A stretch of 64,000 nt of DNA from Rhizobium sp. N324 (GTDB lineage Bacteria; Pseudomonadota; Alphaproteobacteria; Rhizobiales; Rhizobiaceae): positions 3,103,001-3,167,000 of the forward strand of contig NZ_CP013630.1 in NCBI RefSeq assembly GCF_001664485.1. The letters are read 5' to 3'. This document shows positions 1 through 64,000 of this stretch, piece by piece. Position 1 is the stretch's first letter, and each line of letters begins with the position of its first letter. Under the pieces are notes generated by a model. It had not been told where the DNA came from, searched no databases, and saw nothing but the letters and a program-made list of their open reading frames with translations. Position numbers and translations under genes: made by a program.

Positions 1-377
1 CCGGCACGGCGGCGACAGCAGACGACGGCGACGACAGCAGCGCCGATATCGTCAAGAAGATCACCGCCGACATCCTGTCGCTGATGCTGTCCCTGCAGAA
101 GACTGACGGCAGCGACAATCAGAGCGACGGCAGCGATCAGAGCGACGACGATTCCAAGGGCGTCTTTGCCGCGATGGATAGCAATGGCGACGGCAAGTTG
201 ACCGAGTCCGAATTCCTCGCCGCCGATCCGAACAAGATTAATACGTCAGGCGATAGCGACCCGCTCCTCACCAAAGTGCTGAGCGACATGCAGACGGCCC
301 TCCAGGCCCACCGCAATACCTACGGCGCTTCCGCCGCAGCGGATGATTCCCCAGCCGATGGCGTGACCGCGGCATAG
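1..377 (+). CDS. EF-hand domain protein, C-terminal part (5' end outside window)
   Basis: The open frame enters from the left edge (first full codon at base 3) and ends at 377, so only the C-terminal 124 residues are visible. A canonical EF-hand loop, DSNGDGKLTESEF, lies about 65 residues before the end, with Asp at positions 1, 3 and 5 and Glu at 12, as expected for calcium binding. It is preceded by a low-complexity acidic Asp/Ser/Gly stretch. The tail is Ala-rich. Rhizobial EF-hand proteins of this kind are usually secreted or periplasmic, but no signal peptide can be judged here. The target and exact role are unknown. Confidence 0.75.
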   Translation, partial: GTAATADDGDDSSADIVKKITADILSLMLSLQKTDGSDNQSDGSDQSDDDSKGVFAAMDSNGDGKLTESEFLAADPNKINTSGDSDPLLTKVLSDMQTALQAHRNTYGASAAADDSPADGVTAA

Positions 378-601
378 TTCGGCGTGGGGCTCCGCCGGGG
401 GAGCCTCGGTCCGCCGGACGCAAGAGCGTCTTGCGCTGTCCTCCCATTTCGACTCAAGAGTCACCTCCACCTATCGCACTGATTGTATTAGCATATTCTT
501 TTTCAGCCGATTGCTACCGCTAGTGCCAGATTTAACACTTGCGCGTCCGCGCCCGGAAATCCACAAGTTGATATTGCGATAAAGCGAAGGGACTGGCCTT
601 G

Positions 602-1231
602 ATGAAAGCGCTGCTGCTCGTCGACATTCAGAACGGCTTCTGTCCGGGCGGCAATCTGCCGGTGCCGGATGGCGACAGGGTGGTTCCCGTCGCAAACAGC
701 CTGATCGACAGCGGCAAATACGACCTGATCGTCGCCTCGCAGGATTGGCACCCGCCGGGCCACGGCAGCTTCGCCTCGGCCCATCCGGGCGCCGCGCCTT
801 TCGAGATGGGCGAACTGTCGGGCAAGCCGCAGATGATGTGGCCCGACCACTGCATTCAGGGCACGCTCGATGCCGAACTGCATCCGAAGCTGAAATCGGA
901 AGAGATCGACCTGATCCAGCAGAAGGGCGAGGATCCCGATATCGACAGCTATTCGGCCTTTCGCGACAATGACCGCGATGCCTCGACCGGCCTTTCCGAT
1001 TTTCTCGAGGACCAGGGTGTCACCGATCTCGACGTCTGCGGGCTGGCGACCGACTATTGCGTCAAGTTCTCCGCGCTCGACGCGCTGGAGATGATGCCCG
1101 GTGTTCGCGTCCGCTTTATCGAGGACGCAAGCCGCGGCATCACCCCCGAAGGCGTCGCCGCCGCCGTCGACGAGATGCGCGCGCATGGCATCGCCGTGGT
1201 CAACAGCGCGGACGTGCTTCTGCGCGAATAG
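602..1231 (+). CDS. pncA: Nicotinamidase / pyrazinamidase
   Basis: The 209-residue product hydrolyses nicotinamide to nicotinate in the NAD salvage pathway. The family catalytic triad is visible as Asp8 (LLLVDIQNGF), Lys108 and Cys153 (CGLATDYCVK). The metal site is Asp48, His50 (SQDWHPPGHGSF) and His83 (WPDHC). Length and motifs match isochorismatase-fold nicotinamidases. A TTG three bases upstream (599) is also in frame. ATG 602 is preferred, with a GAAGGGA-like ribosome site near 585-591. It is a single gene with no close partner. Confidence 0.93.
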   Translation: MKALLLVDIQNGFCPGGNLPVPDGDRVVPVANSLIDSGKYDLIVASQDWHPPGHGSFASAHPGAAPFEMGELSGKPQMMWPDHCIQGTLDAELHPKLKSEEIDLIQQKGEDPDIDSYSAFRDNDRDASTGLSDFLEDQGVTDLDVCGLATDYCVKFSALDALEMMPGVRVRFIEDASRGITPEGVAAAVDEMRAHGIAVVNSADVLLRE

Positions 1232-1436
1232 ATCGGCGCCCTACTTGAGCAGGTACACGTCGAAATCTCATCCCTTCCGGCAACCGGGCCGAAGCGCTTG
1301 ATGAGGCCTGATTGACCTTTCCATCCCGGACACGACCTGTAGAGCAGCAGGATAACCGAAGCGCAGATGCCCCAACTTATGATGTGGGCGGACTTACGCT
1401 TGCGCAAGTAGGGAATCTGAAAGGTCGCGACGCTCT

Positions 1437-1682
1437 TCAGAATTTTTCCTCCCTCTCAAGCAGATGGATATCCTCGGCAAGGTCTTCTATTCTCTTCAAC
1501 AATGCGGCCTGGGCATCTCTCAGCCCTCGATTGTAGAAGTACGGCCCGATCTCCTCGGCGAAGAAGTCGAGCAGGAATTCAGCCGGCAACGCACCAATGG
1601 GATCGAGTTCTCGATCGAAATAGGCGCGGATGCGCGCAACGATCTCAGCCTTTTCGTCCTTCGAAAATTCGATCTTCTTCAT
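1437..1682 (-). CDS. DUF2164 family protein
   Basis: An 81-residue protein matching the DUF2164 family. It starts KKIEFSKDEKAEIV, has a central EFLLDFFAEEIGPYFYNRG core, and ends in a charged helix. The FLLDFF...GPYFYN..L.DA pattern is the family hallmark. GGAGAG sits a few bases ahead of the ATG. No signal peptide or membrane segment is seen, so it is probably cytosolic. The family has no established function. It stands alone, convergent with pncA. Confidence 0.85.
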   Translation of the reverse strand: MKKIEFSKDEKAEIVARIRAYFDRELDPIGALPAEFLLDFFAEEIGPYFYNRGLRDAQAALLKRIEDLAEDIHLLEREEKF

Positions 1683-1814
1683 GAGGTTCTCTCCGGCCGA
1701 TGTGATCAGGACTTTGATGCTTCAGCGAAATCGATCGGTCAATCAACGAAATTCAATTGCCGCAGCAGGCCATAGCCCATAAGTGAAAGCTGAATTTCCA
1801 ACAGGATCATTCCC

Positions 1815-2546
1815 ATGAATCGCGCCGACTTTGTTGAAGGTTTGCGGGGCGGCTCCGCCGTTGCGCTGGCGTCGGCACCCTTCGGCGCTCTGTTCGGGGC
1901 GCTCGCGGTCGAAAACGGCCTGTCGCTTTCTGAGGTCGCCTTTATGAGCGCCACCGTCTATGCCGGCGCCAGCCAGATGGTCGGCATCGAGCTCTTCGGC
2001 CACAATGTCCATGCCTGGCTGATCGTGCTGTCGATCCTCGCCGTCAATTTCCGCCACGTGCTCTATTCGGCGGCCTTGGCGCGCTATATCGGCCATTTCA
2101 CGCCGGTGCAGAAATTCTTCACCTTCTTCCTGCTCGTCGATCCGCAATTTGCCGAAGCGGTGAAGCGCAGCGAGGCCGGCAAACCGCTGACCTTCGCCTG
2201 GTATTTCGGCTTCGGCATCATCATCTACATCCCCTGGGTGCTGATCAGCGTCGCCGGCGGCATGCTCGGCGGCTTCATCGGTGATCCCAAGGCCATCGGC
2301 CTCGATATCCTGCTGCCGGCCTATTTCCTCGGCATCGTCCTCGGCTTCCGCAAGCGCGACAATTTCCTGCCGGTGGCGCTCGTCAGCGCGGTGGCTTCCG
2401 TGCTCGCCTATCGCTATGTCGGCTCGCCCTGGCATGTCAGCCTCGGTGCGGCCGCCGGCATCGTGCTCGCTGCCCTGTTGCCATTGCCGCCGCAGGAGCC
2501 CGATCTTGAAGTCGACGCCCTGCAACCCGAAGTGCGGGAGGTCTGA
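1815..2546 (+). CDS. azlC: AzlC family branched-chain amino acid exporter, large subunit
   Basis: A 243-residue inner-membrane protein with several hydrophobic helices and the AzlC signature near the N-terminus (APFGALFGALAVENGL, then VYAGASQMVG). In the family, AzlC pairs with the small AzlD protein to export branched-chain amino acids or analogues. The azlD gene follows after 3 bp, which supports a two-gene operon. The ATG has AGGA upstream. The substrate in this organism is inferred from family only. Confidence 0.9.
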   Translation: MNRADFVEGLRGGSAVALASAPFGALFGALAVENGLSLSEVAFMSATVYAGASQMVGIELFGHNVHAWLIVLSILAVNFRHVLYSAALARYIGHFTPVQKFFTFFLLVDPQFAEAVKRSEAGKPLTFAWYFGFGIIIYIPWVLISVAGGMLGGFIGDPKAIGLDILLPAYFLGIVLGFRKRDNFLPVALVSAVASVLAYRYVGSPWHVSLGAAAGIVLAALLPLPPQEPDLEVDALQPEVREV

Positions 2547-2549
2547 GCC

Positions 2550-2858
2550 ATGGAATTCGATCTTCACATGGCGCTCGTCATCCTCGCCGCCGCGGTCGCC
2601 ACCTTCGCCACACGCATCGGCGGCTACATCCTCATCACCCGGATGAAGAGCATCCCTCCGCGCATGGAGGCCGCGTTGAATGCCGTGCCGGCCGCCGTGC
2701 TAACAACGCTGGTCGCGCCTGCCTTCTTCATCGGCGGCTGGGACTCGAAGCTGGCGCTGATCGTCGCCCTCTTCGTCGGCCTGCGTTTCAGCCATACATG
2801 GATGCTGGTCGCTGCCTGGATCGCCGTGATGATCTGGCGCCATAGCGCCGGCGTCTGA
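2550..2858 (+). CDS. azlD: AzlD family small subunit of branched-chain amino acid exporter
   Basis: A 102-residue, highly hydrophobic protein with about four membrane segments. It carries the AzlD pattern ATRIGGYILITR near the N-terminus and NAVPAAVLTTLVAP in the middle. It starts 3 bp after azlC with GGGAGG ahead of the ATG, so the two subunits are very likely co-translated. It ends 24 bp from the convergent aminopeptidase gene. Confidence 0.9.
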   Translation: MEFDLHMALVILAAAVATFATRIGGYILITRMKSIPPRMEAALNAVPAAVLTTLVAPAFFIGGWDSKLALIVALFVGLRFSHTWMLVAAWIAVMIWRHSAGV

Positions 2859-2881
2859 GTCCGGCGGCAGACGCCATTATC

Positions 2882-4717
2882 CTAATATTCCAGCGGCAGC
2901 GTCGCGTTTTCGAGCCACGCTCTGACGTCGTGGTCGTGGATCAGCGGCATCAGCGCCTCGCGCGTGCGGCGGTGATAGTCGTTGAACCAGTGCAGCTCGT
3001 CATGGGTCAGAAGCTCCGGAATAACGAGGCTGCGGTCGATCGGGCAGAAAGTCAGGGTTTCGAAGCCGAGCATGGCCGCATCGCCGCCGTCGATCTCCTC
3101 TGCCCCGCGCACATAGATCAGGTTCTCGATGCGGATGCCGAAGCTGCCGGGCCGGTAATAGCCAGGCTCGTTCGACAGGATCATGCCGGGCAGCAGTTCC
3201 TGCGTCGAAAGCCTGGAGATACGCTGCGGCCCCTCATGCACCGAGAGATAGGAGCCGACGCCATGGCCCGTGCCATGCGCGAAATCGGCCCCTGCCCGCC
3301 AGAGCGCAATGCGCGCCAGCGGATCGAGGTCGCAGCCGCGCGTGCCCTTCGGGAAACGCGCCGTGCTGATCTGGATCATGCCTTTCAGCACCAGTGTGAA
3401 GAACCGGCGATGCTCCTCTGAAACCGCCCCGATGCCAACCGTGCGAGTGATGTCGGTCGTGCCGTTGATATATTGCGCGCCGGAATCGATCAGGAAAAGT
3501 TCGCCGGCCTCGATCATCCGGTTGGTCTCGGTCGTCACGCGGTAGTGCATGATCGCCGCATGTTTGCCGGCTCCGGAAATCGTGTCGAAGGAAATCTCCT
3601 TCAACGGGTTCTGCATGTTTTGGCCGACCCGGGCGCGCGCCGCTTCGAGGTGCTCGGCGGCGGCAATCTCGCTCACCGTGCCGGGTTTTTCCTGCGACAG
3701 CCAATAGAGGAACTCCACCATCGCCGCTCCATCCTGTAGATGCGCTGCGGCCGAGCCATTGATCTCGACGTCGTTCTTGACCGCGCGCGGCAGCTTGGCG
3801 GGATCGGCGCCCTCCACCCCTTCGCCGCCCGCCTTGCGGATGATCTCGGCCAGCGCATAGGAGGCGATATCAGGGTCGATCAGCACCCGGCCGCCATCCC
3901 TGGAAACGGCAGCCAGCCTCTCCTTTAGCGCCGAGGGCGGCAGCTGTGTGCAGATCTGCGCGAGATAGGCCTCCGGCTCGATGCCGGTCTTGCGCTTGTC
4001 GAGGAAGAGCTCGGCCCGCCCGTCGGCATGGACGATGGCGCGCGCCAGCGGATGCGGCGTATGCGGCACGTCGGCGCCGCGGATGTTGAAGATCCAGGCA
4101 ACCGAGGAGGGATCGGCGATCAGCACCGCCGCAAGGTTTTTCTTCGAAAGATCGGCGGCAATCGTAGCGATCTTGTCGCTCGCCAGCACGCCAGCCTGCG
4201 CGACATTCTGGATGCTGACGGCACCGAGCGGCTCGGCCGGCCGGTCGCTCCAGAGCCTGTCGAGCGGATTGTCCGGCAGGAAGGTGAGCGTGCCGCCGAT
4301 CTGCGAAAGCGCTCGTTCCAGACGGCGCACCTCAGCACCGGCATGCAGCCAGGGATCGATGCCGAGCCGAAGGCCCTTGGCTCCGTTTGCGGCCAGCCAG
4401 AGATGCGGCGGCTCATTGACGAGATCGCCGCCCGAGAAGACCGAACCGTCGACCTGTTCTGCAAGCTGCGTCACATAACGCCCATCGACGAAGACGATCG
4501 CCTGGGTACGCAGGATCATCGCAACGCCTGCCGAGCCCGTGAAACCGGTCAGCCATGCCAGGCGCTCCGAACAGGCGGGAACATATTCGCCGTTGAACTC
4601 GTCGGCGCGCGGCACGAGGAAGGCGTCGATTGCAAGCGAATCGAAAGCGGCGCGCAGCGCCGATACGCGATCCCTGCCGAATTGGGGCGTGGAGGTGACT
4701 TCGAAGGACTGGAACAT
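2882..4717 (-). CDS. pepP: Xaa-Pro aminopeptidase (M24B, aminopeptidase P type)
   Basis: A 611-residue cytosolic metallopeptidase that removes N-terminal residues preceding proline. It has the long three-domain arrangement: two creatinase-like N-terminal domains, then the M24 pita-bread catalytic domain, then a C-terminal extension. Metal ligands are visible in LIDSGAQYINGTTDITRT (Asp pair), GTGHGVG (His), and the Glu residues of LSNEPGYY and IRIENL. An upstream ATG at 4768 would add 17 residues. ATG 4717 (MFQSFEV...) fits the family length and is preferred. The pepP symbol is by family resemblance. Confidence 0.9.
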   Translation of the reverse strand: MFQSFEVTSTPQFGRDRVSALRAAFDSLAIDAFLVPRADEFNGEYVPACSERLAWLTGFTGSAGVAMILRTQAIVFVDGRYVTQLAEQVDGSVFSGGDLVNEPPHLWLAANGAKGLRLGIDPWLHAGAEVRRLERALSQIGGTLTFLPDNPLDRLWSDRPAEPLGAVSIQNVAQAGVLASDKIATIAADLSKKNLAAVLIADPSSVAWIFNIRGADVPHTPHPLARAIVHADGRAELFLDKRKTGIEPEAYLAQICTQLPPSALKERLAAVSRDGGRVLIDPDIASYALAEIIRKAGGEGVEGADPAKLPRAVKNDVEINGSAAAHLQDGAAMVEFLYWLSQEKPGTVSEIAAAEHLEAARARVGQNMQNPLKEISFDTISGAGKHAAIMHYRVTTETNRMIEAGELFLIDSGAQYINGTTDITRTVGIGAVSEEHRRFFTLVLKGMIQISTARFPKGTRGCDLDPLARIALWRAGADFAHGTGHGVGSYLSVHEGPQRISRLSTQELLPGMILSNEPGYYRPGSFGIRIENLIYVRGAEEIDGGDAAMLGFETLTFCPIDRSLVIPELLTHDELHWFNDYHRRTREALMPLIHDHDVRAWLENATLPLEY

Positions 4718-4840
4718 GCTGGAAACCCGAATGGTTGAGACGAATCCGGTAAAGGGGATGCCGGCCATGTTAGCGAAATTTCAATCGATGGGGAGAAAAA
4801 GCGACGAAACGAGTCGAAACCCTGGGTGCCGCCCAATATT

Positions 4841-4887
4841 TTGACAGAACTGTGACGCCAAAAGTTAATTTGGCACGCTTTATGCAT
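4841..4887 (+). promoter_or_regulatory. Candidate sigma-54 promoter ahead of the 57-residue ORF
   Basis: TTGGCACG-CTTTA-TGCAT at 4870-4887 has GG and GC exactly 10 bp apart, as sigma-54 (-24/-12) promoters require. It differs from the rhizobial consensus mainly by A for T before the GC. Just upstream, TTGACA at 4841 followed after 18 bp by TTAATT could be a weak sigma-70 promoter. Either would give a leader of roughly 100 nt before the ATG at 4996. Confidence 0.45.
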
Positions 4888-4995
4888 TAGCCGCATGGCT
4901 CCCATGAGCGAAACCCTCTGCCTCGGCTTTTCAGAATAGCTATATAGGCGGCATCGAACGGTTCGCGATGAACCGGCAACAAAGGAATTTTTGAA

Positions 4996-5169
4996 ATGAC
5001 CGCCTCTCTCTCGCGCTTCGCATATAGCAGCCCGGTACAGGCTGGCGAACGCCAGACCGTACGTCACGTCATCGGCGCCCGCCGGCCGCAGAACGACCAC
5101 AGCCTCAAGCTGCTCGGCGCCAGCCAGCGCGCCACGCGCCACAACGGCGCTCCCAGCTACGCGTTCTAA
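4996..5169 (+). CDS. Small basic protein, 57 residues, unknown function
   Basis: A short frame starting ATG ACC GCC TCT and ending at TAA 5167-5169. It has a clear AAAGGA ribosome site at 4981-4986, a promoter-like region upstream and a strong intrinsic terminator downstream. Together these make it a self-contained transcription unit. The product is rich in Arg, Ser and Ala (MTASLSRFAYSSPVQ at the start, GAPSYAF at the end), with no membrane segment or recognised domain. Codon third positions are G/C-rich like its neighbours. Function is unknown. Confidence 0.65.
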   Translation: MTASLSRFAYSSPVQAGERQTVRHVIGARRPQNDHSLKLLGASQRATRHNGAPSYAF

Positions 5170-5282
5170 ATCTGAAAGCCCGTCCGTCTCCTCCCTCCCG
5201 GACCGGCCTATTGGAATGCAGTAGAGCCCGCTCGAGCGCTCCTCCCCTTGAGCTCGCGGGCATTGGCCGGATAGACCGGTCC

Positions 5283-5311
5283 AAGGCGGTGCCATCGGCA
5301 CCGCCTTTTTT
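5283..5311 (+). terminator. Intrinsic terminator after the 57-residue ORF
   Basis: A perfect 9-bp stem, GGCGGTGCC / GGCACCGCC, with a 3-nt loop is flanked by AA and followed by six T. It is a textbook rho-independent terminator for plus-strand transcription. Confidence 0.9.
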
Positions 5312-5391
5312 ATTGTGTTGAGGCGAGTTTAATTATTTTTCGGGGCGGTGCAAAGAATGGTTTCGCCTCGGTGAAATGCACAACCTCTCCT

Positions 5392-5547
5392 CCCTCATCT
5401 CTGTGCTCGTCACAGGGATCCAGCGCGCCCAAGTCCTTGGGCGCGGGAGACTCTTCAAAGTCTGCTGGAGTCATTCACGGCGCGGACGCGCCGTGGCTGG
5501 ATTCCTGTGACATCCCTCGGGTCGAAGCCCGAGGACAGGAATGAGGG
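5392..5547 (+). repeat. Palindromic intergenic repeat, copy 1 (multi-hairpin, about 156 bp)
   Basis: The unit begins CCCTCATCTCTGTGCTCGTC and ends GGACAGGAATGAGGG. Its outer arms are inverted copies of each other. Inside are hairpins GCGCCCAAG/CTTGGGCGC, CACGGCGCG/CGCGCCGTG and CCTCGGG/CCCGAGG. A related copy in the opposite orientation lies at 12661-12794. It fills most of the 434-bp gap between the small ORF and prmA, and no gene is seen there. Confidence 0.85.
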
Positions 5548-5603
5548 TGGGGAGGAGGCGGAGCGCCTACAGCAGGCGTGCTGCAGACCCAGTCTCAAAA
5601 AAC

Positions 5604-6482
5604 TCACAGCCGATCGAAATGGATCGTCACCCAGCCGTTGCGCCAGATCGTCCTGACATGCCGGAGCCTCGCGCCGCTATAGGCGGCGATCACCTTCAAG
5701 CGTTGCGCGGCGAGAATGCCCGAAAGGATCACCGAGCCGCCGGGTGCCAGATGCGTCGCAAGCTGCGGCGCCATGCGGATCAGTGGCCGGGCGAGAATGT
5801 TGGCGATGATGAGATCGAAGGGACCATGCTCGGAAAAGGCCGTCGAATGAAAGCCCGGCGCAGTCCGAGTGACGATGCCCGACGCGATGCCATTGCGGCG
5901 CACGTTTTCTGCCGCCACCCGCGTCGCGATCGGATCGATGTCGGTTGCCAGCACCGGTATGTTCTTCAGCTTGCGCACCGCAATCGCCAGCACGCCGCTG
6001 CCGGTGCCGAGATCGAGCGCGTTGCGGACCGGGCGCGAGCGCACCACGGCGTCGATCGCCTCGAGGCAGCCGGCGGTCGTGCCATGATGGCCGGTTCCGA
6101 AGGCCTGTCCGGCATCGATCTCGATGGCGATATCGCCGGAGCGGACCTTGTCGCGGTCATGTGAGCCGTGCACCAGGAAGCGCCCTGCCCTGACGGGCTT
6201 CAGCCCCTCCAGCGATTTCACCACCCAGTCGACATCGGGGATGACTTCCCGCTCCAGCCGGGCATCGGGGAAAGAGGTTTTCAACGCGCCCTCGACGCGG
6301 GAATGCACCTCGGCCTCGTCCTCGGCCATCATATAGATCGAGGCTTCCCAGATATCCTTCTTCTCATCGATTTCGGTGGTGCCGATGGCAAAGTCTTCTT
6401 CGCCGAAGACTTCGCTCAAAAGGTCGAGGATCTCTTCGGCCCGGCTTTCGGTCGTCGTCACGTAAAGGCGGATTTCACTCAC
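5604..6482 (-). CDS. prmA: Ribosomal protein L11 methyltransferase
   Basis: A 292-residue SAM-dependent enzyme that trimethylates ribosomal protein L11. It has an N-terminal substrate-recognition domain of about 110 residues. The Rossmann methyltransferase domain follows, with motif I ALDLGTGSGVLAIA, the acidic end of strand 2 (VLATDIDPIA) and motif IV IIANILARPL, which corresponds to the family N-[IV]-L-A signature. The upstream AFGTGHHGTT is also typical of PrmA. The start is GTG at 6482. It stands alone on the minus strand. Confidence 0.95.
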   Translation of the reverse strand: MSEIRLYVTTTESRAEEILDLLSEVFGEEDFAIGTTEIDEKKDIWEASIYMMAEDEAEVHSRVEGALKTSFPDARLEREVIPDVDWVVKSLEGLKPVRAGRFLVHGSHDRDKVRSGDIAIEIDAGQAFGTGHHGTTAGCLEAIDAVVRSRPVRNALDLGTGSGVLAIAVRKLKNIPVLATDIDPIATRVAAENVRRNGIASGIVTRTAPGFHSTAFSEHGPFDLIIANILARPLIRMAPQLATHLAPGGSVILSGILAAQRLKVIAAYSGARLRHVRTIWRNGWVTIHFDRL

Positions 6483-6550
6483 GATAGGCGGTCTTTCCCG
6501 TTTCCGTTGCCCGCCACCGGTCGAGCCAACGCCCCATCACGCTGAAACCA

Positions 6551-7153
6551 TCACCCCTTGTTGACGAGATTCTCCAGCTTCTTTACCGCCGTGTCCGGGT
6601 TTTCGCCATAGGCGATCGTTCCGGAAAACCGCCCGGCCGAATCGAGCAGGAAGACCGAAGCCGTATGATCCATCGTATAGTCACCGTTCGGATCCTTCTC
6701 GTCGACCGGCACCTTCTTGGCGTAGACGCGGAAACCCTTGATGACCTCGGCAATCTTGTCCGGCGGGCCCGAAATGCCGGTAATGCGCTTGGAAACGTTG
6801 GAGACGTACCCATTCATGATCTCCGGCGTGTCGCGTTCCGGATCGACGGTCACGAAAAAGGCCTGCAGCTTGTCACCCTTCGGATCGACCTTCTCCATCC
6901 AGCCATTCAGCTCGAAAAGCGTCGTCGGGCAGACTTCCGGGCAATGGGTGAAACCGAAGAACAACGCCGTCGGCTTGCCGCGCAGCGCCTGCTCGGTGAT
7001 CGGCTGCCCGCTCTGCGAGACCAGGGTGAAAGGAACACCGAAGGGCGCCTCCACCGCCACATCCCCCGATTTCAAAGGATACCACCTGATAAAGCCGAGA
7101 ACCCCGGCAAGTATCAGGACACCGACCCAAACGGCGATGCGGAATGTCTTCAT
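6551..7153 (-). CDS. SCO1/SenC family copper chaperone
   Basis: A 200-residue protein with one N-terminal membrane anchor (residues about 5-24) and a periplasmic thioredoxin-like domain. The copper ligands are present: the CPEVC motif (CxxxC) and the distal His in DYTMDHTAS. Sco proteins deliver copper to the CuA site of cytochrome c oxidase. No oxidase genes lie in the window. It ends 68 bp before the GTG start of prmA on the same strand; co-transcription is possible but not shown. Confidence 0.9.
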   Translation of the reverse strand: MKTFRIAVWVGVLILAGVLGFIRWYPLKSGDVAVEAPFGVPFTLVSQSGQPITEQALRGKPTALFFGFTHCPEVCPTTLFELNGWMEKVDPKGDKLQAFFVTVDPERDTPEIMNGYVSNVSKRITGISGPPDKIAEVIKGFRVYAKKVPVDEKDPNGDYTMDHTASVFLLDSAGRFSGTIAYGENPDTAVKKLENLVNKG

Positions 7154-7471
7154 TGGCGAGATCCTCGATCCAGGCGGATGTGCCGCCCGCCTCTGCCGGC
7201 GTGATTATAGTCTCGACCGAAGGCGCGCAACTCAACAATATGTTTTCTGACCCGTGATTAATTGTCTCATCGGTCAGGCCGTCCCCGACCGGAAATCGGC
7301 CCCCAGAAATCAGCACGGATCAAAAAAGCAATGTTTGTGAACAGCTTGCCTTCACAGCGACGAGCAATCTCAAAATACATATCGTTAGGAAAGACTTAAG
7401 CCGTCACATCTATATTTAACGGCGGTTCTACATCGCTACTCCGCCGGGGATAACTGGGAAGAATTCTGACC
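7154..7471. other. Divergent intergenic region between sco and cheW
   Basis: This 318-bp stretch is locally A+T-rich around 7320-7440 and must hold the promoters of the two divergent genes. No convincing -35/-10 pair, operator palindrome or RNA structure could be singled out by eye, and no coding frame with a ribosome site was found. Confidence 0.4.
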
Positions 7472-7942
7472 ATGAACAACAACAACGCCATCAAGCAGTC
7501 GGGCGCTTATCTCGAAATCGTCTCGTTCCACCTGGGCGACCAGGAATTCTGCATCGACATCATGGCCATCCGCGAAATCCGCGGCTGGGCGCCGGTAACG
7601 CCGATGCCACACACCCCGCCCTACGTGCTCGGCCTCATCAACCTGCGCGGCGCAGTCATCCCCGTCATCGACATGGCCTGCCGCCTCGGCATGAAGATGA
7701 CCGAGCCCTCCGAGCGCTCGGCGATCATCGTCACCGACATCGCCGGCAAACTGGTCGGCCTGCTGGTCGAGCAGGTTTCCGACATGATGACCATCAAGAG
7801 CGAAGACCTGCAGCCGCCACCGGAAATTATTCCGGAAGCCCAGCGCGCCTTCTGCCGCGGCATCGTCGCCCTCGAAAAGACTATGGTCTGCTTCCTGAAC
7901 CTCGATACGGTCATCGCCGACGAACTGACGCAGGCGGCTTGA
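7472..7942 (+). CDS. cheW: CheW-type chemotaxis coupling protein
   Basis: A 156-residue protein consisting of a single CheW domain. The typical IVSFHLGDQEFCIDI strand opens it, IREIRGWAPVTPMPHTP follows, and the conserved GLINLRGAVIPVIDM core is present. CheW bridges methyl-accepting receptors and the CheA kinase at the inner membrane. No other che genes are nearby, so this is an orphan coupler outside the main chemotaxis operon. A terminator follows directly, so it is probably monocistronic. Which receptor or kinase it serves cannot be told. Confidence 0.92.
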   Translation: MNNNNAIKQSGAYLEIVSFHLGDQEFCIDIMAIREIRGWAPVTPMPHTPPYVLGLINLRGAVIPVIDMACRLGMKMTEPSERSAIIVTDIAGKLVGLLVEQVSDMMTIKSEDLQPPPEIIPEAQRAFCRGIVALEKTMVCFLNLDTVIADELTQAA

Positions 7943-7965
7943 TACTTTTCCGTTCTGGCGTTGGA

Positions 7966-7990
7966 AGGCCCGGCTCGTCCGGGCTTTTTT
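7966..7990 (+). terminator. Intrinsic terminator of cheW
   Basis: Stem GCCCGG / CCGGGC with a CTCGT loop, extended by AG/TT pairing, is followed by six T. It lies 24 bp after the cheW stop codon. Confidence 0.9.
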
Positions 7991-8034
7991 ATTTGATGCG
8001 GAGAGCGGCTGGCATGGTTTCCGGTCTACGAAAA

Positions 8035-8171
8035 CCCCTCCCCAACCCCTCCCCACAAGGGGGAGGGACTAACCTGGGGCTACGCCTCACTCCCCCGAAA
8101 CGTCGAGAATCTGGAAAGCGGGTGCGCCAAATTAAGCCCCTCCCCCTTGTGGGGAGGGGTTTGGGGCGGGG
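8035..8171. repeat. G/C-tract inverted repeat
   Basis: Two near-identical arms in inverted orientation (8035-8067 and 8137-8171) carry the core CCCCTCCCCACAAGGGGGAG. They are separated by a 69-bp spacer. Each arm is itself a small palindrome around CACAAG/CTTGTG. The arrangement matches mosaic intergenic repeats common in rhizobia. It lies between the cheW terminator and the 3' end of creA and is not coding. Confidence 0.85.
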
Positions 8172-8203
8172 TCTTCATCACCGAGGACGAAAGCCCCTCA
8201 GCT

Positions 8204-8695
8204 TTACGGCTTCCCATTCTTCCAGGTCACATTCTGCCCATAGAGCGGAATCGTCGAAATCGACATCTTCGCCGAACCGTCCGTCAGCTCCCGCGAGTGA
8301 GCGAGATAGATCAGCGTATCGTTGGTCTTGTCGTAGATGCGGTTGACGACCAGCGTCTTCCAGATCAGCGACATGCCCTGGCGGAACACTTCGCTGCCAT
8401 CCTTGGACAGGTCGATATTGCCGATCTCGATCGGTCCGGTCTGCCGGCAGGCGATGGAGTTGTTGGACGGATCTTCGAACCAGTTGCCGTTCTTGAACCG
8501 GTCGATGAGGCTGCGGTCGAAATAGGTGACGTGGCAGGTAACGCCCTTGACCTCCGGATCGGAGACCGCCTCGACGATGATGTCGTTGCCGATCCAGTCG
8601 ACCCCGACCTTGCCGACGACTTCGGCTGCGGCGGCGCCGGCCGAGAGGGCAGCGAAAGAGAAGGCGGTGAGGAGAAGATTGCGCAGCTTGGACAT
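8204..8695 (-). CDS. creA: CreA family secreted protein
   Basis: A 163-residue protein with a clear Sec signal peptide (residues 1 to about 24, cleavage near AAAAE). The mature part matches the CreA family: GKVGVDWIGNDIIVEA, VTCHVTYFDRS, an IACRQTGPI segment and a C-terminal SISTIPLYGQ. CreA is a conserved periplasmic protein of unknown biochemical role, named after the E. coli creABCD locus. No creBCD genes accompany it here. Confidence 0.9.
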   Translation of the reverse strand: MSKLRNLLLTAFSFAALSAGAAAAEVVGKVGVDWIGNDIIVEAVSDPEVKGVTCHVTYFDRSLIDRFKNGNWFEDPSNNSIACRQTGPIEIGNIDLSKDGSEVFRQGMSLIWKTLVVNRIYDKTNDTLIYLAHSRELTDGSAKMSISTIPLYGQNVTWKNGKP

Positions 8696-8762
8696 GGCGG
8701 CTCCTGAGAGCGCCGCGTATCCGACCGGACGCGCTAAGGACGCTCTATCGCTTTGAATCTGT

Positions 8763-8806
8763 GCATAATCCTTTCCGAAAATCGATTCCGATTTTAGGGA
8801 TTATGC
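8763..8806. repeat. 44-bp palindromic intergenic repeat (GCATAATCC type)
   Basis: The outer arms GCATAATCC and GGATTATGC are exact inverted copies. An inner pair AAAATCG / CGATTTT surrounds a short centre. It lies between creA and the convergent-side exonuclease gene and resembles a repeat often seen in Rhizobiales intergenic DNA. Only one copy is in this window. Confidence 0.75.
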
Positions 8807-8870
8807 GCTGATCCGCCTTCTAGATAAGTGCGTCCCGATGCATTGCAAGAAAGGCCGACGGCGAGAACGA

Positions 8871-9461
8871 TCAGCCTTTCCGGCAGGTGCAGGGCTCATA
8901 GGCCCGCGCCGTCAGCCGGCCGGGCCTCATGCCGATCAGCGCCGGTATGGCGTGAACGGCATTGGCCTTGACCGCTTTTGCCATCTCGATGGCAGCGGCC
9001 GCGCAGACGACAGCGTCCTCGGCGGCGTTGTGGTGCACGAAACGCAGGCCGAGATGCTCGGCGATCAGGTTCAGCCGATGCGAGAGGAAGTGCGGCCAGA
9101 TCCGCTGCGCCATCTTCAGGCTGCAGAGATAGGTCAGTTCCGGATAGGATTGCCGGTAGAGATCGAGGCACGCCCGCCAGACGCTGAAATCGAAGGCGGC
9201 ATTATGCGCGATCATCGTCGCGCCGCTGATATCCTCGTGGAACTCGTCCATCACCTCGGGAAATTCGGGCGCATCCTCGACGTGCTCCGGCCGGATGCCG
9301 TGGATAGCGATGTTCATCCCGGAAAAACGCATGTCCCGCGGCCGGATCAGCCGCTCCTCGACGCGCGTGACCCTGCCCTCCTCGATCCAGGCAAGGCCGA
9401 CGGAACAGGCGCTGCCGCGCTGTTCGTTCGCCGTTTCGAAGTCAATCGCGATGGTCTTCAA
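8871..9461 (-). CDS. 3'-5' exonuclease, DnaQ-like (DEDDh)
   Basis: The protein has the RNase H-fold exonuclease motifs in order: Exo I IDFETAN (Asp, Glu), Exo II AHNAAFD and Exo IIIh HHNAAEDA (His, Asp). These are the two-metal catalytic residues of the epsilon-subunit family. The fold begins at KTIAIDFE, so TTG 9461 (196 residues) is the shortest sensible start. In-frame ATG codons at 9545 and 9593 would add an unstructured-looking Arg/Gly-rich leader, and no convincing ribosome site decides the matter. It probably acts in proofreading or repair; it is too short to be the replicative epsilon subunit with confidence. Confidence 0.8.
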   Translation of the reverse strand: MKTIAIDFETANEQRGSACSVGLAWIEEGRVTRVEERLIRPRDMRFSGMNIAIHGIRPEHVEDAPEFPEVMDEFHEDISGATMIAHNAAFDFSVWRACLDLYRQSYPELTYLCSLKMAQRIWPHFLSHRLNLIAEHLGLRFVHHNAAEDAVVCAAAAIEMAKAVKANAVHAIPALIGMRPGRLTARAYEPCTCRKG

Positions 9462-9744
9462 ATCAGCACCCGAATCATTTCCTCGGGAACAGAAATACCG
9501 CCCCGCTCCCGGTCGCGCAAATTCGGCACGACGTACGGTTGACATTTCACCCCGCATATCCAAACTTGCCGCCATGATCGGCTCAGTGACCATGGCAGCG
9601 CTTATTCATCACACCACGACCCTTGAAGGGTACGCGGGAGCGATGGCGCGTTAGCAGCGATCCGATCATCCCGAAAACCCTGCCGAGGCGAGCAGGGTTT
9701 TCCAAAACTTGCGCTCTCCTCCTGAAACGAACGGAGAGCAGCCA

Positions 9745-10281
9745 ATGTCTGAAAACGAAGAGACTGAGCCTGGCCGCCGGGCGCGCCTGCCGGAAGGCGT
9801 CCTCGTGCGCGCCGTCCGCCTTGCCGATGCGGAGGAAATCACCGATCTGATAAATCTGCCGGGCTATCGGGCCGGCACCCTGCGGCCGCCGTACCAGAGG
9901 GTCGAAGAGGTACGCAAATACATGGAAAACCCGTCGCCGGGCGCGCTCAACCTCGTCGTCACCCTGAATGGCAAGATCGTCGGCAATTGCGGCCTCAACC
10001 GCCTCTCCGGCCGCAGGCAGCACGTCGCCAGTCTCGGCATGGGCGTGCATGACGATTTCACCGGCCGCGGTTTCGGCCGCATCCTGCTCGGCGCCATGGT
10101 CGAGGCCGCCGACGACTGGCTGGATATCAAGCGGCTGGAACTGACCGTCTATACCGACAACGACGCCGCCATCGGCCTTTACGAGACGTTCGGCTTCGAG
10201 CGGGAGGGCCTGCTGAAAGCCTTCGGATATCGAGCAGGAAAGTATGTCGACGCCTATACGATGGCGCGGCTCAGGCTGTGA
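9745..10281 (+). CDS. GNAT family N-acetyltransferase, YhhY/AaaT-like
   Basis: A 178-residue acyl-CoA N-acyltransferase. The acetyl-CoA loop is GRGFGRILLGAM (R/QxxGxG/A type). The C-terminal part, RLELTVYTDNDAAIGLYETF then GKYVDAYTMARL, closely resembles E. coli YhhY (AaaT), an amino acid N-acetyltransferase. ATG 9745 has GGAGAG seven bases upstream. An in-frame start at 9709 is less likely. The gene converges with ligA. Substrate is inferred only. Confidence 0.85.
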   Translation: MSENEETEPGRRARLPEGVLVRAVRLADAEEITDLINLPGYRAGTLRPPYQRVEEVRKYMENPSPGALNLVVTLNGKIVGNCGLNRLSGRRQHVASLGMGVHDDFTGRGFGRILLGAMVEAADDWLDIKRLELTVYTDNDAAIGLYETFGFEREGLLKAFGYRAGKYVDAYTMARLRL

Positions 10282-10287
10282 GTGGAC

Positions 10288-10313
10288 GAGGCTGGCGGCT
10301 TGCCGTCAGCCTC
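10288..10313. terminator. Hairpin between the convergent GNAT and ligA genes
   Basis: GAGGCTGGCGGC and GCCGTCAGCCTC form a 12-bp stem with one imperfect pair and a 2-nt loop, exactly filling the gap between the two stop codons. There is no T tract, so it may act as a weak two-way terminator or an RNA 3'-end stabiliser. Confidence 0.4.
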
Positions 10314-12476
<2,163 letters not shown>

Positions 12477-12660
12477 TCACTCCAGAGAATCTGGCATTGT
12501 TTTTAGAGCAAAATTGCCGGATGAAAAGAGAGGGGGAAGATGCCGCGTCGGGAAGTTTCTCTATTCTCAGTCCCAGGCATGACGCAGCCAGAGCTCGCAG
12601 GATGCAGCGCTTGGCATGCCGGATGGTCCCATCCATCGGACAGGGCCGCCGACCTCTCTA

Positions 12661-12794
12661 CCCTCATCCCTGTGCCTGTCACAGGGATCCAGCCACGGCG
12701 CGTCTGCGCCGTGAATGACTCACGACAGGCAAGGAGCTTCCGCGCCCAAAGGCTTGGGCGTGCTGGATCCCTGTGACGAGCACAGGGATGAGGG
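12661..12794 (-). repeat. Palindromic intergenic repeat, copy 2
   Basis: Read on the minus strand, the unit begins CCCTCATCCCTGTGCTCGTC and aligns along its length with the repeat at 5392-5547, lacking that copy's third hairpin. Its outer ends are inverted copies of each other (CCCTCATCCCTGTG ... CACAGGGATGAGGG). The rest of the 452-bp gap between ligA and the next gene has no supported coding frame. Confidence 0.85.
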
Positions 12795-12922
12795 AGATTG
12801 AGGTGAGCGTTCGCGCAAAATTTCAAGCCAGGGGAACGCTCATCACCGCCGTCGACCGAGGCAACGGCGAACACTGCCTTCAGCGTCAGGAGGAAGTGGT
12901 ACAGCTCGCCGCACTCCCCGCC

Positions 12923-13450
12923 CTATTCCCACTCCCGCGCGTTGCGCAGCCGAATACCGCTGACATGCAGGCCCGTGTTCCACAGATCCTTCAGCGGCCG
13001 GAGACTATCGACCACCCGAAGTTCCACCCCACGCGGCGCAAACTCCCGATCGAGCCGTGATATGGCAATCCGCTCCGTCGGAATGACGCGCCGGCGGCAC
13101 ACCCACATGCCCGCATCGCCGAGGTCTTCGAAATCCTCAGCCGGCATCTCATAACGATGGATCGTCTCTGCCTCGAGCCTTTCCAACCAATGGCGTTCGA
13201 CGAAGGCGACAGCGCGCCAATCACCGAGCCAGCGCCGCCGTTCGGCCTCCGACGTATCCGGCGTTGCCCAGATCAGGATGCGCGGGCAGTCGCGCGGGAA
13301 GAGATACATGAAGTCATGATCGCCATCGATCGCCCAGACGAGCGGGCCGTTCAGCCATTCCTGGCCGGCGGGGCGAATGGAGGGGATGCGGACCGGGCGC
13401 GGTTCGAACACGGCAATATCGGGATCATCGCTGAAATGGAAAAGACGCAT
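12923..13450 (-). CDS. DUF6886-like protein
   Basis: A 175-residue protein starting MRLFHFSDDPDIAVFEPR, with PLVWAIDGDHDFMYLFPRDCPRI in the middle. These features recall the DUF6886 family of small uncharacterised bacterial proteins, in which the PRDCPR segment is conserved. No signal peptide, membrane helix or metal motif is obvious. It is unlinked to the flanking ligA and recN in function as far as can be seen. The family assignment is from memory of the pattern and is moderate. Confidence 0.7.
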   Translation of the reverse strand: MRLFHFSDDPDIAVFEPRPVRIPSIRPAGQEWLNGPLVWAIDGDHDFMYLFPRDCPRILIWATPDTSEAERRRWLGDWRAVAFVERHWLERLEAETIHRYEMPAEDFEDLGDAGMWVCRRRVIPTERIAISRLDREFAPRGVELRVVDSLRPLKDLWNTGLHVSGIRLRNAREWE

Positions 13451-13525
13451 CGTAAGAGATCACCGCTGATCGAGTGATACGCATAATGTGGATCGGAATG
13501 CCTGTCACGGCGGCCGGTCTGGCGA

Positions 13526-15199
13526 TCAGCCGTTGCCGGCCAGCAGCCGCTTCGCGGCCGCCCTCGCCTCTTCGGTCACCGAAGCCCCGGCCAGCATCCG
13601 GGCGATTTCTTCGGTGCGGTCCGTCTGCGCCATCGTCGCCACGCGCGTGGCGATCTTTTCAGATCCCTCGGCCGCCGGCCCCTTGGAGATCAGGAGGTGC
13701 GTCGCCGCCCTTGCGGCGACCTGCGGGGCATGCGTGACCGACAGCACCTGCACCCGCTCCGACAGCCGCTTCAGCCGCTGGCCGATCGCATCGGCCACCG
13801 CCCCGCCGACGCCAGTGTCGATTTCGTCGAAGACGAGTGTAGGCGCCGATCCGCGATCGGCGAGCGCCACCTTCAGCGCCAGCAGGAAACGCGACAGCTC
13901 GCCGCCGGAGGCGACCTTCATGATCGATCCCGGCCGCGTGCCCGGATTGGTCTGGACATGGAACTCGACGACGTCGATGCCTTCGGCAAGCGCCTCCCGC
14001 GCATCCGTGGTGATCTCGACCATGAACCGGGCGCGTTCAAGCTTCAACGCCGGCAGCTCCGTCATGACGGCGGCAGCCAGCGCGGTGCCGGCGTGATGGC
14101 GCTTGTCGGAGAGCGAGCGCGCCGCGGTATCGTAATTCTCGTGCGCTAGGCCGACCTCGGCTTCGAGCCTGGCAAGCCTCTCCTCGCCCGCGTCGAGGTC
14201 GGCCAGATCGGCGATCATCCGGACGGCAAGCGCCGGCAGCTCGGTGACGGGCACGGAATATTTGCGCGAGGCGGCCCTGAGCGCGAAAAGCCGCTCCTCC
14301 ACCCGCTCCAATTCCCTCGGATCGTATTCGGTCTTGCGCAACGCCGCCTCGACTTCCATCTGGGCGTTGGAAAGCTGGTCGAGCGCGGCATCGAGCAGCG
14401 TCACGGTGTCTTCGAGCAGGCCGGGCGCCTCATGGCTCTTACGCTCCAGCCGGCGCACCAGCGAGGCGATATGCGGCACCGGCGAGGCATTGCCGTTCAG
14501 GAACTCGGATGCCTCGGCAATATCGCCGGCGATCCGCTCGGCCTTCATCATCTTCTGCCGGCGGTCCGCGAGTTCGTCCTCCTCACCATCCTGCGGCGAG
14601 AGCTTCTCCAGCTCCTCGACGGAGGAGCGAAGATAATCGGCTTCGCGCGCCGCGCCTTCCACCTTCTCGCGGTGCTTCTTCAGCGCCCGCTCGCTGTCGC
14701 GCCACAGGCGATACAGCCGGGAAACCTCCGAAACCTCATCGGTAAGACCGGCGAAGGCATCCAGTAGCGTGCGGTGGGCATTGGTGTCGACAAGGGCGCG
14801 GTCGTCATGCTGGCCATGGATTTCGACCAGCAGCTGGCCGGCCTGGCGCATCAGCTGCACGCTGACCGGCTGGTCGTTGACATAGGCCTTGGTGCGCCCG
14901 TCCGCCGATTGCTGGCGGCGGAATATCAGGTCGCCCTCATCATCGATGCCGTTTTCACGCAGCAGCTTGCGAGCGCCGTGATCCATGCCGACGTCGAACA
15001 CCGCCGTCACCTGGCCCTTGTCCTCGCCGTGGCGCACCAGGCCGCCGTCGCCACGCCCACCGAGCGCCAGCGACAGGCTGTCGAGCAGTATGGATTTGCC
15101 CGCCCCGGTTTCGCCCGTCAGCACGGAGAGGCCGGTCTCGAAGGCAAGATCCAGCCGCTCGATCAGGACGATATCGCGGATCGAAAGCTGGATCAGCAT
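13526..15199 (-). CDS. recN: DNA repair protein RecN
   Basis: A 557-residue SMC-like ATPase for double-strand break repair. The N-terminus MLIQLSIRDIVLIERLDLAF leads into Walker A GETGAGKS. A coiled-coil region spans roughly residues 150-370. The C-terminal half carries the ABC signature (ASGGELSRFLLALK), Walker B (TLVFDEIDTG) and the H-loop (VTHAPQVAA). ATG 15199 is chosen because the conserved RecN start follows at once; the 16 residues upstream in frame have no family match. It lies 5 bp after bamD, so the two are probably co-transcribed. Confidence 0.96.
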   Translation of the reverse strand: MLIQLSIRDIVLIERLDLAFETGLSVLTGETGAGKSILLDSLSLALGGRGDGGLVRHGEDKGQVTAVFDVGMDHGARKLLRENGIDDEGDLIFRRQQSADGRTKAYVNDQPVSVQLMRQAGQLLVEIHGQHDDRALVDTNAHRTLLDAFAGLTDEVSEVSRLYRLWRDSERALKKHREKVEGAAREADYLRSSVEELEKLSPQDGEEDELADRRQKMMKAERIAGDIAEASEFLNGNASPVPHIASLVRRLERKSHEAPGLLEDTVTLLDAALDQLSNAQMEVEAALRKTEYDPRELERVEERLFALRAASRKYSVPVTELPALAVRMIADLADLDAGEERLARLEAEVGLAHENYDTAARSLSDKRHHAGTALAAAVMTELPALKLERARFMVEITTDAREALAEGIDVVEFHVQTNPGTRPGSIMKVASGGELSRFLLALKVALADRGSAPTLVFDEIDTGVGGAVADAIGQRLKRLSERVQVLSVTHAPQVAARAATHLLISKGPAAEGSEKIATRVATMAQTDRTEEIARMLAGASVTEEARAAAKRLLAGNG

Positions 15200-15204
15200 T
15201 GGCC

Positions 15205-16050
15205 TCAGGAACCGAGAAGAAGTTTCTTGCCTGCCGCAGCGATCCACGAGCCCTTGTTCTCACGCGGCTCGGCACCGCCGCTCTGCAGCAGCTTGTAGGA
15301 ATCGGCGTACCACTGGCTGTCGGGATAATTGTGGCCGAGAACGGCAGCCGCCGTCTGCGCCTCTTCGACGATACCCATGGAATAATAAGCTTCGACGAGA
15401 CGCGCCAGGGCCTCTTCGATCTGGTTCGTGTTCGGATATTTCTCGACGACGATGCGGAAGCGCGAGATCGCGGCGAGATATTCCTTCCGCTCCATATAGT
15501 AGCGGCCGATCTGCATTTCCTTGCCGGCGAGCTGGTCGCGCGCAAAGCGGATCTTCGCCTGCGCGTCGTCGACATATTCGGAGTTCGGATAGTTGTCGAT
15601 GACCGCCTGCATCGCTTCGATCGTCTTGGCCGAGGCGCGCTGGTCCTGCGTCACGTCGACGATCTGTTTGGAATAGGTGAGACCGATGAGATACTGCACA
15701 TAGGCAGCATCCTGCGATTTCGGATATTGCGACATATAGCGGTTGCCTGAGGCAAGCGCATCGTCGAGGCGGCCCTGGCGGTATTTGACGAAGGTGCTCA
15801 TCACAAGCGCCTTGCGCGCCCATTCGGAGAACGGGTTCTCGCGGTCGATCGCGTCGAACTTGCGCGCCGCTTCCGCCATGTTGCCGGCCTTCATATTGGC
15901 AAGGCCCTGGGTGTAGAGTACGTCAGGCGGATCGGTTTCGAGGCCGAGTTTGGTGATGTCGATATCGGGATCCGACTGGCAACCGGATATCGAGGCGCCT
16001 GCGCTGAGCACCAGAAGCGATGCGAACAAAGCACGCGCTGTCTTCATCAT
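15205..16050 (-). CDS. bamD: Outer membrane protein assembly factor BamD (lipoprotein)
   Basis: A 281-residue lipoprotein of the BAM complex, which inserts beta-barrel proteins into the outer membrane. A signal peptide ends in a lipobox ASISGC around residue 24. The mature part is a run of TPR helices (YTQGLANMKAGNMAEAARKFDAI, ALVMSTFVKYRQGRLDDALA) with the BamD YLIGL segment. Two adjacent ATG codons (16050, 16047) are possible; the second is better spaced from GAAGG. recN follows after 5 bp. Confidence 0.94.
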   Translation of the reverse strand: MMKTARALFASLLVLSAGASISGCQSDPDIDITKLGLETDPPDVLYTQGLANMKAGNMAEAARKFDAIDRENPFSEWARKALVMSTFVKYRQGRLDDALASGNRYMSQYPKSQDAAYVQYLIGLTYSKQIVDVTQDQRASAKTIEAMQAVIDNYPNSEYVDDAQAKIRFARDQLAGKEMQIGRYYMERKEYLAAISRFRIVVEKYPNTNQIEEALARLVEAYYSMGIVEEAQTAAAVLGHNYPDSQWYADSYKLLQSGGAEPRENKGSWIAAAGKKLLLGS

Positions 16051-16265
16051 ACCTTCAGATCCTGCATAACCCATTCGAAAGAACCCCACTGCCGCCGCTC
16101 GCTCCACGGCAGCCACGCCTCGCTGGCGTTTCTAGCCATAAATGTGCATCAAGAGCAACGCAATGATAAGGCATTAACGCATTTTTGTGGCAGCAGCCGG
16201 GGAATGACTGGCTTTTCCTCTTCTTCCCGGACCTGTGGCAGGAAAGCATCTGCCCCCGCGCACAT

Positions 16266-16293
16266 AAAAAAACCGCCTCCGGGAAAGAGGCGG
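16266..16293 (-). terminator. Intrinsic terminator of lpxC
   Basis: On the minus strand, CCGCCTC / GAGGCGG form a 7-bp stem with a 7-nt loop followed by seven T, 25 bp after the lpxC stop. It separates lpxC from bamD. Confidence 0.85.
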
Positions 16294-16318
16294 CCTGGTC
16301 TTAAGAATGTGCTGGAGG

Positions 16319-17275
16319 TCATGCCGACCAGGGAGCGAATTCCGAAGCGCTGACCGCGATCATTTCGCGGGCGGCAACGCGCTGGCGTGGCGTCGACGTC
16401 TCCACAACCTCATAGGCGGAGGGATCGGCGAGCAGCGCCTTCAGCGCATTGGCATTCATCTTGTGACCGCCGCGATAGGAACGGTAGCAGCCGATGAACG
16501 GGGCGCCGGCAAGCGACAGATCGCCGACGGCATCGAGCGTCTTGTGGCGAACGAATTCGTCCTTGGCGTAACGCAGCCCTTCGACGTTGATGACGGTGTT
16601 GTCGTCAGAGATGACGACGGAATTTTCGAGCGAGGAGCCAAGCGCATGGCCCGAGGCCCAGAGCCGCTCGACATCGCGCATGAAGCCGAAGGTGCGGGCA
16701 CGGGAAAGCTCGGCCTTGAAGACGGCGGCGGTCATGTCACCGGCCCATTTCTGCCGGCCGATCAGCGGGCAGTCGAAATCGATCTCGACTTCGAAGCGCG
16801 TGCCGTCATAAGGACGGAATTCGCTCCAGGAGCCGCCATGCTCGATACGCACCGGCTTGGTGATACGGATATAGCGGCGTTTGACGCCGAGCGAGACGAG
16901 GCCCACCTGCTCGATCGCCTCGACGAAGGGCAGCGAGCTGCCGTCCATAATCGGCATTTCCGCGCCCTGCACCTCGATCACGACATTATCGAGGCCGAGC
17001 GCATAGATCGCCGCCATGACATGCTCGATCGTCGCGACCGAATGGGCCGGCGAGAAACCAAGCACGGTGCAGAGGTCGGTATTGCCGACCTGCGAGGAGA
17101 CGGCCTTCAGTTCGGTGATGTCGCCATTGGCATGCAGGCGCTGGAAAACGACGCCGGTATCCGATTCGGCCGGGTTCAGCGTGATCGAAACATTCGCGCC
17201 CGAATGGACGCCGATGCCCGAAAGCGTCACGGGACGCGATACCGTCGTTTGAAAACCCAGCAAGCCAATTGCCAT
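16319..17275 (-). CDS. lpxC: UDP-3-O-acyl-N-acetylglucosamine deacetylase
   Basis: The 318-residue zinc enzyme commits precursors to lipid A synthesis. The family motifs are present: the opening GLLGFQTTVSRPVTLSGIG, the zinc His of TIEHVMAAIYALG, MDGSS, and KTLDAVGDLSLAG with the His/Asp ligands in the YRGGHKMN region. Length is normal. It lies downstream of ftsZ, as in many Proteobacteria, but has a 262-bp upstream gap and its own terminator, so it is probably a separate unit. Confidence 0.96.
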   Translation of the reverse strand: MAIGLLGFQTTVSRPVTLSGIGVHSGANVSITLNPAESDTGVVFQRLHANGDITELKAVSSQVGNTDLCTVLGFSPAHSVATIEHVMAAIYALGLDNVVIEVQGAEMPIMDGSSLPFVEAIEQVGLVSLGVKRRYIRITKPVRIEHGGSWSEFRPYDGTRFEVEIDFDCPLIGRQKWAGDMTAAVFKAELSRARTFGFMRDVERLWASGHALGSSLENSVVISDDNTVINVEGLRYAKDEFVRHKTLDAVGDLSLAGAPFIGCYRSYRGGHKMNANALKALLADPSAYEVVETSTPRQRVAAREMIAVSASEFAPWSA

Positions 17276-17480
17276 AAATTCTGCCTTTATTCTTCCGCGC
17301 CTGCAGTCTGCCCAGTCGGCGCGGTCATCGTTTCATTCTGTACAAGGAGCCCGTCGAAAGGACACCTGGGGCAGTTTCCTTACATCATACTTACGTGCGC
17401 CGGCGCTCCAATCCAAATCACTGTTTCTTTCGCTTTGTTACGAAGTCACGCGATTGAAATCGCTTGCGAATCACCAGCCG

Positions 17481-17515
17481 AAAAACAGCAATGCCCGGGA
17501 CCTTGATCCCGGGCA
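17481..17515 (-). terminator. Probable terminator of the ftsZ transcript
   Basis: On the minus strand, a perfect 10-bp stem ATGCCCGGGA / TCCCGGGCAT is followed 5 nt later by five T. The spacing of the T tract is looser than ideal. It starts 22 bp after the ftsZ stop. Confidence 0.55.
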
Positions 17516-17537
17516 TGAACGGTACTGAGTGAGCGGC

Positions 17538-19253
17538 TTAGTTCGACTGGCGACGCAGGAATGCCGGGATTTCCAGCTGGTCGTCTTCCTGCATCATCCG
17601 GGCCTGCGGAACCGCCCGGCCCTGGTCGTCGAGATTGCCGCGGCGCGGTGCGTAGAGGCTTGCCTCGGGCGACAGCGGACGGCGCTGCTGCGAAGCGGCC
17701 GGCGGTGCCGCAGTCATGTCGGCGGCAACGGCTTCGTCGTCGCGGCGGCCAAGCGAATTGGTGATTCGCTTCAGCAGGCCCATCGGACCGCGCTCTTCTA
17801 CTGCATGCGCCGAAGCCGGCTGCGTGCGGTGGTCGAGTTCGGCCTGGACGACCGGCGGGAAATCCTCGACCTTCGGCATGCGCATCGGTTCGGCCGCCTG
17901 GCGGATGATCGGCTCCTGCCGGACCGGCTGCTGCTGGACGGGCTGGCTCATGACCGGCTGGCTCATGACGGACGCCGGAGCCTGCTGCTGAACCTGCGGA
18001 CGCATTGCCGGAGCTTCCGGTGCAGGCGCGAAGATCTTGCTCTGCGGACGGAAGGTTTCCTGCTGTACCACCGGCTGCTGCACCGGGGCGCTGGCACGCG
18101 GGGCCGGGAATTCGAGTTCGCGTTCCATCTCGGCTTCACGGATGGTCTGCGCGATCGGATCCACGGCCTTCGGTGCCTGCATCACGGGGGCAGGCTGAAC
18201 TGCGGCCGCTGCCGGAGCAACAGCCGCGGAGGGACGGATAGCAGGCCGTGCGACCGGCTGCAGGTTGCGCTCGGCGGCTTCGCTGATCGCCCGATCGATG
18301 CCGGTTGCGACGACCGAGACGCGGATGATGCCTTCAAGCGATTCGTCGAAGGTGGCGCCGAGGATGATGTTGGCGTCGGGATCGACTTCCTCGCGGATGC
18401 GGGTCGCGGCTTCGTCGACTTCGAAGAGGGTAAGGTCGCGGCCGCCGGTGATGGAGATCAGCAGGCCCTGGGCGCCCTTCATCGAGGTCTCGTCGAGCAG
18501 CGGGTTGGCGATTGCAGCCTCGGCGGCCTGCAGCGCGCGGCCGGAGCCGGAAGCCTCGCCGGTGCCCATCATCGCGCGGCCCATTTCGCGCATCACCGAG
18601 CGTACGTCGGCGAAGTCGAGGTTGATGAGACCTTCCTTCACCATCAGGTCGGTGATGCAGGCAACGCCCGAATAGAGGACCTGGTCGGCCATCGCGAAGG
18701 CATCGGCGAAGGTCGTCTTGTCGTTGGCAATGCGGAAGAGGTTCTGGTTCGGAATGACGATCAGCGTATCGACAGACTTCTGCAGCTCCTGGATGCCCAT
18801 CTCGGCCAGGCGCATGCGGCGCCCGCCTTCGAAATGGAACGGCTTGGTGACGACGCCGACCGTCAGGATGCCTTTGTTGCGGGCGGCCTGTGCGACGACG
18901 GGCGCTGCACCCGTGCCGGTGCCGCCGCCCATGCCGGCGGTGACGAAGCACATATGCGTGCCGTTCAGGTGATCGATGATCTCGTCGATGCACTCTTCGG
19001 CGGCCGCGCGGCCGACTTCCGGCTGCGAACCTGCGCCGAGGCCTTCGGTGACGTTGGCGCCGAGCTGGATGACCCGTTCGGCCTTCGTCATGGTCAGCGC
19101 CTGGGCATCCGTGTTGGCGACGACGAAGTCGACGCCCTGGAGACCGGCGGTGATCATGTTATTGACGGCGTTGCCGCCACCGCCGCCGACGCCGAATACG
19201 GTGATGCGCGGCTTCAGCTCTGTGATGTCAGGCTTTTGCAGCTTGATGGTCAT
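17538..19253 (-). CDS. ftsZ: Cell division GTPase FtsZ
   Basis: A 571-residue tubulin homologue that forms the Z ring. The GTP-binding core shows [12 protein letters not shown], the tubulin signature [10 protein letters not shown], and the T7 loop around [11 protein letters not shown]. After residue 330 comes a long Gln/Pro/Ala-rich linker of roughly 220 residues, then the conserved C-terminal peptide EIPAFLRRQ that binds FtsA. ATG 19253 has GAAGGA upstream and begins the conserved [16 protein letters not shown]. It lies 55 bp after ftsA. The long linker is typical of rhizobial FtsZ. Confidence 0.98.
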
Positions 19254-19308
19254 GGTACCTGTTCCTTCTCTCTCTGGCCGCATCGCCACGCCGGCCAATC
19301 ACTCAATT

Positions 19309-20640
19309 TCAGAAGCTTTCCTTCAGCCACTGGCCCATCCGGGCTATGCGGCTGTTATTTCCTCCAAGCGACATGAGCAGACCGCTCTGTGACGCATGTG
19401 TCTCCATGTCCGCGACCTGCGGATAGATCATCAGCCCGACAGCCGTCGAAAAAGCCGGGCCTTTGGCCGCCGTCGGCAGTCCCGAGACGCCCATCGGACG
19501 GCCGATGCGGACGTTGCGGGCAAGGATGCGCCGCGCCACATCGGCAAGGCCTGTCAGCTGGCTTGCGCCGCCGGTCAGGACGACGCGCTTGCCGACGATC
19601 GGGCTGAAGCCGGAGCGCTGGATGCGGTCGCGGATCAGTTCCATCGTCTCTTCGATTCGGGCCGAAACGATGCGCGAAACCAGCGCCCGCGGCACCTGTG
19701 ACGGCTGGTCGCGATCGTCCTCGCCGATCGGCGGGATCGAGATCAGCTCGCGCTCGTCGGAAGAATTCGAAAGGGCCGTGGCATGAACGACCTTCAAACG
19801 CTCCGCATCCTCGATGCGGGTCGAAAGGCCGCGCGCCAGATCGGTGGTCACGTGATGGCCGCCGAGGCCGACGGCGTCGGTATGAACGAGCTTGCCTTCG
19901 GCAAAGACCGAGATCGTCGTCGTGCCGCCGCCCATGTCGATCGCCGCGCAGCCAAGCTCGACCTCGTCGTCGACGAGAGCCGCAAGGCCCGATGCATAGG
20001 GCGTCGCAACGATGCCTTCGACCGACAGGTGCGCACGGTTGACGCTGAGCTCAAGGTTCTTCAGTGCCGAGCGCTCCGCCGTCACGACATGCATGTCGAC
20101 GCCGAGCGCATCGCCGTACATTGCCAGCGGATCGCGGATGCCGCGCTCGCCGTCGAGCGAAAAGCCGGTCGCCAGCGAATGCAGCACCGAACGGTCCTGG
20201 CGCAGCGACTGCTGGCAGGCGGCCGACAGCACCTTCTTCAAATCGTTGAGTTCGACTTCCTGGCCGCCGAGATCGATCGTCGCCGTGTAGATATCGCTGC
20301 CGAGACGGCCGGCCGTCAGATTGACGATCAAGCTCTCGACAGTCAGCCCCGCCATGCGCTCCGCCGCGTCGACGGCGAGTCGGATGACGCCTTCCAGCGC
20401 GTCGAGATCGGCGATCACGCCGGTCTTGATGCCGCGGGACCTCTGGTGGCCGATGCCGATGATCTCGATATTGTGCGTGCGGCCCGGCAGGATCTGGCTT
20501 TCCTCGCGCGGCGTCAGCCGGCCGATCATGCAGACGACCTTGGTCGAGCCGATGTCGAGCACCGAAACGACATGCGACCGCTTCGACGAAAGCGGCTTCA
20601 GGCGCGGCAATCCGAAATGGGACGAACCGAACAAGCTCAT
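19309..20640 (-). CDS. ftsA: Cell division protein FtsA
   Basis: A 443-residue actin-fold ATPase that tethers FtsZ to the membrane. Visible are the phosphate-1 region (VLDIGSTKVVCMIG), the phosphate-2 motif (AAIDMGGGTTTISVF) and the adenosine motif (VVLTGGASQLTGLADV). The C-terminus ends in an amphipathic MGQWLKESF helix, the membrane anchor. The start overlaps the ftsQ stop by 4 bp (ATGA), indicating translational coupling. Confidence 0.97.
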   Translation of the reverse strand: MSLFGSSHFGLPRLKPLSSKRSHVVSVLDIGSTKVVCMIGRLTPREESQILPGRTHNIEIIGIGHQRSRGIKTGVIADLDALEGVIRLAVDAAERMAGLTVESLIVNLTAGRLGSDIYTATIDLGGQEVELNDLKKVLSAACQQSLRQDRSVLHSLATGFSLDGERGIRDPLAMYGDALGVDMHVVTAERSALKNLELSVNRAHLSVEGIVATPYASGLAALVDDEVELGCAAIDMGGGTTTISVFAEGKLVHTDAVGLGGHHVTTDLARGLSTRIEDAERLKVVHATALSNSSDERELISIPPIGEDDRDQPSQVPRALVSRIVSARIEETMELIRDRIQRSGFSPIVGKRVVLTGGASQLTGLADVARRILARNVRIGRPMGVSGLPTAAKGPAFSTAVGLMIYPQVADMETHASQSGLLMSLGGNNSRIARMGQWLKESF

Positions 20641-21569
20641 ATATTCTGCCCCGTCTTCTTCAATTCTTTCGTGCGCTCCGTCACAGCCGTCTGCCGGCGC
20701 ACTGCGGCCTCCGGCGTCAGCTGGATCGCGGTTCTGTCGGACAGCCTGAGATCGACCGCGGCAATGTCGCGCTCCAGGAGCTGATGCTCCTTGTCGAACT
20801 TCGAAAGCGTCGCCAGCGCCTGGTCGATACCCTCTTCCGGCAGCTTGACGACGACGCCGTTATCCATGTGCAGGTCCCAGCGACGGCCCGATATCCAGAC
20901 ATAGGCCTTTACGCGGGCCTTCACGTCGGGCCACTTCGAGAAGGCCTCGTCGAGCGACGCCGCCGCCGTTTCGGCATCGCGGCCGACGACCAGCGGCAGC
21001 GCCGAAAACTTGTTGTCGCGCAGCGGCGCAATGACGCTGCCGTTCTTCTCGATCAGCGAAAGCTCCTGCCCGTGCTGCCAGATCGCATAGGCCTGACGCT
21101 CTTTGAGCTTCACCTCGATCGTCTTCGGATAGATCTTGCGGACTTCGACATTTTCGACCCAGGGCAGATGCGCGATCTTCCGGCGCGCCGCATCGACGTC
21201 GAGGGCGACCAGCGAGGTCGTGCCGTCGAGGCCGATCAGTTGCAGGATTTCGATTTCGGACGTCTCCGAATTGCCGGAGACCTTCACATCTTCGATCGCA
21301 AAACCCGCCGCCGTCGTCGTCGCCTGCGCGACGGCTTCGGTGTGGCCGCCGAGCGACATGCCGTAAAGCCCGGTCGCAGCCAGGAATGCGACCGCCGAAA
21401 TGGTGCCCGTATGGGCCGGAATGTAGATGCGGCCACTGCCGAGGCTGATCAGGAAACGGGTGACACGGCGCAGCGGACGCGGCAGCACGAATCGCTCCTC
21501 GGCTTCCATGACCGGAAGCACGGCATGATGGCTGGGGCGCCCTATCCTCTTGACCGTCAACGCAAACAA
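20637..21569 (-). CDS. ftsQ: Cell division protein FtsQ
   Basis: A bitopic inner-membrane divisome protein of about 310 residues. It has a basic cytoplasmic N-terminus, one membrane segment (around [20 protein letters not shown]), a POTRA domain ([11 protein letters not shown]...) and the FtsQ beta domain. No ATG precedes the conserved region. TTG 21569 is preferred, with GGTGGAGG seven bases upstream; GTG 21590 is an alternative. The start lies inside the end of ddlB and the stop overlaps ftsA, so the three genes are tightly coupled. Confidence 0.93.
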
Positions 21570-22483
21570 GACGCGTCCTCCACCATCCACCGGAGAAACT
21601 CACCAAAGGAATAGCCGGCATGGCCGGCCATTTCGGGCACAAGCGAGGTTGGAGTCATGCCTGGCTGGGTATTGACTTCCAGCCAGATGATTTCGCCGTC
21701 TTCGGAGAAACGATCGTCGTAACGAAAGTCGGACCGACTGACGCCGCGACAACCGATTGCCTGATGCGCCCTTAGAGCCAATATTTGTATTTTTTGGTAA
21801 ATATTCGGTGAAATTTTCGCCGGGATGACGTGTTTTGAACCGCCCGCCGCATACTTGGAATCGTAATCATAAAAATTGTGTCCCTGCGGCACCACCTCGG
21901 TGACGCCGAGCGCCGTCTCGCCCATGACGCCGCAGGTGAGTTCGCGACCATGGACATAGCGCTCGACCAGCACTTCTTCGCCGTAGCGCCACTCGGACGA
22001 ACTGACCACCTGGGGCGGATGCGCCTGATCTTCCGTGACGATCACGACACCGAAGCTCGACCCCTCCCGGACAGGCTTCACCACATAGGGCGGCTTCATC
22101 GGATGCGTCGAGGGAAAAGCGAAACGGTTGACCACCTGCGATTCGGCGACCGGAATGCCGGCCGCGGCAGCGACAAGCTTGGCCTTGTCCTTATCCATCG
22201 CCAGCGCCGAGGCAAGCACGCCCGAATGGGTATAGGGGATCTCGAGATATTCGAGAATGCCCTGAATGGTGCCGTCCTCGCCGAACGGGCCATGCAGCGC
22301 ATTGAAGACCACATCGGGCTTCAGCGCCGCAAGCTTTTCGGAAACATCGCGCGCCACGTCGATACGCGTCACGTCGAAGCCTTCCGCTTCGAGAGCTTCT
22401 GCGCAAGCCTTTCCCGAGGAAAGGCTGACAGGCCTTTCCGAGGAAAATCCGCCCATCAGGACAGCGACATGCTTGCGACTCAT
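21557..22483 (-). CDS. ddlB: D-alanine--D-alanine ligase
   Basis: A 308-residue ATP-grasp enzyme that makes D-Ala-D-Ala for the peptidoglycan stem. It has [17 protein letters not shown] at the N-terminus, [15 protein letters not shown], and the C-terminal metal site [20 protein letters not shown] 22483 is preferred over a TTG 12 bases earlier, with GGGGGTG upstream. It is separated from murB by an antisense gene, unlike the usual arrangement. Bases about 21775-21870 inside the gene are strikingly A+T-rich compared with the rest. Confidence 0.96.
21784..21812 (-). promoter_or_regulatory. Candidate internal promoter for ftsQ-ftsA-ftsZ inside ddlB
   Basis: On the minus strand TTCACC (-35-like) is followed after 17 bp by TACAAA (-10-like), in a roughly 100-bp A+T-rich patch within an otherwise G+C-rich gene. 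In Caulobacter an ftsQA promoter is known in this neighbourhood of the cluster. Each hexamer matches consensus at four of six positions, so this is a suggestion only. Confidence 0.3.
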
Positions 22484-22586
22484 CAACACCCCCAAAAATA
22501 ACTTTCATTCTCGAAATCGACGCTTGCGCGAAGCTTTCGGCGCCGTTTCAGGCCTTTGTCCGACCCGCATGCATTAGAGCATCATT

Positions 22587-22605
22587 ATGGTTAATGAAGT
22601 GTTTA
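22587..22605 (-). promoter_or_regulatory. CtrA-like box upstream of ddlB
   Basis: On the minus strand TAAA-CACTTCA-TTAACCAT matches the CtrA recognition pattern TTAA-N7-TTAACCAT at 11 of 12 defined bases. It lies about 105 bp before the ddlB start. CtrA controls ftsQA and ftsZ in Caulobacter, so cell-cycle control of ddlB-ftsQAZ is a reasonable inference. Confidence 0.5.
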
Positions 22606-22819
22606 CTTTCGTTAACTTCATCTTGCCCAGCGCGGCATTTGTCCCTGCTGCCGACTTCAATTTTCCGAGCTTCGCTTCTCGGCCGATCGATCACAACGGA
22701 AAGATCCAGCGTTGAAAAACCATGCGGGCTCAACGAGATAATCTCAAGTCTTGCAGTCAGTCGGCGTCGTCGATGAACTTCCATGCGAGGGAGACTGCTG
22801 TCCTGGGACAGCCGTGACG

Positions 22820-22839
22820 GCCACCAGCGTGGCTTTTTT
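22820..22839 (+). terminator. Orphan intrinsic terminator, possible small RNA end
   Basis: GCCAC-CAGC-GTGGC with a G before the stem is followed by six T, oriented for plus-strand transcription. A CTGTCC/GGACAG hairpin lies just upstream (22798-22811). No plus-strand gene precedes it, since ddlB runs the other way, so it may end a small RNA. Confidence 0.6.
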
Positions 22840-22898
22840 ATTGATGCGGTCGGCACTTCCGGCTAACCGGAGCACTCAAGAGAAAGCGGGAGCAGATC

Positions 22899-23828
22899 AT
22901 GCGATGCTTCATTACCGGCGCGGCCGGCTTTGTCGGTGGGCCTCTTGTCGAAAGACTGCAGGGCGAGCGGCTGTGGGAGCTTCAGGTGACGACGCGATCC
23001 GCAGCCGCCGGCTTTCCGGCAGCTATGCGGCATTTCCCCATTGACATAACCGGCGAAACGGATTGGGCGGCCGCTCTCGACGGTGTTGATGTCGTCGTCC
23101 ATCTCGCCGCCCGCGTCCATATCATGAACGACCGCGCAGCCGATCCCCTGACGGAATTCCGCCGGATCAACACCGCCGCCACGCTGAACCTCGCCGAGCA
23201 TGCCGCACGCGCCGGGGTAAAAAGGCTCGTGTTCATCAGCAGCATCAAAGTCAACGGGGAAGAGAACGACCGGCCCTTCCGCCACGACGATACGCCGATG
23301 CCGCTGGATCCCTACGGCGTTTCGAAGCTGGAAAGCGAAATCGGCCTGCATGAAATCGCCGCCCGAACCGGCATAGAAGTCGTTGTCATTCGGCCACCGC
23401 TCGTCTATGGGCCTGGCGCCAGGGGCAACTTCGCCCTGCTCGTCGGGCTTGTCAGGAAGAAGGTACCGCTCCCCTTCGCGTCCCTGAAGAACCACCGGAC
23501 ACTGGTTGCGCTTCCAAATCTCGTCGATCTGATCGTCACGGCCATGACGCATCCGGATGCGGCCGGCCAGACCTTTCTCGCAGGCGACGGAGAAGACCTC
23601 TCCACTCCTGGGCTCATCGAAGGCATTGCGGCAGGGTTGGGCGTCAAGCCGATGCTGCTCCCCTTCCCCCCCGCCTTGCTGCAGCTGGGGGCGAGATTGA
23701 CGGGGAAAGACGCCGTCTACCAGCGTCTTTGCGGTTCGCTGCAGGTCGATATATCCCACGCCCGCAACGTGCTCGGCTGGTCGCCGATCGTCACGCCACG
23801 CGAAGGTCTGAAGCTCGCCGCGACGTAA
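22899..23828 (+). CDS. NAD-dependent epimerase/dehydratase (extended SDR), antisense within dcw cluster
   Basis: A 309-residue Rossmann-fold enzyme of the sugar-nucleotide epimerase type. The NAD motif is ITGAAGFVG (GxxGxxG). The catalytic Tyr-Lys pair is in DPYGVSKLE, with Ser-Ser in VFISSIKVNG upstream. GalE- and WbpP-like enzymes act on UDP-sugars for surface polysaccharides, but the substrate cannot be told here. GGGAG precedes the ATG. It runs opposite to the dcw genes and ends 3 bp from the murB stop codon. No companion polysaccharide genes are present, so it looks like an insertion into the cluster. Confidence 0.88.
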   Translation: MRCFITGAAGFVGGPLVERLQGERLWELQVTTRSAAAGFPAAMRHFPIDITGETDWAAALDGVDVVVHLAARVHIMNDRAADPLTEFRRINTAATLNLAEHAARAGVKRLVFISSIKVNGEENDRPFRHDDTPMPLDPYGVSKLESEIGLHEIAARTGIEVVVIRPPLVYGPGARGNFALLVGLVRKKVPLPFASLKNHRTLVALPNLVDLIVTAMTHPDAAGQTFLAGDGEDLSTPGLIEGIAAGLGVKPMLLPFPPALLQLGARLTGKDAVYQRLCGSLQVDISHARNVLGWSPIVTPREGLKLAAT

Positions 23829-23831
23829 AAG

Positions 23832-24806
23832 CTATTCGCTGGTGACGCCGTGGAATGGGCGCACTTCGCGGCCGGGCATGAAGACGCCGAGGCGCTTGAT
23901 TTCCCATTCGAGCTTGATGCCCTCTTTCTCGAAAACCTCGCGGCGCACCTGTTCGCCGAGATATTCGAGATCGTAGCCGGTCGCCTGCCCCATGTTGATC
24001 ATGAAGTTGCAGTGAAGCGACGACATCTGCGCTCCGCCGATGACGAGACCGCGGCAGCCTGCCTCGTCGATCAGTTTCCAGGCCGAATGGCCCTGAGGAT
24101 TCTTGAAGGTCGATCCGCCGGTCTTTTCGCGCACCGGCTGCACCGTCTCGCGGTGATTGCGCACGGCGTCCATCTCGGCTCGGATCTGGGCACGCTCTTC
24201 CGGATAGCCCTCGAACAGGACGGAGGTGAAGATCAGCTCGCTGGAGGCCGTCGAATGGCGATAGGAATAACCCATTTCGGCATTGGACAGCACGTGCTTG
24301 TTGCCCTTGCGGTCGACCGCGTTGACCTCGATCAGCCGCTCGCGCGTTTCGACGCCGTTGGCCCCGGCATTCATGCGCGCCGCGCCGCCGATGCTGCCTG
24401 GAATACCGTAGAAGAAATGGAAGCCGCCGATGCCGTTATCCATCGCCATCGCCGCCACATGTTTGTCGGGGCAGATGGTGCCGGCCAAAATACGATTTTC
24501 GCCCGCAAGCTCGACAAAACCGAAGCCCTTGGCCGACAGGCGCAGCACGACGCCGGGAATGCCGCCGTCGCGCACCAGGATGTTGGAGCCGACGCCGATC
24601 ACCGTCAGCGGCACCTCTTCCGGCAATATTTTCAGGAAGGCGACAAGATCGTCGATGTCATGCGGCTGGAACATCAGCTCGGCGAGACCGCCTGCCCTGA
24701 ACCAGGTGACGCGGTCCATGGGGGCATCCGGCGTGATGCGACCGCGGATATCCTTTACACCGTCTCCGAGAGACGCGAGCAGCTTTTCCCCATTCACCTG
24801 TTTCAT
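23832..24806 (-). CDS. murB: UDP-N-acetylenolpyruvoylglucosamine reductase
   Basis: A 324-residue FAD enzyme that reduces enolpyruvyl-UDP-GlcNAc to UDP-MurNAc. FAD-domain motifs are visible: [27 protein letters not shown], and [18 protein letters not shown]. The catalytic Ser lies in [18 protein letters not shown], and the C-terminal part ([17 protein letters not shown]) has the conserved Glu. Its ATG overlaps the murC stop by 4 bp, so it ends the upper dcw transcript on this side. Confidence 0.97.
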
Positions 24807-26218
24807 ACGGACTTTCCCGATAGGCCTTCCAATTGCTTGGGCAGCGCGGCTGCCCAGGATGTGATGCTCCCAGCCCCCAACAGAACCACGAAATCGCCCG
24901 GCTTTGCAACCTCCGCAACCATCTGCGGCAGAAGCTCGGCGGAGGAGAGGAAGCGAGCGTCGCGATGGCCGCCGGATTTTATCCGCGAGACCAGCGACAC
25001 GGAATCGATACCCGCGATCGGATCTTCGCCCGCCGCATAGACCGGCGCCAGGAAAATGCTGTCGGCATCGTTGAAGCAGGCGGCGAATTCCTCGAACAGG
25101 CTTGCCAGGCGGCTATAGCGATGCGGCTGGTGGACTGCGATCACCCGCCCCTTGCAGGATTCGCGGGCCGCGCGCAGCACCGCCTTGATCTCCACCGGAT
25201 GGTGGCCGTAATCGTCGAAGATCTGCACCCCGTTCCATTCGCCGGTCAGCGTGAAACGGCGCTTGACGCCGCCGAAGGAGGCAAGCCCCTTGGCGATGTC
25301 AGCGCTCGATATGCCGAGCCGGTTGGCAACGGCGATCGCCGCCGTCGCGTTGGAAATATTATGCCGTCCGGGCATCGGCATGACCAGCCCCTTGAGCTCG
25401 ATCACCTGGCCGGTGCGGCGGCGGCGGATTTCGACGTCGAAGATCGAGCGCGTGCCGTCGATGCGCACATTGGTGAACCGCACGTCGGCCTGCGGGTTCT
25501 CGCCATAGGTGATGATCTTGCGGTCCTCGATGCGGCCAACCAACGACTGCACCTCGGGATGGTCGAGGCACATGACGCCGAAGCCGTAGAACGGCACGTT
25601 CTCGACGAACTGCCGGAAGGCGGCGCGCACGGCATCGAAATTGCCGTAATGGTCGAGATGCTCCGGATCGATATTGGTGATGACGGCGACATCGGCGGGA
25701 AGCTTCAGGAAGGTGCCGTCCGATTCGTCGGCCTCGACCACCATCCACTCGCCCTCGCCCATGCGGGCATTGGTGCCGTAGGCGTTGATGATGCCGCCGT
25801 TGATGACGGTCGGATCGAGCCCGCCGGCTTCGAGCAGGGTGGCGACCAGCGAAGTGGTCGTCGTCTTGCCATGCGTGCCGCCGATAGCGATCGCATTGCG
25901 GAAGCGCATCAGCTCGGCAAGCATTTCGGCGCGGCGCACCACCGGCAGCAGCTTTTCGCGGGCGGCGATCAGTTCCGGGTTGCTCTTCTTGATCGCCGTC
26001 GAGACGACGACGACTTCGGCATCACCCAGGTTCTCGGCCCGGTGGCCGACGAACACTTCGATGCCCTTGTCGCGCAGGCGCTGGACATTGGCGCTGTCGG
26101 CCTGGTCGGATCCCTGCACTTTGTGGCCGAGATTGTGCAGCACTTCGGCAATGCCGCTCATGCCGATGCCGCCGATGCCGATGAAATGAACGAGACCGAT
26201 CGCCTTCGGCAGTTTCAT
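24803..26218 (-). CDS. murC: UDP-N-acetylmuramate--L-alanine ligase
   Basis: A 471-residue ATP-dependent Mur ligase that adds L-Ala to UDP-MurNAc. The three-domain pattern is clear: the UDP-binding start [17 protein letters not shown], the ATP loop [14 protein letters not shown], the central [12 protein letters not shown] and [10 protein letters not shown], and the C-terminal [12 protein letters not shown]. The start overlaps murG and the stop overlaps murB, both by 4 bp, showing translational coupling. Confidence 0.97.
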
Positions 26219-27339
26219 GCGCGTGTCCTCTTCAATTCCGCAATTGTCCGTCCGGCGGCAATAGCCTCAACCATGTCGGCAAGCAAGTTCGCGGCATCGG
26301 GTTTTCCGGCGAGCTTTGCCGCCGCTGCCATGTGCGAAAGCTTTTCCGGATCGTTCATGACAGCCGCCAGGATCGCCGCGATCTTCTCCGGCGACAGCTC
26401 CGACTGGGCGATCACCTTAGCCCCGCCGGTCGCGGCGAGCGCTGCCGCATTCGCCGCCTGGTCATGATCGAGCGCGTGCGGGTAAGGCACCAGAACCGCC
26501 GGCCGGCCGATGACCGAGATCTCCGAAACCGTCGAGGCGCCCGAGCGGCAGATGACAAGGTGGGCTTTCGCCAACCTCTCGGCCATGTCGGTGAAGAAGG
26601 GCGCGATATCCGCCCCCATCTCCAGCTTGGCGATGCAACCGCCGACCATCTCCATATCCTCGGGGCGCACCTGCTGGGTGATGCGCAGCCGCAGGCGCAG
26701 CGCATCGTCGAGCAGGCTGATCGCCGTCGGCAGCGCCTTGGAGAAATATTGCGCGCCCTGGCTGCCGCCGAAGACGACAAGGTTGAAGGCTTCGCCGGGA
26801 TGCGAGGGCGTGTAAGGCACCTCGGCGGCGGCGATGATCGCCGGGCGGACCGGATTGCCCGTCGTCACCGTCTTGTCCGGGAAGGCGCCGCCCCCCTCCG
26901 GCAGGAAACCGCCGGCGATACCCTGCACGCGGGTCGCCAGGGCCTTGTTGGCGCGGCCCATGACGGCATTCTGCTCGTGGATCATCGCGGGCACGCCGAG
27001 CCTCGTGGCGGCAAGCAGCGGCGGCACCGTCGGATAACCGCCGAAACCGACGACGATGACGGGCTTCAGCCGCTGGATCAGTTTCTTCGCCGCCCGCATG
27101 CCGCTCCAGAGCGTCCACAGCGAACGGGCGACGGCGGCCGGGTTCTTCGAGCCGATCGTCGCCGACGGCACGACATGGATCGCCTCGGCCGGAAATTTGC
27201 CGGCATAGCGCTCGGCCCGGCTGTCGGTGACGAGATGCACCGAGTAGCCGCGCTCCTTCAGCTTGAAGGCCAGCGCCTCCGCCGGGAACACATGGCCGCC
27301 GGTACCCCCGGCGGCAAGCAGCACGATGCCTTTGCCCAT
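26215..27339 (-). CDS. murG: UDP-GlcNAc:lipid I GlcNAc transferase
   Basis: A 374-residue GT-B glycosyltransferase on the inner face of the membrane that turns lipid I into lipid II. Diagnostic stretches are the glycine-rich [40 protein letters not shown] and [19 protein letters not shown]. The gene starts 6 bp after ftsW and overlaps murC by 4 bp. Confidence 0.97.
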
Positions 27340-27345
27340 TGCCTT

Positions 27346-28500
27346 TTACTCCGCCGGCATGCCGTGCGGGACGCGGAAAAGACTCCGGTCCTGCGCGCGT
27401 TTTTCCGGTCGATGGCGCGTCAGCGCCAGAATGAAGCCGGCGGTGACGCAGATCGCCACCATCGATGAGCCGCCGTAGGAAATCAGCGGCAGCGTCATGC
27501 CCTTTGCCGGCAGCAGCTCGAGATTGACGCCGATATTGATGATCGACTGGATGCCCATCTGCAGCACCAGGCCGGCAACGGCGAAGCGATTGAAGTCGTT
27601 GCGCTCGCGGTAGGCATGCGAGAGGCCGCGCAGCACCAGCACGGTAAACAGCGCCACCAGCGCCATGCAGAAGACGATGCCGAACTCCTCGGCCGCGACC
27701 GAGAATATGAAGTCGGTATGCGCATCCGGGATGATGCGCTTGACGATGCCCTCGCCCGGTCCCTGGCCGAACCAGCTGCCGCGGATGATCGCCTCACGCG
27801 CGGTGTCGATCTGGAAGGTGTCGCCCTCGCCGGTCATGAACTTGTCTATGCGCAAGGCCACGTGCGGGAAGACGTAATAGGCGCTGAGCAGGCCGCCGGC
27901 GCCGCCGATGCCGAGCAGCATGATCCATATCCATGGCATGCCGGCCATGAAGAACATCCCGCCCCAGACGGCAGTCGTCAGGATGGTCTGGCCGAGGTCG
28001 GGCTGCGCGACGAGCAGAGCGGCGACGATGGCAAACAGGATAATGGCGAAGAGATTGCCGGGAATTTCAGGCTGGCGGGCATGTTCGGCAAACAGCCAGG
28101 CGCAAACCACGACGAAGGCGGGCTTCATGAATTCCGAGGGCTGGATCGAAAGGCCGGCGATCCAGATCCAGCGCCTGCCGCCCTTGACCTCCTGGCCGAC
28201 GAACAGCACCAGCACCATCATGGCGAGCGAGACGATCAGCAGCAGGATCGCCGTTCGCCGCACCTGCCGTGGCGTCAGGAACGACAGCCCGAGCATGACG
28301 GAGATCGAAGGGATCATGAAGGCCGCATGGCGCTTGACGAAGTGGAAAGGCTCGAGCCCGATGCGCTCGGCAACGGCCGGAGATGCCGCAAAGGATAGCA
28401 TGAAACCGATGCCCATCAGGAAGATGAACATTGCCAGGAAGAAGCGGTCGATGGTCCAGAACCAATCGGCCAGAGGCCCACGTTCCGCGCGGCTTACCAT
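27346..28500 (-). CDS. ftsW: Peptidoglycan glycosyltransferase FtsW (SEDS)
   Basis: A 384-residue SEDS-family polytopic membrane protein that polymerises glycan strands at the septum with FtsI. About ten hydrophobic helices are evident. The SEDS motifs are KGGRRWIWIAGLSIQPSEFMK and, near the C-terminus, GMTLPLISYGGSSM. It lies between murD (1 bp) and murG (6 bp), as in other alphaproteobacterial dcw clusters. Confidence 0.97.
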   Translation of the reverse strand: MVSRAERGPLADWFWTIDRFFLAMFIFLMGIGFMLSFAASPAVAERIGLEPFHFVKRHAAFMIPSISVMLGLSFLTPRQVRRTAILLLIVSLAMMVLVLFVGQEVKGGRRWIWIAGLSIQPSEFMKPAFVVVCAWLFAEHARQPEIPGNLFAIILFAIVAALLVAQPDLGQTILTTAVWGGMFFMAGMPWIWIMLLGIGGAGGLLSAYYVFPHVALRIDKFMTGEGDTFQIDTAREAIIRGSWFGQGPGEGIVKRIIPDAHTDFIFSVAAEEFGIVFCMALVALFTVLVLRGLSHAYRERNDFNRFAVAGLVLQMGIQSIINIGVNLELLPAKGMTLPLISYGGSSMVAICVTAGFILALTRHRPEKRAQDRSLFRVPHGMPAE

Positions 28501-28501
28501 G

Positions 28502-29914
28502 TCATTTCTCTCCTGTTGCCGAACCGATCAGCATCGCGATCCCGTCAAGCGCCGCCACGTGTCCGACGAAGGCCTCACCCCTGACTTCGAAATTCTTATA
28601 CTGATCGAAGCTTGCGCAAGCCGGGGATAACATCACGGCCGAAGCGGCGGCCTCGTCGCGCTCGGCATCGGCCGCCGCATGCACGACCGCGCGCTCCAGC
28701 GTGCCCGAGATCTCGTAAGGTACAGCCTCGCCGAGCGTCGCTGCGAATTCCGCCGCCGCCTCACCGATCAGATAGGCCTTGGCGATGCGCGGAAAATAGG
28801 GAGCGAGCGTCGTGATGCCGCCTGATTTCGGCAGCCCGCCGGCAATCCAGTAGATGCGATCATAGCTCGAAAGAGCCGGAGCCGCAGCATCGGCATTGGT
28901 CGCCTTGGAATCATTGACGAAGACGACGCGGCCACGCTGCCCCACCGGCTGCATGCGGTGCTTGAGGCCGGGGAACGAGGCAAGACCGGCGCGAATGTCG
29001 TCGGCGGAAACGCCGACGGCAAGGCAGGCGGCAACGGCTGCGGCGGCGTTCTGCGCATTATGGCCGCCGCGCAGCGTCTGGATGCCGTCGAGATCGGCGA
29101 AGGGCAGCATGGCGCCGCCTCCGGCCTGAATGAGCCTGGTGCCCTCGGCATAAATGCCCGATGCCACAACGCTGCGGCGCGAAATGCGCACCACCTTGAC
29201 ATCCGCCCGCTCGACGCGGTCGGCAATCAGCGCCGAATGGCTGTCGTCGACGCCGATGATCGCGACATCGCTGCCGGCGACCAGTCGTTCCTTGACATCG
29301 GCATAATGCTGCATGGTGCCGTGACGGTCGAGATGATCGGGCGTCAGGTTGAGCAGAATACCGGCGGACGGGTTCAGCGTCGGCGCCAGGTCGATCTGGT
29401 AGGAGGAGCATTCGACGACGTAATAGCGCCCGGCCTTCGGCGGATCGAGCGTCAGAACCGCAGTGCCGATATTGCCGCCGAGCTGCGTATCGTAGCCCGC
29501 GGATTTCAGGATATGGGCAATCAGCGCCGTCGTCGTCGACTTGCCGTTGGTGCCGGTGATGGCGATGAACGGGCAATCCGGCGCATGGGCGCGGCGCTCG
29601 CGCACGAAGAGTTCGACGTCGCCGACAATGTCGACGCCGGCGGCCCGCGCAAGATCGACGGTCCAGTGCGGCTTCGGATGGGTCAACGGCACGCCTGGTG
29701 ATAGCACGAACAGCGCCTGCTGGCTCCAGTCGATGGTGTGCAGGTCCTCCGTCCGGATGCCTTCGGCTGAAGCCTTGGCGACGCTGTCGGGATTGTCGTC
29801 CCAGGCGGTCACCTCGGCGCCGCCTGAAACCAGCGCCCGGGCGGTGGCAAGGCCCGAGCCGCCGAGCCCGAAGAGCGCGACCTTCCTGTCCTTGAGCGTC
29901 GTGACCGGGATCAT
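28502..29914 (-). CDS. murD: UDP-N-acetylmuramoylalanine--D-glutamate ligase
   Basis: A 470-residue Mur ligase adding D-Glu. It has the N-terminal Rossmann start [17 protein letters not shown], the P-loop [42 protein letters not shown] and the C-terminal [17 protein letters not shown]. It begins 7 bp after mraY and ends 1 bp before ftsW. Length is normal. Confidence 0.97.
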
Positions 29915-29921
29915 CGCCGCC

Positions 29922-31022
29922 TCACCGCAGCTTCAGCGTCGAAAGGCCGAGCATGGCAAGGCCGACGGCGATGATCCAGAAACGGATCACCACCTGGCTC
30001 TCGGTCCAGCCCTTCTTCTCGAAGTGATGATGGATCGGCGCCATCAGGAAGACGCGGCGGCCGGTCATCTTGAAGAAGCCGACCTGGATGATGACCGAGA
30101 GCGTCTCCATGACGAAGAGGCCGCCGATGATCGCCATGACGATCTCATGCTTGGTGGCGACGGCAACGGTGCCGATCGTGCCGCCAAGCGCAAGCGACCC
30201 GGTATCGCCCATGAAGATGGCGGCCGGCGGCGCGTTGAACCAGAGAAAGCCGAGACCGGCGCCGATGACGGCGCCGAGGACGACGGCGAGCTCGCCGGTG
30301 CCGGGCACGAAATTGATCTGCAGGTAGTTCGCAAACACCACATTGCCGGCGAGATAGGCGATGACGCCGAAGGAGGCCGCCGCAATCATGACAGGCACGA
30401 TGGCAAGCCCGTCGAGGCCGTCGGTCAGGTTGACGGCATTGCCGGCGCCGACGATGACGAAGCCGCCGAAGACGACGAACATGATGCCGATATTGATCAT
30501 GAAGTCCTTGAAGAAGGGAAAGGCGATCGACGAGCCGAAGGTCGAACCGGCAACGCCCGAGGCGAGGGCAGTGCGCATCATGAAATAGACGGCGATGCCG
30601 GCGATGACGAACTCGATCCCGAGACGCGCCTTGCCGGAAAAGCCCATATGGCTCTGCTTCGTCACCTTGAGATAGTCGTCGTAGAAGCCGATCGCGCCGA
30701 AGCCGAGCGTCACCAGCAGCGTGGCGACCACATAGACGTTGGAAAGATCGGCCCAGAGCAGCGACGCGCCGACGATGCCGGCCAGGATCATCAGCCCGCC
30801 CATGGTCGGCGTGCCGGCCTTCTTGAAATGCGTCTGCGGCCCGTCGGCGCGGATCGGCTGGCCTTTGCCCTGCCGGATGCGCAGCGAATTGATGATGGTC
30901 GGCCCGAACAGGAAGACGATCAGGGCCGAGGTGAACAGAGCAGCGCCTGTACGGAAGGTAATATATCTGAACAGGTTCAGAAATTTGAAATATTCCGACA
31001 GTTCGACAAGCCAGATCAGCAT
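29922..31022 (-). CDS. mraY: Phospho-N-acetylmuramoyl-pentapeptide transferase
   Basis: A 366-residue integral membrane enzyme with about ten helices that makes lipid I from UDP-MurNAc-pentapeptide and undecaprenyl phosphate. Catalytic acidic motifs are GFYDDYLKV (Asp-Asp), [10 protein letters not shown] and the cytoplasmic [16 protein letters not shown] loop, here [13 protein letters not shown]. The C-terminal [12 protein letters not shown]is cluster is also conserved. It lies 22 bp after murF. Confidence 0.97.
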
Positions 31023-31044
31023 TCAGGGCCCCTTGTTTACCCGA

Positions 31045-32484
31045 TCAAAGTTCGCGTTGCGTGTCGGAAAATGGCGGGAACTTGTCAAGGAGCGCGGCGA
31101 CGATCTTGCCGAAACCGATGCCCAGAGACGATTTCACCATCAACACGTCGCCCGGAGCGACCGAGTTCAATACATAATCCGTCAATTCGCCGGTGTTCTC
31201 GCGATATTCGACATGGACGCTTTCCGGCAATGATTCCTTCAGCGCAGCCATCTCTGCGCCTGCGAGCCAGACATGTTCGATGCCGGCGGCAAGCAGCGGC
31301 ACGGCGAGATCGGTATGAACCTTCTGCGCATACTCGCCCATCTCAAGCATGTCGCCGAGCACGGCGATACGGCGTCCGCGCCCGGCCGGCTCCGAGGCCG
31401 CCAGCAGCGCGATCGCCGCCCGCATCGAGGCCGGATTGGCATTGTAGCTTTCGTCGATCAGCGTAAAGCTGCCGCTGCCGCTCCCGATCGAAAGCCGGTG
31501 GCGCTTGCCCCTGCCCTTTTCCGGCTTCAGCGTCGCCAGCGCAGCGATCGCCTTCTCCATGTCGGCGCCGACAATCCTGACGACCCCGAGCGCAGCGAGC
31601 GCATTTTCGGCGATATGGCGGCCGGGCGCGCCGATCGCGACCTCCAGCGTCTCGCCGCCGATCGTCAGCCAAAGCGTCGAATTCTCGTCCGCGCCATTGA
31701 ATTCCGCCAGCCGGAATTCGGCCTTGGCATGCTGGCCGAAGGAATGGATATGCTCGATACCGAGCGACTGAGCCGTGCGGTCGAGGAAATTGAACTGGTC
31801 GTTGTCGCGGTTAAGCACCACATGGCCGCCCGGCTCGAGCCCCTCGAAGATCTCCGCTTTGGCGGCAGCGATCTCCTTGATGTTCTTGAAATTGCCGAGA
31901 TGCGCCGGTGCGATCGTCGTGATGATGGCGACGTCGGGACGGATCATCTCGACCAGCGGGCGGATCTCGCCGGGATGATTCATGCCGACTTCGAAGACAC
32001 CGTAATCCGTATCGTCAGGCATGCGCGCCAGCGTCAGCGGTACGCCCCAATGATTGTTGAAGGAGGCGACGGAGGCATGCACCTTGCCGGAGGGCGACAG
32101 CACATGCCGCAGCATTTCCTTGGTGGTCGTCTTTCCCACGGATCCCGTCACCGCGATGATCCGGGCCTTGGAGCGCTCGCGCGAGGCAAGGCCGAGCCGG
32201 CCGAGTGCCGCGAGCACATCCTCCACGACGATCATCGGCACCGTCAGGCGGCCCATGGCCGGAAGCCTCGCCTCACTGACGACGAGAAGGGAGGCGCCGT
32301 TCGCCACCGCCATCGATGCGTAGTCGTGACCGTCGACACGGTCGCCCTTAATCGCGAAGAAGGCTTCGCCTTGAGCAATCGAGCGGCTGTCGATGGAAAT
32401 GCCGGTGATGCCTTCAGGCAGAGTGCCGAAGGGGCGCCCCGCCATTGCTGCGATCATGTCTTCGGTCGTCCAGAGCCAGCTCAA
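31045..32484 (-). CDS. murF: UDP-N-acetylmuramoyl-tripeptide--D-Ala-D-Ala ligase
   Basis: A 479-residue Mur ligase that adds the D-Ala-D-Ala made by Ddl. Motifs include [16 protein letters not shown], the P-loop [13 protein letters not shown] (here [15 protein letters not shown]), [27 protein letters not shown] and [14 protein letters not shown]. The preferred start is TTG 32484, which overlaps the murE stop (TTGA). GGAGG lies ten bases upstream, and an in-frame ATG at 32457 would remove conserved residues. Confidence 0.96.
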
Positions 32485-33941
32485 GATTGCAGTTCCTCCA
32501 AGGCCTTGCGCACCTCCGCATGATCGGAGAACGGCAGGGTCACGCTGCCGATCGTCTGCCCTTCCTCATGCCCCTTGCCGGCGACGATCAGCGTATCGCC
32601 GGATCGCAACATACCAACCGCCTCGCGGATCGCGGTGGCGCGATCGGCGATTTCCGAGGCGCCGGATGCTGCCGCCATGATCTCCGCCCGGATCGAGGCC
32701 GGCTCCTCCGAGCGCGGATTATCGTCGGTGACGATGACGACGTCGGCAAGCCGGCAGGCGATTTCGCCCATGATCGGCCGTTTGCCGCGATCGCGGTCGC
32801 CGCCGCAGCCGAAGACGACGACGACGCGGCCGGTGGTGAAGGGTCTGACCGAGCCCAGCACATTTTCCAGCGCATCCGGCTTATGGGCGTAGTCGACATA
32901 AGCGAGCGCGCCGTCTTTCGTATGGCCGACCAGTTCGAGACGGCCGGACGCGCCGACGAGCTTCTCGAGTGCGGCCATCGCCACCTTCGGCTCGACGCCG
33001 GTCGACATGGCAAGCCCTGCTGCAACAAGCGCGTTGGCGACCTGGAAATCGCCGGCCAGCGGAATGTCCACCTCGAAAATCTCGCCGCCGATATGGATCT
33101 CGGCGGTCTGCTTGTGGCGGAAGTGCTCGACACGTTTCAAGGCGAGGTAATCGCCCTTGCGCCCGACGGTGCGCACATCATGACCGGCATCGGCGGCGGC
33201 CTTGATCGCCTGCGCCGACCACGGATCGTCTGCGAAGATCACCGCCGGCGAGCCCTTCCGCAGCAGCAGTTCGAAAAGCCGCATCTTGGCGGCCATGTAG
33301 GCCTCGACCGTCGGATGATAATCCATATGGTCGCGGCCGAGATTGGTAAAGGCGGCCGCGGCTAGCTTGACGCCGTCGAGCCGGCTTTGGTCGAGGCCGT
33401 GGCTGGAAGCCTCCATCGCCGCATGCGTGACACCTTCGCCGGCAAGGTCGGCGAGCAGCTTGTGCAGCGATACCGGATCGGGCGTCGTCAGCGAACCGTA
33501 GTCGTTGCGTGTCGGCGAGACGACACCTGTTGTGCCGATCATCGCCGCCGCATGCCCCGCATGCGCCCAGATCTGCCGGGTGAACGAAGCCACCGAGGTC
33601 TTGCCCGCGGTGCCGGTGACGGCGACCATGGTCTCGGGCTGTCTGCCGAAGAAACGCGAAGCGGCGATGGAAAGGAAACGGCGCGGCTCCTTGACCGCAA
33701 GCACCGGGATGGAAGCCTCGACGGCCTGGGAAGCGATCGCGACGGCAGCCCCCCGGCCGGCCGCATCGGCGATGAAGCCCGCGCCGTCCGCCTTGGTGCC
33801 GGCGACCGCGACGAAGGCATAACCCGGCGCCACGTGTCGGCTGTCCGAAGACAGGCCTGAAATATCAAGCAGGCCTGCCGGGCCTTCGAGCTGTGCTTCA
33901 ATTTCCGGAAACTGATCTCCGGCAAGGTCTCGCAATTTCAT
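32481..33941 (-). CDS. murE: UDP-MurNAc-L-Ala-D-Glu:meso-diaminopimelate ligase
   Basis: A 486-residue Mur ligase adding the third stem residue. The substrate-selecting motif is DNPRSE, which marks meso-diaminopimelate enzymes rather than lysine ones. Others are [14 protein letters not shown], the P-loop [23 protein letters not shown] and [15 protein letters not shown] 33941 (MKLRDLAGD) is chosen; a 20-residue in-frame extension upstream has no family match. It lies 66 bp after ftsI and overlaps murF by 4 bp. Confidence 0.97.
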
Positions 33942-34007
33942 CGAATGCACTTTTCTCTCTTGAAGCCGGTCCACCCCTCGCGAATCGGCGCCGATATTCA
34001 TTCACAC

Positions 34008-35768
34008 TCAATAAGACACCAGCAAGGCCGATCCGCCCTCCCCGAATTTCGGCTCGATACCGAGAATGGGAGCCGCACGGCTGATGATCTCGCGGGCGAT
34101 CGGGCCTGCGGTACCGGCCGAGATCGTTCCACCATATTGCTTCTCGCCGGTTTTCGGCTCGTCGCAGAAGGTGATCACCGCATATCTTGGATCGTTGATC
34201 GGGAATGCGGCAATAAAGGAATTGAAGTTCAGGGTCGCCGAATAGCGGCCGTTCACCACCTTGTCGGCCGTACCGGTCTTGCTGCCGACGGCAAAGCCCG
34301 GCACGCGGGCGACGCGGCCCGATCCCTTGTACCCGTTGAAATCGAGCAGGTAGCGGATTTCATCGCTGGTCGTCTTTTTAATGACCTGCGTGGCGATCTC
34401 GTCGGCCTGTTCGCGGCTGCGCGGCAGGAATGTCGGTTCGATCAGCTTGCCGCCGTTGACGAGAGCGGCAGCCGCCACCCCTGTCTGCAGTGCCGTCGTC
34501 GAGACCCCGTGGCCGAAGGAAATCGTGATCGAATTGATCTTCTTCCAGACCCGCGGCTGGCTCGGCATCTTCACCTCGGGCAGTTCGGTCTGCATCTTGG
34601 TCAGCAGGCCGAACTTGGTCAGATAGTCCTTCTGCGCGTCGATGCCGACGATGTCGATGACGCGCGCCGTGCCGATATTCGAAGAATACTGGAAAATCTC
34701 AGGCACGGTCAGCCAGCGGCGCTGCCCGTGGAAATCGTGGATGGTGAAGCCACCGATATAGATCGATTTGCTGGCATCGAATGTGTCGGTCATCTTCACC
34801 TTGCCGGTGTCAAGCGCCATCGCCAGCGAAAAAGTCTTGAAGGTCGATCCCATTTCGAAAGTGCCGTTGGTCATCCGGTTGAGCCAACCCTCCTTGGCCC
34901 CTTCCTGCGGATCGTTCGGATCGAAATCCGGCGCCGAGGCCATGGCCAGCACTTCCCCGGTATGCACGTCGATGACGGCAGCACCCGCCCCCTTAGACTG
35001 GAAATTGTTGACGGCGTTGACGACCGCGTCCCGGACGATGTTCTGCACACGCAGGTCGATCGAAAGCCGCACCGGCTCAAGCGGCTGATCGCTGGTCATG
35101 CCGACCGAGGCGAGGTCGGCTAGCCCCTGGTCGTCGATATATTTCTCCATGCCGGCGACGCCGCGGTTGTCGATGTTGACATAACCGAGGATATGCGCGG
35201 CGGTCGAACCGCCCGGATAGAAGCGGCGCTTCTCCGGCCGGAAGCCGATGCCGGGAATGCCGAGCGCCAGGATCTGGCTCTGCTGCTTCGGTGTCAACTG
35301 CCGGCGCAGCCAGGCGAAATGCGAGGTTTTGACCGAAAGCTTCTTATAGGTATCCCGGACGTCGAGCTCAGGCAGAACAGTGGCAAGCTTTTCGACCGCC
35401 TCGTCGGCATCGACGATCTTGTTGGGTTCGGCAAACAGCGAGACGGTGCGGATGTCGGTCGCCAGCACTTCGCCGTTGCGGTCGAGAATGTCGGGGCGCG
35501 AGGCCATCAGCCGATCGGGCGGCAGGATGCTGGAGACGACCTCCTGATCCTTCATCGCATATTCGACGAGACGGCCGCCGATAATGACGTAGACGCCCAT
35601 GAAGCCGAGGATCAGCAGGCCGACGCGGCTTTTTGCCTGCCCTGATTTCTTCTTGCGGGAGCCCTCGATCGCCAGGCCGGCGGGGGACGGACCGCCGAAC
35701 CGGTTATAGACGCCGGCGGAGAAATGCGCCTGGCTCTTCAAGACCATGATGCGGGAAAGAAACGACAT
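34008..35768 (-). CDS. ftsI: Division-specific transpeptidase FtsI (PBP3)
   Basis: A 586-residue class B penicillin-binding protein. It has a basic cytoplasmic start, one membrane helix (VGLLILGFMGVYVIIGGRLV), the PBP dimerisation domain (SRPDILDRNGEVLATDI) and the transpeptidase domain. The latter shows catalytic STFK, SSN and KTGT motifs in order. It crosslinks septal peptidoglycan in partnership with FtsW. Its ATG shares one base with the ftsL stop (TAATG). Confidence 0.97.
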   Translation of the reverse strand: MSFLSRIMVLKSQAHFSAGVYNRFGGPSPAGLAIEGSRKKKSGQAKSRVGLLILGFMGVYVIIGGRLVEYAMKDQEVVSSILPPDRLMASRPDILDRNGEVLATDIRTVSLFAEPNKIVDADEAVEKLATVLPELDVRDTYKKLSVKTSHFAWLRRQLTPKQQSQILALGIPGIGFRPEKRRFYPGGSTAAHILGYVNIDNRGVAGMEKYIDDQGLADLASVGMTSDQPLEPVRLSIDLRVQNIVRDAVVNAVNNFQSKGAGAAVIDVHTGEVLAMASAPDFDPNDPQEGAKEGWLNRMTNGTFEMGSTFKTFSLAMALDTGKVKMTDTFDASKSIYIGGFTIHDFHGQRRWLTVPEIFQYSSNIGTARVIDIVGIDAQKDYLTKFGLLTKMQTELPEVKMPSQPRVWKKINSITISFGHGVSTTALQTGVAAAALVNGGKLIEPTFLPRSREQADEIATQVIKKTTSDEIRYLLDFNGYKGSGRVARVPGFAVGSKTGTADKVVNGRYSATLNFNSFIAAFPINDPRYAVITFCDEPKTGEKQYGGTISAGTAGPIAREIISRAAPILGIEPKFGEGGSALLVSY

Positions 35769-36313
35769 TATTCTACCGACCCCGTTTCGATCTCGTCTGC
35801 TTCATCCTCCTCCGCGGCGCGCGGCGCGGGTTTTGGAACGGGCTGCGCCTTCGTCGTGACGGTCGCACCGGCCAGGGCCGCGCCTTTAGCGCCGCCTGCG
35901 GTCGCGCCTTTAGCGCCGCCTGCGGTCGCGCCTTTGGCGCTGGCCTCGGTCGCGCCTTTGGCGCTGGCCTCGGTCGCGCCTTTGGCGCTGGCCTTAGCCT
36001 CGGTCACGTCAGGCACGGGAACCTCGGATTTCAACATCGGCAATTCCTTGGCATGCACCAGCGCCGTCGATTGCGTCGGCTGCAGCTGCAACTCGTCATC
36101 ATAGGCTTTCACCAGCCGTTCCAGCCGGTTCGGCTGCGATTGCAGCGCCCAGTCGGCCTTGAGAAGGTCGATCGTATCCTCCTCGAGCTTGATCTCGGCC
36201 TCGAGGCGATGAACCTCCTCGAGCTTCAATTCGGCGCGATGCTTGATCGTGTAGGTGACGGCGGCGGTGGCCGTCATGACGCCGATGAGCACGAGATCGA
36301 ACGTTTTCAGCAT
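35768..36313 (-). CDS. ftsL: FtsL-like divisome protein with repeat-rich tail
   Basis: A 181-residue bitopic protein occupying the ftsL position between rsmH and ftsI. It has a short cytoplasmic start, one membrane helix (residues about 5-24) and a coiled coil (HRAELKLEEVHRLEAEIKLEED). The membrane-proximal FtsL/DivIC pattern LLKADWALQSQPNRLERLV follows. The C-terminal third is a low-complexity Ala/Lys/Gly tail made of five 8-residue repeats, ending acidic. GGAGG precedes ATG 36313. The tail is longer than in most FtsL proteins. Confidence 0.88.
   Translation of the reverse strand: MLKTFDLVLIGVMTATAAVTYTIKHRAELKLEEVHRLEAEIKLEEDTIDLLKADWALQSQPNRLERLVKAYDDELQLQPTQSTALVHAKELPMLKSEVPVPDVTEAKASAKGATEASAKGATEASAKGATAGGAKGATAGGAKGAALAGATVTTKAQPVPKPAPRAAEEDEADEIETGSVE
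35880..36005. repeat. 24-bp tandem repeats in the ftsL tail
   Basis: Four consecutive 24-bp units (35880, 35904, 35928, 35952) and a fifth of 30 bp (35976-36005) start GCGCCTTTRGCG. Two units share one variant and three the other, pointing to recent in-frame duplication. They encode the AKGAT-type octapeptide repeats. Confidence 0.9.
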
Positions 36314-36314
36314 A

Positions 36315-37340
36315 TCAACCTCCAAGCTTTCCGAGACTGGCGAGATTGGGAAATCCGAAGAGCGACATATCCGCAGCTTCGGCGGCGGCCTCCGTCCTCA
36401 GGCCGGCGCGCAGTTTGGCGGAGCGGGCGCGCGGGTTTGCCTCCGCTTCCGCTTCGCTTGCCGAAACCATCGGCTTGCCGATCGGCGCGAATGTTGCCGC
36501 CCGTTCATGCGCAACCGGCAGATGCCGCGACCCCGACGCCTTGCCGGCGCGGTCGGAGAAGAATTTCTTGACGATGCGGTCTTCGAGCGAATGAAAAGTG
36601 ACGACGACCAGCCGGCCGCCCGGCTTCAGCGCTGCCTCAGCGGCAAACAGCGCCTGGGCGAGTTCGCCGAGTTCGTCGTTGACGAAGATGCGCAAGGCCT
36701 GAAACACCCGTGTTGCCGGATGGATCTTGTCCTTCATCTTGCGCGGAGTGACCAGCTCGATGAGACCGGCAAGATCGCGTGTCGTCTCGAACGGCTTTTC
36801 CTCGCGGCGTTTCTCGATCGCATGCGCGATGCGCGGCGCCTGGCTTTCCTCGCCGAGAAAATGGAAGATGCGGATGAGATCGGCGACCTTGGCGCGGTTG
36901 ACGACATCGGCGGCCGAGACACCTGCGGCCGACATACGCATGTCGAGCGGCCCCTTCTTCTGGAACGAGAAACCGCGCTCGGCCTCATCGATCTGCATGG
37001 AGGACACGCCGATATCGAGCACGACGCCGTCAAGCCCGCCTTGCGGCGCATGATCGGCAAGATGCGAGAATTGTGAATGAACAAGCTTGAGACGGCCAGC
37101 ATGGGCAGCAACCATTGCCTGGCCCGCCGCAATCGCCGTCGGATCGCGGTCGAGCGCGATCACCTCGGCGCCGGCTGCAAGGATGGCCGAGCTGTAACCG
37201 CCCGCACCGAATGTACCGTCGAGGATGAGCTTACCAGGCGCGGGCGCCAGCGCCGAAAGCACTTCATCAAGAAGAACAGGAATGTGACGAACCGGTCCGC
37301 CACCGGCATCAGTTGAACCTCCGCCAGGATTCGCCACCAT
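36315..37340 (-). CDS. rsmH: 16S rRNA m4C1402 methyltransferase
   Basis: A 341-residue SAM-dependent enzyme (formerly MraW) that methylates N4 of C1402 in 16S rRNA. The start region [13 protein letters not shown] is followed by the SAM motif [39 protein letters not shown] and the C-terminal [16 protein letters not shown] are both diagnostic. The frame stays open far upstream, but ATG 37340 with AGGGA six bases before it gives the family length. It begins 17 bp after mraZ and ends 1 bp before ftsL. Confidence 0.96.
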
Positions 37341-37357
37341 TCCGTTCCCTCGTTCTT

Positions 37358-37795
37358 TCAGGAACGCTTGCCCGCCAGCTTGCGCTCCCCTCGTGCCTGC
37401 GCCTGCGCAGCCACAAAAGCCTGCGGCTGCCAAAGCTGAAAATGATCCGCCCGACCGACGAAAGTCACTTCGTCCGAGATGCCGGTAAAGCCGCGAATGA
37501 AATCCGTGACCATCAACCGCCCCTCGGCGTCGAGCTTCATGAAGACCCCGCCCCCGTGAATGAGAAGCGACATCTCGTTCGCATCCGGCGAAAACGGATC
37601 CTCCGCAGCGATCTGCCGTTCGAATCTTTCGAGAAGATCCGGACCGCCGACGCTGATCGCCGGAAACACAAAGTCCTGGAAGCAATAGAGTTCCAAAACA
37701 TTGCGCTGCGCCAGCACGGAACGAAACGCCGAAGGCACGGAAACCCTGCCCTTGGCATCGATCCTGTTGGTCGCATTCGAAAGGAAGCGGCTCAT
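37358..37795 (-). CDS. mraZ: MraZ transcriptional regulator of the dcw operon
   Basis: A 145-residue AbrB-like double-domain DNA-binding protein. Two SpoVT/AbrB repeats are visible, the first at [16 protein letters not shown] and the second at [16 protein letters not shown]. In E. coli and other bacteria MraZ represses its own operon by binding direct TGGG-type repeats. Such an array lies upstream here (37970-38004). ATG 37795 ([10 protein letters not shown]) is chosen on family alignment. It is the first gene of the dcw transcript. Confidence 0.95.
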
Positions 37796-37969
37796 CACAC
37801 GAAACATCCGTTCCCGCAGGGATCCGGACCAAAAGACGCCCGAAACTCCCGATATCAGGCACAGCTTCGCAAGCCGGATGAGTAAAGACCCCTCCGACGC
37901 TTCCGGAGAGGAAGACGCCTTTGCTTTGCGATGAATGGGCAGGTGATTGCCCTGGTGCAGTGCGCATTT

Positions 37970-38004
37970 GGGATAGCATGGGACCATATGGGCGTCAATG
38001 GGAT
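37970..38004 (-). promoter_or_regulatory. MraZ operator array overlapping the mra promoter
   Basis: Four TGGG boxes occur exactly every 10 bp on the plus strand (37970, 37980, 37990, 38000), each followed by A or C, which matches the TGGGN-N5 pattern bound by E. coli MraZ. They overlap a minus-strand promoter: TTGACG (37999-37994), 17-bp spacer, TATCCC (37976-37971). The resulting leader to mraZ is about 170 nt. Autorepression is inferred. Confidence 0.7.
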
Positions 38005-38054
38005 ACGCCCATTTTGCAATAGACGCATGATCAAAAATTTATAAGCCGTTAAGT

Positions 38055-38069
38055 TTAACAAAGGGTTAG
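38055..38069. promoter_or_regulatory. Possible CtrA-like box upstream of the mra promoter
   Basis: TTAA-CAAAGGG-TTAG matches TTAA-N7-TTAA at seven of eight bases and lies about 55 bp upstream of the -35 of the mraZ promoter. The 428-bp gap between mraZ and rnpB holds nothing else recognisable apart from the MraZ boxes. Confidence 0.3.
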
Positions 38070-38223
38070 GATCGCCCATCTCGCGATGGCGGCCGCGCTG
38101 CTTTTGGAAAAAGAATTTTCAACAGGCGGAATGCATGAGCATTCACTTGAAAACTTTCGATTTCAGTGACTTAGCTGGAAGTGATCGCTGACATCGGGGC
38201 TTGGTCGCGCCACAAGAGTTAAT

Positions 38224-38624
38224 CGCCAGTTGGCCTGTAAGCCGGGTTCTGTATGGCACCGGCGTGAGCCGGAACGTGGCAGCCATTCGTCTGGGACAGC
38301 GTTCGCACGCTGCCTCGCGCAACCCACCCGGATGACTGGCCTGGAAACCGGCCGGAAGGCCTTTCGGCCCGCCACGTCATCCCTATTCGGTCTTGCTCCC
38401 GGTGGGGTTTACCGTGCCATTTCCGTTGCCGGAGATGCGGTGGGCTCTTACCCCACCCTTTCACCCTTACCTGTCATGACAGGCGGTTTGCTTTCTGTGG
38501 CACTTTCCCTGAGGTCGCCCTCGCCGGACGTTATCCGGCACCGTGTTTCCGTGGAGCCCGGACTTTCCTCACCCTACCGCCTTTCGGCATTGGTAAAGCG
38601 CGGCTGCCCAGCCAACTGGCAGGG
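38224..38624 (-). ncRNA. rnpB: RNase P RNA, bacterial type A
   Basis: The catalytic RNA of RNase P, about 400 nt. On the minus strand the conserved GGAAAGTCCGGGCTCC block appears near the 5' part (38568-38553) and ACAGAACCCGGCTTAC near the 3' end (38252-38237). The P1 helix closes between GCCAGTTGGC (38620-38611) and GCCAACTGGC (38234-38225). Exact ends are approximate. Confidence 0.93.
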
Positions 38625-38641
38625 CTCCCATAAACGAGAGA

Positions 38642-38657
38642 GATGGCAATTGCCATC
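38642..38657. promoter_or_regulatory. 16-bp perfect palindrome at the rnpB promoter
   Basis: GATGGCAATTGCCATC is a perfect palindrome lying 18-33 bp upstream of the rnpB 5' end and 14 bp beyond the neighbouring oxidoreductase stop. It could be an operator or a remnant terminator hairpin of that gene; there is no T tract. Confidence 0.35.
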
Positions 38658-38670
38658 AAAAACGATGGGC

Positions 38671-39846
38671 CTAGCGAAATTGCGGTGTGAATTCCGTGGA
38701 ATAGCCCTGTTCGCTGATTCTGCCCGACAAAAGCAGCTCGGCTCCGAGCCGGCCGATTTCGTCCGAGCTCTTGGCAGAGGTGCCGGCGCAGCCCGTCAGC
38801 ACCGCAATTTCCGGCGATGAAGTGTAGCCGATCATCGGATGGCCGCTTTCCGTCTGCGACACGACGCAGGCGGCCGTGGAAATCGACAGCGGCGCCATAT
38901 CGGGCACGAGCCCTTCGACGATACGGTTGAGATATGTGCGCACGATCTCGCGTCCCTCGGTTTTGAACCAGGCGCGCATCGCGACCTCGTCGCCGAGCAC
39001 CAGATCGTCGGGATCGCCGCCGATCTTCAGGTAGAATTTGCCGTCGGGATAACGGATCGGCGGCAGCAGATAGATATGGATGCCAGGCACATCGAGAATG
39101 AGCGACGGCATGGCCGCAAGACGCAGCGCATCGGTCTCGCTCACCTCGAAAAGCGTTACCGTCCGGCCATAAACTGTCATGGCAACCGGACGCGGCAACA
39201 GATTCTTCGCAATGGAAAATCCGCCCGCAGCCAGCATCACCTTCTCACCGCGATAGCGCCGGCCGCCGGCTGTCTCGACGACAGCCGATCCGCCCTCGCT
39301 GCGGATCGAGACGGCATGGTCGCGAATGACGGCAGCACCCGCCTTTTCCGCCAGCAGCGACTGTGCCTTGACCAGGCTGCGCGGACTGATGTGGCCGGCC
39401 CCCTTCGCCTCGAAGATGCCGGCGGCGTCATCGGGAAAAGCGAAGTATGGAAAGGCGGCTTTCAGCCCGGCCTCATCGAGACGGCGGGTCTCGACGCCGA
39501 GCGAGACGGCCGCCTGCCGGGTCCTCTCCAGATAATCGCTTCCATCCGGCGCGACGACCACGCAGCCGACCTCGCGATAGAAGTCGATGCCGCTGTCGCG
39601 GGCAATCTCGCGGTACCGGCCGATCGCGCGGTTGGCGAGCAGCGCCCAGTTGCGGTCGGGATCGATGGTGCGGGTGATCCGCCCCTCGTCGTAATGGCTG
39701 GCGAAGACGCCCTGATGCGCCTTGCGATCATCAGGCTCGTCGGGGCCGATCACCGCCACGCCGTCCGCCTGGCGGGCCAGATGCCGCGCCGCCGCCGCCC
39801 CCATCAGCCCGCGGCCGACGACGATATATTTGAAATCGACTGCCAT
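38671..39846 (-). CDS. FAD-dependent amino acid/amine oxidoreductase (DAO family), copy A
   Basis: A 391-residue flavoprotein of the D-amino acid oxidase / sarcosine oxidase family. The FAD dinucleotide motif at the N-terminus is VVGRGLMGAAAARHLA (GxGxxG), and VMLAAGGFS and TGCAGTSAKSSDEIGRLGAELL mark the later FAD-contact regions. The family oxidises N-methyl or D-amino acids, giving peroxide. The substrate is unknown. Its nearest relative is the gene 11 bp upstream, so the pair arose by tandem duplication and is probably co-transcribed. Confidence 0.85.
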   Translation of the reverse strand: MAVDFKYIVVGRGLMGAAAARHLARQADGVAVIGPDEPDDRKAHQGVFASHYDEGRITRTIDPDRNWALLANRAIGRYREIARDSGIDFYREVGCVVVAPDGSDYLERTRQAAVSLGVETRRLDEAGLKAAFPYFAFPDDAAGIFEAKGAGHISPRSLVKAQSLLAEKAGAAVIRDHAVSIRSEGGSAVVETAGGRRYRGEKVMLAAGGFSIAKNLLPRPVAMTVYGRTVTLFEVSETDALRLAAMPSLILDVPGIHIYLLPPIRYPDGKFYLKIGGDPDDLVLGDEVAMRAWFKTEGREIVRTYLNRIVEGLVPDMAPLSISTAACVVSQTESGHPMIGYTSSPEIAVLTGCAGTSAKSSDEIGRLGAELLLSGRISEQGYSTEFTPQFR

Positions 39847-39857
39847 GATGCTCCCTT

Positions 39858-41042
39858 TCAGGCAAAGACCGGCGTCAGCTCGCCGCCGAAATCCTGGTCG
39901 CCGAGTTCACCTTCGGTCAGAAGCACGGCGCCCAGCCGTCCGAGTTCGTCGGAGGATTTGGCTGCGACGAAATTGCCGCCGGTGAGCACCGCGATGCGCG
40001 GCGACTGCGTAAATCCGGCATAGGGATAACCGGTCGGCGTGAAATTCGCCACGCAAGGCCCCGAGGTGACCGGGCAGCCGGCAAGCGCCGGCATCAACGT
40101 GAGGGCAACGCGCGAGAGATGCTCGCGTTCAGCCACGCTGCCATCGGAACGGAACCACGCGCCGACATCCTCCAGCGCTCCGAAAGACAGCATCTCGGTA
40201 TCGCCGCCGAGTTTCAGATAAGTCTTGCCGTCGGGATAACGCACCGGGGGCAGGATATAGATGTGGTCTTCCTCCCGCTCGCCGAGCACGATCGTCGACG
40301 GCGTATCGCCGAAGATCGCCATCTCGCGCTCTCCGATCTCGTAGAAAGCGACCGTGCGCGCCATCACCCTGGTATCGACGGGACGCGGCAGCAGGGCATT
40401 GAAATTGCTGAAACCGCCGGCAGCGACCAGCACGCGCTCGGCACTGTAGCTTCGGCCACCGGCCGTCACCTCGACATGGGAGCCGGCGTCGCGCACGGAC
40501 GTTGCGGTTGCCTCGATCAGCGTAACGCCGCCCTGTTCGGCAAGCTTGGCCTGGGCGCGCACGAGCGACCGCGGGTTGATATGGCCGGCGCGTTTGCGTT
40601 CAAAATAGCCGCTGAAGTCTGCATCGACGGCAAGATAGGGAAAGCGCCGCGAAAGGTCCGACGATGCGATGGTCTCGATGTCGCTGCCGAGCGTCCGGCT
40701 GACGGTCAGCGCCCGATCGATATAGTCCTGCTCGCTCTTGTCAGGCGCTGCAAAGAGGCAGCCGACTTCCGAAAAGAAGGAAATGCCGCTCCTTGCCTCG
40801 ATCTCACGGTAGCGGTCGAGCGCGCGGGCGGCGAAGGTTCCCCAGGCCAGATTGCCGTCGAAGGTGCGGGTGATACGCGCTTCGTCGTAATGGCTGGCGA
40901 AGACGCCATCATGAGCTTTGCGTTCAGCCGGCTCGCATGGGCCGATCAGCGCGATGCCGTCGGCCATCGCGGAGAGATGCCGGGCGGCGGCGGCACCCAT
41001 CATGCCGCGTCCGATGATGATGAACCTGAAATCGACTGCCAT
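39858..41042 (-). CDS. FAD-dependent amino acid/amine oxidoreductase (DAO family), copy B
   Basis: A 394-residue paralogue of the downstream gene. It shares the opening MAVDF-x-x-I-x-x-GRG-x-MGAAAARHL, the HYDE-x-RITRT segment, the GHI/INPRSLV-x-AQ stretch and the C-terminal AKSSDELGRLGA-x-LL. The FAD motif is IIGRGMMGAAAARHLS. It is the upstream member of the pair and the promoter would lie before 41042. Divergence between copies suggests different substrates, which cannot be assigned from sequence. Confidence 0.85.
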   Translation of the reverse strand: MAVDFRFIIIGRGMMGAAAARHLSAMADGIALIGPCEPAERKAHDGVFASHYDEARITRTFDGNLAWGTFAARALDRYREIEARSGISFFSEVGCLFAAPDKSEQDYIDRALTVSRTLGSDIETIASSDLSRRFPYLAVDADFSGYFERKRAGHINPRSLVRAQAKLAEQGGVTLIEATATSVRDAGSHVEVTAGGRSYSAERVLVAAGGFSNFNALLPRPVDTRVMARTVAFYEIGEREMAIFGDTPSTIVLGEREEDHIYILPPVRYPDGKTYLKLGGDTEMLSFGALEDVGAWFRSDGSVAEREHLSRVALTLMPALAGCPVTSGPCVANFTPTGYPYAGFTQSPRIAVLTGGNFVAAKSSDELGRLGAVLLTEGELGDQDFGGELTPVFA

Positions 41043-41124
41043 ATCCCACCTCGCTGAATTCCAGCGATACCATGGCAGTCATCTTGAATCATTTAGATCT
41101 TATCAGGGATAAGCGCTTCAGCGC

Positions 41125-41745
41125 TCAGAGCATTGCCAGAACCTTGCCGCAATAGGACTTGGACACCGGGTTCATGCGCGTGGCGCCATGGCCGGCATTG
41201 TATTTGAGGATGGTGTTGCAGGTCTCGCCACCACCGAGATCATGGGCGGCAGCCAGATATTTCATGCCGTACTTGATGTTGGTTTCCGGATCGAACAGGC
41301 CCTTGGCGCTGCCGGAATAGCCCATCATGCGGGCAGTTGCAGGCTTTATCTGCATCAGGCCGATTTCACCGTGGCTGCCGCGCGCATTCGGATTGAAATT
41401 GCTTTCGATGCGGATGACCGCGGTCGCAAGCGCAACCGGTACATTATATTGGTTCGCATATTTGCTGATCAGTGCGGAATAGGAATTGCCGGAAACATTG
41501 GCGACGGAATAGCCGCTCTGGCGCTCGACCGTCTTCAGCGGGCGTTCCGCCGTTTTGAGCGGATGCTTCGCCGGCTTGACCGAACGCTCCGCTTTGTTCA
41601 ACGGACGCTCTGTCTTCTTCGACGGACGCTCGGCTTTCTTCACCGGCGCATCGGCTCGCACACCCCAGTCATTCGCAAAGGCAAAGCTATTTCCGGCCAG
41701 CAGCATGCCAACGCATGTTGCAGCAACAACAATCAGTTTTCTCAT
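41125..41745 (-). CDS. Lytic transglycosylase (SLT domain) with heptad-repeat linker
   Basis: A 206-residue periplasmic wall hydrolase. A signal peptide (residues 1-25) is followed by six Lys-rich heptads at residues 36-77 (KKAERPS, KKTERPL and so on). The SLT goose-type lysozyme domain follows, with the catalytic Glu in VIRIESNFNPNARG and the conserved GEIGLMQIKPATA. Cys residues near the end (GGETCN, KSYCGK) may form a disulphide. ATG 41745 is chosen because the signal peptide starts there. Confidence 0.88.
   Translation of the reverse strand: MRKLIVVAATCVGMLLAGNSFAFANDWGVRADAPVKKAERPSKKTERPLNKAERSVKPAKHPLKTAERPLKTVERQSGYSVANVSGNSYSALISKYANQYNVPVALATAVIRIESNFNPNARGSHGEIGLMQIKPATARMMGYSGSAKGLFDPETNIKYGMKYLAAAHDLGGGETCNTILKYNAGHGATRMNPVSKSYCGKVLAML
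41515..41640. repeat. 21-bp degenerate repeats coding the cationic heptads
   Basis: Six 21-bp units encode K-K/T-A/T-E-R-P-x heptads of the transglycosylase linker. The third and fourth units are the most diverged (NKAERSV, KPAKHPL). Confidence 0.75.
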
Positions 41746-41955
41746 GTAGTCTTGAACACTCCGACCCAAAGAATTTCCGGACGGCGCGCCTCGCTGTCAC
41801 AATGAATATCAGATCAATGAGCGATCTTCATTCGCGGTAATTCTTATCATTTCACATAGCGCCCGCGGTTTAACTCAAAAACAAGCCCGAGAACCGCTTG
41901 GCGACGTTCTTAAACCATCGTAATGAGGAGATAATAGGGAAATGATGTGGCAGGT

Positions 41956-41983
41956 CGAATTTCGCTCTGCAGTGCGAAATTCG
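41956..41983. repeat. 28-bp near-perfect palindrome
   Basis: CGAATTTCGC and GCGAAATTCG are exact inverted copies around TCTGCAGT, whose own centre is palindromic, leaving one mismatched pair. It lies between the amidase stop and the transglycosylase start, both on the minus strand. It could be an operator or an unassisted hairpin; no T tract follows. Confidence 0.5.
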
Positions 41984-42006
41984 GCGTTTCAGCAATTGTC
42001 GAGGAA

Positions 42007-42768
42007 TCAGGAATAACGCGGCAAAGCCGACAGTAGCCGGTGCAACGTGTCGATCGTCGAGAAATCGGCGATGCCATCTATTCGTTCGGGCCGAAAATGC
42101 CGCTGGAAAGCTTCGACGTCACCAGCCATTTTTTCCGAGAATTTTCCTGTGATTTCAGTTCCATAACCATAAAGCGACAGCATCGACTGCAGCGCTTCCA
42201 CAGGTTGGCCGGCGTCGCCTCGCTGGAAGAAGCGCCCGCCGGTGATCGTTGCCGGCTCGACCCAGTGCCCGATGCCCGCCCTGTGGAGTTCGCCCCAGGG
42301 GAATTTCTCACCCGGATCGACCTTGCGAATCGGGGCGACATCGGAGTGCCCGAGGATCCGTTCCGGCGCGATCGACCAACGTTTGACACAGTCGCGACAC
42401 AATTCGATCACCGCGGCGATCTGCTCTTTAGGGTAATCGGGAAGTCCGCCGGGATGGCCGGCATTGGCGATCTCGATGCCGATCGACAGCGAATTGATAT
42501 CCGTCACGCCGTGCCAGCTGCTCTTTCCCGCGTGCCAGGCCCGCCGCACCTCCGGCACCAGCTGCACCACCTCGCCGTTCTCATGCACGAAATAATGGCT
42601 GGAGACCTGGCTCTCGGCGCGACAGAGCCAGTCGAGCGCGCCATCGGCCGTCGGCATGCCGGTATAGTGCAGCAGGATCATGTCTGGACGGCGCCCGTCC
42701 GCGCGCTCGCCATGGTTCGGCGAAGGCTGCACGCGGGCGCTCCCGCAGTCGGCCTCGAAAGAGGTCAT
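42007..42768 (-). CDS. amiD: N-acetylmuramoyl-L-alanine amidase, AmiD type
   Basis: A 253-residue zinc amidase that cuts the bond between MurNAc and the stem peptide. The Amidase_2 domain shows the zinc His in ILLHYTGM, the second His region RAWHAGKSSW, SIGIEIANAG and ILGHSDVAP. A C-terminal peptidoglycan-binding domain (QRGDAGQPVEALQSMLSLYGYG) follows. No N-terminal signal peptide is evident, so it may act in the cytosol on recycled muropeptides or be exported unusually. Its start overlaps the DnaJ-domain gene by 4 bp. Confidence 0.88.
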   Translation of the reverse strand: MTSFEADCGSARVQPSPNHGERADGRRPDMILLHYTGMPTADGALDWLCRAESQVSSHYFVHENGEVVQLVPEVRRAWHAGKSSWHGVTDINSLSIGIEIANAGHPGGLPDYPKEQIAAVIELCRDCVKRWSIAPERILGHSDVAPIRKVDPGEKFPWGELHRAGIGHWVEPATITGGRFFQRGDAGQPVEALQSMLSLYGYGTEITGKFSEKMAGDVEAFQRHFRPERIDGIADFSTIDTLHRLLSALPRYS

Positions 42769-43472
42769 GCGGCGCGGCGTTCCTTCTCGATCGCCGCATA
42801 GGCCGCGTTCAGCGCCGCCATGCGCTCATTGGCGATGACGTGGAACTCCTTCGGCACGCCGCGCGAGATCAGCCGGTCGGGATGGTGTTCGCTGACGAGG
42901 CCATGATAGCGGCGGCGGATGGTCGGGAAATCGTCCGAGGGCAACACGCCGAGCACCTTGTAGGGATCGCCGCCTGTGGAGACGTGACGGGCGGCGATCT
43001 GCTCGAAGCGAGTCTCGCTCATCTGGAAGATCTCGGCTATATGGCTGAGGAAATTCAGTTCCTTCTCGTGGATCAGCCCATCGGCCTTGGCAATATGGAA
43101 GAGACCGTCGAGCACATCTTCCAGCACCGTGCAATTGGCCGCGCAGGTGATGCAGAGCGTCGAGAGCCGTTCGGCATAGGCTTCGTAGCCGGCCACGTCC
43201 TGGCGTGCGAGGTTGTAAAGTCTGGCGACGTTCTTTGCCTGGTCCTGCGGGAATTCGAAGATTTCGCGGAAGGCTTCGACCTCCTTCTCGCTGACGATGC
43301 CGTCGGCCTTGGCGATCTTGGCCGACAGCGCGATGATCGCCACGGAGAAAGCCACCTTGCGCCGGGTCTCGGGATCCCCTTCGAAAACCGTTCGGATAGC
43401 CTCGACCACCGCAGACAGCGCATTGCCCGCGGTATTGCCAATGGCATTCAACAGTTTTTCCCAGAAGGACAT
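42765..43472 (-). CDS. TerB-like / DnaJ domain protein (DjlA-like)
   Basis: A 235-residue protein with two parts. Residues about 45-150 form a TerB-like helical domain (IIALSAKIAKADGIVSEKEVEAF, then HIAKADGLIHEKELNFL). Residues about 170-230 form a J domain (DPYKVLGV, HHPD at the catalytic loop), which stimulates Hsp70 ATPase. This matches DjlA-family co-chaperones but without an obvious membrane segment. ATG 43472 (MSFWEKLLN) is chosen. It is coupled to amiD by a 4-bp overlap. Confidence 0.87.
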   Translation of the reverse strand: MSFWEKLLNAIGNTAGNALSAVVEAIRTVFEGDPETRRKVAFSVAIIALSAKIAKADGIVSEKEVEAFREIFEFPQDQAKNVARLYNLARQDVAGYEAYAERLSTLCITCAANCTVLEDVLDGLFHIAKADGLIHEKELNFLSHIAEIFQMSETRFEQIAARHVSTGGDPYKVLGVLPSDDFPTIRRRYHGLVSEHHPDRLISRGVPKEFHVIANERMAALNAAYAAIEKERRAA

Positions 43473-43929
43473 CGAAATCTCTCGCACGCTTGTCAACTTA
43501 TATACAAACAGCTTGACCAAAGAATCGTAGCCTTTGCAAGGCGACTATTGGTCGTAGGGCCGAACACAGTTTTCACGATTTGGTAATTGTCGCACCGCAG
43601 CATATGGCCCTCTGGCGCCCGGCACCTGCGCCCCGCACCGCGCTCGCCGGCAATTTCCACAAGAGTTGTCGACAGTCAGAACGGGCTTGAAACGATTATA
43701 TCTGCTGTTCCGGTCGCCACGCGGCAGAAAGGCGCGTTTTCGTAAATTCTTTACTTTACAGGCTCCTTTCCCTGCCGCATCCATGCGCTCATACATGTCG
43801 CTCGGAAGTGTGCAGCGGGTCCGGGATGACGACATGCATGAAAACAATGAGCTAAGCGCGTCGCTTGAATCGAATTCGATGCGGCGCCGATAGCTGACAC
43901 CGCCGCACCGAAACGCCATAGGAGGGATC
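43473..43929. other. Divergent intergenic region upstream of pfp
   Basis: This 457-bp gap separates divergent genes. A+T-rich stretches near 43690 and 43740-43760 probably contain the promoter of the phosphofructokinase gene. One plus-strand frame of 75 codons (43666-43893) has no ribosome site and Arg/Ser-rich random composition, so it is not called. No repeat or terminator was recognised. Confidence 0.4.
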
Positions 43930-45141
43930 ATGGCCAAGCAGAAAGTCGCAATGCTGACCGCCGGAGGCCTGGCGCCCTGTCTTTCCTCCGCCGTCGGCGG
44001 CCTCATCGAACGCTACAGCGATATCGCCCCCGACCTCGATATCGTCGCCTACAAGTCCGGCTACCAGGGCGTATTGCTCGGCGACTGCATCGCGATCACC
44101 CGCGAGATGCGCGAAAAGGCGCCGCTGCTGCATCGTTATGGCGGCTCGCCGATCGGCAACAGCCGCGTCAAGCTCACCAATGCCGCCGACTGCGTCAAGC
44201 GCGGCCTGGTCAAGGAAGGCGACAACCCGCTGCGAGTGGCCGCCGAACGTCTTGCCAATGACGGCATCACCATTCTCCATACGATCGGCGGCGACGACAC
44301 CAACACCACCGCTGCCGACCTTGCCGCCTATCTTGCCGCCAACGGTTACAACCTGACCGTCGTCGGCCTGCCGAAGACCGTCGACAACGACGTCGTGCCG
44401 ATCCGCCAGTCGCTCGGCGCCTGGACGGCCGCCGAAGTCGGCGCGCATTTCTTCGACAATGTCGGCAACGAACAGACGGCCGCCCCCCGCACCCTCGTCA
44501 TCCACGAGGTCATGGGCCGCCATTGCGGCTGGCTGACGGCCGCCACCGCCCGCGCCTATCTCCAGCGCACCAGCCGCAACCAGTATGTCGACGGCCTGAT
44601 GATGGACGCGCATCTGAAGAGCATCGACGCCGTCTACCTGCCCGAGATGGCCTTCGACCTCGACGCCGAGGCCGCCCGCCTGAAGGAGAGCATGGACCGC
44701 AACGGCCACGCCACGGTCTTCGTCTCCGAAGGCGCCTGCCTCGACGCCATCGTCGCGGAGCGCGAAGCCGCCGGCGAGACGGTCAAGCGCGACGCCTTCG
44801 GCCATGTGAAGATCGACACGATCAATGTCGGCGCCTGGTTCCAGAAGCAGTTCGCCAGCCTGTTGAACGCCGAACGTTCGCTCGTGCAGAAATCGGGCTA
44901 CTTCGCCCGCTCGGCGCCCGCCAACGGCGACGATCTCCGGCTGATCCAGAGCATGGTCGATCTCGCCGTCGAAAGCGCCCTCAATAAAGTCTCCGGCGTC
45001 ACCGGCCACGATGAAGCGCAAAACGGTAAATTGCGCACTATAGAATTCCCACGCATCAAGGGCGGCAAGGCTTTTGACCTGTCGACGGCATGGTTTGCCG
45101 AAGTCATGGACAATATAGGCCAGAAATACAAAGAAGCGTGA
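43930..45141 (+). CDS. pfp: Pyrophosphate-dependent 6-phosphofructokinase
   Basis: A 403-residue enzyme phosphorylating fructose 6-phosphate in glycolysis. The nucleotide/PPi site is GGDDTNTT at residues 120-127; Asp in the position after the Gly-Gly-Asp marks PPi rather than ATP use. PKTVDNDV carries the catalytic Asp, and HEVMGRHCGWLTAATA the fructose 6-phosphate contacts. AGGAGGG lies just before the ATG. PPi dependence is inferred from these residues. Confidence 0.92.
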   Translation: MAKQKVAMLTAGGLAPCLSSAVGGLIERYSDIAPDLDIVAYKSGYQGVLLGDCIAITREMREKAPLLHRYGGSPIGNSRVKLTNAADCVKRGLVKEGDNPLRVAAERLANDGITILHTIGGDDTNTTAADLAAYLAANGYNLTVVGLPKTVDNDVVPIRQSLGAWTAAEVGAHFFDNVGNEQTAAPRTLVIHEVMGRHCGWLTAATARAYLQRTSRNQYVDGLMMDAHLKSIDAVYLPEMAFDLDAEAARLKESMDRNGHATVFVSEGACLDAIVAEREAAGETVKRDAFGHVKIDTINVGAWFQKQFASLLNAERSLVQKSGYFARSAPANGDDLRLIQSMVDLAVESALNKVSGVTGHDEAQNGKLRTIEFPRIKGGKAFDLSTAWFAEVMDNIGQKYKEA

Positions 45142-45148
45142 TTGACGG

Positions 45149-45156
45149 ATGGTTAA
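45149..45156. promoter_or_regulatory. CtrA half-site-like octamer before the LysE gene
   Basis: ATGGTTAA (TTAACCAT on the minus strand) sits 43 bp before the LysE start codon, next to TTGACG. A single octamer occurs by chance fairly often, so this is weak. Confidence 0.2.
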
Positions 45157-45198
45157 TATGATGTCTTTGCTTGTTCCTGAGGAATAGGAGGAGACACC

Positions 45199-45834
45199 AT
45201 GTCACTTGAAGCTTGGCTCGCTTTTGCGGCCGCATCCGCCATCATGCTGGCCATACCGGGACCGACGATACTGCTCGTCGTTTCCTATGCGCTCGGTCAT
45301 GGACGCAGGACTGCGTTTGCGACGGTGAGCGGCGTGGCGCTTGGTGACTTCACCGCGATGACGGCGTCTCTCTTCGGTCTCGGCGCCGTCCTCGCCGCCT
45401 CCGCCACCCTCTTCACCGTGCTGAAGTGGATCGGCGGCGCCTACCTGATCTGGCTGGGAATCAAGCTTTGGCGGGCGCCCGTCATCGGCGAACCGGTTGC
45501 CGACAACGACAATCTTCCGGAGGAGAAATCGCTCAAGATCTTCCTCCACGCCTATGTCGTCACCGCCCTCAATCCGAAGAGCATTATCTTCTTCGTCGCC
45601 TTCGTGCCGCAGTTCCTCAACCCGGCCCTGCCCTTCCTCGGCCAGATGGCGATCATGGAAGCGACCTTCCTCGTGCTGGCGATCCTCAACGCCTCCACTT
45701 ACGCATTTCTCGCCCATACCGCGCGCGGACTGATTCGCAAGGCGAGCGTCCAGCGCGCCGTAAACCGCACCGGCGGAACCCTGCTGATCGCGGCAGGCGC
45801 CGTAACCGCAGGGTATCGCCGTATTGCGGCTTAG
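45199..45834 (+). CDS. LysE/RhtB family amino acid exporter
   Basis: A 211-residue inner-membrane protein with about six helices and the LysE/RhtB signature AIPGPTILLVVSYALGHGRR near the N-terminus. It also has KWIGGAYLIWLGIKLWRAP and LNPKSIIFFVAFVPQF. GGAGGAG precedes the ATG. Exporters of this family expel lysine, threonine, homoserine or similar compounds; the substrate is unknown. Its stop codon TAG is formed at the edge of a palindromic element inserted at 45834. Removal of that element with one TA would give TAA at the same position. Confidence 0.9.
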   Translation: MSLEAWLAFAAASAIMLAIPGPTILLVVSYALGHGRRTAFATVSGVALGDFTAMTASLFGLGAVLAASATLFTVLKWIGGAYLIWLGIKLWRAPVIGEPVADNDNLPEEKSLKIFLHAYVVTALNPKSIIFFVAFVPQFLNPALPFLGQMAIMEATFLVLAILNASTYAFLAHTARGLIRKASVQRAVNRTGGTLLIAAGAVTAGYRRIAA

Positions 45835-46184
45835 AGCCTTTCCCGGTCAGATTGCAGCATTCTGCCGGAGCAGGTTTTCGTCGGGGCAGAGGCGATCGGC
45901 GATGGGCATACCCCTGGTACGTCCGAGCCGATCGCCTCTGATCCTGGCTAGAGATGCCCGGCCCACCGGCCGCACCGCTTCGCCACGGCGAAGCGATCAG
46001 TGCGTCCGGCGATTCCCAAGTCTTGCAGATTTGCCTGGCAAATCTGCGCGAGGGTTGGCTGAAACGGGCCGGCTGATCGACCGGCCGGCTTGGCCGTAGA
46101 TCTGGGCTACGACGCGCGCCGGCCGGTCGACCATCCGGCTCCGTTTGAGCCAACAGAATGCTGCAATCTGACCGGGAAAGGCTC
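45834..46184. mobile_element. MITE-like palindromic element with 31-bp terminal inverted repeats and TA duplication
   Basis: The 351-bp element begins GAGCCTTTCCCGGTCAGATT and ends with the exact inverted copy; the arms are 45834-45864 and 46154-46184 with no mismatch. TA flanks both sides (45832-45833, 46185-46186), the target duplication of IS630/Tc1-mariner-type elements. Inside are further perfect hairpins: CAGAGGCGATCGGC with its inverse (45887-45940), CGCTTCGCC/GGCGAAGCG near 45980 and GCAGATTTGC/GCAAATCTGC near 46030. No transposase is encoded, so it would depend on a partner enzyme elsewhere. Confidence 0.85.
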
Positions 46185-46302
46185 TAAAAATATTCCGTGG
46201 TTGCCGGAATGTCACGAATAGGTTAATGGGGTCGTCAGGTTTAAGCTTTTTAGTAACTTTTATAACGCTGCCGGGGCGGCGCGATTTCACGAAAGTGACG
46301 GA

Positions 46303-47235
46303 ATGGTAGCGATCGGATTGTCCGGGCTGAAACGCAGTCTTGTCGTTTCTACGGTGCTCTGCTGTGGCGTGATGACCGGCTGCGCAAGCGTCGAATACAC
46401 CTCCCAGGCCGAACTGACAGCTGCTCAGACCGTGGTGCCGATGCCGAAACCCGGTGAAGACGCCACGCTTGCCGCGGTCCCGACAGCCGAAGGCACGGCC
46501 GCTCAGGCAGTCGCCGGCGCTACCCTTGCCCCGGCATCCCCTGCCCTGACCGCGACGGCGATGCCGACCGTGACCGCCTCCCAGCCTGCCGATCTCACCA
46601 TGCAGCCGGCAGCCTACGCGCAGATCCCGCTGACACCCGAGATGACGGCGATCCAGTCCGTGGTGCCGACGCCGCGTCCTGGAGCGCCGGCACAACCGGC
46701 AACGCAGCTTGCCTTTGCCGCGACACCGCAGAACGGCGCGCTTGCGGCACTTGCCGCAGTCGACACGACGCCGCGTGCCAGCATGGATTACGGCTTCGAT
46801 GAATCCGGGCCGATTGATCCGCCGACGGCGCCGCCGATGTTCAGCGACGACGACAAGGACGATGCGCCGACCGTCGAAAAGAGCTTCGTCACCAAGCTCA
46901 TTCAGAAATATTCGAAACTCTACGAAATTCCGGAGACGCTGCTCCACCGCATCGTCCACCGCGAGAGCCGCTACAATCCGAAGGCCTACAACAAGCGCGG
47001 CTATTTCGGCCTCATGCAGATCAAGTACAACACCGCCAAATCAATGGGCTATGACGGCGCCCCGGGCGGTCTCTTCGATGCCGAGACCAACATCAAATAT
47101 GCCGCGAAATATCTGCGCGGCGCCTGGCTCGTCTCCGACAGCAAGGAAGACGATGCCGTCCGCCTCTATGCGCGCGGCTATTATTATGATGCCAAGCGCA
47201 AGGGCATGAATGACGTCGCCCAGGGCAATTACTGA
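46303..47235 (+). CDS. Lipoprotein lytic transglycosylase (SLT domain)
   Basis: A 310-residue predicted lipoprotein. A signal peptide ends in lipobox VMTGC with Cys27. A 160-residue Ala/Pro/Thr-rich spacer follows, then the SLT domain with the catalytic Glu in RIVHRESRYNPKAYNKRG and GYFGLMQIKYNTAKSMGY. It would cleave glycan strands from the membrane surface. The spacer has a repeated motif (QTVVPMPKPGED and QSVVPTPRPGAP). It stands alone downstream of the palindromic element. The ribosome site before ATG 46303 is weak. Confidence 0.88.
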   Translation: MVAIGLSGLKRSLVVSTVLCCGVMTGCASVEYTSQAELTAAQTVVPMPKPGEDATLAAVPTAEGTAAQAVAGATLAPASPALTATAMPTVTASQPADLTMQPAAYAQIPLTPEMTAIQSVVPTPRPGAPAQPATQLAFAATPQNGALAALAAVDTTPRASMDYGFDESGPIDPPTAPPMFSDDDKDDAPTVEKSFVTKLIQKYSKLYEIPETLLHRIVHRESRYNPKAYNKRGYFGLMQIKYNTAKSMGYDGAPGGLFDAETNIKYAAKYLRGAWLVSDSKEDDAVRLYARGYYYDAKRKGMNDVAQGNY

Positions 47236-47271
47236 CAACTCCCCCCAGAAAAACGGCTTCAATGCTTCGGC

Positions 47272-48693
47272 CTATGGCCGCGGCTGGACCTGCCGTTCTG
47301 ATCCGGCCTGCTGTTGCGGCATGCCCGATTGCGGCGACGCCGCCAGAACTGCCTTGAGAAGCGTCTGCGGCTGATAACCGAGCCAGCCCGGCGTCAGGCC
47401 AAGCCGGACGACGACGAGATTGGCAGACGGCACGATCGCCATGCTTTGCCCGTCATGCCCCGTCAGCCAGAATGTGTCCTCCGGCAGCCCGAATGCAGCA
47501 CTCGAGCCGCCGGGCGCGAGCCACGCCTGGCCTTGCGTATACCGGCCGTTCGATGCCGCAGTCGGCGTGCGCATCGCGCCGACGAACCCCTCCGGCAACA
47601 GCCGCCGGCCATTCCAGACGCCATCCTGCAGCAGGAACTGTCCGAAACGCACCCAGTCATGCGCGGTCGCATAGAGATAGGAGCTTCCGGCAAAGGTGCC
47701 GCGCGCGTCGAGTTCGAGGACGGCGCTGGTCATGCCGAGCGGGGAGAAGAGCGCGTCATGCGGATAGGAAAAGGCTGCCTGCGCATTACCGACCCTGTCC
47801 ATCCAAATGCGTGACAAGAGCGCCGCCGTGCCGCTCGAATAGCGGAACCGCTGCCCGGGTGCCGCCTCCATCGGCGCATTGGCCGGCAGCGAGACCATGT
47901 CTGGATCGAGATAGAGCATACGCGTCACATCGGCGACGCTGCCGTAATCCTCATTGAAGGCAAGGCCGCTCTCCATGCCGAGCAGGTCGGAAACCTTGAT
48001 CCTCGCACGCTGATCATCCTTCCACTGTGCCATCAAGTGATCGTCGTCGAACGAGATCTTGCCGTCGAGCATCAGCCGGCCGAGGATGGCCGCGTTCACC
48101 GTCTTCGTCATCGACCAGCCGATCAGTGGCGTCTTCGACGAAAATCCGGGACCATAGGCTTCGGCGACGATACGGCCGTCGCGCACCACCACGATCGCCC
48201 GCATGGCCGGACCGGCAAATCGGGCATCGGCCAGCACCGCGGCGATCTTCGCGTCCGGCTGATTGTCGGTGCCCTCGCCTTGCGGCCACACCGCGTCATT
48301 CGCCTGCATCTTGGCCGGCGGATCGAACGGCACCGCGATCGCCGCCTCGAAATTGCCGTCCGGCACGCTGGTGCATCCGAGAGCGCCGCGATAGAGCGCA
48401 TAACTCGATGCGAACAGCCCCATGAAGCGCGCCGTCACCCGGCCGCTGTCACGCTCGACACGGACGCGCACCAGCCTCAGCAGCGGATTTCCCGGCGCCT
48501 GGACGTCGTCATGCAACACATCGTCGGCATCCCGGCCGGCGACGAAGACATTGGAGCAGACGATCTTGGCAGCGTAGCCGTCCCCGACGCGCAAGAGCTC
48601 CGGCGGCCAGGCGAAGAGCCAGCCGGTCCCGGCAGCGATGATGAGAACCACAAGGAGAGCAAGCGCCTTCAGGACACGCAGCACAAATCGCAT
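47272..48693 (-). CDS. Serine hydrolase, beta-lactamase fold (NylB/EstB-like)
   Basis: A 473-residue protein with an N-terminal membrane anchor or signal (MRFVLRVLKALALLVVLIIA). A class C beta-lactamase-like domain follows, whose catalytic motif SxxK is SMTK in IGWSMTKTVNAAILGRL. RFRYSSGTAALLSRIW gives the Tyr of the YxN position. The overall pattern resembles 6-aminohexanoate-dimer hydrolase (NylB) and related esterases rather than true beta-lactamases. ATG 48693 has GGAGG five bases upstream. It diverges from btaA. Confidence 0.85.
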   Translation of the reverse strand: MRFVLRVLKALALLVVLIIAAGTGWLFAWPPELLRVGDGYAAKIVCSNVFVAGRDADDVLHDDVQAPGNPLLRLVRVRVERDSGRVTARFMGLFASSYALYRGALGCTSVPDGNFEAAIAVPFDPPAKMQANDAVWPQGEGTDNQPDAKIAAVLADARFAGPAMRAIVVVRDGRIVAEAYGPGFSSKTPLIGWSMTKTVNAAILGRLMLDGKISFDDDHLMAQWKDDQRARIKVSDLLGMESGLAFNEDYGSVADVTRMLYLDPDMVSLPANAPMEAAPGQRFRYSSGTAALLSRIWMDRVGNAQAAFSYPHDALFSPLGMTSAVLELDARGTFAGSSYLYATAHDWVRFGQFLLQDGVWNGRRLLPEGFVGAMRTPTAASNGRYTQGQAWLAPGGSSAAFGLPEDTFWLTGHDGQSMAIVPSANLVVVRLGLTPGWLGYQPQTLLKAVLAASPQSGMPQQQAGSERQVQPRP

Positions 48694-48821
48694 GGCATTC
48701 CTCCATGCCGGGAGAGAAGCAGGAATCGCACCTGTCGGAAAGGGGCCGGCGCGAAGTAGGCGCACCATTTCGATCACTCTTCATTGATGCCGAAGCCTTC
48801 CGAGAACGGCGCCCACAGCCC

Positions 48822-48854
48822 GCGTCATCAAACTGTAGCAGTGGCGCGCTACAC
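48822..48854 (+). promoter_or_regulatory. Possible Pho box and -10 for btaA-btaB
   Basis: GCGTCAT-CAAA-CTGTAGC (48822-48839) matches the CTGTCAT-N4-CTGTCAT Pho box at 9 of 14 bases with exact spacing; CTACAC at 48849 could be the -10. A better-matching but minus-strand copy, CTGACAT-GAGT-CTGTCAC, overlaps the btaA start codon. Betaine-lipid synthesis is phosphate-regulated in rhizobia, which makes a PhoB site plausible. Confidence 0.35.
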
Positions 48855-48883
48855 GCCCTGAACGCTAAAAAGGTGACAGACTC

Positions 48884-50128
48884 ATGTCAGAATTTGCACC
48901 GGATGCCGGCTTCCGCAAGAACCGGAAACTCAAGGACGCCCTTCTCCGCCACAAGGCTTTTTCGAAGGAAGGTTTCTCCGAGCGTCTCTTCGGCCTCCTC
49001 TTCTCCGGCCTCGTCTACCCGCAGATCTGGGAGGATCCAGATCTCGACATGCAGGCGATGGAGCTGAAGCCGAACCACCGCATCGTCACCATCGGCTCCG
49101 GCGGCTGCAACATGCTCGCCTATCTCTCCAAGGCGCCGGCCTCGATCGACGTCGTCGATCTCAACCCGCACCATATCGCGCTGAACCGCCTGAAGCTTGC
49201 CGCCTTCAAGCATCTGCCGGATCATGCCGATCTCGTCCGGTTCCTGGCGATGCCGAATGAGAAGTCGAACAGCCGCGCCTACGACCGGCATCTTGCCGCC
49301 AAGCTCGACGACGCGACGCGCAGCTATTGGAACGGCCGCAAATTCGGCCGCCGCCGCGTCACCGTCTTCGACCGCAACATCTATGAAACCGGCCTGCTCG
49401 GCCGCTTCATCGGCGCGGCCCATCTTCTTGCCCGCCTGCATGGCGTCAAGCTGCGCGAGATGACCAAGACCCGCTCGATTCGCGAGCAGCGCCAGTTCTT
49501 CGAAGAGCAGATCGCGCCGCTATTCGAAAAGCCGGTCGTTCGCTGGATCACCGGCCGCAAGAGTTCGCTCTTCGGCCTCGGCATTCCGCCGCAGCAATAT
49601 GACGAACTTGCAAGCCTTGCCGCCGATCATTCGATCGCACCGGTGCTGAAGCACCGCCTGGAAAAACTCGCCTGTCATTTCCCGATGCGCGACAATTATT
49701 TCGCCTGGCAGGCCTTCGGCCGCCGCTACGGCACGGAAGAGGAAGGCCCGCTGCCGACTTATCTGAAGTCGGAACACTACGAGGTGATCCGCGCCAATGT
49801 CGACCGCGTCAACGTCCATCATGCAAGCTTCACCGAGCTTCTGGCCCGCGAGCCGGCCGCCTCGCGCGACCGCTTCATCCTGCTCGACGCGCAGGACTGG
49901 ATGACGGATGAGCAGCTGAACGACGTCTGGCGGGAAATCACCCGCACGGCACGCGACGGCGCCCGCGCGATCTTCCGCACCGCCGCCGAAAAGAGCATCA
50001 TCGAAGGCCGCCTGTCGCCCTCGATCCGCGACCAGTGGGATTACTTCGAAGAGAAGTCGCGTGAACTGACCGCGCTCGATCGCTCGGCGATCTATGGCGG
50101 CTTCCACATTTACGGGAAGAAGGCGTGA
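48884..50128 (+). CDS. btaA: S-adenosylmethionine:diacylglycerol 3-amino-3-carboxypropyl transferase
   Basis: A 414-residue BtaA (DUF3419) enzyme that moves the aminocarboxypropyl group of SAM onto diacylglycerol, the first step of the betaine lipid DGTS. Family stretches are GLVYPQIWEDPDLDMQA, the SAM loop IVTIGSGGCNMLAYL, VDLNPHHIALNRLKLAA and ILLDAQDWMT. Together with BtaB it makes phosphorus-free membrane lipid, used when phosphate is scarce. AAGGTG precedes the ATG, and the stop overlaps the btaB start. Confidence 0.95.
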   Translation: MSEFAPDAGFRKNRKLKDALLRHKAFSKEGFSERLFGLLFSGLVYPQIWEDPDLDMQAMELKPNHRIVTIGSGGCNMLAYLSKAPASIDVVDLNPHHIALNRLKLAAFKHLPDHADLVRFLAMPNEKSNSRAYDRHLAAKLDDATRSYWNGRKFGRRRVTVFDRNIYETGLLGRFIGAAHLLARLHGVKLREMTKTRSIREQRQFFEEQIAPLFEKPVVRWITGRKSSLFGLGIPPQQYDELASLAADHSIAPVLKHRLEKLACHFPMRDNYFAWQAFGRRYGTEEEGPLPTYLKSEHYEVIRANVDRVNVHHASFTELLAREPAASRDRFILLDAQDWMTDEQLNDVWREITRTARDGARAIFRTAAEKSIIEGRLSPSIRDQWDYFEEKSRELTALDRSAIYGGFHIYGKKA

Positions 50129-50799
50129 GCAAGGCCGGCACCGACACGGCAGGAATGAGCGGCGAACATGCCAGCCTGATGGATGGCATGTACCGCTACC
50201 AGCGCCATATCTACGACCTCACCCGCAAATATTATCTCCTCGGCCGCGACAGCACGATCCGCAAACTCGACGTGCCCGAGCGCGGCACCCTGCTCGAAGT
50301 CGGCTGCGGCACCGGGCGCAACATGGCTTTCGCCCACAGGCATTTCCCGACTGTGAAGCTGTTTGGGCTCGACATTTCCCAGGAAATGCTGATCTCGGCG
50401 CGCAAGGCCTTCGCGACCAAGGCAACGATCCCGGAATTCCGCGTCGCCGATGCCACCGCCTTCACCCCGCGCGAATTCGGCATCAGCGGCTTCGACCGCA
50501 TCCTGATCTCCTATGCCCTGTCGATGATCCCGGATTGGGAGCGCGCCGTCGATGCATCGATCGCCGCACTCAACCCCGGCGGCCAGCTGCACATCGTCGA
50601 TTTCGGTCAACAAGAAGACCTGCCCCGCTGGTTCCGCCGCATGCTGCAGTCATGGCTTGCAAAATTCCACGTCGCCCCGCGGCCCGATCTGCGCGAAGTG
50701 CTGGAAGCGCAAGCCCATGAAAATAACGCGAGATTGCTGTTCGACACCATCGGCGGCGGCTATGCCTGGCGGGCTGCCATTATCAGCAAGCGCTCATAA
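50125..50799 (+). CDS. btaB: Diacylglyceryl homoserine N-methyltransferase
   Basis: A 224-residue SAM methyltransferase that trimethylates diacylglyceryl homoserine to DGTS. SAM motif I is LLEVGCGTGRNMAFA, followed by LFGLDISQEML and the post-I segment. YALSMIPDWERAVDASI and LNPGGQLHIVDFG complete the fold. The start is GTG 50125 overlapping the btaA stop by 4 bp (GTGA), so the two steps are translationally coupled. Confidence 0.94.
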   Translation: MSKAGTDTAGMSGEHASLMDGMYRYQRHIYDLTRKYYLLGRDSTIRKLDVPERGTLLEVGCGTGRNMAFAHRHFPTVKLFGLDISQEMLISARKAFATKATIPEFRVADATAFTPREFGISGFDRILISYALSMIPDWERAVDASIAALNPGGQLHIVDFGQQEDLPRWFRRMLQSWLAKFHVAPRPDLREVLEAQAHENNARLLFDTIGGGYAWRAAIISKRS

Positions 50800-50926
50800 T
50801 TCGCTTGAAACTAACCGATTTTTTACGTTGATATGGTGAAAAGAGGGTTATTCCTCTGCTGGACTCGTTTTTCTCGAAGGTCAGGCTGTGGGGCAAAGAG
50901 ATCATTCGGTTCACGACGGGATACCC

Positions 50927-51724
50927 ATGCGCCGGCTTTTGTTTTGCGTTCTGCCTTTGGCCATCCTGCTGGCCGGCTGCTCCTCCTCCGGTCATGACTA
51001 TCTCGAAACCGCGTCGATAAAGCCGAAGACGCGCTTCCAGGACACCGATCCGCAGGATTTCGGCCCGAAACATCCGCAGCAGAACGCGATTCACGGCATC
51101 GACATTTCCAAGTGGCAGGGCGATATCGATTGGAGCACGGTGAGAAGCTCCGGCGTCGCCTTCGCCTTCATCAAGGCGACGGAAGGCAAGGATAGGGTCG
51201 ATCCCCGTTTCGACGAATACTGGCGGGAAGCCCGCAACGCCGGCATCCCGCACGCGCCCTATCATTTCTATTATTTCTGCTCTTCGGCCGACGAACAGGC
51301 CGACTGGTTCATCCGCAACGTGCCGAAGGAGGCCATGCGCCTGCCGCCGGTGCTCGACGTCGAATGGAACGCCGAATCGAAGACCTGTCGCTATCGGCCC
51401 GGCCCGGAAACGGTACGTTCCGAAATGCAGCGTTTCATGGACCGGCTGGAGGCTTATTACGGCAAACGCCCGATCATCTACACTTCGGTCGATTTCCACC
51501 GCGACAATCTCGCCGGCTACTTCCAAGATTATCATTTCTGGGTCCGCTCGGTGGCGAAACACCCAGAAGTGACCTATTCCGACCGCCGTTGGGCCTTCTG
51601 GCAATATACCTCGACCGGTGTTATCCCCGGCATCAAGGGACCGACCGATATCAACGTCTTTGCCGGCAGTGCAAAGAACTGGAACAATTGGGTCGCGGCC
51701 GTTTCCAAGGATAGAAATTCTTAG
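50927..51724 (+). CDS. GH25 family lysozyme (lipoprotein)
   Basis: A 265-residue predicted lipoprotein. Signal peptide MRRLLFCVLPLAILLAGC ends in a lipobox. The glycoside hydrolase 25 domain contains HGIDISKWQGDIDW (catalytic Asp), FAFIKATEG, YHFYYF and PPVLDVEWN with the catalytic Asp/Glu. Such enzymes cleave the MurNAc-GlcNAc bond. An in-frame GTG at 50888 would add 13 residues before the signal, so ATG 50927 is preferred. Confidence 0.9.
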   Translation: MRRLLFCVLPLAILLAGCSSSGHDYLETASIKPKTRFQDTDPQDFGPKHPQQNAIHGIDISKWQGDIDWSTVRSSGVAFAFIKATEGKDRVDPRFDEYWREARNAGIPHAPYHFYYFCSSADEQADWFIRNVPKEAMRLPPVLDVEWNAESKTCRYRPGPETVRSEMQRFMDRLEAYYGKRPIIYTSVDFHRDNLAGYFQDYHFWVRSVAKHPEVTYSDRRWAFWQYTSTGVIPGIKGPTDINVFAGSAKNWNNWVAAVSKDRNS

Positions 51725-51805
51725 TAACGTCTTTCAATGTTTCTTGCTTCCGTCACATTCCTCTGGGAAAGCGACGGACATCCATTTGATATAAGGACCG
51801 CATCC

Positions 51806-53032
51806 ATGCACCGCTCGCTCGCAAGCCGCTCTGCACTCGCCCTTCTGTTTGCCCTCGCCCTTGCCGGCGGCGCAGCCGCCCAGCAGGCGCCTGCAGCCGA
51901 CCCTGCTGCCCCGGCAGCACCCTGCGGCGGCGATCTGTCCGCCTTTCTTGAAGGCGTCAAGAAGGATGCAGTTGCCGCCGGCGCAAGCGCGGCAGCCGCC
52001 GACTCCGCCCTTGCAGGCGCCGAGATCGACCCCAAGGTTCTGAGCCGGGATCGGGCCCAGGGCGTCTTCAAGCAGACCTTCCTTGAATTCTCGCAGCGCA
52101 CCGTCAGCCAGGCCCGCCTCGATATCGGCCGCCAGAAGATGAAGCAATATGCCGACGTCTTTGCCCGCGCCGAACAGGAATTCGGCGTTCCCGCCGGCGT
52201 CATCACAGCCTTCTGGGCGATGGAAACCGATTTCGGCGCCGTCCAGGGCGATTTCAACACCCGCAACGCCCTGGTGACGCTGTCGCATGACTGCCGCCGG
52301 CCGGAACTCTTCCGCCCGCAGCTGATCGCGCTCATCGAGATGGTCCAGCACGGCGATCTCGACCCCGCCACCAATACCGGCGCCTGGGCCGGCGAGATCG
52401 GCCAGGTACAGATGCTGCCGCGCGACATCATCGCCTACGGCATGGACGGCGACGGCGACGGCCATGTCCGCCTGAAGCAGAGCGGCCCGGACGCCATCCT
52501 GACGGCGGCGAAATTCATCCAGCATCTCGGCTTCGAGCGCGGCCAGCCTTGGCTGCAGGAAGTCACCCTGCCCGATAACCTGCCCTGGGAGAAATCCGGC
52601 CTCGGCGGCACGATGACGGCAGGCGAATGGTTCGCGCTCGGCGTCAAGCCGCGCGACGGCAACACTGCCTTCGGCAACCTGGAAGGCGATCTGGTGCTGC
52701 CGCAGGGCCGCATGGGACCGGCCTTCATCGCCTACCCGAATTTCAAGATCTATCTCGAATGGAACAAGTCGTTCATCTACACGACTTCAGCCGCCTATTT
52801 CGGAACCCGGCTTTCCGGCGCCCCGACCTATCTCAAGGGCGTGCCGGAACAGGGCCTCGCTAACGACCAGATGAAGACGCTGCAGACCAAATTGCAGTCG
52901 CTCGGCCACGATGTCGGCGAGATCGACGGCATCCTCGGCTCCGGCACGCGTGTCGCGATCCAGAAGGAGCAGCAGCGCCTCGGCATGCCGGCCGACGGCT
53001 GGGCGACGCCTGCCCTTCTCAACGCTCTCTGA
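51806..53032 (+). CDS. Membrane-bound lytic murein transglycosylase B family protein
   Basis: A 408-residue secreted enzyme. It has a signal peptide (LALLFALALAGGAAAQ). The SLT_2/MltB catalytic domain shows Glu in ITAFWAMETDFGAVQGDF and GEIGQVQMLPRDIIAYG. A C-terminal PG_binding_1 domain (LQTKLQSLGHDVGEIDGILG) follows. It cuts glycan strands to 1,6-anhydro products. ATG 51806 has AGGA upstream. It follows the GH25 gene after 81 bp in the same direction, so joint expression is possible. Confidence 0.92.
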   Translation: MHRSLASRSALALLFALALAGGAAAQQAPAADPAAPAAPCGGDLSAFLEGVKKDAVAAGASAAAADSALAGAEIDPKVLSRDRAQGVFKQTFLEFSQRTVSQARLDIGRQKMKQYADVFARAEQEFGVPAGVITAFWAMETDFGAVQGDFNTRNALVTLSHDCRRPELFRPQLIALIEMVQHGDLDPATNTGAWAGEIGQVQMLPRDIIAYGMDGDGDGHVRLKQSGPDAILTAAKFIQHLGFERGQPWLQEVTLPDNLPWEKSGLGGTMTAGEWFALGVKPRDGNTAFGNLEGDLVLPQGRMGPAFIAYPNFKIYLEWNKSFIYTTSAAYFGTRLSGAPTYLKGVPEQGLANDQMKTLQTKLQSLGHDVGEIDGILGSGTRVAIQKEQQRLGMPADGWATPALLNAL

Positions 53033-53163
53033 TCGCCGCCTGCACCTTACCGCCACCCGCTTCGCAAGAAACGGGTGGCGCGGTCCGCCGTCTGCGCTAA
53101 GCATGAGCCTGAAAGCTGGTGCCGGCTTTTGGCAACCGAGCGGCTTACGGTGGAGAAACCGGT

Positions 53164-54069
53164 ATGGACAGCAGAATGAATGCCTGGACCTGGGCCCTGC
53201 TGCTCCTGCTCGGGCTGATCTGGGGAGGCTCCTTCTTCTTTGCCCGCATTGCCGTCCAGCACGTGCCGCCGTTGACCCTTGTCTTCCTCCGGCTGCTGCT
53301 CGCCGCGCTGGCCCTGCACGTCTATATCGCCGGCCGCTTCGACGTCTATTCGATCCTCAAAGCCCGCTGGCGCGAATTCCTGATCCTCGGGCTGATCAAC
53401 AATGCTCTGCCGCATGCGTTGATTTTTTTCGGCCAGACCCGCATCGGCGCCGGCCTTGCCGCGATCCTGAACGCGACGACGCCGATCTGGACGGTGCTGA
53501 TTGCCAACTACTTCACATCTGATGAGAAGCTGTCCTCGGCAAAGATCGCCGGCTGCGTGGTCGGCCTCGCCGGAACGATCGTGCTGATCGGCCCCGGCCT
53601 GGCAGCTGGCGGCGAAGCGCCGCTCTGGGCTCTGCTGCTTCCCGTGCTTGCCGCCGTCTCCTATGGCTTTGCCGCCACCTACGGCAAGCGGTTCAAGGAT
53701 GTTCCGGCACCGGTCACCGCGGCCGGCCAGTTGACGGCATCCGCGCTGATAACTCTGCCGCTGTCGCTGCTGGCCGATCGTCCCTGGACGCTTCCGATGC
53801 CGCCGGTCGATATTCTCGCCGCCGTGTTCGCGCTGGCGCTGGTATCGACCGCCTTCGCCTATATCCTCTATTTTCGGATTATGGCGGCGGCAGGTGCGAC
53901 CAACGCCTCGCTCGTCACCTTGCTGGTGCCGCCGAGCGCCATCCTTCTCGGTGTGCTTTTCCTCGGCGAGAGGCTCACATCCGGCGAATTCGCCGGCATG
54001 GCGGTGATCGGTTTCGGCCTCGTCATTCTCGACGGCCGCGCCTATCGCCGGCTGGTGAAGACCACCTGA
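53164..54069 (+). CDS. EamA/DMT family transporter
   Basis: A 301-residue membrane protein with ten predicted helices arranged as two EamA repeats. The first begins LLLLGLIWGGSFFFARIAV, the second near WALLLPVLAAVSYGFAATYG. The C-terminal GVLFLGERLTSGEFAGMAVI is typical. The family exports amino acids, nucleosides or metabolites; no substrate can be inferred. ATG 53164 with GGAGAAA upstream is preferred over a non-ATG start at 53119. Confidence 0.88.
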   Translation: MDSRMNAWTWALLLLLGLIWGGSFFFARIAVQHVPPLTLVFLRLLLAALALHVYIAGRFDVYSILKARWREFLILGLINNALPHALIFFGQTRIGAGLAAILNATTPIWTVLIANYFTSDEKLSSAKIAGCVVGLAGTIVLIGPGLAAGGEAPLWALLLPVLAAVSYGFAATYGKRFKDVPAPVTAAGQLTASALITLPLSLLADRPWTLPMPPVDILAAVFALALVSTAFAYILYFRIMAAAGATNASLVTLLVPPSAILLGVLFLGERLTSGEFAGMAVIGFGLVILDGRAYRRLVKTT

Positions 54070-54153
54070 TCTCAGTTGCGAATTCCGCGTGTTTTCAACC
54101 GCTTGCCAGTTCGCCATGTTTTCGGCGCATAGGTAAACCCGCAATCGCCGGAT

Positions 54154-54168
54154 TTAACGGCATGTTAA
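54154..54168. promoter_or_regulatory. CtrA-like box upstream of the 25-residue membrane peptide
   Basis: TTAA-CGGCATG-TTAA fits the TTAA-N7-TTAA CtrA pattern exactly. It lies 165 bp before the small ORF start, in an A+T-rich stretch. TTGACG at 54240 may be part of the promoter. Confidence 0.4.
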
Positions 54169-54332
54169 AATCTGTGAACAAAAAATTATTGAATATAATC
54201 GATTAGTTTCAACGGCTTGCCGACAGGCTCCTCGACTTGTTGACGGCGCTCTTCTGCAGCGCAGCATAGAATTCGCTTTCCAACCGACATATTTCGGACA
54301 TATTATCGACCGGTTAACGCGAGGAGACAGAC

Positions 54333-54410
54333 ATGGGACTCACGCAATCCTTGAATGTTCTGTTGGTCAGTGCAGCGTTTGCTTTCGTCTTGTCCATGCT
54401 CTTCATCTGA
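54333..54410 (+). CDS. 25-residue hydrophobic small membrane protein
   Basis: A very short frame, ATG GGA CTC ACG to TGA at 54408-54410, with an excellent ribosome site (GAGGAG seven bases upstream) and a terminator 60 bp downstream. After seven polar residues (MGLTQSL) the rest is one hydrophobic helix (NVLLVSAAFAFVLSMLFI), long enough to span the membrane. The 5' leader region is A+T-rich with a CtrA-like box. Function unknown; small single-helix proteins often modulate larger membrane complexes. Confidence 0.6.
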   Translation: MGLTQSLNVLLVSAAFAFVLSMLFI

Positions 54411-54471
54411 GCCGGCCGATGAAAGCGGAATGACTGGTAGCACCTGAACTCCCCTGATCAATCCGCCAATG

Positions 54472-54505
54472 AAAAAGCGCATGTCCCGCCCGACATGCGC
54501 TTTTT
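54472..54505. terminator. Bidirectional intrinsic terminator
   Basis: AAAAAGCGCATGTC and GACATGCGCTTTTT form a perfect stem with a CCGCCC loop and T tracts on both strands. It can end the small membrane protein transcript (plus) and metF (minus). Confidence 0.92.
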
Positions 54506-54526
54506 CACCTTTTCAAACCGTATGGA

Positions 54527-55429
54527 TCAGGCGGCCGCGCCCGCACTTTTTGCCGCCCGGCGGGAAAAGCCGAGATTGTCGAGCACGGCGGAAACCAGCG
54601 GCGCGCGGTTCATCGTGTAGAGATGGAACTCATTGATGCCGCGCCGGACGAGATCCTCGATCTGTTCGGCGGCGACATCGGCGGCGACCTTCGCCCGCTC
54701 CTCGGGCTTGTCGTCGAAGCCGGCGAAGCGTTCATCGAGGAAGGCCGGGATGATCGTGCCGCAGGCGCCGGCGAAACGCTTCAGCTGCGTCAGGTTCTGG
54801 ATCGGCATGATGCCGGGCACAACCGGGATCGAGATCCCGGCAGCGCGCACCTTCTCCAGGTAGCGTTCGAAATTGTCGTTGTCGAAGAAGAACTGTGTCA
54901 GCGCCCGGTCGGCGCCGTTATCCGCCTTGCGCTTCAACATGTCGATATCGGCGGCCGTATCGCGGCTTTCCGGGTGTTTTTCCGGATAGGCGGAAACCGA
55001 AATCTCAAAATTGCCGACCGACTTGAGGCCGGCCACCAGCTCGGCCGCATTGGCATAGCCGCCGGGATGCGGCTGATAGGGGGCGCCGGCGCCGCCGGGC
55101 GCATCGCCGCGCAGCGCCACGAAATGCGTGACGCCGACCTTGCGGAACGTCTCGATCATCTGGTGCGTCTCTTCCTTCGTCGCGCCGACGCAGGTCAGGT
55201 GCGAAGCGGTGGCGAGCGGCGTCTGAGACAGGAAACGCGTGACGGCGGTCAGCGTCGGCGCCTTGGTGGTGCCGCCGGCACCATAGGTCACCGAGACGAA
55301 ATCCGGGTCCCAGTCCTGCAGCTTGCTGACAGCATCCCACAGCTGACCTTCCATCTCCTCCGATTTCGGCGGGAAGAATTCGAAGGAAATCCCGATGTTG
55401 CGGCCGCGTGCCTCGTTATTCAAAGCCAT
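54527..55429 (-). CDS. metF: 5,10-methylenetetrahydrofolate reductase
   Basis: A 300-residue FAD enzyme producing 5-methyltetrahydrofolate for methionine synthesis. The TIM-barrel motifs are SFEFFPPKSEEME (catalytic Glu), FVSVTYGAGGT, HLTCVGATKEE, FVALRGDAPGG and TQFFFDNDNFERYL. ATG 55429 has GGGAGA upstream. It starts 1 bp after the ArsR-methyltransferase regulator gene, so the two form an operon. This supports regulation of methionine metabolism by that protein. Confidence 0.96.
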   Translation of the reverse strand: MALNNEARGRNIGISFEFFPPKSEEMEGQLWDAVSKLQDWDPDFVSVTYGAGGTTKAPTLTAVTRFLSQTPLATASHLTCVGATKEETHQMIETFRKVGVTHFVALRGDAPGGAGAPYQPHPGGYANAAELVAGLKSVGNFEISVSAYPEKHPESRDTAADIDMLKRKADNGADRALTQFFFDNDNFERYLEKVRAAGISIPVVPGIMPIQNLTQLKRFAGACGTIIPAFLDERFAGFDDKPEERAKVAADVAAEQIEDLVRRGINEFHLYTMNRAPLVSAVLDNLGFSRRAAKSAGAAA

Positions 55430-55430
55430 G

Positions 55431-56456
55431 TCATACTCTCCCGGCAAATGTAGGTTCGGCGCCTTCGCTTAGTTGCGAAGCCATCAGGCGCCTCGGGTCG
55501 CGCGCGAGCCAGACGGTGACCGTCAATCCCTGCCCGCTTTGCTGCCCCGGATGAAGATCGACGACCTGCTCGACGTCGAGCCCGGCCCTGTGCAGCCAGT
55601 CGGATATCGCCTGGTGCGAGAAGCCGAGACGGACATGCGCATGCTCGTCGCGGAGATATTCGAGCGCATGCGGCGCAAGGTCGATGACCACGAGCCGACC
55701 GCCCGGCCGGAGCATGCGCGCCGCCTCGGTGATCGCAATCTCCGGCTGATCGAAGAAATGCAGCACCTGGTGGATCGTCACCAGGTCGAAATCCTGGCCT
55801 TCGAACGGCAGGTTCAGGATATCGGCATGGCGGACGGTCGCCTTGGTGATGCGGGATTTGTCGAGATTGGCGCGCGCCACGCTCAGCATGTCGCGGCTGG
55901 CATCGACACCGATCGCCCGGCGGTAAAGCCCGGAAAGAAGCTCGAGAATGCGGCCGGTGCCGGTGCCGAGATCGAGCAGCGAATCGATCGGCTGGTTGCC
56001 GAGCAGCCGGATGACGGCGGCATCGACCTCTTCGTCGGCCGCGTGCAGGCGGCGAAGCTCGTCCCACTCAGCCGCGTTGCGGCTGAAATAGGCCTGTGCC
56101 CGCTCAGCCCTCTGGCGCTTGACCTGCGACAACCGCTCGCCGTCGCGAAGCACGGTCGGATCGTTCTCGGAGACATGCTTCAGCAATGCCCGCACGAGCA
56201 TGGCCGCCTTTCCGTCCTGCTTGAGGCGGAAATAGGCCCAGGCGCCTTCCTGATAGCGTTCGATCAGTTCGGCCTCACCGAGCAGCTTCAGGTGGCGGGA
56301 GATGCGGGGCTGGGATTGGCCGAGAATTTCGGTAAGATCGGTCACCGTCAGGTCGCCGCCGTCAAGAAGCGCCAGAAGACGCAGGCGCGTGGGCTCGCCG
56401 GCCGCCTTCATGACGTCCACCAGCGCATCCAGTCCAAGCTTCAAGGGTTCGCTCAT
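55431..56456 (-). CDS. ArsR-family regulator fused to a SAM-dependent methyltransferase domain, SahR-like
   Basis: A 341-residue two-domain protein. Residues about 15-95 are an ArsR winged helix (AAGEPTRLRLLALL, LGQSQPRISRHLKLLGEAELI) with no metal-binding CxC. Residues about 145-300 are a class I methyltransferase fold (SLLDLGTGTGRILEL, GVDASRDMLSVAR, MLRPGGRLVVIDLAPH). The same architecture is described for SahR, which senses S-adenosylhomocysteine and represses methionine-cycle genes. The metF gene follows by 1 bp, and a perfect palindrome lies before the start. SahR identity is inferred. Confidence 0.85.
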   Translation of the reverse strand: MSEPLKLGLDALVDVMKAAGEPTRLRLLALLDGGDLTVTDLTEILGQSQPRISRHLKLLGEAELIERYQEGAWAYFRLKQDGKAAMLVRALLKHVSENDPTVLRDGERLSQVKRQRAERAQAYFSRNAAEWDELRRLHAADEEVDAAVIRLLGNQPIDSLLDLGTGTGRILELLSGLYRRAIGVDASRDMLSVARANLDKSRITKATVRHADILNLPFEGQDFDLVTIHQVLHFFDQPEIAITEAARMLRPGGRLVVIDLAPHALEYLRDEHAHVRLGFSHQAISDWLHRAGLDVEQVVDLHPGQQSGQGLTVTVWLARDPRRLMASQLSEGAEPTFAGRV

Positions 56457-56474
56457 CTTCGATCCAATCAAGAT

Positions 56475-56490
56475 ATAAAGATATCTTTAT
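56475..56490. promoter_or_regulatory. Perfect 16-bp palindromic operator before the regulator-metF operon
   Basis: ATAAAGATATCTTTAT is fully palindromic and lies 18 bp upstream of the regulator start codon, in A+T-rich DNA. Symmetric operators of this length and position suit ArsR-family autorepression. Confidence 0.65.
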
Positions 56491-56568
56491 GTGATTTGGA
56501 TGACGGTGACAAGCGGCAATTCGCACGCGAGCGAAATTGCCTGCTCAAATTGCGACAAGGCAGATGTG

Positions 56569-56591
56569 AAAAAACCCCGGTAGAACCGGGG
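56569..56591 (-). terminator. Intrinsic terminator of ettA
   Basis: On the minus strand, CCCCGGT / ACCGGGG form a 7-bp stem with a 3-nt loop followed by six T, about 27 bp after the ettA stop. Confidence 0.88.
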
Positions 56592-56618
56592 CTTCTCGAC
56601 CGCAAAAAACGGCTGCGA

Positions 56619-58268
56619 TCAGCGTGTCAGGCGCTTATGGGCCTGGCTGCCCGGGTTGAGGGCATCGGGACCTAGGCGGCGAACCTTGTCCTGCTCATAA
56701 TCCTCGAAGTTGCCTTCGAACCATTCGACATGGCCTTCGCCTTCGAAAGCCAGGATATGCGTCGCTAGGCGGTCGAGGAACATGCGATCGTGGCTGATGA
56801 TGATGGCGCATCCGGCAAATGCCTCAAGCGCGCTTTCGAGCGCACCCAAGGTTTCCGTATCGAGGTCGTTGGTCGGTTCGTCGAGCAGCAGAACGTTGCC
56901 GCCTGCCTTCAGCATCTTGGCAAGGTGAACGCGGTTGCGCTGGCCGCCGGAGAGGTTGCCGACCTTCTGCTGCTGATCGCCGCCCTTGAAGTTGAAGGCG
57001 CCGCAATAGGCGCGGGAGTTCATATCGAACTTGCCGAGCTTGATGACTTCGGCGCCGCCCGAGATTTCCTCCCAGACGGTCTTGCTGCCGTCAAGCGCAT
57101 CGCGGCTCTGGTCGACATAACCGAGATGGACCGTCTCGCCGATGCGGACCGATCCTGCATCAGGCTTTTCCTGGCCGGTGATCATGCGGAACAGCGTCGT
57201 CTTGCCGGCGCCGTTCGGGCCGATGATGCCGACGATGCCACCCGGCGGCAGCTTGATCGACAGGTCGTTGATCAGCGTGCGGCCTTCGAAGCCCTTGGTG
57301 ATGCCTTCCATCTCGATGACCACCTGGCCGAGCCGCTCGCTGACCGGGATGATGATCTGGGCGTCGCCAGGGCGCTGCTTTTCGGCCGCCTCCACCAGCT
57401 GTTCGTAGGACTTGATACGCGCCTTGGATTTGGCCTGACGCGCCTTCGGGCTGGAGGCGATCCATTCCTGTTCGCGGCTGATCGCCTTCTGGCGGCCTGC
57501 CTCTTCCCGGTTTTCCTGCTGCATGCGCTTGGCCTTGGCGAGCAGGTAGGCCGAATAATTGCCTTCGTAGGGAATGCCGCGGCCGCGGTCGAGTTCAAGG
57601 ATCCAGCCGGTGACGTTGTCCAGGAAGTAGCGATCGTGGGTGATCATCATCACGGCGCCCGGATAATCGCGCAGATGCTTTTCGAGCCAGGCAATCGTCT
57701 CGGCGTCGAGATGGTTGGTCGGTTCGTCGAGCAGCAGCAGGTCCGGCTGCGAAAGCAGCAGGCGGCAGAGCGCAATACGGCGGCGCTCGCCACCGGACAG
57801 GCTGGTGACATCGGCATCGCGCGGCGGGCAGCGCAGCGCTTCCATCGCCATCTCGACCTGGCTTTCCAGATCCCAGAGGTTCTGGCTGTCGATGATGTCT
57901 TGAAGCTTCGCTCCCTCTTCCGCCGTCTCGTCGGAATAGTTCATCATCAGTTCATTGTAGCGCTCGAGCACCGCCGTCTTCTTGGCAACGCCTTCCATGA
58001 CGTTTTCGAACACCGTCTTGTTGGGATCGATGTGCGGCTCCTGTTCGAGATAACCGACCGTGGCACCCTCGGCGAGCCAGGCTTCGCCGGTATACTCCTT
58101 GTCCTGGCCGGCGATGATGCGCAGCACAGTGGATTTACCGGCGCCGTTCGGCCCGAGAATACCGATCTTGGCATCCGGGTAGAAGGAAAGGTGGATGTTC
58201 TCCAGGATCTTCTTGTTGCCATAGGCCTTGTTGAGGCCGGACATATGATAGATGAACTGACGTGCCAT
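56619..58268 (-). CDS. ettA: Energy-dependent translational throttle protein EttA (ABC-F)
   Basis: A 549-residue ABC-F ATPase that binds the ribosomal E site and gates translation according to ADP/ATP ratio. It has two ABC domains and no membrane segment. Walker A is GPNGAGKST in the first and GPNGAGKTT in the second; signatures are LSGGERRR and LSGGQRNR. The arm and linker region (AKAKRMQQENREEAGRQ) lies between. The start IYHMSGLNKAYGNKKIL is typical of EttA. It is a single-gene unit with its own terminator. Confidence 0.93.
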   Translation of the reverse strand: MARQFIYHMSGLNKAYGNKKILENIHLSFYPDAKIGILGPNGAGKSTVLRIIAGQDKEYTGEAWLAEGATVGYLEQEPHIDPNKTVFENVMEGVAKKTAVLERYNELMMNYSDETAEEGAKLQDIIDSQNLWDLESQVEMAMEALRCPPRDADVTSLSGGERRRIALCRLLLSQPDLLLLDEPTNHLDAETIAWLEKHLRDYPGAVMMITHDRYFLDNVTGWILELDRGRGIPYEGNYSAYLLAKAKRMQQENREEAGRQKAISREQEWIASSPKARQAKSKARIKSYEQLVEAAEKQRPGDAQIIIPVSERLGQVVIEMEGITKGFEGRTLINDLSIKLPPGGIVGIIGPNGAGKTTLFRMITGQEKPDAGSVRIGETVHLGYVDQSRDALDGSKTVWEEISGGAEVIKLGKFDMNSRAYCGAFNFKGGDQQQKVGNLSGGQRNRVHLAKMLKAGGNVLLLDEPTNDLDTETLGALESALEAFAGCAIIISHDRMFLDRLATHILAFEGEGHVEWFEGNFEDYEQDKVRRLGPDALNPGSQAHKRLTR

Positions 58269-58367
58269 GACTGCGCTGCTCCGGGCGGGAAACTTCGATC
58301 GTGCCGCTATGTAGGCGAAACAGCGCCTGCGGGCAACGCCGAAACCCGGTTTACGCAGGATTTCCGG

Positions 58368-59108
58368 TCAGAAGCCCGCAGCGTCGACGACGCCCTCGTC
58401 GCAGCCGAACGTCGTTTTTCCCGCGCCCTGGATCAGATCGCCAAGCCCGGTGCCTTTCGCCGACGCCGCCCCGGCGGCCTCCGAAAGCCCGATCGTCAAC
58501 CCGCTGACCATCTTGACATTGCCGACCCGTCGGCAGCTCATCTTGACGCGGTCGCCGGCCCCCGGCCCGAAGCTCTTGTCGAAAGCCGCCTTGATCGCCT
58601 CGGCCTTGACCGGCTTGCCGATATTGGCGGCGAAGAGATCGCGCACGGCCGAGGTGTTGAGCGCGCCGAGAAGATGTACGCCAACGCCGAAATAATCCTC
58701 GGCGCTCATTTTCGTGCAGGTGCCGTGCTTGACCCATTCATGCCGTTCCAGGCCGGATTGCGTGCCGGGCATCGCTTTTGCCAGCGCCGCCTGCGTCTCG
58801 GCCGACAGCGTGACCGCCGGCAATGTGCTCCACTTGCCATCCTTGTCGGCGGCCTTTTGCTCGGCGCTCACGCCGCAATAATTCTGTCGCATCGGCCAGA
58901 GCCCATGCAACGAAAAATTCGTCGCGTCGGGGCGCTCGCCGGTCTGGCTCGCACATTCGGCCTTCTTCTGGTTTGTCTGGCAAAAGGCCGGCTGCCAGCT
59001 TGCCGAAAGAATAAAGCGGGTCGCCCCACTGCCCTCCTGCGCGAAAGCGCCGCCGGCAAGAACCATCGATACGGCGAACGCCGCGGTACGCAACTGCATG
59101 CTGCTCAT
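58368..59108 (-). CDS. Ribonuclease T2 family protein
   Basis: A 246-residue secreted endoribonuclease. A signal peptide (AAFAVSMVLAGGAFA) leads into the T2 domain. The two conserved active-site segments are present: FSLHGLWP (CAS I, catalytic His) and HEWVKHGTC (CAS II, His, Glu, Lys, His). Cysteines for disulphides are seen at FCQTNQKKAEC and the C-terminal FGCDEG. ATG 59108 is preferred, with GGGGG upstream; an upstream open frame has no family match. It would degrade RNA in the periplasm, releasing phosphate and nucleosides. Confidence 0.93.
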   Translation of the reverse strand: MSSMQLRTAAFAVSMVLAGGAFAQEGSGATRFILSASWQPAFCQTNQKKAECASQTGERPDATNFSLHGLWPMRQNYCGVSAEQKAADKDGKWSTLPAVTLSAETQAALAKAMPGTQSGLERHEWVKHGTCTKMSAEDYFGVGVHLLGALNTSAVRDLFAANIGKPVKAEAIKAAFDKSFGPGAGDRVKMSCRRVGNVKMVSGLTIGLSEAAGAASAKGTGLGDLIQGAGKTTFGCDEGVVDAAGF

Positions 59109-59267
59109 TTCAACCCCCAAAAAAGAACAATACAGGAACAAATAAGCACGAAGATTAAAAGCCCGCAACCCTGAATCGCAGCAGGAACGCAATTTGTTAT
59201 CGGATAAGTCAGGAACCGATGTTGCTTTTGGGCGACGATCTGGTCTGTTGCGGCAGGGAGGATCCAG

Positions 59268-60200
59268 ATGTTTTCTGAAACGCAGAGGCTCGCTGCGCCG
59301 GGGGTGTCGCTCGCCTATCACCATGCCGAGGCCGCCGGCCCGGCACGCGGCATCTTGTTGATATCGCACGGCCTCGCCGAACATTCGAAACGCTATCGCG
59401 CTTTTGCCGAGGCGATGGCGGCGCGCGGTTATCACGTCTACGCCCATGATCATCGCGGCCACGGCGAGACGACGGCGCCCGACGCGCCGATCGGCTGCTT
59501 CGCCCGGCGGGACGGCGTCGAAAAAGTGATCGGCGACGTCCTTGCCATGCGCGCCCATGCGCTCTCGCGCCATCCCGGCCTGCCGGTGATCCTCTTCGGC
59601 CATTCGATGGGGGGCCTGATCGCCCTCAATGCCGCGGTCACGGCGCCTTCCGATTTCGACGCCGTCGCCGTCTGGAATTCTAATTTCGCCGTCGGCCTTG
59701 CCGGCCGCGCCGCCCAGGCGATCCTGCTTGCCGAACGCATGCTGAAGGGCTCCGACGTGCCGAGCGGCCTGTTGCCGAAACTCACCTTCGCAGCCTGGGG
59801 GAAATCAATCCCCGCCCACCGCACCGAGTTCGACTGGCTGTCGCGCCGTCCCGATGAAGTCGACAAATATATCGCCGATCCGCTCTGCGGCTTCGACGCC
59901 TCGGTCTCGCTCTGGCTCGACCTCTTCGAACTGACGTTTCGCGCCCCGCAGAAGCTCCATCTGGATCGGCTGCCCCGCGACCTGCCGATCCACCTCGTCG
60001 GCGGCGGAGAAGACCCGGCGACGGAGCGCGGAAAAGCCGTGCTCTGGCTGTCAAACCATTTGAAAGCCAGCGGTTTCTCTCGTATCAGCACTGAGATATA
60101 TCAGGACATGCGGCACGAAACGCTGAATGATGCTGCAACCGCCGCCTTCGCGGACTGGTGCGACGAGGCCGTCTCCAGATTGCAAACGGCAAGATCCTGA
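59268..60200 (+). CDS. Alpha/beta hydrolase, monoacylglycerol lipase / lysophospholipase type
   Basis: A 310-residue Ser hydrolase. The oxyanion-region segment ILLISHGLAEHSKRY, YAHDHRGHGET and the nucleophile elbow FGHSMGGLI are typical of the Hydrolase_4 (PldB) group. The acid Asp is probably in the HLVGGGEDPATE region and the His in DMRHETLND near the end. GGGAGGA precedes the ATG. It is followed at once by a DMT transporter on the same strand. Likely substrates are monoacylglycerols or lysolipids, by family. Confidence 0.9.
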   Translation: MFSETQRLAAPGVSLAYHHAEAAGPARGILLISHGLAEHSKRYRAFAEAMAARGYHVYAHDHRGHGETTAPDAPIGCFARRDGVEKVIGDVLAMRAHALSRHPGLPVILFGHSMGGLIALNAAVTAPSDFDAVAVWNSNFAVGLAGRAAQAILLAERMLKGSDVPSGLLPKLTFAAWGKSIPAHRTEFDWLSRRPDEVDKYIADPLCGFDASVSLWLDLFELTFRAPQKLHLDRLPRDLPIHLVGGGEDPATERGKAVLWLSNHLKASGFSRISTEIYQDMRHETLNDAATAAFADWCDEAVSRLQTARS

Positions 60201-60217
60201 GCCAGAGAGATTTCATC

Positions 60218-61174
60218 ATGAGCAGCACCTCCGCCCGCCCCGTTTCCTCAGCCTCCGAGGTGACGACGGGGCTTGCGCTGATGTTCCTTTCGGTGATGTT
60301 CTCGCCGCTGATCGATATCTTCGCCAAGCTCGCCGTCGTCACCATCCCCTCCGCTGAAGTCACCGCCGGCCGTTTCGTCGTGCAGGCGCTGTGCATGCTG
60401 CCGATCGTCATATGGCGGCGCAGCTTTGCCGATTTCTCCTGGCGCCAGAACCTGTTCCATGCCATCCGCGGCTTGATCATCACCGTCTCGATGATCTCGT
60501 TCGTCACCACGCTGAAATACATGGCGGTCGCCGACGCGATTGCGATCTTTTTCGTCGAGCCGATCATGGTGACGATCCTCGGCGGCATCTTTCTCAAGGA
60601 GACGATCGGCTGGCGGCGTTATACCGCCTGCGGCGTCGGCTTTTTCGGGGCGATGCTGATCATCCAGCCGAGTTTCCAGGAGGTCGGCTATATCGCCCTC
60701 CTGCCCGTCGTCAGCGCGCTCTGCATCGCGACCTTCGTGCTGATGACCCGCGTCCTGTCGCACCGGGAAGACCCCTGGGCGATGCAGTTCCAGATGGGCA
60801 TCTGGGGCCTCCTCTTCTGCACCATCCTGCTTTTTGCCGGCGAAGGAAGCGGCTCCGATCTCTTTGATCCCGTCATGCCCGAAGGCAGCGCCTGGTTCTA
60901 CGTCGCCGGCGTCGGCGCCATGGCCGCAATTGCGGGCATCTTCGGCGTCTATGCCTATCGCGCCGCACCCGCCTCGACGCTGGCGCCACTGCAATATTTC
61001 GAAATCGTCTCGGCGACGATCTTTGCCTGGCTGGTTTTCGGCGACTTTCCGGATGCGATCAAATGGCTCGGCATCGCCATCATCATGGCATCGGGCTTGT
61101 ACATCATCTGGCGCGAGCGCCGCTTTGCTTCAAAGCCTGTATCCGATACATCTGAGGCGACGCTGGTGCCGTAA
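60218..61174 (+). CDS. EamA/DMT family transporter (second)
   Basis: A 318-residue inner-membrane protein with two EamA repeats and about ten helices. The first repeat starts GLALMFLSVMFSPLIDIFAKL; later segments include ADAIAIFFVEPIMVTILGGIFL and APLQYFEIVSATIFAWLVFG. It starts 17 bp after the hydrolase and 16 bp precede the CoA-transferase, so the four-gene run may be one operon. Substrate unknown. ATG 60218 with AGAGAG upstream is chosen. Confidence 0.88.
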   Translation: MSSTSARPVSSASEVTTGLALMFLSVMFSPLIDIFAKLAVVTIPSAEVTAGRFVVQALCMLPIVIWRRSFADFSWRQNLFHAIRGLIITVSMISFVTTLKYMAVADAIAIFFVEPIMVTILGGIFLKETIGWRRYTACGVGFFGAMLIIQPSFQEVGYIALLPVVSALCIATFVLMTRVLSHREDPWAMQFQMGIWGLLFCTILLFAGEGSGSDLFDPVMPEGSAWFYVAGVGAMAAIAGIFGVYAYRAAPASTLAPLQYFEIVSATIFAWLVFGDFPDAIKWLGIAIIMASGLYIIWRERRFASKPVSDTSEATLVP

Positions 61175-61190
61175 AAATCGACGAGGGAAT

Positions 61191-62390
61191 ATGACGCAGA
61201 CCACGAAAAGGCCGCCGCTTGCAGACATCCGGGTGATTGAGCTTGCCCGCGTGCTGGCCGGCCCGTGGGCGGGGCAGATACTCGCCGATCTCGGCGCCGA
61301 CGTCATCAAGGTCGAAAACCCCGACGGCGGCGACGATACGCGCCAATGGGGTCCGCCCTTCGTCGAAGGCGCCGACGGCGACAATCTTTCGGCCGCCTAT
61401 TACCACGCCGCCAATCGCGGCAAACGCTCCGTCACCGCCGACCTGAGAAGCCCCGAAGGCCAGGAGCTCGTCCGCCGCCTGGTTGCGTCAGCCGATGTGG
61501 TGATCGAGAATTTCAAGCTCGGCGGCCTCGTCAAATACGGGCTCGATTACGACAGCCTGCGCAAGGTGAACCCGAAACTCGTCTATTGCTCGATCACCGG
61601 CTTCGGCCAGACCGGCCCTTACGCCAGCCTCGCCGGCTATGATTACATCGTCCAGGGCATGTCCGGCTTCATGTCGATCACCGGCGAGCCTGACGGCCAG
61701 CCGATGAAGGCGGGCGTGGCGATCGCCGATATCTTCACCGGCATCTATGCCGTCTCGGCGATAGAGGCCGCCCTGATCCACGCGCTCAAGTCGGGCGAAG
61801 GCCAACTCGTCGACATGGCCCTGCTCGATGTGCAATCGGCCGTGCTGGCCAATCAGAACATGAATTACCTGGTCTCCGGCACAGCACCCACCCGCCTCGG
61901 CAATGCCCATCCGAATATCTCGCCCTATGAGGTCGTGCCGGCGGCGGACGGTTATCTTATTCTCGCAGTTGGAAACGACGGCCAGTTTCGCCGCCTCTGC
62001 AGCATTCTCAGCCTGGATGCGATTGCCGGCGACGAACGTTTCGCCACCAACAAGGCCCGGGTCGCCAATCGCGGCGAGGTTCGCCGTCTCATCTCCACCG
62101 AGACGCTGAAATGGCAGAAGGCGGATCTGTTGAAGGCCTGCGAGGAGAATGGGGTTCCCGCCGGCCCGATCAACACGATCGAAGAGATGTTCGCCGACCC
62201 TCAGGTACGAGCCCGCGGCCTGCGCATCGACCTTGCGGATGCCGCCGGCACCGTCATCCCGGGGGTCAGGACGCCGGTGGTGCTGTCGGAGACACCGTTG
62301 CGTTACACCAGGCCGAGCCCGCGTCTCGGCGAACACACCGAAGAAATTCTGGCGGAACTCGCCGAGCGCGAGAGGAAGGCATCGTCATGA
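61191..62390 (+). CDS. CaiB/BaiF family CoA-transferase
   Basis: A 399-residue class III CoA-transferase, which moves CoA between carboxylic acids. Family marks are DIRVIELARVLAGPWAGQILADLGADVIKVE at the start, NRGKRSVTADL, and the catalytic Asp180 in KAGVAIADIFTG. GQ/GRTGPYASLAGYD is also typical. GAGGGA precedes the ATG. Its stop overlaps the start of a TPP enzyme by 4 bp (ATGA). Substrate unknown. The pairing recalls formyl-CoA transferase with oxalyl-CoA decarboxylase, but that is only an analogy. Confidence 0.9.
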   Translation: MTQTTKRPPLADIRVIELARVLAGPWAGQILADLGADVIKVENPDGGDDTRQWGPPFVEGADGDNLSAAYYHAANRGKRSVTADLRSPEGQELVRRLVASADVVIENFKLGGLVKYGLDYDSLRKVNPKLVYCSITGFGQTGPYASLAGYDYIVQGMSGFMSITGEPDGQPMKAGVAIADIFTGIYAVSAIEAALIHALKSGEGQLVDMALLDVQSAVLANQNMNYLVSGTAPTRLGNAHPNISPYEVVPAADGYLILAVGNDGQFRRLCSILSLDAIAGDERFATNKARVANRGEVRRLISTETLKWQKADLLKACEENGVPAGPINTIEEMFADPQVRARGLRIDLADAAGTVIPGVRTPVVLSETPLRYTRPSPRLGEHTEEILAELAERERKASS

Positions 62391-64000
62391 AAAGAACAGG
62401 CGGGCAACTCATCGTCGAGGCGCTGAAGGCGAACGGCGTCAAGCGTCTGTCCTGCGTGCCGGGCGAGAGTTTCCTCGCCGTCCTCGACGCGCTGCGCGAC
62501 AGCGAGATCGACGTCGTCGTCTGCCGCCAGGAGGGCGGGGCGGCAATGATGGCGGATTGCTGGGGCCGGCTGACCGGCGAACCCGGCATCTGCATGGTCA
62601 CCCGCGGCCCCGGCGCCACCAACGCCTCCGCCGGCCTGCACATCGCCAAGCAGGATTCGATCCCGATGATCCTCTTCATCGGCCAGGTGCAGCGCGAAGC
62701 CCGCGAGCGCGAGGCCTTCCAGGAGGTCGAATTCCGCCGCGCCTTCACCGAATTCACCAAATGGGTGGGCGAGATCGACGATGCCGCCCGCATTCCCGAA
62801 TTCGTCACTCGCGCCTTCGCGATCGCCACCTCCGGCCGCCCCGGCCCTGTCGTGCTGACGCTGCCGGAGGACATGCTGCGCGACGAGGTCGAGGCACCCC
62901 GCGCCAAGCGCTATGTCAGCGTCGAGGCCCATCCCGGTCGCCGTCAGATCGACGATCTCTATATCAGACTGCTGAAGGCCGAGCGGCCGATGGTGATCCT
63001 TGGCGGCACGCGCTGGGATGCCGATGCGGTCGCCGATTTCGCAATCTTCGCCGAGCGTTTCCAACTGCCGGTCGGCTGCTCCTTCCGCCGGCAGATGCTG
63101 TTCGATCATCTCCATCCCGCCTATGCCGGCGATGTCGGCATAGGCATCAATCCTGTTCTGGCCAAGGAGATCAAGGAGAGCGACCTGCTGATCCTGCTCG
63201 GCGGCCGCATGTCGGAAATGCCGTCCTCGTCCTATACGCTGATCGATATCCCCTACCCCCAGCAATCGCTGGTGCACGTCTATCCCGATCCTTCTGAACT
63301 CGGACGCGTCTACCGCCCGGATCTTGCGATCTGCGCCGCTCCTGCCGATTTCGTCGCGGCCCTTGCCGATCTCGAAGCGCCGGCCGAGCCGCATTGGGCG
63401 GAGCGCACTGAGCGCATGCACCAGGCCTATCTTTCCTGGTCGAAGCCGCCGGCGACAGGTCCTGGCGCCGTTCATATGGGACCGATCATGGAGTGGCTGG
63501 AAGCCAATACCGGACCGGAAACGATCTTCACCAACGGCGCCGGCAACTATGCCACCTGGCTGCACCGCTTCCATCGTTTCCGCCGCTTCAATACTCAGGC
63601 CGCACCCACCTCCGGCTCGATGGGTTACGGCCTGCCGGCCGCAGTCGCCGCCAAGCAGCTTTTTCCCGAGCGCGAGGTCATCTGCTTTGCCGGCGACGGC
63701 TGTTTCCTGATGCACGGCCAGGAATTCGCCACTGCCATCCGCTACGGCCTGCCGATCATCGCAATCGTCGTCAACAACGGCATGTACGGCACGATCCGCA
63801 TGCATCAGGAGCGCGAATATCCCGGCCGCGTCAGCAGCACCGACCTGACCAACCCTGATTTCGCCGCCCTTGCCCGCGCCTATGGCGGCCATGGCGAGAC
63901 GGTGGAAAGCACCGCGCAATTCGCCGCGGCCTTCGAGCGGGCGCGCGCAAGCGGCAAGCCCGCAATTATCGAAGTCAAACTCGATCCCGAGGCGATCACG
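62387..64000 (+). CDS. Thiamine pyrophosphate enzyme, acetolactate synthase-like (3' end outside window)
   Basis: At least 538 residues are visible and the frame is open at the right edge. It has the three-domain ALS/POX plan. The N-terminal domain carries the TPP-activating Glu in CRQEGGAAMMADCWG. The central FAD/nucleotide-type domain has VILGGTRWDADAV. The C-terminal domain has the TPP motif FAGDGCFLM...VVNNGMYG (GDG-x-NN). It starts ATG 62387, overlapping the CoA-transferase stop by 4 bp. Related enzymes include acetolactate synthase, sulfoacetaldehyde acetyltransferase and oxalyl-CoA decarboxylase; which one cannot be decided. Confidence 0.88.
   Translation, partial: MKRTGGQLIVEALKANGVKRLSCVPGESFLAVLDALRDSEIDVVVCRQEGGAAMMADCWGRLTGEPGICMVTRGPGATNASAGLHIAKQDSIPMILFIGQVQREAREREAFQEVEFRRAFTEFTKWVGEIDDAARIPEFVTRAFAIATSGRPGPVVLTLPEDMLRDEVEAPRAKRYVSVEAHPGRRQIDDLYIRLLKAERPMVILGGTRWDADAVADFAIFAERFQLPVGCSFRRQMLFDHLHPAYAGDVGIGINPVLAKEIKESDLLILLGGRMSEMPSSSYTLIDIPYPQQSLVHVYPDPSELGRVYRPDLAICAAPADFVAALADLEAPAEPHWAERTERMHQAYLSWSKPPATGPGAVHMGPIMEWLEANTGPETIFTNGAGNYATWLHRFHRFRRFNTQAAPTSGSMGYGLPAAVAAKQLFPEREVICFAGDGCFLMHGQEFATAIRYGLPIIAIVVNNGMYGTIRMHQEREYPGRVSSTDLTNPDFAALARAYGGHGETVESTAQFAAAFERARASGKPAIIEVKLDPEAIT

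Follow-up and report, generated by a model that had tools for sequence, protein, structure and literature searches.

Among the small dispersed repeats described in bacteria, RUP of the pneumococcus is AT-rich, 107 bp long and bounded by 9-bp arms, and IS630-Spn1 is its proposed mover (PMC2229807 and PMC3049150). The former paper gives ERIC and Correia repeats as having TA at their ends, and YPAL as having no terminal TA and duplications of 3–26 bp (PMC2229807). In rhizobia, RIMEs have been annotated on the S. meliloti chromosome (PMC2573895). ISRel6, an IS630-family insertion sequence carried on plasmid p42d of R. etli CFN42, is 1051 bp long, with TAGAGC ends, imperfect arms, an annotated transposase and a YTAR (CTAG) target.

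Here we describe an element in Rhizobium that resembles several of these and probably differs from all of them. Like RUP, it is short and non-coding, with inverted ends, a TA target and ends resembling those of an IS630-family element of its host; unlike RUP, it is about 273 or 356 bp long, has 34-nt arms (in the copy examined most closely below), resides in Rhizobium and occurs in excess at stop codons. ERIC, Correia/NEMIS and YPAL are, like it, small dispersed repeats, but were described from other bacteria. With ISRel6 it shares the TAGAGC ends, the YTAR target and the genus, but not the length, the transposase or the imperfect arms. We put at roughly 0.85 the probability that the element is an IS630/Tc1-mariner-type MITE, moved by a transposase that we infer, whose insertions into stop codons spare the protein and whose old copies shrink. 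It would then be a previously undescribed member of the known IS630-type MITEs, its unusual part being the stop-codon habit. Among the matches listed for rhizobial MITEs and for MITEs at stop codons in open-licence papers, neither the family nor the habit appeared, which is a weak form of absence.

The element lies in a 64,000-nucleotide stretch of the Rhizobium sp. N324 genome (hereafter the window), where the features relevant to it are as follows.

45199–45834, + strand: lysE-type translocator gene (Pfam LysE PF01810, E 6.7e-34)
45831–45864, + strand: left terminal inverted repeat, with flanking T and TA (34 nt, 100% complementary)
45832–45833, no strand: left TA of the target-site duplication (a single TA in empty orthologues)
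45834–46184, no strand: MITE core, long form, 351 bp, GAG...CTC (read from the sequence)
45864–45962, no strand: hairpin A inside the element, tested as helix 2 (fold and paired-change test)
45965–46051, no strand: module of the long form only, two small hairpins (short copies match query 1–134 and 222–357 only)
46054–46154, no strand: hairpin C inside the element, tested as helix 8 (inverted repeats, fold and paired-change test)
46154–46187, − strand: right terminal inverted repeat, with TA and the following A (34 nt, 100% complementary)
46185–46186, no strand: right TA of the target-site duplication (sequence read and orthologous lysE sites)
46303–47235, + strand: gene downstream of the element, encoding a transglycosylase SLT domain, uninterrupted (PF01464, E 1.5e-15)

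The lysE gene ends in GCG GCT TAG, with its stop at 45832–45834, and the first base of the element supplies the third letter of that stop, as the initial annotation had read it. That annotation had also placed a 351-bp element between two TAs, which the coordinates above bear out; the terminal inverted repeats, given there as perfect over 31 nt, are indeed perfect but reach 34 nt. Within hairpin A lie perfect 14-nt arms (45887–45900/45927–45940). No listed ORF of at least 80 aa falls wholly inside the 351-bp core, and the four ORFs that overlap it all extend into the flanks. Elsewhere in the window, a protein encoded at 48884–50128 matches DUF3419 (PF11899), which we take to be a betaine-lipid synthesis family, across most of its length.

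All 60 genomes searched gave a match for the lysE orthologue; 30 of the loci were fetched, and all of these but L083 and L084 were readable, leaving 28. The site is empty in 17 of these 28, with a single TA inside a TAG stop; one of the 17 has a 10-bp duplication beside the TA. Four loci carry the element or a derivative: the long form in G000 (the window's genome) and G012, a shortened form in G027 and a remnant of less than 50 bp in G014. The remaining seven comprise three with a different insert of ~30 bp and four with a TGA stop and other sequence. The empty orthologous sites indicate that the element is inserted DNA and that the stop codon was kept in position, confirming the earlier claim of a TA-targeted insertion that spared the protein. 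Removing the element with one TA from the window does leave GCG GCT TAA, as had been pointed out, but the expectation that empty orthologous sites would end in TAA was correct only as to their single TA: all 17 end in TAG. As a separate observation, the ~30 bp that follows the stop in L071, L075 and L076 (G065, G034 and G009) resembles a second lysE 3′ end (CCGGGTATCGCGCTATTGCAGC).

The element is one of many. The window's genome holds seven copies, four long (94–100% identity) and three short (without query positions 135–221), plus one arm relic. When Rhizobium genomes were searched with the arm, as had been proposed at the outset, at least 73 of 148 from the genus matched (one mismatch allowed), whereas a reversed control pattern matched nowhere. 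Matches in a first sample of genomes (20/61) were confined to the genus, with 20 of 37 inside it and 0 of 24 outside; a family-wide search, in which two candidates were scored per genome, gave matches in 49 of 297 genomes at E 1e-3, many of them weak. From the fetched loci we gathered 141 copies by their arms and merged them by common flank 14-mers into 112 loci, a count in which diverged orthologues may figure separately. Most family members measure 272–357 bp, with two main sizes (one TA counted at each end): 272–273 bp at 48 loci and 354–357 bp at 39 loci. Inverted repeats, small size without a transposase gene, dispersed copies, a TA duplication and empty sites together identify the family as a MITE.

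Among 459 sequences, a single arm pair stood 600–2500 bp apart (L137 1503–2106, in G102). We considered it as an autonomous element and rejected it: its 604 bp are made up of family copies that have been nested or rearranged. In the same genome, the ~357-bp copy L194 is no long form but a short one, part of which is duplicated internally.

To look for a mover, we searched for the IS630 family (PF13358) in 11 + 15 genomes, obtained 35 + 57 matches and fetched 30 + 30 loci. IS630-family insertion sequences of 1043–1054 bp in the same genomes have TAGAG[CT] at both ends, and all 16 of their distinct insertions lie at YTAR. Past TAGAGC, the right end of ISRel6 and the arm have the same base at 11 of the first 12 positions and at 15 of the first 20, a score that none of 2000 shuffles equalled; this end is the best of 18 IS ends compared, the others scoring 7 to 14 of 20. 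The left end is among the worst, with 8/12 and 7/20 (shuffle p 0.37). The first 30 loci were scanned for arms, all 60 for TA-bounded arms, and the 60 plus ISRel6 for arms with up to five substitutions. The last scan picked out the right end alone in ISRel6 and five similar copies, as well as stray single or outward-facing matches in three further IS630 loci. Complete arms at both ends were present in none of the 60 loci scanned of the 92 (26 genomes), nor in ISRel6, so that the full-length relative with the same arms and a transposase that had been envisaged did not turn up in this set. Of the IS630/mariner-type mobilisation proposed initially, the shared YTAR target and the related IS630 ends stand, but complete arms were seen in none of the IS630 elements scanned. 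The resemblance of the ends suggests that an ISRel6-like IS630 transposase may mobilise the element; such an enzyme, whether from the ISRel6 group itself or closely related to it, would recognise the arms and move the DNA between them.

TA flanks the element on both sides at 99 of the 112 loci (at the other 13, one or both TAs are missing). YTAR accounts for 87 of these 99 targets, and 12 are of another form. The position of these sites relative to genes is far from even. Using a codon-usage gene model, we found 37 of 86 YTAR loci exactly in the stop of a predicted gene, 47 intergenic and 2 within genes, compared with 48 at stops, 417 intergenic and 161 within genes among 626 background YTAR sites. 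The odds ratio is 9.1 (Fisher p 1.3e-15), or 6.8 (p 2.8e-12) against intergenic sites only. Stops common to two convergent genes account for 7 element loci and 0 of the 626 background sites. The model was trained on 20 regions of G063, and the background consists of those regions plus the window (464 kb in all), which means that the window's own element junction is counted among the 626 sites.

The gene ends in these tests come from our own model and not from curated annotation. A distance of exactly 0 from the predicted gene end occurred at 40 of 98 loci, the next most frequent distances being 7 and 9 with four loci each. Training the model on the element loci themselves placed 42 of 98 at stops against 25 of 288 nearby sites, and a third training placed 40 of 98. 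Cruder tests gave 39/86 against 37/197 (frames of 200 codons) and 23/86 against 13/199 (third-position GC); nearby-site controls, here as in the 288 sites above and the palindrome test below, omit the element's own site, which is why the main test took its background from the G063 regions and the window. In annotated plasmids, a CDS stop lies inside the end of the element in 8 of 10 copies (H1, H4, H5, H6, H8, H16, H17 and H18, the exceptions being H2 and H7), a share that is not free of bias, since a gene was already visible at the match in several of the rows; the ten come from the first 19 rows of plasmid matches, with H3 and H9–H15 (all duplicate-looking) and also H19 left out. We conclude that the family as a whole tends to sit at stop codons, and that the lysE insertion is no isolated event.

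How such insertions could spare the gene follows from the target. Since YTAR reads TAR on both strands and both ends of the element start with GAG, a TAA or TAG stop that receives the element would always be restored as TAG, whichever side the gene lies on. Stop insertions would thereby be harmless, though their excess over intergenic insertions is not explained in this way.

Two further loci, L262 and L029, each a stop common to two convergent genes, were compared with their orthologues. Of the 30 orthologues fetched for L262, 29 could be read: one has the full element, nine are exactly empty, three have anchors overlapping by 1–2 nt, and 16 have inserts of 5 to 216 nt. These inserts include a relative of the element (L455, 216 nt), 29-nt remnants (L434 and L435) and 7-nt footprints, TAGAGCCTA, in L437 and L444, with similar ones in L436 and L448; those in L432, L433, L438, L442, L443 and L457 are without assignment. 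Old copies would shrink through deletion inside the palindrome, passing through remnants to very small footprints, and the small footprints at L262 may be scars left by cut-and-paste transposition or may have arisen through deletion between short repeats. L029 provides weaker evidence of empty sites. Among its 29 readable orthologues (of 30), one has the full element, two are exact empties retaining TA (L412 and L413), three have the TA plus an additional base (L410, L415 and L419), seven lack an insert but read TCA where the TA triplet would stand, and 16 have other sequence of 1 to 99 nt. The longest of these, the 99-nt insert after TAGAG in L417 from G077 (TAGAGCATTTCC), is apparently another TAGAGC-ended element.

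We then asked what keeps the family at stops. One possibility, tentative in our view, is positive selection, with the hairpins acting as a two-sided terminator or an RNA stabiliser between genes. The hairpins themselves, reported initially, are not due to chance, since the element folded as RNA reaches −253.9 kcal/mol, against an average of −148.5 for shuffled sequences (z −18), and none of 100 shuffles went as low. Stop-site copies sit between convergent genes in 23 of 37 cases, and the share of copies at stops is 23/39 in convergent gaps, against 19/78 for the background, and 11/30 against 29/255 in tandem gaps. Changes on both sides of a pair affected 13 pairs and 52 cells, above the shuffled means of 6.7 and 17.8, in an alignment one row of which (L194) is the internally duplicated short copy and not a true long form. 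This too agrees with selection on the fold, but the outer arms hold 31 of the 52 cells (and 4 of the 13 pairs), and such arms coevolve in inverted-repeat transposons; the two arms differ at 1.22 positions within one copy and at 2.41 between copies (n 110). Moreover, at all three loci compared, most orthologous sites are without the element or have remnants, unlike what a retained function would leave.

The IS630 insertion sequences, which obey the same target rule, offer a comparison that bears on both selection and targeting. They show no stop excess: 1 of 16 distinct insertions lies at a stop (Fisher p 0.009 against 40/98 and 0.004 against 37/86), in keeping with selection on the element, so the bias is not explained by the target choice of the transposase as sampled here. 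This contrast speaks for the survival of old copies over targeting, with the provisos that 16 insertions are few and that the IS copies may be young.

Preferential insertion at gene 3′ ends or in special stop contexts is a still less likely account of the excess, and besides the scarcity of IS630 copies at stops two lines of evidence argue against it. A site profile built from the copies outside stops, made to see whether a wider target context could account for the bias, does not favour background stops (p 0.23), and the targets are no more palindromic than nearby YTAR sites, a candidate preference that had been raised by locus L031. What does point towards targeting is a single stop site, L262, that has received different palindromic inserts by lineage: beside the family's L455 there are L441, L446 and L447 (from G080, G079 and G071; 54, 171 and 76 nt), all starting with GAGCA, and two of them ending in TTGCTC plus a near-repeat of GGATTA. 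A broader proposal is that the element is a stop-codon specialist, whose TAG-restoring ends let it settle precisely there, also in stops common to two convergent genes, that it is kept as a two-sided transcription insulator, and that palindromic elements in Rhizobium dock at stops again and again; we regard this as conceivable, with the odds against it.

It is improbable that the element is a rhizobial repeat already described, RIME1/RIME2 or the A, B and C motifs. RIMEs are about 100–200 bp long, which differs from the element. They do resemble it in being palindromic intergenic repeats of rhizobia, and such repeats are known in rhizobial genomes (PMC2573895); with RIMEs annotated on a chromosome, spread on plasmids is an indirect test. 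In the plasmid collection, 178 records match the element, comprising 168 of Rhizobium, 9 of Sinorhizobium and 1 of Agrobacterium, despite at least 168 Sinorhizobium plasmid records in that collection. This distribution suggests a difference. For the same comparison we searched 81 pckA loci, none of them titled Sinorhizobium, and found no match. Finally, the very strong fold and some paired changes would suit a fixed structural RNA or regulatory element that does not move, but copies are dispersed rather than unique (seven in the window's genome alone), empty sites have a single TA, only 4 of 28 lysE loci carry the element or a derivative instead of all relatives having it in the same place, and the eight Rfam matches to 45000–47000 (E up to 1), mostly animal microRNA, are all under their family gathering cut-offs, which makes this reading very improbable.

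For an IS630-type MITE with protein-sparing stop insertions, the reading we prefer, the stop-codon excess is the part that deserves follow-up. It has a consequence for annotation, as the stops of some Rhizobium genes sit inside a mobile element (8 of the 10 annotated plasmid copies, with the bias described above). The family also allows a test of whether small repeats found where genes end are merely tolerated or used as terminators, and it provides a natural record of how a mobile sequence spreads in a gene-dense genome without breaking proteins.
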